Position numbers and translations under genes: made by a program
Assembly: GCA_035541755.1 (NCBI GenBank)
Contig: DATKMQ010000164.1
Span: 1 to 39,234 of the forward strand
Reading direction: 5' to 3'
DNA from: Syntrophorhabdaceae bacterium
GTDB taxonomy: Bacteria; Desulfobacterota; Syntrophorhabdia; Syntrophorhabdales; Syntrophorhabdaceae
DNA: 39,234 nucleotides
Shown: piece after piece, positions 1 to 39,234 of the stretch
How the letters are laid out: each line of letters begins with the position of its first letter
Position numbering within the stretch: the first letter of the stretch is position 1
Notes under the pieces: generated by a model
The model's database searches: none
What the model saw: only the letters and a program-made list of their open reading frames with translations
Told to the model about the DNA's origin: nothing

Positions 1-603
1 ATGGCAGACCTCATGGAAGACGAGGTCACGGCTGAGGTAAAAAAGCTCGTTGCATCAGGCGCAAGCCCCATGGACATCCTCGATGATGCAGGGCAAGCCA
101 TGGCGATCGTAGGAAAGAGGTTTGAGACAGGAGAGTACTTCATCCCGGATCTTATGATGGCAGGAGAGATTCTCAAAGGTATCTCGGAGATCGTCAAACC
201 CTTACTTGAGAAACAGGGCCCTCCGCAGAAGAAGGGAAAAGTACTCATCGGTACCGTGGCAGGAGACATCCACGATATCGGCACCGATATCGTTCAATTC
301 ATGCTCGATGTCTCGGGCTACGACGTTCTAAACATCGGCATCGATGTACCGGTTAACGTCTTCGTGGAAAAGATCAAAGAGTATCACCCCCAGGTGGTAG
401 GACTCTCCGGATTTCTCACCCTTGCGTTTGACTCCATGAAGAAGACAGTAGAGGCCATAGAACAGGCAGGGTTGAGAGACAAGATCAAGATCATGATCGG
501 CGGCGGTCAGATCGATGAAGAGATCCGAAAGTATGTGAAGGCCGATGCCTATGGTAAGGATGCCATGGCCGCGGTAACGCTCTGTAACGGATGGATACAG
601 TAA
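1..603 (+). CDS. Corrinoid (B12-binding) methyltransferase protein, possibly 5'-truncated
   Basis: This is the corrinoid carrier of a methyltransferase system; it accepts a methyl group on cobalt from one methyltransferase and hands it to another. An N-terminal helical cap (about residues 1-75, with GEYFIPDLMMAGEIL) is followed by a Rossmann-like B12 domain. The lower-ligand motif DxHxxG is seen as GDIHDIG with His91, and the later signatures GLSGFLT and IGGGQ are present. Family members are usually 205-220 residues with a few more N-terminal residues before the cap, so the ATG at base 1 may be internal and the gene may begin outside the window. It leads a same-strand operon with UroD-type and pterin-type methyltransferases and a RACo activator, which fits this role. 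The methyl donor cannot be read from this protein. Confidence 0.9.
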   Translation: MADLMEDEVTAEVKKLVASGASPMDILDDAGQAMAIVGKRFETGEYFIPDLMMAGEILKGISEIVKPLLEKQGPPQKKGKVLIGTVAGDIHDIGTDIVQFMLDVSGYDVLNIGIDVPVNVFVEKIKEYHPQVVGLSGFLTLAFDSMKKTVEAIEQAGLRDKIKIMIGGGQIDEEIRKYVKADAYGKDAMAAVTLCNGWIQ

Positions 604-653
604 AGAATCCATGCGTGTGCGTGATGAGTAAGGATGAGAGGTAAGAGGTCTTA

Positions 654-1904
654 ATGAAAAAGACGCCTCAGGAGCTATATCGGGAGCGTGAGAAGCGGGT
701 ACTCGATGCAACCCAGCTTAAGAAGCCTGATCGGGTTCCCATTATGGTCATGTTCGGCTTTTTTCCCGCACGCTACGTGGGCATGTCGGTAAAGGAGTTT
801 ATGTATGATCCCGACAAGCTCTGGAAGGCGCAATGGAAGGCGCTCACCGACTTTGCGCCGGATATGGACCAAAGCCCCTACGGCCTGCGTTTCTTGGGGC
901 CGCTACTTGATGCCCTTGATTTCAAACAGTTGCTCTGGTCCGGCCACGGCCTCACATCCGATCACAGCTACCAGTTCGTCGAGGGCGAATACATGTTGGC
1001 CGAGGAGTACGATCATTTTCTTTTAGATCCCTCTGACTTTATAGTGAGACGTTACTGGCCCCGCGTGTGCGGCGCACTCAAGGGACTCGAAAAACTAAGA
1101 CCCCTGCACAGCATCATTACCTACTATATGGGTTTTGGCACGGGACTCGCCCCGTTCAGTTTTCCCGAGGTGGAACAGGCGCTTGAGGCGTTAAAGAGGG
1201 CGGGACAGAAATCGGCTCAAATCGCCTCCTACGGCAGATTATACTCGGAAAAGGCCAAAGAAGCGGGGTTTCCACTTCAGTCGGGCGGGATCACGCAGGC
1301 ACCGTTTGATACGCTCGGCGATTTCTTTCGCGGTACAAAAGGGCTCATGACCGATATGTACCGGAGACCGGCCAAGGTGATTGCAGCCTGCGAAAAACTC
1401 CTTCCCATCATGCTCGAGATGGTCGTTGCCTCCACCAAAGCATCCAGTAATCCGCGGGTCTTCATCCCGCTGCACAAAGGGCTCGACGGCTTCATGTCGG
1501 AAGAGCAGTTCAAGAAATTCTTCTGGCCTACGCTTAAGGAGCTCATGATTGCGCTCATCGATCGTGGATTGACGCCATGTCCGTTGTGGGAAGGAAACTG
1601 TACGTCTCGCCTCAACATCATTAAAGACGTGCCTCAGGGCAAGGCTATCTACGCCTTTGAAGCGACCGATATGGCCCGGGCAAAACAAGTCCTGGGGGGC
1701 ACGGTGTGCATTCGTGGGAACGTTCCCCTCTCCATACTTGCCACGGGTACGCCCGAGGACGTAAGGGCATATTGCAAGAGATTGATAGATGTGGCCGGGA
1801 AAGACGGAGGATTTATTCTGGATGCCGCCGCAGCGCTCGATGATGCGAAGACAGAGAATGTAAGAGCAATGTTTGAGTTCACTAAGGAATACGGGGTCTA
1901 TTGA
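654..1904 (+). CDS. UroD-fold corrinoid methyltransferase-like protein
   Basis: A 416-residue member of the uroporphyrinogen decarboxylase fold family, which in this context works as a methyltransferase with the corrinoid protein encoded just upstream (50 nt gap, AAGAGG ribosome site). N-terminal [13 protein letters not shown] is typical of the family. In MtaA/MtbA relatives the zinc is held by an HxC pair and a late Cys (NPGCG). Here the equivalent segments read LWEGNC (near residues 308-313) and [10 protein letters not shown] (near 386-396), so the classical ligands look absent. It is longer than MtaA (about 340 residues), closer to the large anaerobe UroD-like proteins. It could be the methyl-donor-specific component or a diverged second transferase. 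Classical haem-pathway HemE is unlikely given the neighbours and divergence. Confidence 0.75.
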
Positions 1905-1990
1905 ACCCTGAAAAAGGGTCCTTAAGCCGCGCAAGGGGAGATGATCTTACGACCCGGCGGCAACGGCCCTTATATCCCGGGAGGTATAGA

Positions 1991-3751
1991 ATGTCTTACG
2001 ATGCAACCAAAATGGCAGACTGGCAGATTTCCGAAGCCGCCGAAAGCCAGATGAAATCCATATGGCAGCTCCAGGAGGAAATCGGCCTTACAAAAGATGA
2101 GATTATTCCCCACGGCAGGATTGGGAGGGTCAATTTTGCCGCGATCATGGAAAGGCTCAATAATAAACCTGACGGCAAATACATTGAAGTGACGGCCATT
2201 ACGCCGACACCCCTTGGCGAGGGAAAGACGACCACGTCCATGGGGCTCATTGAGGGTCTCGGTAAAAGGGGAAAGAGCGTGGGAGGCGCCATACGGCAGC
2301 CTTCTGGCGGGCCCACGATGAACGTCAAGGGGAGTGCCGCAGGGGGCGGTAACGCCCAGGCCATACCGCTCACGGAGTTCTCACTCGGCTTGACCGGTGA
2401 CATCAATAACATCATCAACGCCCATAATCTGGCCATGGTTGCCCTTACGTCGCGGATGCAGCATGAAAGGAATTACAACGACAAGGAACTTGCCATGCGA
2501 AAACTGCACCGTATCGGAATCGACGCCGGCAACGTCCAGATGGGGTGGGTCATGGACTTCTGCGCCCAGGCATTGCGCAGCATCGTCATCGGATTGGGCG
2601 GCAGGATGAATGGGTTTACCATGGAGTCCCGATTTGATATCGCGGTGAGTTCAGAGTTGATGGCCATTCTCTCTATCGCAAAGGATCTGAAAGACCTGCG
2701 CCAGAGGATCGGTAAGATAACGGTGGCGTACGACTACAAAGGAAGGCCTGTTACGACCGAGGACCTGGAAGTCGCCGGAGCCATGACCGCCTTCATGCGG
2801 GAGAGCATCAACCCGACGTTGCTTCAGACTATAGAAGGACAGCCGGTGCTCGTTCATGCAGGACCATTTGCCAATATAGCCATCGGTCAGTCATCGATTA
2901 TCGCGGACCGCGTGGGACTTAAACTCTTCGATTACCATGTGACGGAAAGCGGGTTCGCTGCAGATATCGGTTTCGAGAAATTCTGGAACGTGAAGTGCAG
3001 GATCAGCGGGCTTACCCCGAACGTCTCGGTCATCACCGCCACCATCAGGGCATTGAAGATGCACGGCGGCGGCCCGAGGGTTGCGCCGGGCATACCGCTT
3101 GCGCCTGAATATACACAGGAGAACCTGGCCCTGCTGGAGAAGGGGGTCGCGAATCTTATCCATCACATCCGCACGGTAAAACTCTCCGGTATGACACCTG
3201 TCGTCTGTATCAACAGCTTTTCCACGGATACGAAAGAAGAGATTGCCCTCGTGCGCAGGTTCGCCGAGGCTGAAGGGGCGCGCGTAGCAGTATCGGAGCA
3301 CTGGCTCAAAGGCGGTGACGGGGCCCTGGAGCTTGCTGATGCGGTTATCGATGCGTGTGAAGAAAAGACGGATTTCAAGTTCCTCTATCCTTTGGAGATG
3401 CCGCTTAAGGAGAGGGTCGATCTCATTGCCCAAAAGGTCTACGGGGCCGGCTCCGTGTTGTGGATCCCCGACGCAGAGGTCAAACTCAATCGCCTTCAGG
3501 CCGATCCTGATAAACGCGACTATTTCACCATGATGGTCAAGACTCATCTCAGTCTGTCTCATGACCCTGAACTCAAGGGGGTGCCCAAGGATTGGAGATT
3601 ACCGGTCAGGGATATTCTCGTGTTCACGGGCGCAAAATTCCTCTGTCCGGTCACCGGCGCAATAAGCCTCATGCCCGGCACAGGCTCGGACCCCGCATTC
3701 AGACGGATAGACGTAAACACGGAAACGGGCAAGGTTACGGGGCTATTCTAA
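1991..3751 (+). CDS. fhs: Formate-tetrahydrofolate ligase
   Basis: ATP-dependent ligation of formate to tetrahydrofolate giving 10-formyl-THF, in the methyl branch of the Wood-Ljungdahl or C1-folate pathway; cytoplasmic. The product is 586 residues. The nucleotide-binding loop [14 protein letters not shown] (near residue 73) and the glycine-rich [17 protein letters not shown] segment are diagnostic. The reading frame is open up to 1901, but the ATG at 1991 is preferred: it has GGGAGGT five bases upstream and the following [13 protein letters not shown] is the normal start of the long deltaproteobacterial form. The upstream in-frame stretch is low-complexity and overlaps the previous gene. It is followed by folD, the next enzyme of the pathway. 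Confidence 0.96.
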
Positions 3752-3814
3752 GCCCGCTCCTGCACAACCGCGTGAGTTTGTGTTAAGCTATAAAAAAACA
3801 AAAAAGGGGTGCTA

Positions 3815-4687
3815 ATGTCGGCCAGAATAATAAGCGGAACAGAGATCGCTTCTCAAATAAGGGAAGAGATAAGAACGGAAACGATGCGTCTTAGAGAAGA
3901 ACGGGGTATCACACCGGGTCTTGTGACGATTATCGTGGGCAAGAACCCGGCATCCGTAAGCTACGTCACGGGAAAACAGAAGACCGCCAAGGAACTCGGC
4001 TTCTATTCCGTGCAGGAGGACGTGCCGGAGGAGGCATCAGAGGCGACCCTCCTTGAACTCATTGCCGGATACAACGGCGATCCGAAGATCCACGGTATCC
4101 TCGTTCAGTTACCTCTGCCACGCCACATCAACGAAACGAGAGTGCTCTACGCCATCGATCCGGATAAAGACGTAGACGGCTTCCATCCGGTGAATGTAGG
4201 AAGGCTCATGATCGGTGACGCCAAGTTCTATCCCTGCACACCCTACGGGATACAGCAGATGCTCATACGAAGCGGCGTTACCATCGACGGTGCGGAGGTC
4301 GTTGTCGTAGGCAGAAGCAATCTTGTGGGGAAGCCCATTTCCATGATGCTTGTCCAGAAAGCGAGTGGTGCAAACGCCACGGTCACCATGTGCCATACGG
4401 GCACAAGAGATATAGCCGCGCACACAAGGCGGGCCGATATCCTGATCGTAGCGGCAGGCAGGCCGAAAGCCATCACCGCCGATATGGTAAAGCAGGGGGC
4501 GGTAGTTATCGATGTGGGGGTGAATCGGATCGGTATGACGCCGGAAGGAAAGGCCAAACTCTGCGGCGATGTGGATTTTGAGGCGGTGAAGGAAAAGGCA
4601 TCGGTGATCACGCCCGTTCCGGGTGGCGTGGGACCCATGACCATAACCATGCTCATGCAGAACACGCTCAGGGCAGCTAAGTCGTAG
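3815..4687 (+). CDS. folD: Bifunctional methylene-THF dehydrogenase / methenyl-THF cyclohydrolase
   Basis: Interconverts 10-formyl-, methenyl- and methylene-THF using NAD(P). The 290-residue product has the catalytic Tyr50-xxx-Lys54 in SYVTGKQKTAKELGF, QLPLP, DVDGFHPVN, the dinucleotide-binding VVGRSNLVGKPISMML, and the C-terminal TPVPGGVGPMT. An in-frame GTG lies 6 bases upstream at 3809, but the ATG at 3815 is preferred with AAAAGGGG ahead of it. It sits between fhs and a methyltetrahydrofolate methyltransferase-like gene, so the operon spans formyl- to methylene-THF chemistry. MetF (methylene-THF reductase), needed to reach methyl-THF, is not in the window. Confidence 0.96.
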   Translation: MSARIISGTEIASQIREEIRTETMRLREERGITPGLVTIIVGKNPASVSYVTGKQKTAKELGFYSVQEDVPEEASEATLLELIAGYNGDPKIHGILVQLPLPRHINETRVLYAIDPDKDVDGFHPVNVGRLMIGDAKFYPCTPYGIQQMLIRSGVTIDGAEVVVVGRSNLVGKPISMMLVQKASGANATVTMCHTGTRDIAAHTRRADILIVAAGRPKAITADMVKQGAVVIDVGVNRIGMTPEGKAKLCGDVDFEAVKEKASVITPVPGGVGPMTITMLMQNTLRAAKS

Positions 4688-4738
4688 AGCGATGAATGCT
4701 CCGTGTCTTAAGCGTTCAAGATTTTTTGAGGAGGTTAC

Positions 4739-5587
4739 ATGGAAACGCGAGTAGTAAGCGCTAAGGGTAAAGAGGTTATCATCTCCGATAATCTGCCCAC
4801 CGTCCTTATCGGGGAGCGGATAAACCCGTTCGGCAAGGGTCCCATCAAACAGGGAATGGTAACGGGCGATATGGGGCCTATCGCCAAAATGGCGGTGGAA
4901 CAGGTGCGCGACGGGGCTGATATCCTCATCATCAGCGTGGCCGCCTTCGGCGTGGATGAGGGCGTTATCCTCCCAAAAGCTGCCGCGGCGGTTATGGAGG
5001 TTGTGGATGTGCCCCTGTGCCTGGAGAGCAGAAATCCGGCGGCGCTCGAAGCTACTTTGAAGCTTGGATGCGGCAAGCCCATTATCAGTTCCGTAACCGG
5101 TGAAAAAGAACACCTCGATGCCCTCCTTCCGCTGGTAAAGAAATATGATACCTCGCTTGAAATCATAGCATCCGATGCAGCGGGCATACCGAATAACGCT
5201 GCGAAAAGGCTCGAAATCCTCACCTCCATTGTGGAGCAGGCAGGACAATTTGGCATCGGAGCGGACAGACTGATAGCCGACTGCATAGCAGAATCGAGCG
5301 CCGTAAACAGTGCCGCGGCGCTGCTCACGGTCGAGACCATGCACACGGTAAAGCGGGCGCTTTCGTTGAACCTCGTGCTCGGGGCAAGCAACGTCTCTTT
5401 CGGTTTGCCCGAAAGGCCGGTGATCAATGCCGTCTTTCTTTCACTCGCAATTCAGGCCGGGCTCAACTGTGCCATAGTGAATGCGGCAAAGATGAAGCCC
5501 TATATCATGGCTACCGATCTCTTATTGGGCCGGGACGCGAGAGCACGCCGCTATACCACCTATTACAGAAAGATGAAAAGTGCGTGA
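4739..5587 (+). CDS. MtrH/AcsE-like methyltetrahydrofolate:corrinoid methyltransferase, diverged pocket
   Basis: A 282-residue pterin-binding TIM-barrel protein related to AcsE, MtrH and MtvA, which exchange methyl between tetrahydropterin and a corrinoid protein. GERINPFGKG at the start, ISSVTGEKE, and the strongly conserved GASNVSFGLPERP (Asn218) support the family. Several residues that normally line the pterin site differ: the usual LDxNVG reads LIISVA (residues 63-68), the usual C(I/L)DS reads CLES (Glu96), and the usual INS reads ISS (Ser117). Asp181 (ADC) and Asn218 are kept. It has a strong GAGGAGG ribosome site and overlaps the next gene. It probably serves the corrinoid protein at the start of the operon, but altered substrate or weak activity is possible. 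Confidence 0.8.
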   Translation: METRVVSAKGKEVIISDNLPTVLIGERINPFGKGPIKQGMVTGDMGPIAKMAVEQVRDGADILIISVAAFGVDEGVILPKAAAAVMEVVDVPLCLESRNPAALEATLKLGCGKPIISSVTGEKEHLDALLPLVKKYDTSLEIIASDAAGIPNNAAKRLEILTSIVEQAGQFGIGADRLIADCIAESSAVNSAAALLTVETMHTVKRALSLNLVLGASNVSFGLPERPVINAVFLSLAIQAGLNCAIVNAAKMKPYIMATDLLLGRDARARRYTTYYRKMKSA

Positions 5588-6440
5588 GCACCGTGAAACT
5601 GTCATTAATGCCCTGAGTCACAAACCCGTGGCGTTCGTGCCCCGGGGAGAGCTCTTTATCCGAAGCGATTTCCTCGATAGATACTTCGGGGGCGTGAGTG
5701 GGGGATTCATAGGACAATTAGAGGCGGCGGCGAGCGGATTGGGACTGTCTCTCGTTGGGATAGACCTAAGCGGGGAGTCATCCCGTTCGTTTTTGTCGCG
5801 AAAGGCGTATCAACCCCTTAAGGACTACTTTCTCACGGGCGCAACGAACGGCCCCGTCTCCCGTTTGATCGAAGCGTATGGATTCCGTGACGCAATGTTG
5901 AGTCTACGAAAGAAGCCTGATCTCTTCCGGGAAATGGCCGCCCGGTTTCTTAAGGAAGCGAGAGATACGGTGCGAATGGCTGTGAATAATGGTTTTTCCG
6001 CCATGGCCATGGCCGATGATATAGCCGGCAATAATGGACTTCTTTTCTCGTCCGGTCATTTCGCTGAGCTCATACTGCCTGTGTATCGTGATTATGCAGC
6101 CATCGTGCGTGAGCAGGGACTTTTTCCGTTTATCCATTCTGACGGCGACATGAAGGCGGTCATTCACCTTATCGCCGGTGCGGGCTATGACTGTCTACAT
6201 CCGGTGGATGCGCAGGCCAGGATGGACCTTGCCGAATTACTCGAAACATTCGGTAAGCACATCTCGTTCATGGGACATATTGACTTGCTTGCCTGGAGTG
6301 TAGCGCATATCAGTGACGAGGTTCACCGCGCCGAAGAAGAATTCAAACACGGGGGTCTCATCCTCGGCACCACGGGAAGCATTCCGGCTGACATACCGGA
6401 AGAGAAACTGCGCGCCTTTTATCCCTTGTGGGAAGGGTAG
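5580..6440 (+). CDS. Second UroD-fold methyltransferase-like protein
   Basis: A 286-residue uroporphyrinogen decarboxylase-fold protein. The N-terminus REHRETVINALSHKPVAFVPRGE is the usual UroD-family opening, and FIHSDGDMKAVIHLI (about residues 184-198) occupies the place of the metal/substrate motif in corrinoid methyltransferases of this fold. FMGHIDLLAW and the ending GLILGTTGSIPADIPEEKLRAF match the family. It starts with GTG and overlaps the pterin methyltransferase gene by 8 bases, so the two are likely translated together. It is short for the family (usually 330-400). A role in methyl transfer with the neighbouring corrinoid protein is an inference from context. The motif differs from that of the larger UroD-like protein at 654, suggesting a different substrate. 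Confidence 0.7.
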   Translation: MREHRETVINALSHKPVAFVPRGELFIRSDFLDRYFGGVSGGFIGQLEAAASGLGLSLVGIDLSGESSRSFLSRKAYQPLKDYFLTGATNGPVSRLIEAYGFRDAMLSLRKKPDLFREMAARFLKEARDTVRMAVNNGFSAMAMADDIAGNNGLLFSSGHFAELILPVYRDYAAIVREQGLFPFIHSDGDMKAVIHLIAGAGYDCLHPVDAQARMDLAELLETFGKHISFMGHIDLLAWSVAHISDEVHRAEEEFKHGGLILGTTGSIPADIPEEKLRAFYPLWEG

Positions 6441-6450
6441 GGGTATCTTC

Positions 6451-8301
6451 ATGAACAAGGTCAGGGTTACTTTCGCACCGTCCTTCAAAGAGGTCGCCAT
6501 AGAGGAGGGGAAGACCATCCTGGAAGCGGCACGTGTTGCCGGCGTCTATATCGATTCGCAGTGTAACGGCAAGGGCAGGTGCGGCAAATGCAGAATCCGC
6601 GTGGCTCAAGGCGGTGTCACTCCTCTTGTCGATCATGAAGCTCAGTTTGTGAGCCCCTCGGATAGAGAAGCCGGATATCGGCTTGCCTGCATGGCTCGCG
6701 TCTTGGGTGACGTGACGGTCTTCGTGGCAGATGAGAACCTCCTCACATCGTCAGCCGCAAACAAGGTCTTTTCAAAGAGAACCAAAAAACTCAATCCTGC
6801 CGTAAAGAGTTACGTAATTGACTTGACGAGGGAAGGAAATGGCGGGCACATCTTATTTCAAGACGTGGTAAGACACCTTGCCTTGAAACACGGTCTTCAT
6901 GACCTCACAACAGAGGTGGACTGGCCGGGCGAGATTGCGAAAGATACGAGAAAAATAACGATCTTCGTATGGATGGACAAAGAGGTGATCGCGGTAGAGA
7001 GGGGAGAAGATGAGCGCGCCCTAGGAGTTGCACTTGACGTGGGTACAACCACGCTCGCGCTTTATCTGTGCGACTTAAAGAGTGGCAATATCATTGCGAG
7101 CGGTTCGGTTACCAACCCCCAGGTGCTCTTTGGTACGGACATCATGTCACGCATCGCTTACTCTGTTGACCACCCCGTTACAGGTCTCAAAAGGATGCGG
7201 GAGGAACTCATCCGCTCGATCAATGTGGTGATAGAGCGGATGTTACGGGCGAGCGGTTTTAAGCCCCACCAGATCCTCGACGCGACCGTTGTCGGTAACA
7301 CGGTGATGCACCACATCTTCTTAGGCATCGCCCCTGACAAACTGGGGCTCTGGCCGTTTGAACCCTCTGTCACCTCCTCCGTGGATGTGCGAGCCCGCCA
7401 CCTGGGGCTTGCGATGAACCCTTATGCTTACGTCCACGTGCTTCCCGTGGAAGCGGGCTTTGTGGGGGCGGATAACGTAGGGGTTCTGCTCTCCGAAGAG
7501 CCCTACAATCACGACGAGATATCTCTCATCATAGATTTGGGCACAAATGGCGAACTCGTACTCGGTAACAGGGAACGCCTCATGTCCTGTTCCTGCGCCA
7601 CGGGCCCCGCCTTTGAGGGCGCCGAGATATCCTCGGGCATGCGGGCAACGGCGGGCGCCATAGAAAAGATACGCCTCAACCCGGCCACGAACGGGATCGA
7701 TTACGCGGTGATCGGGAGAAGAGGGTGGGCGAGCGAGCACACACGTGGAAAGTTAAAACCGGTGGGCATGTGCGGCTCGGCCATCTTAGACGGTGTCGCA
7801 CTTCTTTCCAAAACGGGGATCATAGGCAAGAATGGGGCCTTTACTAACGCAGCCGGCATAGAAGGACTGAGAACAGGGCCTACGGGCATTAAAGAATTTC
7901 TGTTCGTGCCGGGCAGTCAAACGGGCACAGGCCGTGACATTGTCCTCACTCAGAAGGACATCCGCCAGATACAGCTCGCCAAGGCGGCACTCCATGGCGG
8001 CTGCAAGGTCCTCATGCGCCATTTCAAACTTGATTCCATTGAGCGGATCGTGATCGCCGGCGCCTTCGGCCTTCATATCGACAAAAAGAACGCGCTCATC
8101 ATAGGACTCTTTCCTGATTGCCCGGTCGAAAACATCCTGGTCGTGGGAAATGCGGCGGGACACGGGGCATATCTGGCGCTCGTCGATCGGGACAAGAGGC
8201 AAGAGGCCGACTGGATAGCACGCAGGGTTGAGCATATAGAGCTGGCGCTGGAAAAGGAGTTTCAGCGTGAGTTTATTAAGGCCCTTTCCTTTCCAGGATA
8301 G
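6451..8301 (+). CDS. RACo-type corrinoid reductive activator (2Fe-2S / ASKHA ATPase, DUF4445)
   Basis: Rescues the corrinoid protein when cobalt oxidises to the inactive Co(II) state, using an electron from its iron-sulfur cluster and ATP. The 616-residue product has an N-terminal plant-type ferredoxin domain with Cys38-x5-Cys44-x2-Cys47 and Cys80. A linker follows, then a large actin-like domain with VALDVGTTTLALYL, LIIDLGTNGELVLG, CATGPAFEGAEI and VIAGAFGLHID. The frame is open from 6313, but ATG 6451 is chosen: the earlier part overlaps the UroD gene and the ferredoxin domain begins directly with MNKVRVTFAP; GGGTAGGGGT lies just upstream. As the last gene of the operon it completes a self-contained corrinoid methyl-transfer module. 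Confidence 0.92.
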   Translation: MNKVRVTFAPSFKEVAIEEGKTILEAARVAGVYIDSQCNGKGRCGKCRIRVAQGGVTPLVDHEAQFVSPSDREAGYRLACMARVLGDVTVFVADENLLTSSAANKVFSKRTKKLNPAVKSYVIDLTREGNGGHILFQDVVRHLALKHGLHDLTTEVDWPGEIAKDTRKITIFVWMDKEVIAVERGEDERALGVALDVGTTTLALYLCDLKSGNIIASGSVTNPQVLFGTDIMSRIAYSVDHPVTGLKRMREELIRSINVVIERMLRASGFKPHQILDATVVGNTVMHHIFLGIAPDKLGLWPFEPSVTSSVDVRARHLGLAMNPYAYVHVLPVEAGFVGADNVGVLLSEEPYNHDEISLIIDLGTNGELVLGNRERLMSCSCATGPAFEGAEISSGMRATAGAIEKIRLNPATNGIDYAVIGRRGWASEHTRGKLKPVGMCGSAILDGVALLSKTGIIGKNGAFTNAAGIEGLRTGPTGIKEFLFVPGSQTGTGRDIVLTQKDIRQIQLAKAALHGGCKVLMRHFKLDSIERIVIAGAFGLHIDKKNALIIGLFPDCPVENILVVGNAAGHGAYLALVDRDKRQEADWIARRVEHIELALEKEFQREFIKALSFPG

Positions 8302-8401
8302 TATGGGGTGGAGGCCGAAGGGCTTTTCGCGCCTGACTTTGTCAATCTGCGGGCATTCATTCTTCGACGCACATGCAAATCATTTTTGGAAATTGATGTC
8401 T

Positions 8402-8431
8402 TTGACCATTTCCCGGAATTGATAATAGAAT
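8402..8431 (+). promoter_or_regulatory. Probable sigma70 promoter for the selenoprotein gene
   Basis: TTGACC at 8402-8407, an 18-base spacer, and TAGAAT at 8426-8431 (5 of 6 matches to the -10 consensus), in an AT-rich stretch that also contains TATAATAATATA. It would start transcription near 8438 and give a leader of about 130 bases before the selenoprotein ATG. Confidence 0.5.
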
Positions 8432-8447
8432 ATAATAATATATAAAA

Positions 8448-8516
8448 GGCTCACGTTCAGTGTCGGGTACACTTCCCGTAGCCTGCAGGAATCCCTTGCA
8501 ACAGGGCTTAGCTTCC
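8448..8516 (+). other. Folded 5' leader of the selenoprotein mRNA (two stacked stem-loops)
   Basis: Two nested stem-loops can be drawn by eye. The first pairs GGCTcACG (8448-8455) with CGTAGCC (8477-8483) and encloses GTGT-CGGGT-ACAC (8460-8472). The second pairs GGAA (8488-8491) with TTCC (8513-8516) around CCCT-TGCAAC-AGGG (8493-8506). It does not match any riboswitch class I can recall (c-di-GMP, cobalamin, SAM, TPP, glycine and fluoride were considered). It may be a leader regulatory RNA or chance folding. Confidence 0.35.
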
Positions 8517-8568
8517 GGTATGGTTCTTGGCGGATGACTCCATGATTGTTTGAATTGAAGGAGGGGCT

Positions 8569-8805
8569 ATGAATATTTCTATTGAGTATTGCGTTGCCTG
8601 AAACTTTCTTCCTCAGGCTTCCCGTGTGGAAGCAGAGTTAAAGATGAGCTATCCCAAATCAACTATCATATTGATCCAGGGCGCAGGCGGCGTCTTCGAT
8701 GTGAAATGCGACGGCAAGCTGATCTACTCCAAACAGCATATCGAAGGGCGAAGATTTCCCCAACAAGGGGAAATCACGAAATTGGTTGAATCAGAGATCG
8801 GCTAA
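8569..8805 (+). CDS. SelW/Rdx-family selenoprotein with in-frame TGA (Sec11)
   Basis: A 78-residue thioredoxin-fold protein of the SelT/SelW/SelH (Rdx) family, found by reading through the TGA at 8599-8601 as selenocysteine. It begins MNISIEYCVAU, giving the redox motif Cys8-x-x-Sec11 right after the first beta strand as in SelW, and continues with the family signature QGAGGVFDVKCDGKLIYSK and GRRFPQQGEI before TAA. The start has a strong AAGGAGGGG ribosome site at 8558-8566. Standard calling ends after 10 codons at the TGA or shifts to a wrong frame (8589-8789). A SECIS-like hairpin follows the TGA at the correct distance. The likely role is a small thiol/selenol redox protein; its partner is unknown. 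The selenocysteine machinery (SelA, SelB, SelC, SelD) is not in the window. Confidence 0.9.
8599..8633 (+). promoter_or_regulatory. Bacterial SECIS element (selenocysteine insertion)
   Basis: Directly downstream of the TGA, GCTTCC (8617-8622) pairs perfectly with GGAAGC (8628-8633), leaving the 5-base loop CGTGT. The loop starts 22 bases after the TGA and has a G among its first two bases. Both properties agree with known bacterial SECIS elements, where SelB binds an apical GU-containing loop located roughly 16-37 bases from the UGA. Confidence 0.8.
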
Positions 8806-8835
8806 GGCGCGGAGCCATTGAGACCGGCTGGTGTA

Positions 8836-8866
8836 GCAGGCTACCTTCCGTGGCCTGCCTTTGTCT
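8836..8866 (+). terminator. Probable intrinsic terminator after the selenoprotein gene
   Basis: GCAGGCTAC (8836-8844) pairs with GTGGCCTGC (8850-8858) over 9 bp with one T-G pair and a CTTCC loop, then CTTTGTCT. It lies 31 bases after the stop codon, so the selenoprotein is probably a monocistronic unit. The T-run is interrupted, so termination strength is uncertain. Confidence 0.6.
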
Positions 8867-8896
8867 AAACGATTTTGTCGTTGGATCTTACCGCGT

Positions 8897-9025
8897 CTAC
8901 ACGGTGAAACCACGGACAGACTCATCCAGTTTTACAGAAAGCACATTGAGTTCCACCGCGGCCTGGGTGACCTGCTCGGCAGAGTTAGATGATTCTTTCG
9001 TCACCGCGGCCACCTCTTCGATGGA
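8897..9025 (-). pseudogene. Remnant of a methyl-accepting chemotaxis protein C-terminus
   Basis: On the - strand, 9025 to 8897 reads SIEEVAAVTKESSNSAEQ, then VTQAAVELNVLSVKLDES and VRGFTV followed by TAG. This is the usual ending of a chemotaxis receptor signalling domain. There is no start codon or ribosome site, and the frame is closed by a TGA about 25 bases upstream of the recognisable part, so only about 43 codons remain of a protein normally over 500 residues. The base composition is ordinary. It is a decayed leftover, pointing to a past deletion or recombination between the selenoprotein gene and the lipoprotein gene. No function is expected. Confidence 0.75.
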
Positions 9026-9133
9026 GAAGAAGCAATTGTCTACTCCTTCTCATATTGTCGGTTCGTTTATGTAAGGAACTTGCACAAACGGTTCGTATCT
9101 TAATTGAAATATTTTTGTCAATACTGAGTGAGA

Positions 9134-9334
9134 TCAATAACCGCTTGGGGGACCGTTAAAACACCACCACACGGGCCGTCCGTCACAGCCCGCGTAAGGA
9201 TAACCCTTGTGATAGGATTGATTCGAGGGTTCGGAATTCTCATCCATGCTGGCGCACCCGCCTGCTGCTAAAAGCCAAAATGCGATCATCGTGAGCGCGA
9301 AAGCTCCTATGACTCCCCTGCCCATTTTTTTCAT
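9134..9334 (-). CDS. Small predicted lipoprotein
   Basis: A 66-residue protein: MKKMGRGVIGAFALTMIAF, then WLLAAGGC, is a signal peptide with a lipobox-like LAAGGC, so the mature protein would start at the Cys and carry only about 40 residues, rich in Gly, Tyr and Trp (YPYAGCDGRPVWWCFNGPP) with two further Cys. The ATG at 9334 is preferred over the open frame to 9394 because AGGGAGGC lies just before it and the signal peptide starts there. It follows the prenyltransferase gene by about 100 bases and may be the last gene of that transcript. I do not recognise a family; it is a hypothetical envelope protein. Confidence 0.6.
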   Translation of the reverse strand: MKKMGRGVIGAFALTMIAFWLLAAGGCASMDENSEPSNQSYHKGYPYAGCDGRPVWWCFNGPPSGY

Positions 9335-9430
9335 ACGTGCCTCCCTGAAGAACTTCCTCAAGACCAATATAATGCCGCAACCATTTGAGTACAACAGGGG
9401 GGCGTAAAGAACGTTTTTGAGGTCTCTCAG

Positions 9431-10330
9431 TTAGAGGAGGCCGGCAATAATCGCGAGTCCATTGATGAAATAGGCGATACGGACATACTTTCCATACCTG
9501 TCGAGCAGTACCCATTCATCGGTCTTATGCGCGATGCCGATGAGTTTCACTGCGAGCGGTACGCTCAGGGAGAAGGCAAGACTATACCACGAGAGCAGTC
9601 CGAAAACCATGAGCATTACTATGCTGAGATAGATCAATACGAAAAACAGAACGAGCCCCTTGAACGCGCCCCTTTTGCCGAGCCTCACCGCAAGGGTGCG
9701 CTTTCCCGCCGCCTGATCGGTTTTCATGTCAGGCAGGCTCTGATAGTAGAGAATAAGCGCTACCATAAGTCCTACCGGGATCGAGACACAAAGGGGTATC
9801 ACATCGGGGCCTCCCGTGATAACCCAGTATGTGCCCACGACCATGATGGGTCCCATATTGATTGCCACGAAGAGCTCGCCAAGTCCTGAGTAGCCGTATC
9901 GGACAGGTGGCGCCGTGTAGAAATAGCTGCTTGCGGCTGCGAAAAGGATGGGCACGGCGAGAAGATACAATTTGAAAGAGAAGACAATGAAGAATGCAAT
10001 GGCAAAGGCGAGTATATAGAGGATTATGATCACCCGCAGCATAGTCCCGGGCGTGATTTTTCCCTGCTGGATCACCCGTGATCCGCCGATGGCCTCTCCC
10101 GAGTCGGTGCCCACAAGGTGGTCGAAATAGTCATTGGCCAGGTTTGTCAAAAGATGCACCATGAGGGAGCCGAGAAAAACGAGGAGAAATCGCCAGGGCC
10201 TCACCATGCCATGATATTTGATAGCGAGCGCCCATCCGATGAAAAGCGGGATAAAAGTGGCCACGTAGAAAGGCAAACGGCTCGCCTGAAGCCACGCCCT
10301 CAACTTTCCGCTCGCGAAAAACGTCTTCAT
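9431..10330 (-). CDS. UbiA/MenA-family prenyltransferase (quinone synthesis)
   Basis: Integral membrane enzyme that attaches a polyprenyl chain to an aromatic quinone precursor. The 299-residue product has about eight membrane helices and both Asp-rich diphosphate/Mg motifs: NDYFDHLVGTD (near residues 66-76) and DMKTDQAAGKRT (near 200-211). SRVIQQGKI and TAPPVRYGYSGLGE are typical of MenA-like members. Its ATG overlaps the stop of the methyltransferase gene (ATGA at 10327-10330), so the two are translationally coupled. Together they would carry out the last two steps of menaquinone synthesis. Whether the naphthoate comes from the classical Men or the futalosine route cannot be decided here. 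Confidence 0.88.
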   Translation of the reverse strand: MKTFFASGKLRAWLQASRLPFYVATFIPLFIGWALAIKYHGMVRPWRFLLVFLGSLMVHLLTNLANDYFDHLVGTDSGEAIGGSRVIQQGKITPGTMLRVIIILYILAFAIAFFIVFSFKLYLLAVPILFAAASSYFYTAPPVRYGYSGLGELFVAINMGPIMVVGTYWVITGGPDVIPLCVSIPVGLMVALILYYQSLPDMKTDQAAGKRTLAVRLGKRGAFKGLVLFFVLIYLSIVMLMVFGLLSWYSLAFSLSVPLAVKLIGIAHKTDEWVLLDRYGKYVRIAYFINGLAIIAGLL

Positions 10331-11208
10331 CCGCTTACCCGTCCCGCCTCTAAGCCCGCTAATTTGCTCACTGCGACTGCGTTGTTTCCCGGTTGTAACA
10401 CGACCGCACTTTCTTTCCGGTCGTTGGGTTCAGCCTTGCTCTGTACCTCGTTTGTTTCTTCCTTCTTCTGCCCCGCGTGGAGCCACGTGACGCCGCACGT
10501 GAGGGGATATTTCTTAACCATGGTCATGCCGGCTTCCTCCATCATCCCTGCGAAGGCGTCCGGCGCAGGAAAATGCATGATCGAGTCGGCGAGGTAATAA
10601 TAAGCGCCCCGGTTGGTGGAAAATAATCCGGCAAGCACCGGAAGCAGGTAATTCAAATAGATATAATAGAGAAATTTGAAGAGCCGGTTTTCTATAAAAG
10701 TCATTTCCAGGATCATGATCTGTCCCCCCGGGGCGGTAACGCGGACCATTTCTTTTAGAGCCGTGAGCTTGTCGGGGATATTTCTTATACCGAAGGCCAT
10801 TGTGGTCACGTCGAAGCAATCGTCTCGAAAAGGTAGCCTCAATGCATCGCCCTCAATGAATCTGATCCTGTGAGCGAAGCCTTTTCTTTGGGCTTTTTGC
10901 GCGCCCGTCGCAACCATCTCGTAAACGAAATCCACACCCGTCACGACGACCCCTGGATATTTGCGCGCGATGCCGATAGACAGATCACCGGTGCCGCATG
11001 CCACATCGAGCGCCCTTCCCGCTTGGGGAATGCTCATTTTTTTGATTAAGAAACGGCGCCAGGCCACATCCCGGCGAAGGCTGAGCAGGCGATTCAGAAA
11101 ATCATACTTGCCGGTGATCGTGGAGAAGATTTCCTTGACCATACCGATGCGCTCGTCATCAGTGGCCTTGCTTACCGGAGGATACCTGTATCCTACTGGC
11201 TTTTCCAT
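10327..11208 (-). CDS. UbiE/MenG-type SAM methyltransferase (demethylmenaquinone methyltransferase)
   Basis: Transfers methyl from S-adenosylmethionine to demethylmenaquinone. FSTITGKYDFLNRLLSLRRD near residue 28 is the UbiE-family opening; LDVACGTGDLS is the SAM-binding motif I, GDALRLPFRDDCFD motif II, and AFGIRNIPDKLTALKEMVRV the UbiE signature. The protein is 293 residues, about 50 longer than usual: after GVTWLHAGQKK there is a hydrophilic low-complexity tail with no recognisable domain. It overlaps the upstream ABC permease gene by 16 bases and the downstream prenyltransferase gene by 4. The order suggests that transporter and quinone genes share one transcript. Confidence 0.88.
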   Translation of the reverse strand: MEKPVGYRYPPVSKATDDERIGMVKEIFSTITGKYDFLNRLLSLRRDVAWRRFLIKKMSIPQAGRALDVACGTGDLSIGIARKYPGVVVTGVDFVYEMVATGAQKAQRKGFAHRIRFIEGDALRLPFRDDCFDVTTMAFGIRNIPDKLTALKEMVRVTAPGGQIMILEMTFIENRLFKFLYYIYLNYLLPVLAGLFSTNRGAYYYLADSIMHFPAPDAFAGMMEEAGMTMVKKYPLTCGVTWLHAGQKKEETNEVQSKAEPNDRKESAVVLQPGNNAVAVSKLAGLEAGRVSG

Positions 11209-11939
11209 GTGCAGAACTTCCTTTCGAGAAGATCGAAGAACTCATAGAGCACGATACCCATGATGGAGAGGGAGATGATACCTACGAACATGGTCGCGTA
11301 GTCGGCCCTTCCCCAGGCGTCGATAATGTAGAAGCCGAGCCCTTTGTTCGTGGCGATCGATTCTACGAAGAAGAGTACTGCAACGGCAGTTCCCGTGCCG
11401 ATGCGCAGTGACGTGATGACCCCGGGAAGACTCACGGGCCAAACCACATGAATGTAATAATCGAGGCGTGTGCCCCCGAGGGATCTAAAAGAATAGACGA
11501 TTTCATCACTGATCTTGCGGGCGCTGTCCCGGGTGGTGATAAGAAGCTGAAAAAAGATGATCATGGTCAAAAGCACTATCTTGCCTGTGTCTCCGATGCC
11601 GAAAAGGACGAAGACGATAGGCATCAACACGATCTTGGGGATAGGATAACCAAGATAGATGAGCGGGGCGAAGAGTCTGTCGAGTTTCGGGTTACTGCCG
11701 AGGACAAGTCCCGCGGGGACGGCAAGGATGAAGGCGAAAAATAGGCCTGAAAGCATCCTCAAAACGCTCACCTCCACATGGACCCAGAAAGAGACCTTGG
11801 CGATTTCTTTAAATCCTCGAAGGAACACGAGAAAGGGGTCCGGGAGCACGTTGTTTCCCAGAATCACGGAAAGTACGTACCAGAGGGCGTAAATGAGTAG
11901 GATCGTAATAACGTAGATTCCAGCCTGTCGTCCTCTCAC
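11193..11939 (-). CDS. ABC transporter permease, SsuC/TauC-like
   Basis: A 248-residue inner-membrane subunit of a nitrate/sulfonate/taurine-type importer, with about six helices and the EAA-type loop SFRSLGGTRLDYYIHVVWPVSLPG that contacts the ATPase. The start is set at GTG 11939: it overlaps the TGA of the ATPase gene in a GTGA arrangement and begins MRGRQAGIYVITILLIY; the open frame upstream to 12140 is only the antisense-like extension inside the ATPase gene. It ends 16 bases inside the UbiE-like gene. Substrate is not deducible from the permease. Confidence 0.88.
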   Translation of the reverse strand: MRGRQAGIYVITILLIYALWYVLSVILGNNVLPDPFLVFLRGFKEIAKVSFWVHVEVSVLRMLSGLFFAFILAVPAGLVLGSNPKLDRLFAPLIYLGYPIPKIVLMPIVFVLFGIGDTGKIVLLTMIIFFQLLITTRDSARKISDEIVYSFRSLGGTRLDYYIHVVWPVSLPGVITSLRIGTGTAVAVLFFVESIATNKGLGFYIIDAWGRADYATMFVGIISLSIMGIVLYEFFDLLERKFCTWKSQ

Positions 11940-12700
11940 GCGGTCTCCTCGAGTGTCTTTCGTAGCGCCGTGGTGAGTTCGAAGAACGATCCTTGGTCGC
12001 GATAACCCACTTCCCCCATGGCAGGGTTGTCGATGATCATCTTTATGCTGGGGGCGTCGTTGGCGAGTACGATGATCCTCTTTCCCAAAAATACCGCCTC
12101 TTCGATGTTGTGGGTCACAATAATGAAGCTGAACTGCCATCTCTTGAATGCCTGAAGCAACTGGTTCTGCAGTCTCTCGCGGGTCACCGTATCGATAGCC
12201 GCGAAGGGCTCATCAAGCAGCAACAGGAGCGGATTGGTGAGTAGCGCCCTGGCAAGGGCCACTCGCTGACGTTGCCCTCCTGAGAGCTGCGTGGGATAGA
12301 GATGATCGAGACCCTCGATGTCGAGCTCTTTCTTGATATTCTCGAGGCGTTTAGGGGAGACCTCTATGTTTCTCAGCCTCGCGCCGAGCGTAATGTTTGC
12401 CCCTGCCGTCTTCCATGGGAAGAGACCGTATTCCTGAAGCACGAGTGCGATGTCACGGTGAGGTTCAGTGAGCGGTGCGTCACGGAAAACTACAGAACCG
12501 GTTGTTGATTCAAGGAGTCCGGCTATAGCGAGGATGAGCGTTGTCTTGCCGCAACCGGAAGGGCCGACGATAGCAAGCGAATCACGGACGGGCATCTCAA
12601 AATTCACCCCTTGCAGCACGGTCTTGTGCCCTTTTTCCGTGAGGTATGTCTTGCCCAGTTCCTCGACGTGGAGGAATTTACGGTAAGAACCCATCTGCAA
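11936..12700 (-). CDS. ABC transporter ATPase, SsuB/TauB-like
   Basis: Energises the importer with the adjacent permease. The 254-residue product has Walker A GPSGCGKTT, Q-loop LQEYGLFPWKT, signature LSGGQRQR, Walker B LLLLDEPFAAID and H-loop THNIEEA, all intact. It starts within the end of the binding-protein gene (23-base overlap) and ends in a GTGA overlap with the permease gene, so binding protein, ATPase and permease form a tightly coupled set. ATG 12694 is a close alternative start. Confidence 0.92.
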   Translation of the reverse strand: MQMGSYRKFLHVEELGKTYLTEKGHKTVLQGVNFEMPVRDSLAIVGPSGCGKTTLILAIAGLLESTTGSVVFRDAPLTEPHRDIALVLQEYGLFPWKTAGANITLGARLRNIEVSPKRLENIKKELDIEGLDHLYPTQLSGGQRQRVALARALLTNPLLLLLDEPFAAIDTVTRERLQNQLLQAFKRWQFSFIIVTHNIEEAVFLGKRIIVLANDAPSIKMIIDNPAMGEVGYRDQGSFFELTTALRKTLEETA

Positions 12701-13643
12701 CCATGTCCTTGTATGTCATGTTTTTTGTGATGATCTGTTTTTCGCTAAGCCACCTGTAGACATCCATGACCTGATCGGCCGCGGGGATAGCGAGCTTGGG
12801 AAATCTGGGGATCGGGAAAGAACCCTGGAGGGGCTCGGGCATTTTGCAATCCCGGTTCATGATCGCACGCACTTCGTCGGGGTTCTTATTGATATACTCC
12901 GATGCCCTGTTCAACGCCTTGTGGAAGGCTTTCACCGCCTGGGGATTCCCGTTCAGGAATCTCTCGTTGAACGCGAGCACCGTGGCTGAAAGCCCCTGAC
13001 CTCTGTCGTCGATCAAGGCTTTTGCCCCTTTGGTTTCGGCGAGCGTTGCGAGGGGTTCAGGCATGAGCGCAGCGGGTACCTGGCCGGATAAAAGCATCTG
13101 GAGGCGAATCGGGATGTTCTTTACGTCGACGAGATTGATCGCATCTTTGCTTATTTTGCGGCGCTCAAGGAGCCGTACGATAAGATAATCTGCAATGCTG
13201 TTAGAGGAAGTGGCAATACCGGCACGGGCGAGCTCTGCGAGGGTCTTGTCTTTTGCCTTCGGTGATGCGAGGATCGCAAACATCCGTCGGTCACCGGTCG
13301 TATTGAAGTTTACGGCCACCATTCGCACGCCGGCCCCGTTTGCCTGAAGCACCATAGGTGTCATGAGGTCCCCGAAATAGCCGATAATCTGGCCTGACGT
13401 GAGGGCGATATCTTTTTCCAAGGCCGAATTAAAGAGCACAATCTCTACGTTGAGCCCCTGTTCTTTGAAAAAACCTTTCTCGCTCGCCACGAACAGCGGG
13501 AGCGACTGCAGAACGGGAATGGTGCCGAACTTGATTGCCACAGGGAGAGCGGTCATTTTCGTGTCTTCTCGTGAGTTGCCGCCGACGGGGAGCGCAAGCA
13601 CGCACACGATGACGAGTATGCCCAGGCGTTTTATTGAATTCAT
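12678..13643 (-). CDS. ABC transporter substrate-binding protein, NMT1/SsuA-like
   Basis: A 321-residue exported ligand-binding protein. MNSIKRLGILVIVCVLALPV is a signal peptide; the mature part begins near IKFGTIPVLQSLPLFVASEKG, the typical opening of the NMT1/SsuA family, with SGQIIGYFGDLMTP, LVDVKNIPIRLQMLLSGQVPAAL and a C-terminal YRWLSEKQII segment. ATG 13643 is chosen over the open frame to 13703 because the signal peptide starts there and GGGGTGGT precedes it. Family members bind sulfonates, nitrate, pyrimidine precursors or aromatic acids; the ligand is unknown here. An exported hydrolase gene lies 56 bases upstream and quinone genes follow, so the cargo may be a hydrolase product or a ring compound; this is speculative. 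Confidence 0.85.
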   Translation of the reverse strand: MNSIKRLGILVIVCVLALPVGGNSREDTKMTALPVAIKFGTIPVLQSLPLFVASEKGFFKEQGLNVEIVLFNSALEKDIALTSGQIIGYFGDLMTPMVLQANGAGVRMVAVNFNTTGDRRMFAILASPKAKDKTLAELARAGIATSSNSIADYLIVRLLERRKISKDAINLVDVKNIPIRLQMLLSGQVPAALMPEPLATLAETKGAKALIDDRGQGLSATVLAFNERFLNGNPQAVKAFHKALNRASEYINKNPDEVRAIMNRDCKMPEPLQGSFPIPRFPKLAIPAADQVMDVYRWLSEKQIITKNMTYKDMVADGFLP

Positions 13644-13699
13644 AAAAGACCACCCCGTTGTCGTATTATTTCCTGACGCACGCGTCCTTGCCTGCGATG

Positions 13700-15304
13700 T
13701 CAAAATCCGATCTGTGCAAGAAACTTAAGCACCTCTTCTCTCCATATCTGATTTCCCTCGGCGCTATGGAAGAGCAAGTGACCATCTTTTCTGAATGCGG
13801 CGAGTGGAATCAGTTTCGCCTGGCCCCCGTTCTTCTGATATGCCTCGTAAGCCCTCCGCGCCACATCAGGCGGGAAATAGCTGTCATTTTCCGTATAAAA
13901 CCAGAGCGAGGGAACCTTCGTGGTCCTGGCAAAGTTGCCGAACGCATCTGCCATCTCAATATCCCAGCGCGTCCTTGAAGTAACTTTGAGACCGCCGGCA
14001 AAATTGATGATCCCCTTTACATTGGGATCGGCCAGGCTGCCATACGCTAAGGACGCCAGTCCGCCGCCGGATTGTCCGACGAGCACTATGCGCTTTGGGT
14101 CAACCGCTGGCTGCCGACTCATGAAATCCACAGTTGCCTTAATATCCTTTGCATCCTCCAGACCGAATGTATGGATCGTCGAACCGACAGAGTTGTTCAT
14201 GCGGCCGCCGGATAGCCCGTAACCCCTTCTCATGGGGATAGCGACCACGAAACCCCGATTGACGAATTCCTGAGCCTGGGCGCTGAATCTCTGCCGGTAT
14301 TTGACTTCGGCGGCTTCTGCCTTATCAAAAGGCACGCCGTGGCTTAAGACGATGAGCGGAAACGGTCCTGCGCCGTCCGGCTGAAAAACAGTAGTCTGAA
14401 GCTTGATTTCCTGGGAATCATTTTGCATGGGAACAAAGACCACGTGCTCATTGAGAAAGACTTTTGCGTCTTGAGCAGTTTGAACAGAGGCCTTCCTCCC
14501 CTCCATAAAGTCATCGATTGCCTGAGCGAGCTGCCCCTCAAGGCCCACAAAGCCGTGCTTTGTGAGCGAGCCGCAAGGGTCTTTGTCCGTGTCAGGCTTG
14601 CCTCCTGAGAAGGGCACAAGACCGAAGGAGTATTTTTCAGCGACCTCTTTTGCCTCTAAGAACGGCGAAGAGTCGCATCCGTCCTCCATATGATGTAGCG
14701 CAATAACGGGGATCTTGATTCCCGAATGGTCATAGGCATGCAATTGATTGTAATCGGCCCCGGCGAGGATAACGCCGCTTATGTTCGCAGCCGCGCCTTT
14801 GGCCGAGAAGAGCGCCGATATGCCGCCAGACCCGCTTGAGCCCATATAGATCTTCGTAGAAGGATACCGGTTCTTCAAGTCCTTCACCACCCCTTCAAGA
14901 TCGGTGAGATGGGCCTTATCTTTGCGGAAGTTGGTATTGATGCCGTCAGCGTGGTCAGACGGGACATCGATGAAAGCGAGTCCGATTGACCGTTCCCGGA
15001 AGAATGGCGCGAGTCTCATGAAGGTATTGGCTCTTAACGCATGGGTTATGGTTCCGTCACTCTTCTTAGACAACTTCATGAGGCCGTTGCCTCCCGGGAT
15101 AACAAAAAGTATGCAGCGCATCTCTTTCACGTCCGGGGTATCGATAAGATAGGTGAGGGTGATACCACGGCCATTCGCATCGTAACGGGTCGAAAGTGAG
15201 ACGATCTCCTGCCTGGCGAGGGCGCATTCAATACAGGAGCAAAAAATGAAAATGAAGGTAAAAACGGTGATCCATCCCGCGAGTTTTGCGACACCTTTTC
15301 GCAT
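13700..15304 (-). CDS. Exported tandem alpha/beta hydrolase
   Basis: A 534-residue secreted protein. MRKGVAKLAGWITVFTFIFI opens a signal peptide ending near CALA. Two hydrolase-like units follow. The N-terminal one has LFVIPGGNGL and YMGSSGSGGISALF (nucleophile-elbow-like). The C-terminal one is a fuller dienelactone-hydrolase/peptidase-type domain with LIVLSHGVPF, VLVGQSGGGLASLA (Ser nucleophile), WFYTENDSYFPPD (acid) and KDGHLLF (His). ATG 15304 has GGAGGGGG upstream and starts the signal peptide; in-frame starts to 15364 are less likely. It is the first gene of the - strand transporter/quinone series. Substrate unknown; an ester or amide whose product is imported by the neighbouring ABC system is one possibility. 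Confidence 0.75.
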   Translation of the reverse strand: MRKGVAKLAGWITVFTFIFIFCSCIECALARQEIVSLSTRYDANGRGITLTYLIDTPDVKEMRCILFVIPGGNGLMKLSKKSDGTITHALRANTFMRLAPFFRERSIGLAFIDVPSDHADGINTNFRKDKAHLTDLEGVVKDLKNRYPSTKIYMGSSGSGGISALFSAKGAAANISGVILAGADYNQLHAYDHSGIKIPVIALHHMEDGCDSSPFLEAKEVAEKYSFGLVPFSGGKPDTDKDPCGSLTKHGFVGLEGQLAQAIDDFMEGRKASVQTAQDAKVFLNEHVVFVPMQNDSQEIKLQTTVFQPDGAGPFPLIVLSHGVPFDKAEAAEVKYRQRFSAQAQEFVNRGFVVAIPMRRGYGLSGGRMNNSVGSTIHTFGLEDAKDIKATVDFMSRQPAVDPKRIVLVGQSGGGLASLAYGSLADPNVKGIINFAGGLKVTSRTRWDIEMADAFGNFARTTKVPSLWFYTENDSYFPPDVARRAYEAYQKNGGQAKLIPLAAFRKDGHLLFHSAEGNQIWREEVLKFLAQIGF

Positions 15305-15462
15305 GATAGCCCCCTCCATCCATGAGGTTAAGAATCGCATTTTTAACTCCCTGTCATATTGCAAACTTAGAAAGATGCATTAAATTTATCACAATCCGCA
15401 TCCATAAAAAAGAGCTTTCCGGCTTGATCTTTTCGCCATATCGAGTACGAAAAAGTTTCTTC

Positions 15463-15492
15463 TTGTGCGACTCTTAAGGTTTTTTGTATGAT
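15463..15492 (+). promoter_or_regulatory. Probable promoter for the SDR-murQ-Lon series
   Basis: TTGTGC (15463-15468), 18-base spacer, TATGAT (15487-15492; 5 of 6 -10 matches). The ATG at 15488 lies inside this -10, so translation must start further down, at 15512 or 15521. Confidence 0.45.
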
Positions 15493-15511
15493 AATACAAG
15501 CGGAGAAAAGG

Positions 15512-16324
15512 ATGGAGGCGATGAAAAGAGGATCGAGAAAACGACCGGTTTGTGCGGATATGGGTACGATACGGCTCAAGGATAGAGTCGCCATATTGAC
15601 GGCAGCAGCGGGGGCCGGGATCGGTCAGGCCACGGCGCGTGCCATGGCACGCGAGGGGGCGCGCCTTGTGGTCACGGACGGCCACGAGAAGCGGGCGAGC
15701 CGTGTGGCGCAGTCTATCCATGATGAGTACGGCGTTGAATCGATCGGCATTCGATGCGATGTCACGAACTTGAGAGAGGTGAAAAACGTGGTCGGGGCCA
15801 CACTCGACAAGTTCGGACGTATCGATATACTCTTCAATAACGCAGGAACGAACCGTCCGGTGCAGATTGTCGATATGAGCGATGAGACCTGGGACCTCGT
15901 CATCAACACCTCGCTTAAAGGCACTTTCTATTTCACCCGCGAGGTTTTGCCGGTCATGATGAAGCAGAACGGCGGCCGTATCGTAAATATCACGTCTGTC
16001 GCCGGATATCGGGGCCTCAACGGAGGTCATGCCCATTATGCGGCGGCCAAAGCGGGGGTTATGGCGTTCACGAGGTGTCTCGCCATGGAAGGGGCCCCGT
16101 ACCATATTACGGCGAATAGCATCGCTCCAAGCTTCATCTTCAACGAATACATACCGAGTATCTATCCCGAGGAAGAGATCCAAAGGATGTTTGCCGAGAT
16201 ACCATATCCGAGAAAAGGAACGCCCGAGGACATCGCGGGCACGGTCTTATTCCTTGTGTCCGATGAGGGGGAGTATATAACCGGTCAAACCATCTGTGTA
16301 ACAGGCGGAAGTTGGATGAGGTGA
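15512..16324 (+). CDS. Short-chain dehydrogenase/reductase (SDR)
   Basis: A 270-residue NAD(P)-dependent oxidoreductase of the classical SDR type. The cofactor motif reads TAAAGAGIGQATA (the first Gly of TGxxxGIG is Ala), followed by LFNNAG, ITSVAG (catalytic Ser) and YAAAK (catalytic Tyr and Lys), and the ending ITGQTICVTGGSW. FabG and other family members use the same layout, so the substrate cannot be named. Start: ATG 15512 has GGAG six bases upstream; ATG 15521 and ATG 15560 are alternatives, the last closest to the conserved fold start. It overlaps murQ by one base (TGATG). Confidence 0.87.
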   Translation: MEAMKRGSRKRPVCADMGTIRLKDRVAILTAAAGAGIGQATARAMAREGARLVVTDGHEKRASRVAQSIHDEYGVESIGIRCDVTNLREVKNVVGATLDKFGRIDILFNNAGTNRPVQIVDMSDETWDLVINTSLKGTFYFTREVLPVMMKQNGGRIVNITSVAGYRGLNGGHAHYAAAKAGVMAFTRCLAMEGAPYHITANSIAPSFIFNEYIPSIYPEEEIQRMFAEIPYPRKGTPEDIAGTVLFLVSDEGEYITGQTICVTGGSWMR

Positions 16325-17244
16325 TGACCGATAAAGGACTCAGGAACAAGCATGGGATGAGGCAGGGAAAGAACGTCACGTTCACGGAAGAACAAAACCC
16401 CCGGTCGGAAAAGATCGATCTATCCTCCATTCAAGAAATCGTCGATGTGATGAGTGAGGAAGATATGCTGGCCGCACGCGCCGTGACCAAAGCGAGACCA
16501 TCCATCTGTTCCGCCATAGAAGAGGCGATTCGTGTGATCCGCTCCGGCGGACGTCTCGTTTATCTCGGCGCGGGCACGAGCGGGAGACTCGGGGTGCTTG
16601 ACGCCTCCGAGATACCCCCCACTTTCAGCGTGCCGGCCCGAACCGTGCAAGGCATTATTGCGGGCGGCAGAAGGGCTCTTACTCGGGCGGCAGAGGGCGC
16701 AGAGGATGACGAAGATGCCGGTATCAGAGCGGTATCAGGCCTTACAACAAACGACATGCTTCTCGGTATATCGGCGAGTGGCAAGACCCCCTTTGTCATC
16801 GCCGCACTCAAGGCCGCGAAACTCTCTCACGCCCGGTGCTGGCTTTTGACGTGCAACGATGTGGCCTATCCTTTTCTCAACGGCACCATCTTCGTTCCGG
16901 TGGGTCCGGAGATCATTGCAGGCTCCACCCGGCTCAAGGCGGGCACGGCAACAAAAATGGTCCTCAACATGATCTCGACAGTCACCATGATCAAGCTTGG
17001 ACGGGTCTATGACGGATATATGATCGATGTGGCGGCGACGAACAAAAAATTAAAGGAGCGCTCCCTGACGATCGTCCGAAAGATAACCGGCTCAGGCGAG
17101 AAAGAAGCCGAGACCCTTCTTATGAATGCAGGTGGCCGCGTCAAGGTCGCGCTTCTCATGAAGCTCAAAGGTATTACGCGCAAAGAGGCGGTAGGGCGCC
17201 TGAAAAAAGCAGGGGGATCTTTCAGGGAAGCGTTACGGTTTTGA
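16324..17244 (+). CDS. murQ: N-acetylmuramic acid 6-phosphate etherase
   Basis: Cleaves the lactyl ether of MurNAc-6-phosphate to GlcNAc-6-phosphate and D-lactate in peptidoglycan recycling; cytoplasmic. The 306-residue product has TEEQNPRSEKID near the start, the SIS-domain loop YLGAGTSGRLGVLDASEIPP, AAEGAEDDEDAG, GISASGKTPFVIAAL and the C-terminal helical repeat region MLKGITRKEA-like (seen as MKLKGITRKEAVGRLKKAGG). It begins at the ATG overlapping the SDR stop, with GAGGTG just before. The usual partners (MurP, AnmK, MurK) are not next to it. Confidence 0.93.
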   Translation: MTDKGLRNKHGMRQGKNVTFTEEQNPRSEKIDLSSIQEIVDVMSEEDMLAARAVTKARPSICSAIEEAIRVIRSGGRLVYLGAGTSGRLGVLDASEIPPTFSVPARTVQGIIAGGRRALTRAAEGAEDDEDAGIRAVSGLTTNDMLLGISASGKTPFVIAALKAAKLSHARCWLLTCNDVAYPFLNGTIFVPVGPEIIAGSTRLKAGTATKMVLNMISTVTMIKLGRVYDGYMIDVAATNKKLKERSLTIVRKITGSGEKEAETLLMNAGGRVKVALLMKLKGITRKEAVGRLKKAGGSFREALRF

Positions 17245-17301
17245 ATATGAGTGGTTATATTTGAAAATGCGGTGCCGCATCTATGCGTTGAGGAGGTAGC
17301 A

Positions 17302-19734
17302 GTGATCACAAAACTAGGGTCTCAAGATCTGTATAAACGATGCGATCCCGAGACATTCTCATTCAACACCACAGAAGAAATCACCACGTTTCCCAGAACC
17401 ATCGGCCAGGAAAAGGCGCTCAAATCCCTTGATTTTGGTCTTGGCATGGACAGTACCGGGTTCAACATCTTTGCTATCGGCGAGAATGGCACGGGTAAAA
17501 TGACGACCATCATGTCCATGGTTAATGAGAAAGCGGCCGAGGAAGAGACGCCTCCGGACTGGTGTTACGTCAACAACTTTAAGGAACCCGATCTGTCCAT
17601 TGCGCTTTCTTTTGCGCCCGGCCAGGGGGTTGTCTTCCAGCAGGAAATGAACGAGCTTATCAAGATGCTCAGGCTGGAGATACCCAAGGCCTTTGAATCC
17701 AAGGAATATGAAGTCCAGAAGAACAAGGTAATCGACGAGTTTCAGCAAAAACAGGCCGAATATCTTTCCCGACTCGACGAAGAAGCGAAAGAACGGGGTT
17801 TTACCGTGAAGAGAACCCCGACTGGCGTACTCATCGTGCCCATCAAAGAAACAGGCGAACTGCTCACCAAAGAAGAATTCGACGCCCTGGACGAGAAGAC
17901 GCGCAAAAAGATGGAAGAGACGGGTCGATTCTTCCAGGAGAAGTTAAACGACGTGGTCAGAGTCTTGAGGGAAGCGGAAAAACTCGTCAGGGACATGCTC
18001 TCAAAGCTCGACAGGGTGGTAGCCCTGGATCTTGTCGGCCCGCTCATTGATGCCATGCAGGCCAAGTATAAAGATCGGGAGAAGGTCAACAGTTACCTTG
18101 AGAGCGCCAAAGAAGAGATCCTCACGCACCTCGATGAATTCAGGATGACCGAGGAACCTCCTTCTCCCCTGCCGTTCTTGAAGTTACCCAAGGCAGAGAC
18201 CTCTTTTGCCAAGTATTCTGTAAATATCATTGTGAACAACGGAGATGGCCGGGGTGCCCCCGTGGTATACGAGAGTAACCCCACATATCTCAACCTTTTC
18301 GGTCGCATGGAATACAACGTACAATACGGCATGGCGACGACCGATTTTACCATGATAAAAGCGGGGGCGTTGCATAAGGCCAACGGCGGATATCTCATCG
18401 TTGACGCCATGGAGCTTCTGAAAAATACCTTTTCGTATGATGCATTGAAACGGTGCATGAAGAATAAAGAGATCAAGATAGAAGATGTTCTGGAACAATA
18501 CCGGCTCATCAGCACCGCGGGGCTGAAACCGGAGCCCATACCGCTCAATGCGAAAATCGTCATTATCAGCAATCCCTATCTCTACTACCTCTTGCATAGC
18601 TACGATGAGGAATCAAGGGAGCTATTCAAAGTCAAAGCGGATTTTGACAGCAGGATGGATCGGACCGCCGAAAATATGGAGAAATACGCCACGTATGTGG
18701 CGCAGTGTCAGAAAGAGGAAAAGCTCTTACCTTTTGACAAAAGCGGCGTGGCCAAAATTGTTGAATTCGGCTCACGTTTTGCCGACCATCAGGAAAAGCT
18801 GTCTACGAAATTCAGCGATATTAGTGATCTGGTCCGTGAATCTCACTACTGGGCTCACCGGGAGGGAAGCGCCGTTGTGAAGGCAGAGCACGTAACGAGA
18901 GCCGTCGATGAGAAGATATTCAGAGTCAACAGGATAGAAGAGCGTTTGAGGGAGATGATGCTTGACGATACCCTTATCGTGAATACGGCGGGAGAGAAGA
19001 TCGGTCAGATCAACGGACTCGCCGTCCTGGATATGGGTGATTACAGTTTCGGCAAGCCCTCCCGGATCACCGCCAAAACCTATGCAGGCCGGGCCGGTGT
19101 GGTGAATCTCGAACGTGAAACCAAAATGAGCGGTAAGATCCACGAAAAGGCAATTCTTATCATAACGAGCTATCTGGGAAGCAAGTACGCGGTGAAGAAG
19201 CCGATCAGCCTGTCTGCTTCCATAACATTCGAGCAGCTCTACGACATGGTGGAGGGCGACAGCGCCACCTGTGCGGAACTCTATGCCCTGCTTTCCAGCA
19301 TCTCCGGTGTGCCTCTCAAACAAAGTTTTGCGGTGACAGGATCGATGGACCAGAACGGTGACGTGCAGCCCATCGGAGGGGTAAACCAGAAGATCGAAGG
19401 ATTTTTTGAGCTCTGCAAGATGAGGGGCCTTGAGGGGAGGCAGGGTGTCATCATCCCCAGAAGAAACCGGAAGAATTTGGTCTTGAGCGATGAAGTGGTG
19501 AGCGCGGTTAATCGAGGTCTTTTTTCGATCTATACGATCGACCGCATGGAAGAGGGACTTGAGATACTGACCGGTGTGAAGGCCGGCGACCTTGAGCAGG
19601 ACGGCACATACCCCGAAGGCACCATCAACTATCTCGTGGAAAAACGCCTCACCGAAATCTCCGAGGCGCTCGAGAAACAGAAGGAAAAGGAAAAAGGAAA
19701 CGGCGAAGAGACACCTAAGCCGAAAGATGAATAG
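17302..19734 (+). CDS. Lon-like protease (AAA_32/Lon_C, COG1067 type) with altered Walker A
   Basis: An 810-residue Lon-like protease. The N-terminal AAA domain has IGQEKALKSLDFGLGMDSTG and a P-loop GENGTGKMTT (residues 60-69) in which Met67 follows the Lys where Thr or Ser is standard. A coiled-coil-rich middle is followed by GGYLIVDAMELL (Walker B-like) and the C-terminal protease domain with Ser654 in GDSATCAELYALLS and Lys697 in GGVNQKIEGF, 43 residues apart as in Lon. GTG 17302 is chosen because GAGGAGGT precedes it. The end is a charged tail rich in Lys and Glu. The protease dyad looks intact; ATP use is less certain. The likely role is protein quality control. Confidence 0.9.
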   Translation: MITKLGSQDLYKRCDPETFSFNTTEEITTFPRTIGQEKALKSLDFGLGMDSTGFNIFAIGENGTGKMTTIMSMVNEKAAEEETPPDWCYVNNFKEPDLSIALSFAPGQGVVFQQEMNELIKMLRLEIPKAFESKEYEVQKNKVIDEFQQKQAEYLSRLDEEAKERGFTVKRTPTGVLIVPIKETGELLTKEEFDALDEKTRKKMEETGRFFQEKLNDVVRVLREAEKLVRDMLSKLDRVVALDLVGPLIDAMQAKYKDREKVNSYLESAKEEILTHLDEFRMTEEPPSPLPFLKLPKAETSFAKYSVNIIVNNGDGRGAPVVYESNPTYLNLFGRMEYNVQYGMATTDFTMIKAGALHKANGGYLIVDAMELLKNTFSYDALKRCMKNKEIKIEDVLEQYRLISTAGLKPEPIPLNAKIVIISNPYLYYLLHSYDEESRELFKVKADFDSRMDRTAENMEKYATYVAQCQKEEKLLPFDKSGVAKIVEFGSRFADHQEKLSTKFSDISDLVRESHYWAHREGSAVVKAEHVTRAVDEKIFRVNRIEERLREMMLDDTLIVNTAGEKIGQINGLAVLDMGDYSFGKPSRITAKTYAGRAGVVNLERETKMSGKIHEKAILIITSYLGSKYAVKKPISLSASITFEQLYDMVEGDSATCAELYALLSSISGVPLKQSFAVTGSMDQNGDVQPIGGVNQKIEGFFELCKMRGLEGRQGVIIPRRNRKNLVLSDEVVSAVNRGLFSIYTIDRMEEGLEILTGVKAGDLEQDGTYPEGTINYLVEKRLTEISEALEKQKEKEKGNGEETPKPKDE

Positions 19735-19752
19735 ACCGGGTGGATCAGCTTA

Positions 19753-19828
19753 GCGCATACGTGCGCGAGAAGGGGTGGCCGGGTACCCGCTTGCGGGTGG
19801 TGCTTCGCTCGTTAAGGGGGCGAGTGCC
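19753..19828. other. Hairpin-rich spacer between convergent genes
   Basis: Between the Lon-like gene and the convergent hydrolase: GCGCA-TACG-TGCGC (19753-19766), ACCCG-CTTG-CGGGT (19785-19798), and CTCG pairing with CGAG around 19808-19824. No clear T-run follows the first two. They may act together as a bidirectional transcription block. Confidence 0.4.
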
Positions 19829-19836
19829 AAGCCCCA

Positions 19837-20445
19837 CTAAAAGTTTTCTTTAATGAAATCGATTATTTCCGCCTCTTTACCGGGGTAGAAGTGGGTTGTG
19901 GCGATAACCTTGAGGAACTTCTCTTTTATGGTTAATTCCCGGTAAAGGGCGTAAAGATCGTCGATTGGGGCGACATCATCCTCGGTACCCCCGACAAAGT
20001 ACATCCTCTTCTTGAAGGTCTTCAGGTAATCGCTTTTGTAGACCACGAAAGGAAAAGAAACCAGGAAAAGGGCCTCAAATCGCTCTGTACTGAGTGCCGC
20101 TCTGCTCACTATCCAGGCGCCAAACGAATACCCGGCAAGCGTGACACGGGCGTCTTGGTCGAGCCGTTTGGACAGGTACTCAAGCGCCGCAATGGCGTCA
20201 CGAACCTCGCCTTCTCCTTCGTCATATTCACCCAAGCTGCTGCCCACACCGCGGAAATTGAAGATGAGCGTTGAGTATCCCTGTGAGGCGAACCCTTCTT
20301 CAATGGCGCCGACCACATTATTGGCCATGTCACCCCCATAGAGAGGGTGCGGATGGCATATGATAACGCCTGCGTGACGGCCCTTATCACGAAACTCCCC
20401 CTCGAGCAGATGGTCGGACTCTATGGTGACCCTTTCTATTGACAT
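19837..20445 (-). CDS. Small alpha/beta hydrolase (COG2945-like)
   Basis: A 202-residue cytoplasmic hydrolase. GVIICHPHPLYGGDMANNVV carries the HPHP oxyanion-region motif typical of this family; FNFRGVGSSLGEYD follows, then LAGYSFGAWIVSRAAL with the nucleophile Ser in GYSFG, the acid in GGTEDDVAP, and the catalytic His in ATTHFYPG. ATG 20445 is chosen because the conserved part begins soon after; the frame extending to 20604 overlaps accD antisense. It is divergent from accD with only 49 bases between, and no clear ribosome site is present. Substrate unknown. Confidence 0.82.
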   Translation of the reverse strand: MSIERVTIESDHLLEGEFRDKGRHAGVIICHPHPLYGGDMANNVVGAIEEGFASQGYSTLIFNFRGVGSSLGEYDEGEGEVRDAIAALEYLSKRLDQDARVTLAGYSFGAWIVSRAALSTERFEALFLVSFPFVVYKSDYLKTFKKRMYFVGGTEDDVAPIDDLYALYRELTIKEKFLKVIATTHFYPGKEAEIIDFIKENF

Positions 20446-20494
20446 GCTATAGTTATTTTGGTAGTTTTTCAGCAAAAATTCAACAGGAAAAATA

Positions 20495-21358
20495 ATGGGA
20501 TTTTTCACCAGGAAAGACAAAGAAAAGAAGCCATATAAAGAAATCGATATCGAAAAAGAAGTCAAAAAAGCAGAAAAAGAGGAATCGCTTTGGATAAAAT
20601 GCAAATCCTGTAACGAGCTGCTCTACATCAGAGAAGTCGAACGAAATCATCATGTCTGCCCCAAATGTGTCTACCACTTTCCGATAAGCGTCGAAGAACG
20701 GATTGCTTTGACCTTCGATAAAGACACCTTTGCGGAATATTATCAGGGTGTGGAACCCATCGATTTTCTTAAGTTCAAGGACGTGAAACCCTACAGAACG
20801 AGGCTCGCCGAGACCAAGGAATCGACTCAAAGAAATGACGCCATGGTGTGCGGCGGGGCTAAAATAGGCGGTATAGACGTTCTGGCCGCCATTTTTGATT
20901 TCAATTTCATGGGTGGCAGCCTTGGTTCCGTGGTTGGAGAAAAACTCACGAGAATTCTTGAGGAGGGAACGCTGAAAAAACTGCCGGTCATCCTTTTCTG
21001 CTCATCAGGCGGTGCGAGAATGCAGGAAGGAATCATGTCTCTCATGCAGATGTCAAAGGTATCCGGCGCCATATACAATCTGAAGTCACAGGGCGTCCCG
21101 TATATCAGCATTCTGACGGACCCAACCTTAGGAGGCGTGACGGCCAGCATGGGTATGCTCGGTGATGTTATCATTGCCGAACCTAAGGCAATGATAGGCT
21201 TCGCGGGTGCGAGGGTCATCAAGGACACGATCAAGGCGGAGCTTCCCCCAGGATTCCAGAGGGCGGAATATCTTCTGGAACACGGCATGATCGACATGAT
21301 CACGCCGAGAAGAGAACTGAAACAGAAACTATACGCCATACTCTCACTAATTGTATGA
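20495..21358 (+). CDS. accD: Acetyl-CoA carboxylase carboxyltransferase beta subunit
   Basis: Catalyses carboxyl transfer from carboxybiotin to acetyl-CoA with AccA, the first step of fatty-acid synthesis. The 287-residue protein has the N-terminal zinc ribbon CKSC-x15-CPKC (residues 36-58) and then the crotonase-like core with FDFNFMGGSLGSVVGEK, CSSGGARMQEGIMSLMQM and DPTLGGVTASMGMLGD. A TTGACA at 20439-20444 could be the -35 of its promoter but the -10 is poor. It overlaps folC in an ATGA junction; accD-folC is a common bacterial pair. Confidence 0.95.
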   Translation: MGFFTRKDKEKKPYKEIDIEKEVKKAEKEESLWIKCKSCNELLYIREVERNHHVCPKCVYHFPISVEERIALTFDKDTFAEYYQGVEPIDFLKFKDVKPYRTRLAETKESTQRNDAMVCGGAKIGGIDVLAAIFDFNFMGGSLGSVVGEKLTRILEEGTLKKLPVILFCSSGGARMQEGIMSLMQMSKVSGAIYNLKSQGVPYISILTDPTLGGVTASMGMLGDVIIAEPKAMIGFAGARVIKDTIKAELPPGFQRAEYLLEHGMIDMITPRRELKQKLYAILSLIV

Positions 21359-22626
21359 GTAAAAATGAATACGAGAAGACCTTGAAATATCTCTTCGGTC
21401 TGGAACGTTTCGGCATGGTCTTCGGGCTCGATAATATCACCTGGTTGCTCGATGCCATAGGAAACCCCCAGGATTACATCAAAACAGTCCACATTGCCGG
21501 CACAAACGGGAAAGGATCCACGGCCGCCATGCTCTGCAACATTCTGAAAGAGGGAGGCTTCCGGGTAGGTAAATATACATCGCCACACCTCGTTTCTTTC
21601 ACTGAGCGGATCGCCGTGAACGAGGAAGAAATAGAGGAACATGAGGTAGCTCAACTCGTCGAGTTTATCCGCCGCGCTGTGGATGAGAGAGACAAAGACA
21701 GGTTCTTCACCTTCTTCGATTTTACCACGGCGCTCGCCCTCCAATACTTTAGAGAAAAACAGGTCGATATTGCCGTCATCGAAACGGGGCTTGGCGGCAG
21801 GCTCGACTCCACGAACGTAATTGAGCCTCTCCTCTCCATAATTACCAATGTTGCCTTTGATCACATGGAACAGCTGGGCGACACCATAGAGAAGATTGCC
21901 GGGGAAAAGGCGGGGATCATCAAGCCGGGCGTGCCGGTCATTACCGGCTGTGAAGGGGAGGCGCGAGAAATTGTGAAGAACAGGGCGAGCGCCCTTAAGG
22001 ATAAGACCTACGTCCTCGATCAGGATTTTTCCTATGAAAAGACGGGCGACCGAAGGCTCGCATATAGAGGGATCGGCCGGGATCTACCGGACGTCACGGT
22101 CAACCTCTACGGCGATCACCAGCTTACCAACTGTGCCCTGGCGCTCAGCGCATCCGAGGTGCTCTCACACTCAGGTTTTTCCGTTACCGATGAGACGATT
22201 CGGCACGCGCTGTCACACGTGAAGTGGCCGGGAAGACTTGAGAAAATAGGCGAAAACCCTCTGGTGTTTCTGGACGGAGCCCACAATCCTAATGGGGCGC
22301 ATGCTTTATCAGAGTTCATGCGCAGCCATTTTCAGGACAAAAGGAAAATACTCGTCTTCGGCGTGATGAAAGATAAGGCGTACGACAAGATGCTCGAGGA
22401 GATCGCACCTGTCGTGGATGTTGTTATTTTTACCAAACCTGACATCGAAAGAGCGCTCTCTCCGCACGAGTTAAAAGCATATGTGCCACATGCCATGGTG
22501 GCCGATGACACGAGAGGCGCCCTCACACAGGCAAAAGCCATAGCAACCGGAGATGACCTTATTTTAGTCACGGGATCTTTCTACACAATCGGGGAGGCAA
22601 AGACGATCATCAATGAACGTTCTTAG
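21355..22626 (+). CDS. folC: Folylpolyglutamate synthase / dihydrofolate synthase
   Basis: Adds glutamate to dihydropteroate or folates, keeping folate cofactors in the cell. The 423-residue Mur-ligase-type protein has HIAGTNGKGSTAAMLCNIL (ATP loop), the SPHLVSFTERIAVN motif, ETGLGGRLDSTNV, NVAFDHMEQLGDTIEKIAGEKAG and LDGAHNPNGA. It starts at the ATG overlapping the accD stop, and its end overlaps lptD by 14 bases. This supplies polyglutamated THF also used by the C1 cluster earlier in the window. Confidence 0.94.
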   Translation: MSKNEYEKTLKYLFGLERFGMVFGLDNITWLLDAIGNPQDYIKTVHIAGTNGKGSTAAMLCNILKEGGFRVGKYTSPHLVSFTERIAVNEEEIEEHEVAQLVEFIRRAVDERDKDRFFTFFDFTTALALQYFREKQVDIAVIETGLGGRLDSTNVIEPLLSIITNVAFDHMEQLGDTIEKIAGEKAGIIKPGVPVITGCEGEAREIVKNRASALKDKTYVLDQDFSYEKTGDRRLAYRGIGRDLPDVTVNLYGDHQLTNCALALSASEVLSHSGFSVTDETIRHALSHVKWPGRLEKIGENPLVFLDGAHNPNGAHALSEFMRSHFQDKRKILVFGVMKDKAYDKMLEEIAPVVDVVIFTKPDIERALSPHELKAYVPHAMVADDTRGALTQAKAIATGDDLILVTGSFYTIGEAKTIINERS

Positions 22627-24643
22627 GATCATCATCCCCGCCATCTTTTTGCTCGTCCCCTTATTAGCTTCGGCGAGCCCGGCTGATTTTCGCCTCACGG
22701 GACCTGTGGACATGACGGCACGCTACCTCGAGCACAACCGCGAGGACAACACGTATATAGCGAGAGGCGACGTAGACCTGAAAGAAGGCATGAGGAGCTT
22801 GAAGGCCGATTACATGGTGTATAACGACACCACAAAGGACGTCACTGCAGAGGGAAATGTGGTTTTCCAGGAGCAGGGGGACAGGGTTGAATGCGACAGG
22901 ATGCAGCTCAATCTGGAGACGAAAAAAGGGACCTTGGAGAATGCGAAGATTTATATCAAAGAGGGTAACTTCTATGTGTCCGGTCAGAATATGGAAAAAG
23001 TCGGCGAATCCGAGTACGTTATGCGCAGAGGAGAGTTTACGACCTGCGGGTGGGACAAGCCGGCCTGGAAGTTTACGGCGAGTGACGTGGACATCACTGT
23101 CGAGGGCTATGCAAAGACGAAGAGTGCAACGTTTCGTATTCTCGATTATCCGGTCTTCTATTTTCCGTGGGGTATGTTCCCGGTAAAAACGGAAAGGCAG
23201 TCGGGTCTTCTTTTGCCCGAGGTGGCGTTATCTACGAGAAACGGGACAATGATCAATACTGCTTACTATTGGGCCATCTCTAAAGACAAGGATGCAACGT
23301 TCTACCTGAACTACCTGGAGAACAGGGGCTTTGCCCCTGGGATGCAATTCAGGTATGCCTTAAGAGACGATATAAAGGGTGCTTGGGATTATTCCATCAT
23401 ACAGGACAAGGAGTACGATGGCACCCGGTGGCAATTAAGAGGTAAGCACGAGGAGAAATTCTTCAATGACCTGGAACTGAAGGCGGATCTTCGTTTTATA
23501 TCTGATAAAGATTACCTGGCGGACTTCGGCACAAGCGTCCAGGAGAGGGCCGAGAATCAGTTGAAATCCACGGCCTATGTGGAAAAGCCTTTTGAAAAAT
23601 CGCTCCTCACCACGGAGATGGCTTATTTCAGGGATCTCACCCAGAGGAATAATGATGCCACTTACCAATACCTTCCCCGCACAAGCTTTTTTACCGAGTA
23701 CATTCCACTCGCCAAAGGCAAGCTGTTCACCGATTTTTCGAGTAACTTCACGACCTTTTATCGGGACAAGGGGGACACCTTTTCGCGACTCGCCTTAGAG
23801 CCGAGCTTAAGATTACCCTTTTCGATCTATGGACTGAACCTTCTTGCGAGCGGTACATTGATCGAGACCGCCTACCTCATAGACCACAGTGACACGATCG
23901 ATCATGATGCGGTCGACAGGCATACCTTTCGTATTGAGGGCGATGCAAACATGCAGTTCATAAGAAACTTCAATACGAGCCTTTTTAACATCGGTGAAAT
24001 GCAGAGTCTGATCAGGCCCCAGGTAAAGTACACCTTCGTGCCCAATACGTCTTTTGTGAACATTCCGAACATAGACCCCTACGACAGGATATATCAATCC
24101 AACTCAATTACTTACTCCTTCAACCATTACCTTTACGGGCTTAATCAGGGGGCGCAAAGGGAGCTGGCCCTATTTGAATTGGCGCAGACCTACGGCCTGT
24201 CCGGTAGCCTTGATCCCTCGCCCACCTATGACGGGTCAGGCAACCGGTTCTCGGACATCGATGCGAGACTCACCCTTTATCCTACGCAACGCATGTCTTA
24301 CACCACCCAGCTCGACCTTGGCGTAAACGGCGAGGGGATAAAGACGATCCGCAATGTGTTAAGCCAAACCCAGCCGGGGAAATATTACGTGAATATCTGG
24401 CACAGCTACACTACCGACCTCACCAACGAGGCCTTTTTCGATGTCGGCGCTACCTACAAGCAGTTTGAGGCAGGTTATCAGATAAGATATTCCTTCATGG
24501 ACCAGGACTGGGTTGACACGCTCTATAAGCTCAGGTACCGTCCCGGTTGTTGGTCGACCACGATTGCCCTTACCCAGACCAAAAGGCCGAGGGACACAAG
24601 AATAAACATTACCTTCGACCTTGCGGGCCTTACTATGAGATGA
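22613..24643 (+). CDS. lptD: LPS assembly outer-membrane protein LptD
   Basis: Outer-membrane translocon that inserts lipopolysaccharide in the outer leaflet. The 676-residue product starts with a signal peptide (MNVLRIIIPAIFLLVPLLAS, then ASPA). An OstA/LptA-like periplasmic domain follows (repeats such as YLEHNREDNTYIARGDVDL and VTAEGNVVFQEQGD), then a junction with FPWGMFPVKTERQSGLLLPE, which is characteristic of LptD, and a long C-terminal beta-barrel ending RINITFDLAGLTMR. It is shorter than E. coli LptD (784) but normal for Desulfobacterota. It shows the organism is a diderm with LPS and fits the sugar genes downstream. Confidence 0.92.
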   Translation: MNVLRIIIPAIFLLVPLLASASPADFRLTGPVDMTARYLEHNREDNTYIARGDVDLKEGMRSLKADYMVYNDTTKDVTAEGNVVFQEQGDRVECDRMQLNLETKKGTLENAKIYIKEGNFYVSGQNMEKVGESEYVMRRGEFTTCGWDKPAWKFTASDVDITVEGYAKTKSATFRILDYPVFYFPWGMFPVKTERQSGLLLPEVALSTRNGTMINTAYYWAISKDKDATFYLNYLENRGFAPGMQFRYALRDDIKGAWDYSIIQDKEYDGTRWQLRGKHEEKFFNDLELKADLRFISDKDYLADFGTSVQERAENQLKSTAYVEKPFEKSLLTTEMAYFRDLTQRNNDATYQYLPRTSFFTEYIPLAKGKLFTDFSSNFTTFYRDKGDTFSRLALEPSLRLPFSIYGLNLLASGTLIETAYLIDHSDTIDHDAVDRHTFRIEGDANMQFIRNFNTSLFNIGEMQSLIRPQVKYTFVPNTSFVNIPNIDPYDRIYQSNSITYSFNHYLYGLNQGAQRELALFELAQTYGLSGSLDPSPTYDGSGNRFSDIDARLTLYPTQRMSYTTQLDLGVNGEGIKTIRNVLSQTQPGKYYVNIWHSYTTDLTNEAFFDVGATYKQFEAGYQIRYSFMDQDWVDTLYKLRYRPGCWSTTIALTQTKRPRDTRINITFDLAGLTMR

Positions 24644-24724
24644 CGGGATGGGTGAGGGGTGAGTGCATAAGCAAGCCATGAATGAAGATCGAAAAAGGAC
24701 AAGGCAGAGGGTAAAGGAGGCATC

Positions 24725-25453
24725 ATGAAGGGGATCATACTGGCCGGCGGTCTCGGGACGAGGTTACATCCCTTAACCAAGATCACGAACAAACACCTGC
24801 TTCCGGTCTACAATAAGCCGATGATATACTATCCTATCGAAGCGCTCATCAACGCAGGGATTACGGACATTATGATTGTAACAGGCGGAAACCACGCGGG
24901 CGACTTCTTGAGGCTTATGGGCAATGGGAAAGAATTCGGCTTACAACATATCAACTATACATATCAGGAAGGGGAAGGCGGTATCGCCGACGCACTTTCG
25001 CTGGCCGAATATTTCGCTGATGGCGAGCCCATATGCGTGATCCTCGGGGACAATATTATTGAGAAGAATATTATAAAGGCCGTCAATGATTTTCAGAAAC
25101 AGAAAAAGGGCGCAAAAATACTCCTCAAGGAAGTTCCCGATCCGGAACGATTCGGAGTAGCAGAGATAGAAAAGGGGAAGCTCATCAATATCGTGGAAAA
25201 ACCAAAGCGGCCCAAAAGCAATCTTGCCGTTATCGGGATCTACCTGTATGACGGCCGCGTCTTTGATATTGTGAAGACATTGAAACCCTCTGACAGAGGC
25301 GAGCTGGAAATCACCGATGTGAACAACGCATACGTCCGGGAAGGGCTCATGTCCTGGGAGATGCTTGAAGGGTGGTGGACCGACGCAGGAACTTTTGAGT
25401 CGCTCTTGAGGGCCAGTGTTCTTGTGTCACAGACAGGAGCAAACAACAAGTAG
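24725..25453 (+). CDS. Glucose-1-phosphate thymidylyltransferase, short form
   Basis: Forms dTDP-glucose from dTTP and glucose-1-phosphate. MKGIILAGGLGTRLHPLTKI is the nucleotidyltransferase signature (GGxGTRL), followed by NKHLLPVYNKPMIYYPI, GGIADALSLAEYF, VILGDNI, EVPDPERFGVAE, IVEKPKRPKSNLAVIGIYLYD, RGELEITDVN and WWTDAGTFESLL. It has 242 residues compared with about 290 for enterobacterial RmlA, lacking the C-terminal helical part that contributes to the dimer/allosteric site. A strong AAAGGAGG ribosome site precedes it, and it starts the deoxysugar operon. Confidence 0.92.
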   Translation: MKGIILAGGLGTRLHPLTKITNKHLLPVYNKPMIYYPIEALINAGITDIMIVTGGNHAGDFLRLMGNGKEFGLQHINYTYQEGEGGIADALSLAEYFADGEPICVILGDNIIEKNIIKAVNDFQKQKKGAKILLKEVPDPERFGVAEIEKGKLINIVEKPKRPKSNLAVIGIYLYDGRVFDIVKTLKPSDRGELEITDVNNAYVREGLMSWEMLEGWWTDAGTFESLLRASVLVSQTGANNK

Positions 25454-25465
25454 AGGGGGTTCAAT

Positions 25466-25921
25466 ATGATAGACGGGGTAGTAACGAAACCGCTCAAGTG
25501 CATCCCCGATGAACGGGGAAGGCTCATGGAAATATTAAGGAACGATGATGGAATATTTCAGGCGTTCGGCCAGGTCTACCTGACGACAACATACCCTCAT
25601 GTGGTCAAGGCGTGGCACTATCACAAAAAGCAGGACGATTATATTACCTGCGTAAGAGGGATGCTCAAGCTCGTCCTCTATGACGCTCGAAAGAAATCCC
25701 CGACCTTCGGCCAGGTCAACGAACTCTTCATAGGCGATGATAACCGGATGCTCGTGAAGGTTCCCCGTATGATATACCACGGGTGGAAGTGCATAAGTGA
25801 GGAAGAGGCCCTAATAATCAATGTGCCCACGGCGCCCTACAACCGCACAAATCCTGATGAGTACCGGTTGGACCCTCACGTAAACGATATACCCTATACA
25901 TGGGAGAGAAAAGATGGCTGA
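25466..25921 (+). CDS. RmlC-like cupin, dTDP-4-dehydrorhamnose 3,5-epimerase family
   Basis: A 151-residue cupin related to RmlC/FdtA-type dTDP-sugar epimerases and isomerases. PDERGRLMEILR matches the RmlC opening; VVKAWHYHKKQDDYITCVRGMLKLVLYDAR corresponds to the region with the catalytic His, and VPRMIYHGWKCISEEEALIINVPT to the second part of the barrel. It is about 30 residues shorter than true RmlC (about 180), so it may be a related epimerase or isomerase rather than a strict RmlC. It overlaps rmlB by 8 bases, and the set rmlA-, C-, B-, D-type strongly suggests synthesis of dTDP-L-rhamnose or a close 6-deoxy sugar. Confidence 0.82.
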   Translation: MIDGVVTKPLKCIPDERGRLMEILRNDDGIFQAFGQVYLTTTYPHVVKAWHYHKKQDDYITCVRGMLKLVLYDARKKSPTFGQVNELFIGDDNRMLVKVPRMIYHGWKCISEEEALIINVPTAPYNRTNPDEYRLDPHVNDIPYTWERKDG

Positions 25922-26927
25922 GCCCTACATTCTCATCACCGGAGGTTGCGGGTTCATCGGGTCCAACTTCGTGCGCCGCATGCTGGCGCAGCACGACTAT
26001 CGTGTAGTCAATTTTGATAAGCTTACGTACGCAGGTAATCTCGAGAACCTCAAGGATATTGAAAATGATAAGCGGTACACCTTTTTCAGAGGGGATATCG
26101 CGCAGATATCGGACGTGGAGCGGGTTTTCGAGCTCCCCATCGAAATGGTGGTCAACTTCGCTGCCGAATCTCATGTGGATCGAAGCATTCTTGATCCTGA
26201 GACATTCATTAAGACGAATATAAATGGGACATTCCATCTTCTTGAAATGGCCAGAAAAAAGGGCGTGAAGAAGTTTGTCCAGATTTCTACCGACGAGGTA
26301 TACGGATCTTTGGGCAGGCAGGGAAAATTCAGTGAAGAGACGCCGCTTGCCCCCAACAGCCCTTACTCCGCATCCAAAACATCCGCCGATGTACTGGCCA
26401 TGGCTTACCACAAAACTTACGGAACGCCGGTCGTTGTCACGCGATGCTCGAATAACTACGGACCGTATCAGTTCCCTGAGAAGCTGATCCCGCTTATCAT
26501 CAGCAACGCGCTTCACGACGTGGAGCTTCCGGTATATGGAGACGGTCTCAATATCAGGGATTGGATCCACGTGGCCGACCATTGCGAGGCCATTGACGTT
26601 GTTCTCCACAAGGGCAAGGAAGGCAATGTATACAACGTGGGTGGCGAGAACGAGCGGACCAATATTGAAATCGTCAAACTGATTTTGAAGATCCTTAAAA
26701 AACCTGAGACGCTCATCAGGTACGTGAAAGACAGGCCGGGTCACGACAGGCGGTACGCTATCGACTCAACGAAACTGCAACGCGAACTTGGTTTTCAGCC
26801 GCGAGTCGATTTTGCCCAGGGCATGGAAGAGACGGTGATGTGGTATAGGGAGAACCGTGAGTGGTGGGAGCGTATCAAAAGCGGGGCCTATATGGAATAC
26901 TACAAGACCATGTACGAAAACAGATGA
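25914..26927 (+). CDS. rmlB: dTDP-glucose 4,6-dehydratase
   Basis: Converts dTDP-glucose to dTDP-4-keto-6-deoxyglucose with bound NAD. The 337-residue extended SDR has ITGGCGFIGSNFVRRML, the family-specific TDEVYG with Asp-Glu active-site pair, YSASKTSADVLAMAY (catalytic Tyr and Lys), RCSNNYGPYQFPEKLIP and RDWIHVADHCEAI. It overlaps the cupin gene at the start and the reductase gene at the end (ATGA), so the three are co-translated. Confidence 0.96.
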   Translation: MAEPYILITGGCGFIGSNFVRRMLAQHDYRVVNFDKLTYAGNLENLKDIENDKRYTFFRGDIAQISDVERVFELPIEMVVNFAAESHVDRSILDPETFIKTNINGTFHLLEMARKKGVKKFVQISTDEVYGSLGRQGKFSEETPLAPNSPYSASKTSADVLAMAYHKTYGTPVVVTRCSNNYGPYQFPEKLIPLIISNALHDVELPVYGDGLNIRDWIHVADHCEAIDVVLHKGKEGNVYNVGGENERTNIEIVKLILKILKKPETLIRYVKDRPGHDRRYAIDSTKLQRELGFQPRVDFAQGMEETVMWYRENREWWERIKSGAYMEYYKTMYENR

Positions 26928-27766
26928 AAGTGCTTATTGTCGGGGGTCACGGCCTTCTGGGCGCGAACATTGCCCCCATATTGGAAGAGAGATTCGATCT
27001 TACGGTCTGCGATATCGATACCTGGGACATTACCGATAAGGTATCAGGCGAGAACCACCTTGACAAGTACCGTCCCGATGTAGTGATCAATCTCGCCGCC
27101 TTGACCGACGTTGACGGGTGCGAAGATAAACAGGAATTGGCAGAGAGGGTAAATACCCACGGAGCCCGCGTGGTTGCCGCTCTGTGCATGCAGCGCGCCG
27201 TCCGGCTCATCCATTTCAGCACCGACTACATATTTGACGGCACAAAAAAAGTTCCTTACAAAGAGGATGATCGGCCGAACCCACAATCCGTTTATGGCGC
27301 GACAAAGCTTATGGGTGAACGGGCCGTTCTTCAGGAGAGCCCTTTGTCGCTCATTATTCGAACGCAGTGGCTATACGGAGAAGGTGGACCGAATTTCATA
27401 ACCAAGGTCGTAGAAGCGGCTAAGCGGGACGGTCTTCTCCGTGTAGTGAACGACCAGAGAGGCTCGCCCACTTACGCGAAGGATTTGGCAGCTCCGCTGA
27501 TCGCCCTTATAGAACAGGGAAAGACGGGCGTTTATCATCTCGCTAACAGCGGCTCCTGCACATGGTTCGACTTTGCCGTAGAGATATTCTCCCTTCTCAA
27601 AATGGACGTTGCGATCACGCCCATATCTTCGGCCGAACTTGCCAGAAAAGCAAAACGGCCCCAGTATTCCGTCTTTGACATGTGGAAATTCCAGAAAGAT
27701 ACGGGACTCAAGATGAGACCGTGGCAGGAAGCGTTAAGAGAGTACCTTGCTGTGACAGGGGTGTGA
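26924..27766 (+). CDS. rmlD: dTDP-4-dehydrorhamnose reductase
   Basis: Last step of dTDP-L-rhamnose synthesis. The 280-residue SDR has VLIVGGHGLLGANIAPIL at the N-terminus, NLAALTDVDGCEDKQELAER, FSTDYIFDGTKKVPYKEDD, VYGATKLMGERAVL (Tyr and Lys) and RTQWLYGEGG. ATG 26924 overlaps the rmlB stop (ATGA) and begins exactly at MKVLIVGG, so it is preferred over the 26861 frame. Rhamnose made here probably goes to LPS or an exopolysaccharide. Confidence 0.93.
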   Translation: MKVLIVGGHGLLGANIAPILEERFDLTVCDIDTWDITDKVSGENHLDKYRPDVVINLAALTDVDGCEDKQELAERVNTHGARVVAALCMQRAVRLIHFSTDYIFDGTKKVPYKEDDRPNPQSVYGATKLMGERAVLQESPLSLIIRTQWLYGEGGPNFITKVVEAAKRDGLLRVVNDQRGSPTYAKDLAAPLIALIEQGKTGVYHLANSGSCTWFDFAVEIFSLLKMDVAITPISSAELARKAKRPQYSVFDMWKFQKDTGLKMRPWQEALREYLAVTGV

Positions 27767-27768
27767 CG

Positions 27769-28494
27769 GTGAGGGCGATCTTCTTTTCCGATGCGCATCT
27801 GGACCGCAACGATACAGACAAGATAGAACTTATCGAAAAATTCTCCGAAGACGTGCTTGAGCGCGCCGATGCAGTTTTTATTTTGGGAGATCTATTTGAA
27901 TTCTATCACGGCTATGACGGCTATATTTACCCCTGGTATAATGGGGTCGTAGATATCCTGAAGAGACTCTCATCGATGGGCAAGACGGTAATACTCTTTG
28001 AAGGAAATCATGAGTTCGGCATGGGGCGATATTTCCAGAATTATACGGGCATTTCTTGCAAGCAGGACGTGACCATGAATCTCGACGGCAAGAGGGTTTT
28101 TATGTCTCACGGCCACGGTTCCCATCGTTTCTATCTGGGTAGCATTCTCAAGACACGATTCGTCTACGCAATTATGGATTTTCTCGGGCCGCGCCTCACG
28201 TGGAAAGTAGCAAAAGCCGCTGCCACGTTCCTCTCGCGGAAGGTAAAGCCCTACAACGAGAGGACGAGAGATATTTTTCGGGAATATGCCCGCAAGGAAT
28301 TGAGCAGAGAATACGATGTGATCGTACTCGCCCATTCGCATATGAGCGATATGGTGGAATTTGAGGTCACACAAAAAAAGAGGCTCTACGTCAATACGGG
28401 CGATTTCGGCAGGGACCTCGATTATGTGTCGTATGAGACCGGCAGGGGTTTTATGCTGGAGAGATTTGACCCGTCACGCCACGAGGGCAGATGA
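27769..28494 (+). CDS. LpxH-like metallophosphoesterase (UDP-diacylglucosamine diphosphatase family)
   Basis: A 241-residue calcineurin-like phosphoesterase. The five metal motifs are FFSDAHLDRND (DxH), LGDLFEFYHG (GDxxE), FEGNHEF (GNHE), MSHGHGSHR, and VLAHSHMSDM (the GHxH motif with Ala for Gly). Length and motif spacing resemble LpxH, which cleaves UDP-2,3-diacylglucosamine to lipid X in lipid A synthesis, and the LPS/rhamnose neighbours support this. Assignment as strict LpxH is not certain. GTG 27769 is selected with AGGGG upstream; GTG 27763, overlapping the rmlD stop, is an alternative. Confidence 0.75.
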   Translation: MRAIFFSDAHLDRNDTDKIELIEKFSEDVLERADAVFILGDLFEFYHGYDGYIYPWYNGVVDILKRLSSMGKTVILFEGNHEFGMGRYFQNYTGISCKQDVTMNLDGKRVFMSHGHGSHRFYLGSILKTRFVYAIMDFLGPRLTWKVAKAAATFLSRKVKPYNERTRDIFREYARKELSREYDVIVLAHSHMSDMVEFEVTQKKRLYVNTGDFGRDLDYVSYETGRGFMLERFDPSRHEGR

Positions 28495-28515
28495 TTTTTC
28501 TCACGCGAGAGAAGT

Positions 28516-29586
28516 CTATTTCAGGGTGATCGCCCGCTCAGGACAGATCTCCTGACAGCAAAAACAGGCGATGCACTTGTAAGCGTCCACTTGAGGAACA
28601 CCGTCACGTATGGATAGAGCGGACGCAGGACACTGATCGGAGCACGTGCCGCAGCCTGTGCACAGCTTAAGGTCGGCCGTTGGCCTCAAAGACGTGCGAG
28701 CTCGCAATAAGGTCTGCATAGATTCGTTCTTAGTCACTATCTCCCCGCTCGCCGGAGGAAGCTTGAAGGCGGGTAGCGGTTTCAGTTCCCCGATTATCTC
28801 GATGGCCTCCGATGCATAATCCCCCAGGCCCTTCTCTTTGGCCCTTCGCAGAAACTTAAGCTGGCCGGGATTTTCAATCCCCATGATCCTCGCGACGGTT
28901 GCATCGAGTGCCACGGCGTTATCGGAAGCGAGGACGAGACCGATGTCGCGGAGGTCGGGGGACGCCGGACCATTACCCTCCATGCCGACCACGGCATCCA
29001 TTATGAATAGATCGGGCACCCTGATCTCAAAGAGATCGACTATCATCTCGTGGAAGCGCTCGGCGGATCCCGCAGTCATATGCATGTTTGCCTTCTGAGC
29101 GCCGGGCAAGAAACCGTAACTATTTTTGATCGCCCCCGTTATCACGGTTAACCCGTGGGTTTTGAACTTGGGGAGACTGATAGTAATATCCGCCTCGAAA
29201 ACAATCCGGGAGAGGCTCACTTTAGGAGCGAATGAAGGGTTGAAGTCCACTTCCCTGGCGTCGTTACCGATATTCTGATAATAACCCTTGGCCGCTTCCA
29301 TGAGGCCGGTCGTCCTGAAGGTCTCCTCATTCGCCCCGTAGCAAAAAACACCGGGATTATCGCCCACAGTGATGGATGCCGGATTCATGGTCTCTACCTT
29401 CTCCACCACGGCGCGAAGCACGGCCGGATTGGTCACGATCGCTTGAGCAGGCTCGGACTCCCGAAGCACGTTCGGTTTTATGAAGACCTTTCTGTTCCGA
29501 AGCGTGAGTGGAAAAAGTGCGAAGGCCTGATCTACGGCCTTGCGCACGTTCTCATAGGTGGCAGGATGGATCATTACTTTCGGCAT
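28516..29586 (-). CDS. DUF362 protein with C-terminal 2x[4Fe-4S] ferredoxin domain
   Basis: A 356-residue protein. The N-terminal part is DUF362 (KVFIKPNVLRESEP, VGDNPGVFCYG, ISLPKFKTHGLTVITGAIKNSYGFLPG). The C-terminus carries two 4Fe-4S clusters, CTGCGTCSDQCPA and CIACFCCQEICPE. Such proteins are common in anaerobes and are thought to be electron carriers or cofactor-related, but no reaction has been established for this domain pair. It is convergent with the LpxH-like gene, ending 21 bases away. A TATTATATTATAG stretch lies just upstream of the ATG, possibly the -10 of its promoter; no clear -35. Confidence 0.88.
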   Translation of the reverse strand: MPKVMIHPATYENVRKAVDQAFALFPLTLRNRKVFIKPNVLRESEPAQAIVTNPAVLRAVVEKVETMNPASITVGDNPGVFCYGANEETFRTTGLMEAAKGYYQNIGNDAREVDFNPSFAPKVSLSRIVFEADITISLPKFKTHGLTVITGAIKNSYGFLPGAQKANMHMTAGSAERFHEMIVDLFEIRVPDLFIMDAVVGMEGNGPASPDLRDIGLVLASDNAVALDATVARIMGIENPGQLKFLRRAKEKGLGDYASEAIEIIGELKPLPAFKLPPASGEIVTKNESMQTLLRARTSLRPTADLKLCTGCGTCSDQCPASALSIRDGVPQVDAYKCIACFCCQEICPERAITLK

Positions 29587-29729
29587 AAGTCTTAGCCCTT
29601 ATCTATAATATAATACCGTCCCCCCTTAAGGCGTGGGTTCAGGTGTTTGTTATGAACGTCAGGCACAGAATGGAGACTCCCTGTCGGGCAGGTGCACGGC
29701 CCTCGGGAGGCGGCTTTCTAATTGTTTCT

Positions 29730-30245
29730 TTACTCCCTCTGGGCGGCGATTTTCTGTTCAAACTCGTTCCAGAACTTCTCGTCTGGCTTACGCCAGTAGG
29801 GTCCCCATGCTTTATTGAAAAGCCCCTCAAGCTGTTTGAAAGCACGCTTCCAGGCGGCGCCATATTCATAGGTCATCACATCTTCCAGAAATGGTACAAC
29901 GGCCCCCAGCCTCTCCTTGGGAAGGTAAGCCCTGGCCCCAAGCTCGATCGATTTCCTCAGTGATTCGGGAGAAAGGGCGTGCGCCGTCAACATAACAACC
30001 GGCACGGGATAGGGTCGATCTGTGGCTTTTTCGAGAAGGTCGAAGCCCTGGACGCCCATGATGTCGAAAATCGCGAGATCGTACGTCCAGGATGCAAGCA
30101 GCTCGCTCGCCTTCTCATACGAGGTTGCCGTATCGATGGCACAGTCCGGAGCCACGGACAATATCTCCTCTTTCAATGTTTCAAGAACGTCCGGCTCATC
30201 ATCCACGGCCAGAATCCTCATAGTGTTCAAAACCGATTCCTTCAT
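29730..30245 (-). CDS. Response-regulator receiver protein with unknown C-terminal tail
   Basis: A 171-residue protein with an N-terminal receiver domain: MRILAVDDEPD gives the acidic pair Asp15/Asp16, AIFDIMG the phosphorylated Asp61, VVMLTAHA the switch Thr, and YLPKERL the conserved Lys. The last 45 residues (EYGAAWKRAFKQLEGLFNKA, then WGPYWRKPDEKFWNEFEQKI) form no known output domain; they are Trp-rich and helical, perhaps a protein-contact module. The second ATG (30245) has the better distance to GGAGG than the first (30248). No histidine kinase is adjacent. A good promoter lies about 85 bases upstream. Confidence 0.85.
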   Translation of the reverse strand: MKESVLNTMRILAVDDEPDVLETLKEEILSVAPDCAIDTATSYEKASELLASWTYDLAIFDIMGVQGFDLLEKATDRPYPVPVVMLTAHALSPESLRKSIELGARAYLPKERLGAVVPFLEDVMTYEYGAAWKRAFKQLEGLFNKAWGPYWRKPDEKFWNEFEQKIAAQRE

Positions 30246-30329
30246 CATGATCCTCCTTCCCGAAGACTGAAATGAATTTTGGAAGCTCGTGCAATAACCG
30301 AATAAAGAACAACCCTACTGTTAGTATAA

Positions 30330-30358
30330 ATTATCGAGTCTACTCTGATAAATGTCAA
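30330..30358 (-). promoter_or_regulatory. Sigma70 promoter for the receiver gene
   Basis: On the - strand, TTGACA (30358-30353), 17-base spacer, GATAAT (30335-30330). It is 6/6 at -35 and 5/6 at -10, about 85 bases upstream of the receiver ATG at 30245. Confidence 0.7.
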
Positions 30359-30469
30359 TAGAAAACAAAGCCTGTACCCCTAGCCCCCTAGCCAACCCAC
30401 GGGTATCGAAAAGCCATCCTGCGGGCGCGAATGCTTATATTCTGCGTACGCTGCACGGGGAACACGGCT

Positions 30470-30498
30470 TTGACAAGCACCCGCAACTTTCATATAAT
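30470..30498 (+). promoter_or_regulatory. Perfect-consensus sigma70 promoter directly at the ABC ATPase start
   Basis: TTGACA (30470-30475), exactly 17 bases, TATAAT (30493-30498). The expected transcription start (about 30505-30508) coincides with the ATG at 30508, so the mRNA would have almost no leader. Confidence 0.8.
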
Positions 30499-30507
30499 TG
30501 GGCACCT

Positions 30508-31254
30508 ATGACGAACGGGACGATTCTTACGATCTCAGGCTTGACAAAACAATACGAAGACTTAAAGGCCGTGGACCACATTTCCTTTTCCATAAATCCT
30601 GGAGAGATAGTGGGCCTGTTGGGGCCGAACGGCGCGGGTAAGACTACCACCATTAACATGATCCTCGGTATCCTGGAACCGACCGACGGTGCAATAGAGA
30701 TGCTGGGGAAAACCCTGAAGGAGTTCAGATCGGAAATCAGCAAGAGCGTCAACTTTGCGGCCGTCTACGCCCATATGCCGGCAAACCTTACGGTCCGGCA
30801 AAACCTCTATGTCTTTGGTCTGTTGTACGAAATTAAGGACCTCAAAAAAACCATGAAGCGTCTTCTCACAGAATTCGATCTCGAAACCTTCGCCGATACC
30901 AAGGCGGGACTGCTTTCGTCGGGAGAGTTGAGCCGTCTTAACCTGGCCAAGGCCGTAATGAACGAGCCCTGTCTTTTGCTTCTCGACGAACCCACTGCCT
31001 CGCTCGATCCAAGCATTTCTCAACTGATTCGCGAGAGAATAAAGGAATATGTCGCGAGGACTCAGGCAGCCATACTCTGGACTTCTCACAACATGCACGA
31101 GATTGAGGCCATTTGCGATCGAGTCTTATTCCTTTCGCACGGTAAAATCCTCTTAAGCGGCAATCCCAGAACCCTGCCTCAGGAGCATGGCAAGACCGAT
31201 CTGGAAGAACTCTTCATAACCGTGGCCAGAGAGCCTCTTCGCCTGGAGACATAA
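30508..31254 (+). CDS. ABC-2 type exporter ATPase
   Basis: A 248-residue ATPase that drives the permease encoded next. Walker A GPNGAGKTTT, Walker B CLLLLDEPTASLD and the H-loop WTSHNMHEIEAIC are intact. The signature motif reads LSSGELSRLNLAKA, a deviation from LSGGQ seen in ABC-2 exporters. ATG 30508 is chosen; the open frame to 30352 contains the promoter and low-quality sequence. There is no ribosome site, and the promoter lies 10 bases upstream, so a leaderless message is likely. The four bases between ATPase stop and permease ATG show one operon. Cargo (drug, lipid or polysaccharide) is unknown. Confidence 0.9.
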   Translation: MTNGTILTISGLTKQYEDLKAVDHISFSINPGEIVGLLGPNGAGKTTTINMILGILEPTDGAIEMLGKTLKEFRSEISKSVNFAAVYAHMPANLTVRQNLYVFGLLYEIKDLKKTMKRLLTEFDLETFADTKAGLLSSGELSRLNLAKAVMNEPCLLLLDEPTASLDPSISQLIRERIKEYVARTQAAILWTSHNMHEIEAICDRVLFLSHGKILLSGNPRTLPQEHGKTDLEELFITVAREPLRLET

Positions 31255-31258
31255 GTTC

Positions 31259-32068
31259 ATGAGCATATCAAGAATCAAAGCCATTTTCGTTCGCCAGTTT
31301 TTTCTATTCACGGGCAACCCCACACGCCTTGTCAGCATTTTTGTATGGTTGATCATCGATATTCTCCAGTGGGGTCTGATCAGCAAGTATCTTGGCACAC
31401 TGGGACAGGCGACCTTCGGCTTCATTACCGTAATACTTGGCGCCGTCATCCTCTGGGGATTCATGACGCGAATCCAGCAAGGGATCATGATGGCCTTTCT
31501 CGAAGACGTATGGAGTCAGAATTTCATCAATTTCTTTGCCTCACCTCTTACGATCGGGGAATACGTGACGGGCCTTGTGTTAACAAGTATCGCCACCGGC
31601 CTTACCGGTTTTCTTGTCACAGCGGCCATGGCGGGAGCGGTATTTGGTTACAACATTCTGAAAATCGGGGTGCTGCTTGTTCCCTTCATGGTCATACTCT
31701 TCATTTTTGGCATGGCGATGGGCATCTTCGTCTCGGCCATGATTTTTCGGCTTGGGCCTTCGGCGGAGTGGCTCGGTTGGCCGATCCCTCTGGTGCTTTC
31801 CATTTTTGCAGGGGTCTTCTATCCTATCTCGACCCTGCCTCGCACCTTTGCGATCTTCGCGAGGCTCATCCCGCCATCCTATGTGTTCGAAAGCATACGG
31901 GCCGTGCTCGCAACAGGGTCAGCCCCGGGCAACATTACTTTTAATCTCTTAATGGGCACACTCCTCTCTCTTGCCTATCTCCTCTTAACGGCCCGTTTCT
32001 TCATTGCCATTTACCGCAAGAATTTGAGAAACGGAAGCATCGCTCGGTTCAACGCCGAAGCGCTATAA
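31259..32068 (+). CDS. ABC-2 type exporter permease
   Basis: A 269-residue membrane protein with about six helices, starting with a cytoplasmic RIKAIFVRQFFLFTGNPTRL segment. GVFYPISTLPRTFAIFARLIPPSYVFESIR is the conserved ABC-2 region with the PxSxLP motif, before the last helix and the basic tail RKNLRNGSIARF. It forms the export channel with the preceding ATPase. No accessory gene identifies its substrate. Confidence 0.87.
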   Translation: MSISRIKAIFVRQFFLFTGNPTRLVSIFVWLIIDILQWGLISKYLGTLGQATFGFITVILGAVILWGFMTRIQQGIMMAFLEDVWSQNFINFFASPLTIGEYVTGLVLTSIATGLTGFLVTAAMAGAVFGYNILKIGVLLVPFMVILFIFGMAMGIFVSAMIFRLGPSAEWLGWPIPLVLSIFAGVFYPISTLPRTFAIFARLIPPSYVFESIRAVLATGSAPGNITFNLLMGTLLSLAYLLLTARFFIAIYRKNLRNGSIARFNAEAL

Positions 32069-32335
32069 TTAGCCCGTGAGACGACGCGCCAAGCCCCTGA
32101 AATATTAAGCTGCTCTCGCCCTGACGAAAAACAGAAAAGCCCGCTCAAAGCCGGTTTGTAATATTTTTCTTGCAATAATGCTCTGAGTGTGGGAAAAACT
32201 AAAGAAAACAAGCGTCTTGCGCACATGTTCGGCGAGGACGAGGACAGATCGTGACAGAGGCGTGCAAGAAACCCTGATTGCAAAAACGCTGCCGCGACGG
32301 AAAAGAACAAATTCATCTATGAGGCAGGGGGAATA

Positions 32336-32815
32336 ATGGAGAAGAGAAGTATTCTCATCGTCGATGATGATGAAATGATCAGAAATTTGCTCATGGATTT
32401 TTTGCATGATCTCGGATACGAGGTTGTGTCAGCCGACTCCGGGGGAGATGCGTTGAAAAAGTTCGCGCCTGAGACCTATGATCTTGTGATCTCCGATCTC
32501 GTTATGCCAGACATAAACGGTATAGAACTCTTGAAAGAGCTTCTCAAGAAGGATAGCCAGTTGCTCTTTTTTCTCATCACCGGATACCCCACCCTGGAAA
32601 CCGCTGTGCAAGCCATCAAGGCAGGAGCTTACGATTATATCGTCAAACCCTTCAACTTCGACGATCTCAGGATCAAAGTTGAAAGGGCATTGATGACGCG
32701 TCATCTCAAATCCTCTCTCAAGAAGTTGAGCGGGGTCTTATGGGCCGTTATCATATCCGTGCCAATATGGATAATCCTCGGCATAGTCCTGGGGATTGTC
32801 TGGAAACATCACTGA
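32336..32815 (+). CDS. Receiver domain with a C-terminal transmembrane anchor
   Basis: A 159-residue protein. Residues 4-120 are a receiver domain with Asp10/11/12, phospho-acceptor Asp54 (LVISDLVMPD), Thr82 (LITGYP) and Lys104 (VKPFNF). After a short basic helix (RHLKSSLKK) comes one hydrophobic helix, LWAVIISVPIWIILGIVLGI (about residues 135-154), ending WKHH. There is no DNA-binding, enzymatic or other output domain. AGGGGGAATA precedes the ATG. The preceding 267 bases (32069-32335) hold no gene I can support. It would sit tail-anchored with the receiver in the cytoplasm. Its output is unknown. Confidence 0.88.
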   Translation: MEKRSILIVDDDEMIRNLLMDFLHDLGYEVVSADSGGDALKKFAPETYDLVISDLVMPDINGIELLKELLKKDSQLLFFLITGYPTLETAVQAIKAGAYDYIVKPFNFDDLRIKVERALMTRHLKSSLKKLSGVLWAVIISVPIWIILGIVLGIVWKHH

Positions 32816-32890
32816 CATCTTCCTTGCTTTGAGGCCCGAAATCTTAAGCCATAATTGACACTTACACAGCACGTCTTCCTCATCATTCCA

Positions 32891-32920
32891 TTAACGGGTA
32901 AGGATTCTCTTACCTGTTAA
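32891..32920. repeat. 12-bp inverted repeat upstream of the peroxiredoxin gene
   Basis: TTAACGGGTAAG (32891-32902) and CTTACCTGTTAA (32909-32920) are inverted copies with one mismatch, separated by GATTCT. It lies 63 bases before the peroxiredoxin ATG and 75 after the receiver stop. It has no T-run, so an operator or mRNA hairpin is more likely than a terminator. A TTGACA at 32855-32860 lies upstream but its -10 (CCTCAT) is weak. Confidence 0.6.
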
Positions 32921-32983
32921 GACTTGCTAAAGTGCCGGCGCATGCTTATCAATGAAAGAGTTACCCGAAAAAGGAGGTTAGGC

Positions 32984-33442
32984 ATGTCAAAGCTAATAGA
33001 AACGGGGAGCAAAGCAAAAGCGTTCACGTTAAAAGATCAGGATGATAGGGAATGCAGGCTTTCGGATCTTACAGGAAAGAAGGTACTTCTCTCCTTTCAT
33101 CCCCTTGCTTGGACCAGCGTCTGCGCGGAACAAATGAAATCGTTGGAGGCGAATAAGGAGGCGTTCGATCGGCTGAATACAGTGGCCCTGGGTCTGAGCG
33201 TCGATACCGTGCCTTCCAAGAATGCATGGGCAAAAGAGCTCGGCATTCATAATACCAGGCTGCTTTCCGATTTTTGGCCCCACGGAAAAATAGCCAAGGC
33301 ATACGGCATATTCAGAGAGGCGAACGGTTTTTCCGAGCGCGCCAATCTCATTCTCGACGAAAAGCAGAGGGTTGTTTTCGTCAAGGTCTATCCCATTCGT
33401 GAGTTGCCGGATATAGCGGAGATCCTGAAGGCCCTTGCGTGA
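32984..33442 (+). CDS. AhpC/TSA-family peroxiredoxin
   Basis: A 152-residue thiol peroxidase that removes peroxides. The peroxidatic Cys47 lies in HPLAWTSVCAEQM, which keeps the Pro-xxx-Thr-xx-Cys active site, and RANLILDEKQRVVFVKVYPI carries the conserved C-terminal strand. The only other Cys is Cys24 (DRECRL), not at the position of a usual resolving Cys, so it may act as a 1-Cys or atypical enzyme. ATG 32984 has AAGGAGG upstream; the frame up to 32924 is less likely. Peroxide defence suits a strict anaerobe. Confidence 0.9.
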   Translation: MSKLIETGSKAKAFTLKDQDDRECRLSDLTGKKVLLSFHPLAWTSVCAEQMKSLEANKEAFDRLNTVALGLSVDTVPSKNAWAKELGIHNTRLLSDFWPHGKIAKAYGIFREANGFSERANLILDEKQRVVFVKVYPIRELPDIAEILKALA

Positions 33443-33510
33443 AGAGGCATCCTTACCCTCATGTTCCCGGCAGTCTGCGGGGCCACACGAAATCCGCGTA
33501 AAGCTGACCG

Positions 33511-34572
33511 TCACACGATAAAACACTGGGGGTCTTCTTCGAGCAGATCACCTCTTCCCTGAGACAAAGACCATGCATAGGCGATGGCCCGGCAACCCCG
33601 GCAGTTTGACCACCGGGCGCAGGTGCGGCATTTCCCTTTATAAAGGCCTTTATTTCTCAAGGCATTGAGCACGTCTGAGGCGGCCCACACCTGCCTCAGC
33701 GGGTCTTTCAGTATATTACCCACGGGGATACGTAGCCTCCTGCATGGCGTAATTGTTCCGTCAGGAAGTAACGTCATTCCCGATACACCGGCGGCGCAGC
33801 CGCCGGACGGAAAAGCATCCTCCCTGTCATCAGGCGGCGCGTGTCTTAACTGCGATGCGAGTGGATCGCCCGTTACGATTTCGAGACCAGGGGTTTCAAG
33901 GGAAAATATCTCCTCATAGACCTCTTTAATCCGTTCTCGCGTGAGCATTCCGGATAACAGATTGAGCCCTCTTCCGAAAGGGACGAGTCGTGAGAAACCG
34001 AGATAGGGAACACTGAGGCTACCTGCGAGGGCTATCATGTCCGTGAAATAATCGACATTCAGTTGAGAAAGCGTAACATTCAGCGTGACCTGTACACCGG
34101 CGTCTGTCAGATACCGGACGCCCTTAAGCGCCGACGAAAAGCTCTTTTTTCCCCGGATCGATTCATGCACGGGTTCGGGCCCCTCAAGGCTCACCTGTAC
34201 CCCTCTGACGGGCGTGTCCGCGAGCATGCGGGCCTTATCGCGGTCTATCAGGGTCCCGTTTGTCAGTACGGATACAGCGAAACCGGCCCCCGCTACCTTT
34301 TTAAGGATTGACGCGAGGTCGCCCTTAAGAAAAGGCTCACCGCCCGTGATACTGAAACTCGTCGAAAAGGGTATTTCATAGGTATCTGACCAGTACCGGA
34401 TCGTGTCAGAAACAGTCCCTATGGTCTTCCCGATTGCGTCTGCGCTCATTTCCAGGGGCACGTCCTGTCCCTGGTAACAGTGCGCACACGTGAGGTTACA
34501 TCGCTCGGTAAGATGCCATTGTACGAAAAAATCGAACGTATCTGTTGCGGTATTTGTCTGGCTATATTCCAT
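33511..34572 (-). CDS. Radical SAM / SPASM enzyme, candidate peptide maturase
   Basis: A 353-residue radical SAM enzyme. Cys25-xxx-Cys29-xx-Cys32 (ERCNLTCAHCYQ) binds the SAM 4Fe-4S cluster, and SITGGEPFL binds SAM. The C-terminal SPASM domain has CAAGVSG, TPCRRL, the cluster-binding KCRTCARWSNCRGC and a last Cys in DPQCFIV, for auxiliary clusters. SPASM enzymes modify peptides (PqqE-like, RiPP maturases), proteins, or haem precursors (NirJ/AhbD). The CRGCRAIAYA ending also recalls the latter, but no haem genes are near. A 34-residue peptide gene lies directly upstream on the same strand, separated by two hairpins, which favours peptide modification. No clear ribosome site precedes its ATG. 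Confidence 0.85.
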   Translation of the reverse strand: MEYSQTNTATDTFDFFVQWHLTERCNLTCAHCYQGQDVPLEMSADAIGKTIGTVSDTIRYWSDTYEIPFSTSFSITGGEPFLKGDLASILKKVAGAGFAVSVLTNGTLIDRDKARMLADTPVRGVQVSLEGPEPVHESIRGKKSFSSALKGVRYLTDAGVQVTLNVTLSQLNVDYFTDMIALAGSLSVPYLGFSRLVPFGRGLNLLSGMLTRERIKEVYEEIFSLETPGLEIVTGDPLASQLRHAPPDDREDAFPSGGCAAGVSGMTLLPDGTITPCRRLRIPVGNILKDPLRQVWAASDVLNALRNKGLYKGKCRTCARWSNCRGCRAIAYAWSLSQGRGDLLEEDPQCFIV

Positions 34573-34588
34573 AGGGCAAGATAATTAA

Positions 34589-34623
34589 GACAGGCAGGAA
34601 AAGCCGAGCCTTGCCTGCCTGTC
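34589..34623 (-). other. Long hairpin between peptide gene and radical SAM gene
   Basis: GACAGGCAGG (34589-34598) pairs perfectly with CCTGCCTGTC (34614-34623), 10 bp, loop 15 bases. On the - strand it is followed by TTAATTAT rather than a T-run, then the radical SAM ATG 17 bases later. It could be a partial terminator, RNA processing site or mRNA stabiliser. Confidence 0.6.
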
Positions 34624-34630
34624 AGAGATG

Positions 34631-34650
34631 AAGTTGCAGACCTGCAACTT
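34631..34650 (-). other. Perfect palindrome just after the peptide gene
   Basis: AAGTTGCAG and CTGCAACTT, 9 bp arms with two bases between (34631-34650), about 17 bases after the peptide stop. It makes a tight hairpin in the mRNA and may protect the 3' end of the peptide message. Confidence 0.6.
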
Positions 34651-34667
34651 TAACTCTTTCAGCTCTT

Positions 34668-34772
34668 TCACTTGAGGCATTTTTTACCGATATCCTTTCC
34701 CAGGGTCTTCTTGATTCCATTCCAGAACAATGCCTCCTTTTCGGCCAACTTCCTGTCTCTTGGTTTCTGCAT
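34668..34772 (-). CDS. 34-residue basic peptide, candidate RiPP precursor
   Basis: A short gene on the - strand: ATG at 34772, TGA at 34668-34670. The product starts MQKPRDRKLAEKEALFW and ends NGIKKTLGKDIGKKCLK; it has 11 Lys/Arg against 4 Asp/Glu, a single Trp17 and a single Cys32, and no signal peptide. Expression signals are excellent: AAAGGAGGTG seven bases before the ATG and a near-consensus promoter 52 bases upstream. Two hairpins follow and then the radical SAM/SPASM gene. Small size, position and strong expression relative to the enzyme fit a precursor peptide, with the N-terminal part as leader. I do not recognise its family; a regulatory leader peptide is the alternative. Confidence 0.65.
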   Translation of the reverse strand: MQKPRDRKLAEKEALFWNGIKKTLGKDIGKKCLK

Positions 34773-34824
34773 GATTTTTCACCTCCTTTCCTGCGATATT
34801 TGCCGATATGAAGATGATAAGGAC

Positions 34825-34853
34825 ACTATAAGAGCGGTAAATAGAAAAGTCAA
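34825..34853 (-). promoter_or_regulatory. Sigma70 promoter for the peptide-radical SAM unit
   Basis: On the - strand, TTGACT (34853-34848), exactly 17 bases, TATAGT (34830-34825): 5/6 at each box. It predicts a leader of about 45 bases ahead of the strong ribosome site. Confidence 0.75.
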
Positions 34854-35019
34854 TCGTTTCTTGAAAGGGCAGACGGACTTCTCCCCGATCTGCTACGGGA
34901 GGCTTATGGTACAGAAAGACCCATGCGATTGAGAAGCGAATCTATCCCCATGGATTGTGACCCGAGTAGGGTCCGGAAACCATTTATCCCACGTGGCGAC
35001 CAATGCGCACAAAAAACGT

Positions 35020-35048
35020 TTGCAAGAAGTTTGAAAGCGAAATAGAAT
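35020..35048 (+). promoter_or_regulatory. Probable promoter for the metal-chelating protein gene
   Basis: TTGCAA (35020-35025), 17 bases, TAGAAT (35043-35048). A small hairpin GCGCTT-CTT-AAGCGC (35102-35116) lies in the leader. The rest of the roughly 380-base gap 34773-35151 shows no gene I can support; the - strand peptide promoter is at its left end. Confidence 0.5.
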
Positions 35049-35151
35049 GTGAAGAGCGTGCACACATATTCTAAGAATCAGCGAAGAATGCTTTTTTCGT
35101 AGCGCTTCTTAAGCGCACTGAGTGGCGAAAAGCACATATGGACCGGCTCAT

Positions 35152-35730
35152 ATGAACACGGACCCCCTGAAGGACTATATGAATCTGCGTCAATGGGTTG
35201 ATGGCGAAGCAAATCGGCTCGTGACCATGCACGGTGGAAACATAACCTGCCATCGGGGTTGTGATGGATGTTGCGTGAACCTGACGGTCTTTCCCGTCGA
35301 GTTCTTTGCCATAATGAGCGAGATGAAACGGGCCGGGGTGCATGCTGAGAAGATATCCTTCGATGAGATTGCTCCCTGCGGTTTTCTCCACGAGAGGATC
35401 TGTCGCATCTATCCCTATCGCCCCATCATTTGCCGCACCCATGGACTCCCAATACTTTTCATCGATGATTCTTCCGATGAGCCGCGGTGGGATGTATCAT
35501 ACTGTGAATTGAATTTCTCCGCATCTGACGAGACCGAGTTCACCGGGGACATGCTCCTCGACGTCGAACGGATCAATGCCGAGTTAAACCGGATCAATCG
35601 TGATTTTATCGTGTCGGTGCCAGATAAAAAATATCAGAGTCATACGCGAATCCCCTTGAGGGAACTCTGTTCCGCAAAGAAAGGATCCCTTCGGCTCTTG
35701 AACGGACCTCATAAGATAGAGGGTCCATGA
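35152..35730 (+). CDS. YkgJ-family putative zinc/iron-chelating protein
   Basis: A 192-residue protein with the CxxxCxxCC-type motif of the YkgJ family: HRGCDGCCVNLTVFPVEFFA near residue 37, then CGFLHERICRIYPYRPIICRTHGLP and YCELNF, so five to eight Cys are placed to bind a metal or an iron-sulfur cluster. The function of the family is not established. Start: ATG 35152 is chosen; an in-frame GTG at 35122 is possible, and neither has a good ribosome site. Confidence 0.8.
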   Translation: MNTDPLKDYMNLRQWVDGEANRLVTMHGGNITCHRGCDGCCVNLTVFPVEFFAIMSEMKRAGVHAEKISFDEIAPCGFLHERICRIYPYRPIICRTHGLPILFIDDSSDEPRWDVSYCELNFSASDETEFTGDMLLDVERINAELNRINRDFIVSVPDKKYQSHTRIPLRELCSAKKGSLRLLNGPHKIEGP

Positions 35731-35844
35731 GATAGTAAATAGAGGCGTATCAGGAGATGGGATAGAATGCAGGCGAAGCCGGGTCGGAAAAAACAAAGCG
35801 CCAAAGAAATTCGAGGCATCAAATGTCAAGAGGACGAGATACCG

Positions 35845-37422
35845 ATGCATGACCCTGAGGATGCAGACCGCAGGGCCTTTCTCAAAGGGATGCTCGCAGG
35901 GGCGGGCGCTCTCACTGTGGCGGGACTCGGCGTGGCGAATGCAAAACCCGTGAATGTGATGAGCGTTGCCAGGTGGGATGTCTCGGCGGACGTGGTCGTC
36001 ATCGGCTTTGGGCCGACCGGGGCGAGCGCCGCGATAGCGGCCCACGACGCGTCAGCAAAGGTCGTGATCCTGGAAAAGATGGCCGTTCCCGGGGGAAATA
36101 GCGGGGTTTGTTTTGGAGGTATAGTGATCCCCAATGGGGTTTCCGAGGCAGTAAACCACTACCGAAAACTTTCAGGCGGAACGGTCGACGAGGATATGGT
36201 AGAGGGGTTTGCTCGGGCTATGGTCGGTGTGGAGGATCTTTTATCCCGGCTTGGCGCTCGACTGAGAACGGTGAGGAGTCGCTCCATGTATGAGGCTTTG
36301 CGGGACGCAAAACTGACGGTCTCAAGATTCAATCCCACCGGAAAAGAGGGGTTTGCCTTTTTGCGAGGGCATGTGCAAAAAAGAGGGATCAATGTGATGC
36401 TGAAGACGGCCGCTCGGAACCTCGTGCAGGTTCCGGAAACAGGCGAAATCGTGGGCGTCAAGGCGGAAAATCAGGGAAAAGAAATCTACATCAAGGCGGA
36501 AAGGGGTGTGATTTTGAGCTGCGGAGGGTACGAAAGTAACCCTGAGATGTTCGGATACTATAATTATCCGGGATTAAACGATTTCGTTTTTCCTCTCGGA
36601 ACCCCGGGCAACACGGGAGATGGCTTGAAAATGGCAGCCGGTGCGGGCGCGTACCTGTGGCATACGGCCTCTCTCCAGTGGTATGGCTTCTGCGCACGCG
36701 CTCCCAGTAAGCTTTTTGGTACCGCTATCTATTCCGGCATTCCGGCGAAACAGCAGGGCGGCAGTTTTATTTTCGTCAACAAATACGGGAAACGGTTCAT
36801 GAAGGAGACAAAACGCTACTATCATTTCAAGGGGCCCCTGGAAGTGCTTTACCTTGATCACGATCGCGCGGAATATCCTCATGTTCCGGCGTATCTGGTG
36901 TTCGATGAAGCATATCGCACAGGCGGTCCTCTTGAGAGATCTGCGGGCCCGGTGGGCTATAACGCCGTCCATGGAGTCTACGACTGGAGCACGGACAACA
37001 GCGCAGAAATCGAAAAAGGGTGGATCGTGCGGGGCGATAAGGTGGGCGACCTCTCGGAAAAGATAAAGATTAACCGCACCGAACTCGAAAAGACCGTGGC
37101 AGAATTCAATCAATACTCGGCTGCCGGCAAAGACCTTTCATTTGGCCGAGACAAGGATTCTATGGCGCCGATTCTTACGCCTCCTTACTACGCGCTCGAA
37201 ATGGGCCTGGCCATTGTCAACACGCAGGGCGGACCCAGGCGGAACAAATTCGCCCAGGTCCTTGATCCGGACAATCGCCCGATACCCAGGCTTTATGCAG
37301 CGGGAGAACTCGGTTCATTCTTCGGTTTTCTCTATGAGCCGGGGTCGAACTATCCTGAGGCGATAGCTTTCGGGGCCATTGCAGGGAACCAGGCGGCGGC
37401 CGAAAAGCCCTTCAAAGAATGA
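35845..37422 (+). CDS. Tat-exported FAD-binding reductase/dehydrogenase (fumarate reductase/KstD superfamily)
   Basis: A 525-residue periplasmic flavoprotein. MHDPEDADRRAFLKGMLAG starts a twin-arginine signal (RRAFLK) ending near VANA. DVVVIGFGPTGASAAIAAHD is the FAD-binding motif and VPGGNSGVCFGG the second flavin contact. Near the end, NTQGGPRRNKFAQVLD and RLYAAGELGSFFGFLYEPGS are superfamily landmarks. The His of fumarate reductases at the HTxGG position is replaced by Asn, and no haem c motif is present, so fumarate is an unlikely substrate; enoate, ketosteroid or urocanate-like substrates are possible. In-frame ATG 35767 is an alternative start. Confidence 0.82.
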   Translation: MHDPEDADRRAFLKGMLAGAGALTVAGLGVANAKPVNVMSVARWDVSADVVVIGFGPTGASAAIAAHDASAKVVILEKMAVPGGNSGVCFGGIVIPNGVSEAVNHYRKLSGGTVDEDMVEGFARAMVGVEDLLSRLGARLRTVRSRSMYEALRDAKLTVSRFNPTGKEGFAFLRGHVQKRGINVMLKTAARNLVQVPETGEIVGVKAENQGKEIYIKAERGVILSCGGYESNPEMFGYYNYPGLNDFVFPLGTPGNTGDGLKMAAGAGAYLWHTASLQWYGFCARAPSKLFGTAIYSGIPAKQQGGSFIFVNKYGKRFMKETKRYYHFKGPLEVLYLDHDRAEYPHVPAYLVFDEAYRTGGPLERSAGPVGYNAVHGVYDWSTDNSAEIEKGWIVRGDKVGDLSEKIKINRTELEKTVAEFNQYSAAGKDLSFGRDKDSMAPILTPPYYALEMGLAIVNTQGGPRRNKFAQVLDPDNRPIPRLYAAGELGSFFGFLYEPGSNYPEAIAFGAIAGNQAAAEKPFKE

Positions 37423-37551
37423 GCCGGAACAGGACTGACAGGATAGCGGAGTATCTGGCTGGCGGGCATGGGGAAATATGCCGGCGGCAGACTACAGTTA
37501 CCCGGAAAAACGCATCGATATATGTTGAGAGGAATCTGCATGGGAGAGACA

Positions 37552-38517
37552 ATGATCAAAGAAATACCTTTTTCTGATTTTGATGCTATTAAGATCGGCC
37601 ATGCCGACATCAGGGAAGCGGCTACCGGATGCACCGTTATTATCAGCGAGCAGGGGGCCATAACGGGTGTCGATGTCCGTGGCGGTGCGCCCGGCACCAG
37701 AGAGACCGATCTACTCGCGCCCACGAACCTCATAGAGAAGGTCAACGCAGTCTTTCTTGCCGGCGGGAGCGCCTTCGGCCTTGACGCGGCTGCAGGTATC
37801 ATGCAGTTTCTCGAAGAGAAACATATCGGCTTCGACGTAAGGGTTACCCGCGTTCCTATTGTCACGGGTGCTGTGCTTTTCGATCTTACCGTGGGTGACT
37901 CAAGGATACGGCCGGACAAGCAAATGGGATACCAGGCCTGCGTCAATGCGCATGTTGGCGAGTCAAGGCAGGGAAATGTTGGCGCCGGAACCGGAGCCAC
38001 GGTAGGCAAGATTATGGGCGTTACACGGGCCATGAAAAGCGGTCTTGGCATGTACGCCCTAAAGGCGGACGAGCTCAAGGTCGGGGCCATCGTGGCGGTC
38101 AATTGCCTGGGCGACGTAATCGATCCGGCCACCGGAGAGGTCTTGGCGGGCGTTCTCAACGAAGATGGAAAGACTATTGCCAATACCGAGGAGATCATGG
38201 TCCGGGCACAAAGCAAAGGAACAAACCTGTTTGGCGGTAACACCACCGTGGGCGTCGTAGTCACCAATGCTTCTCTGACAAAGGCTCAGGCCACCAAGGT
38301 GGCGTCCATGAGCCAGAACGCCTACGCGAGGACCATGCGACCGGCCCATACCATGTTTGATGGGGATACGATTTTCGCCATGGCCTTAGGCGAAACAGAG
38401 CGGGACGTAAGTGTAGTCGGAATGCTTGCCGCGCGAGCCATGGAGCACGCAATCATCGCCGCCGTAAAGAACGCAGGGCCCTTGTACAATTTAAAATGTT
38501 ATAGGGATACGCGGTAG
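37552..38517 (+). CDS. P1 (S58/DmpA) family aminopeptidase-like protein
   Basis: A 321-residue Ntn-type hydrolase. DFDAIKIGHADIREAATGCTV is the family opening, with GVDVRGGAPGTRETDLL, AVFLAGGSAFGLDAAAGIMQF and GAGTGATVGK. The self-cleavage site is in FGGNTTVGVVVTNASL, with Thr231 as likely nucleophile (Ser in DmpA), and FAMALG near the end. Such proteins mature into two chains and cleave N-terminal residues from peptides or amides. ATG 37552 starts the conserved MIKEIPFSDF and has GGGAGAG upstream; ATG 37540 is an alternative. The gene follows the flavoprotein by 129 bases; substrate unknown. Confidence 0.88.
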   Translation: MIKEIPFSDFDAIKIGHADIREAATGCTVIISEQGAITGVDVRGGAPGTRETDLLAPTNLIEKVNAVFLAGGSAFGLDAAAGIMQFLEEKHIGFDVRVTRVPIVTGAVLFDLTVGDSRIRPDKQMGYQACVNAHVGESRQGNVGAGTGATVGKIMGVTRAMKSGLGMYALKADELKVGAIVAVNCLGDVIDPATGEVLAGVLNEDGKTIANTEEIMVRAQSKGTNLFGGNTTVGVVVTNASLTKAQATKVASMSQNAYARTMRPAHTMFDGDTIFAMALGETERDVSVVGMLAARAMEHAIIAAVKNAGPLYNLKCYRDTR

Positions 38518-38697
38518 CCTGCGGTTTCGTATCCTCGTCCTTAAACTCAAGATAGTTCAGAACAGTCTCTGCTGTACCTCCATTACCGGCAAAAAATCCG
38601 TTGCCCGTCCTCACATATAGAGAACTTCAGAGGGGAATAGATCATCGCACACACACGTAGTATCCGATAGGGGTATTACCCGGTCAAAAGGGGTGAT

Positions 38698-39234
38698 CTA
38701 TGAGCTTAGCGTGGTGACAAACTCTTTGAACTTGTCGGCAGTATCAAGAGGCTCGTAGCAGGTGTTTCCGACGCAGGGGATGAGCCCGCCCGCATCCTCG
38801 CCATAGACGATACATTCGTAGGGGTAATAGATGGCGCGTACCGATTGGGCGAGCGCCGAATCGGGCGGGGCATTGACCGTGGTTTTGAGCATATGTTGAA
38901 ACGCGTCGATGCCGCAAAAATAGTAGGCCCCGTGGATTCCCATAAGCTGCGCATCGCCGGCGAATACATCCAACAGTTCTCCGGCATGCTGTCGGTACGC
39001 ATCACGGCCTGATATTAAGGCGAGCTTGAGAAGTACAATTACCGCAAGCCCGTTGGCCGAAGGATGGGGGGTGTCTTCTATGCCCTTAAGCCTCATTCCC
39101 ACAACCTCGTCTTCGGTGTCGAAAAAGCCGCCGTTCTCATGATCCCAGAACCCATTCAGGCAGCTATCCATAAGACCTTGAGCACGATCAAGATGTTTTT
39201 GATTGCCGCTCACCTCATAGGCCGCCACGAGAGC
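38698..39234 (-). CDS. C-terminal part of YyaL/DUF255-type thioredoxin-domain protein, truncated by the window
   Basis: The frame runs off the right edge (it is open to 39234), so only the last 178 codons are present. The segment has GGFFDTEDEVVGMRLKGIED, HPSANGLAVIVLLKLAL and the C-terminal PCVGNTCYEPLDTADKFKEF, which match the alpha/alpha-barrel half of the DUF255 (YyaL, spermatogenesis-associated protein 20-like) family. Members have an N-terminal thioredoxin-like domain, expected beyond the edge. Function is poorly defined. The convergent 180-base gap 38518-38697 shows nothing I can support. Confidence 0.82.
   Translation of the reverse strand, partial: ALVAAYEVSGNQKHLDRAQGLMDSCLNGFWDHENGGFFDTEDEVVGMRLKGIEDTPHPSANGLAVIVLLKLALISGRDAYRQHAGELLDVFAGDAQLMGIHGAYYFCGIDAFQHMLKTTVNAPPDSALAQSVRAIYYPYECIVYGEDAGGLIPCVGNTCYEPLDTADKFKEFVTTLSS

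What the first reader, a model, noticed from the sequence alone, without database searches (positions are those of the whole stretch)
33511..34853. Candidate new RiPP system: strongly expressed 34-residue peptide plus radical SAM/SPASM enzyme
A previously uncalled 34-codon gene (34772 to 34668, - strand) encodes a Lys-rich peptide with one Trp and one Cys. It has a near-consensus promoter with a 17-base spacer, AAAGGAGGTG at the right distance, and is followed by a radical SAM/SPASM gene without a clear ribosome site. Precursor-high, enzyme-low expression is the logic of ribosomal peptide systems. SPASM enzymes such as SuiB and PqqE modify short peptides; crosslinks at Trp or a thioether at Cys would be plausible chemistry. 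No protease or exporter is adjacent, so the product could act inside the cell; the ABC-2 exporter 2 kb away is a speculative partner.
Basis: partly seen in the sequence, partly recalled or inferred. Interest (0 to 1): 0.8.

Follow-up and report, generated by a model that had tools for sequence, protein, structure and literature searches.

The report
Two-selenocysteine mini-peptide with radical-SAM partner
The small gene is real but longer than it looked: it encodes a 40-residue peptide that almost certainly contains two selenocysteines (the rare selenium amino acid), and it is inherited with one radical-SAM enzyme across two bacterial phyla, which points to an undescribed selenium peptide pathway.

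Summary
The 34-codon ORF and its signals are as described, but its "stop" is UGA. The frame continues UGA-AAG-AGC-UGA-AAG-AGU-UAA, followed directly by a stem-loop with a GGUC loop. That stem-loop shares 14 bases with the E. coli fdhF SECIS. Read with Sec, the product is a 40-residue peptide ending CLK-U-KS-U-KS. In 74 distinct relatives upstream of the same enzyme, both UGAs are UGA in 74/74, while the final stop is TAA 32, TGA 29 and TAG 13. The codons around the UGAs vary synonymously, the stem covaries, and pN/pS is 0.10. In divergent relatives a plain Cys codon replaces the first UGA. The host has selA, selB and tRNA-Sec. Peptide and enzyme co-occur nearly one to one (Thermodesulfobacteriota, Nitrospirota), even when unlinked. 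The enzyme is a 7-Cys SPASM radical-SAM protein nearest in structure to the RiPP maturases SkfB and SuiB, and scores far below the AhbD, NirJ, GeoRSP and SbtM cut-offs. Neither partner matches a named family; a 2026 table of 119 prokaryotic selenoprotein families has no such peptide. Best reading: a RiPP-like system in which the enzyme modifies the Cys/Sec tail. That chemistry is inferred, not shown. Closest known: selenobacteriocin SbtA/SbtM.

The parts
34825..34853 (-). Promoter TTGACT-17-TATAGT of the peptide gene
   Evidence: 10 of 12 consensus match; similar boxes upstream in relatives
34779..34788 (-). Ribosome-binding site AAAGGAGGTG of the peptide gene
   Evidence: sequence; present before the peptide in 63 of 63 relatives
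34650..34772 (-). Selenopeptide gene, 40 codons + TAA: MQKPRDRKLAEKEALFWNGIKKTLGKDIGKKCLKUKSUKS
   Evidence: conserved frame, pN/pS 0.10; 2 in-frame TGA in nearly every homologue
34668..34670 (-). UGA1, predicted selenocysteine 35
   Evidence: TGA in 74/74 relatives; Cys codon at this place in two divergent homologues
34659..34661 (-). UGA2, predicted selenocysteine 38
   Evidence: TGA in 74/74 relatives; one divergent paralogue has TAA
34631..34650 (-). SECIS-like stem-loop AAGUUGCA-GGUC-UGCAACUU
   Evidence: 68 of 74 relatives have a stem of at least 6 bp here against 13 of 14800 shuffles; covarying pairs; shares GTTGCAGGTCTGCA with E. coli fdhF SECIS
34589..34623 (-). Second hairpin GACAGGCAGG...CCTGCCTGTC between peptide and enzyme; possible attenuator
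   Evidence: sequence; terminator-like hairpin in 14 of 63 relatives, 3.2 expected; not found by the stricter window scan
33511..34572 (-). Radical SAM/SPASM enzyme, 353 aa; CxxxCxxC at 25/29/32; SPASM Cys 259, 277, 315, 318, 324, 327, 350
   Evidence: Pfam Radical_SAM 76 bits and SPASM 35 bits; Cys positions; orthologues 51-67% identical

Best explanation
The peptide gene encodes a small selenoprotein. Its two UGA codons are read as selenocysteine, directed by the stem-loop that follows, giving an N-terminal part likely to be an amphipathic helix (invariant E and W, consensus KEAxFW) and a C-terminal tail C-x-x-U-x-x-U-K-S. The radical SAM/SPASM enzyme is its dedicated partner. The most likely reaction is RiPP-like: the N-terminal part is recognised, and the enzyme uses a SAM-derived radical and an auxiliary Fe-S cluster with an open site to oxidise the Cys/Sec tail, for example forming a selenoether or thioether link. 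The modified peptide, or a piece cut from it, then acts inside the cell, probably as a redox agent, with a cytosolic YceI-type protein as a frequent companion. Shown by sequence: the conserved recoded frame, the SECIS-like element, the Sec machinery and the peptide-enzyme co-inheritance. Inferred: that the enzyme acts on the peptide, the kind of bond, and the redox role.
For: UGA1 and UGA2 are TGA in 74/74 distinct relatives while the following stop is TAA 32, TGA 29, TAG 13; codons between and after the UGAs change mostly synonymously (GGC/GGT/GGA, AGC/AGT/TCC, AAG/AAA). Stem-loop conserved with covariation and 14 bases identical to E. coli fdhF. Cys codon at UGA1 in G247 and G310. selB, selA and tRNA-Sec in the own genome. 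Among 395 phylum genomes the peptide is in 15 and the enzyme in 16, 13 shared; the mismatches are contig-end cases or divergent peptides found next to the enzyme. In 8 of 9 genomes with the enzyme but no adjacent peptide, the peptide lies elsewhere, always with 2 TGA. Closest solved folds of the enzyme are RiPP maturases SkfB and SuiB. PapB, a SPASM-type maturase, makes a selenoether from a Sec-substituted substrate that binds its auxiliary cluster (PMC10470005).
Against: No protease or exporter is conserved beside the pair. Unlinked peptide and enzyme genes are unusual for RiPP clusters. One genome (G022) has the enzyme and selA, but no peptide and no selB in its assembly; G042 also has no peptide found. 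One divergent paralogue in G247 has TAA at the second UGA. Two genomes with the peptide (G045, G054) have no selB match at the threshold used, though both have selA. Nothing shows the peptide being modified.
Confidence: 0.7

Rival explanations
1. The selenopeptide is the finished product: its CxxUxxU tail is itself a redox or metal/Fe-S ligand site, and the enzyme uses it as electron donor, chaperone or cofactor carrier rather than as a substrate.
For: CxxUxxU is a natural three-ligand spacing (CxxCxxC in ferredoxins, general knowledge). CxxU and UxxU motifs are listed as Sec-related redox motifs in PMC13188914. Neighbours in single loci include peroxiredoxin, thiol peroxidase, rubrerythrin and pyridine nucleotide-disulphide oxidoreductase genes.
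Against: Does not by itself explain why exactly one SPASM enzyme is always co-inherited; SPASM enzymes with small peptide partners are mostly maturases (general knowledge).
Confidence: 0.2
2. The short ORF is a selenium-sensing leader: ribosomes pass the UGAs only when Sec-tRNA is available, and this controls expression of the following gene; the peptide has no function of its own.
For: Two UGAs, a SECIS and sometimes a terminator-like hairpin lie just upstream of the enzyme gene.
Against: The peptide occurs without the enzyme behind it in 8 genomes; strong purifying selection and invariant E13/W17 far from the UGAs; the distance to the enzyme varies from 67 to 392 nt.
Confidence: 0.06
3. UGA1 is a real stop; the conserved stretch after it is only a structured or protein-binding RNA element.
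For: The stem-loop alone is highly conserved; a SECIS-like element without recoding exists upstream of E. coli selAB (from memory, not tested).
Against: Neither UGA is ever TAA or TAG in 74 relatives; synonymous changes and a conserved terminal stop in the extended frame; Cys codon at UGA1 in two genomes.
Confidence: 0.03
4. The enzyme is a haem-pathway protein (AhbD/NirJ) and the peptide is incidental.
For: AhbD is the best NCBIfam model (148.9 bits).
Against: The cut-off is 500; the own genome has separate proteins scoring 442 (AhbD) and 591 (AhbC) from partial matches; the peptide is co-inherited with this enzyme.
Confidence: 0.01

Closest known systems
Selenobacteriocin SbtA (TIGR04081) with maturase SbtM (TIGR04082), thio(seleno)oxazole RiPPs
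   Same: A peptide with two Sec (PMC13188914 Table 1, citing Lewis 2021) and a radical SAM maturase
   Different: Motif SGUG, not CxxUxxU; none of 32 peptides hits TIGR04081; enzyme scores 134 bits against a 350 cut-off and lacks the first ~200 positions of the SbtM profile
SkfB and SuiB, SPASM RiPP maturases
   Same: Best sequence match (SkfB) and best fold matches in the PDB
   Different: 15-20% identity; larger enzymes; substrates carry no Sec (general knowledge)
PapB ranthipeptide maturase
   Same: SPASM-type enzyme that forms a thioether, and a selenoether with a Sec-substituted peptide
   Different: Natural substrate has Cys; PapB is not among the best 25 NCBIfam hits of the window enzyme
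UxxU selenoproteins (Prx-like oxidoreductase, metal-binding NF041115, FmdB family)
   Same: Two Sec three residues apart
   Different: Belong to larger, unrelated domain families
PqqA/PqqE and mycofactocin MftA/MftC
   Same: Small intracellular peptide plus SPASM enzyme
   Different: No Sec; scores far below cut-off (PqqE 94.5 of 381, mycofactocin 109 of 265)

Membership tests
Bacterial selenoprotein | In-frame UGA conserved as UGA | tested here: met
   74/74 at both sites
Bacterial selenoprotein | SECIS stem-loop with G-U-containing apical loop shortly after UGA | tested here: met
   Stem starts mostly 8-12 nt after UGA2 and 17-21 nt after UGA1, loop GGUC; fdhF comparison
Bacterial selenoprotein | Cys homologue at the Sec site | tested here: met
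   Site 1 only: G247 and G310; none seen at site 2
Bacterial selenoprotein | Sec machinery in the genome | tested here: met
   selB, tRNA-Sec, selA in G000
Bacterial selenoprotein | Selenium in the purified product | not testable with these tools
   needs mass spectrometry
Radical SAM/SPASM RiPP system | Radical SAM CxxxCxxC and SPASM cysteines | tested here: met
   Cys positions, Pfam hits
Radical SAM/SPASM RiPP system | Dedicated small precursor peptide, co-inherited | tested here: met
Radical SAM/SPASM RiPP system | Precursor modified by the enzyme | not testable with these tools
   biochemistry needed
Radical SAM/SPASM RiPP system | Peptidase or exporter in the cluster | tested here: not met
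   none among the recurrent neighbours; common but not required in all RiPP systems
Selenobacteriocin SbtA/SbtM | Peptide matches TIGR04081 | tested here: not met
   0 of 32
Selenobacteriocin SbtA/SbtM | Enzyme over the TIGR04082 cut-off | tested here: not met
   134.3 bits against 350
Haem enzymes AhbD/NirJ | Over curated cut-off | tested here: not met
   148.9 of 500; NirJ2 137.7 of 500
GeoRSP radical SAM system | Over curated cut-off | tested here: not met
   145.7 of 400

The most novel reading that the evidence does not exclude
A new class of selenium natural product or peptide cofactor: a genetically encoded double-selenocysteine peptide matured by its own radical SAM enzyme, working with a cytosolic YceI-type protein, and used for redox work in anaerobes of two phyla.
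Probability: 0.5. Interest if true: 0.93.

Novelty: new variant of a known kind. Interest (0 to 1): 0.86.

Why it matters
It adds a selenoprotein family that standard gene calling misses twice over (too short, and cut at UGA). It would be a second natural case, after SbtA/SbtM, in which a radical SAM enzyme is paired with a selenopeptide. The Sec could bind a SPASM auxiliary cluster, so natural selenoether chemistry becomes directly testable. It is widespread (58 of 396 genomes sampled in one phylum, 15 of 395 in another), so it is not a curiosity of one strain.

Tried and rejected
Rfam on the window gave no match. Folding the single window sequence gave no unusual energy (z -0.18), so the case for the stem rests on comparison, not on energy. 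Loss of selB as the reason for a missing adjacent peptide: rejected, since most such genomes have selB and carry the peptide elsewhere, and G022 has selA. The overlapping frame MPQVKELKELKLQVCN (34680-34585) looked conserved but breaks in relatives with a shifted stem-loop (L012, L015, L019), so it is a by-product. Formate dehydrogenase as a second selenoprotein in G000 gave no internal stop. The link of the peptide to selB (3.5-5 kb in G043, G044) was not general. Weak hits of single peptides (e.g. QmoC 0.00097, SkfF 0.043) were taken as chance. The SbtM biochemistry paper and Haft & Tolstoy 2025 are not held, so I could not check whether the latter mentions this peptide.

Full report
What is there. 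The 34-codon ORF, its promoter and its ribosome site are as reported. Its stop is UGA, and the same frame runs on: TGC CTC AAG TGA AAG AGC TGA AAG AGT TAA. The TAA touches a perfect 8-bp stem-loop, AAGUUGCA-GGUC-UGCAACUU. The E. coli fdhF SECIS, read from the K-12 record, holds the same 14 bases GTTGCAGGTCTGCA at a similar distance from its UGA. The predicted product is MQKPRDRKLAEKEALFWNGIKKTLGKDIGKKCLKUKSUKS.

Evidence that the UGAs are read. The enzyme has orthologues in 15 of 39 genomes of its family. A DNA pattern for the two-UGA tail hits once in each of 12 of these genomes, all enzyme-bearing, and its reversed control hits nowhere. A scan of 84,980 species genomes gave 469 relatives of the enzyme, the best 80 kept. 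About 70 of these have the peptide just upstream. Over 74 distinct sequences both UGAs are always TGA. The true stop, the third to fifth codon counting from UGA2, is TAA 32, TGA 29 or TAG 13. The codons around the UGAs vary mainly at synonymous positions. These sequences are related, so the counts are not independent events. The first UGA is a Cys codon in G247 and G310, the classic Cys/Sec pair. One paralogue in G247 has TAA at the second site. Over 30 independent pairs pN/pS is 0.10. The stem is present in 68 of 74 (13 of 14800 shuffles) with pair changes C-G 38, T-A 21, A-T 13 next to the loop, and the alignment count agrees. The own genome has selB, tRNA-Sec and selA.

The partner. In 395 genomes of the window's phylum the peptide is found in 15 and the enzyme (E below 1e-90) in 16; 13 share both. 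The two peptide-only genomes are short-contig cases with the start of the enzyme visible behind the peptide. The three enzyme-only genomes have divergent peptides directly upstream that the profile missed. Nine of the 80 loci had no peptide beside the enzyme although the contig was long enough; in eight of these nine genomes the peptide is elsewhere, each with two TGA. In a second phylum, reached through a Nitrospirae genome, 58 of 396 genomes have it, one copy each. Persistence of the pair when unlinked is strong evidence of a functional link.

The enzyme. It is a 353-residue radical SAM/SPASM protein with cysteines 25/29/32 and seven SPASM cysteines. That pattern would leave an auxiliary cluster with an open site (inference from known SPASM enzymes). 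It scores far below the cut-off of every one of its best 25 NCBIfam models. The own genome has separate AhbD-like and AhbC-like proteins. By profile the closest solved proteins are SkfB and PqqE. By fold they are SkfB and SuiB; the model is only moderate (mean pLDDT 72.6, SPASM part poor).

Setting. A YceI-family gene lies near the enzyme in about 20 of 80 loci, in most of them directly downstream. When the peptide is unlinked from the enzyme, a YceI-like gene follows the peptide in 3 of 8 genomes (G044, G045, G047, assigned there by its sequence start). Other neighbours differ by lineage: a PEMT/ICMT-like membrane methyltransferase (11 loci), and in single cases thiol peroxidase, peroxiredoxin, rubrerythrin or pyridine nucleotide-disulphide oxidoreductases. 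In the window a peroxiredoxin-like gene lies convergent at 32924-33442. A redox role is a reasonable guess, not a result.

Mechanism. I propose that the enzyme recognises the N-terminal part (E13, W17 invariant) and acts on the Cys/Sec tail. Precedent: PapB makes a selenoether with a Sec-substituted substrate bound to its auxiliary cluster (PMC10470005). The main rival is that the selenopeptide is a redox or cluster-binding partner and is not modified.

Known or new. A 2026 review lists 119 prokaryotic selenoprotein families; none is this peptide (PMC13188914). NCBIfam and Pfam have no model for it. The nearest system, selenobacteriocin SbtA/SbtM, fails both membership tests. I could not read the SbtM paper or Haft & Tolstoy 2025, so an earlier mention cannot be fully excluded.

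Host. Two loci of the same GTDB family are titled Syntrophorhabdus sp. (L044 and L057), so the window most likely comes from a relative of Syntrophorhabdus, phylum Thermodesulfobacteriota.

Confidence. Recoded double-Sec peptide: about 0.95. Peptide and enzyme are functional partners: about 0.9. Enzyme modifies the peptide: about 0.7.

Noticed in passing
L142:6225-6785, L145:8798-9328, L146:1915-2439; L098:5062-5595 and about 20 other loci: A YceI-family gene without an evident signal peptide accompanies the peptide rather than the enzyme when the two are unlinked; it may be the third component.
   Followed up: partly
L141:8976-14375: In G043 the lone selenopeptide gene is followed by an ArsS-type radical SAM / arsenite methyltransferase fusion, an aquaporin-like channel and selB.
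   Followed up: no
L072, L099, L100, L102, downstream of the enzyme: MqnC/CofH-like radical SAM genes (menaquinone pathway type) follow the enzyme, which with YceI hints at a quinone link.
   Followed up: no
L182:1760-1900 and L183:1480-1620: G247 has two enzyme-peptide pairs: one peptide CLKC-KS-U, the other CLKU-KS then TAA; the stem-loop is kept in both.
   Followed up: partly
window 35122-35730: Divergently placed small protein with a CxxCxxCC putative zinc/iron-chelating domain; no link to the peptide seen in relatives.
   Followed up: no
G022 (L013, L185): Enzyme and selA present, but no selenopeptide and no selB in the assembly; incomplete assembly or an orphan enzyme.
   Followed up: partly
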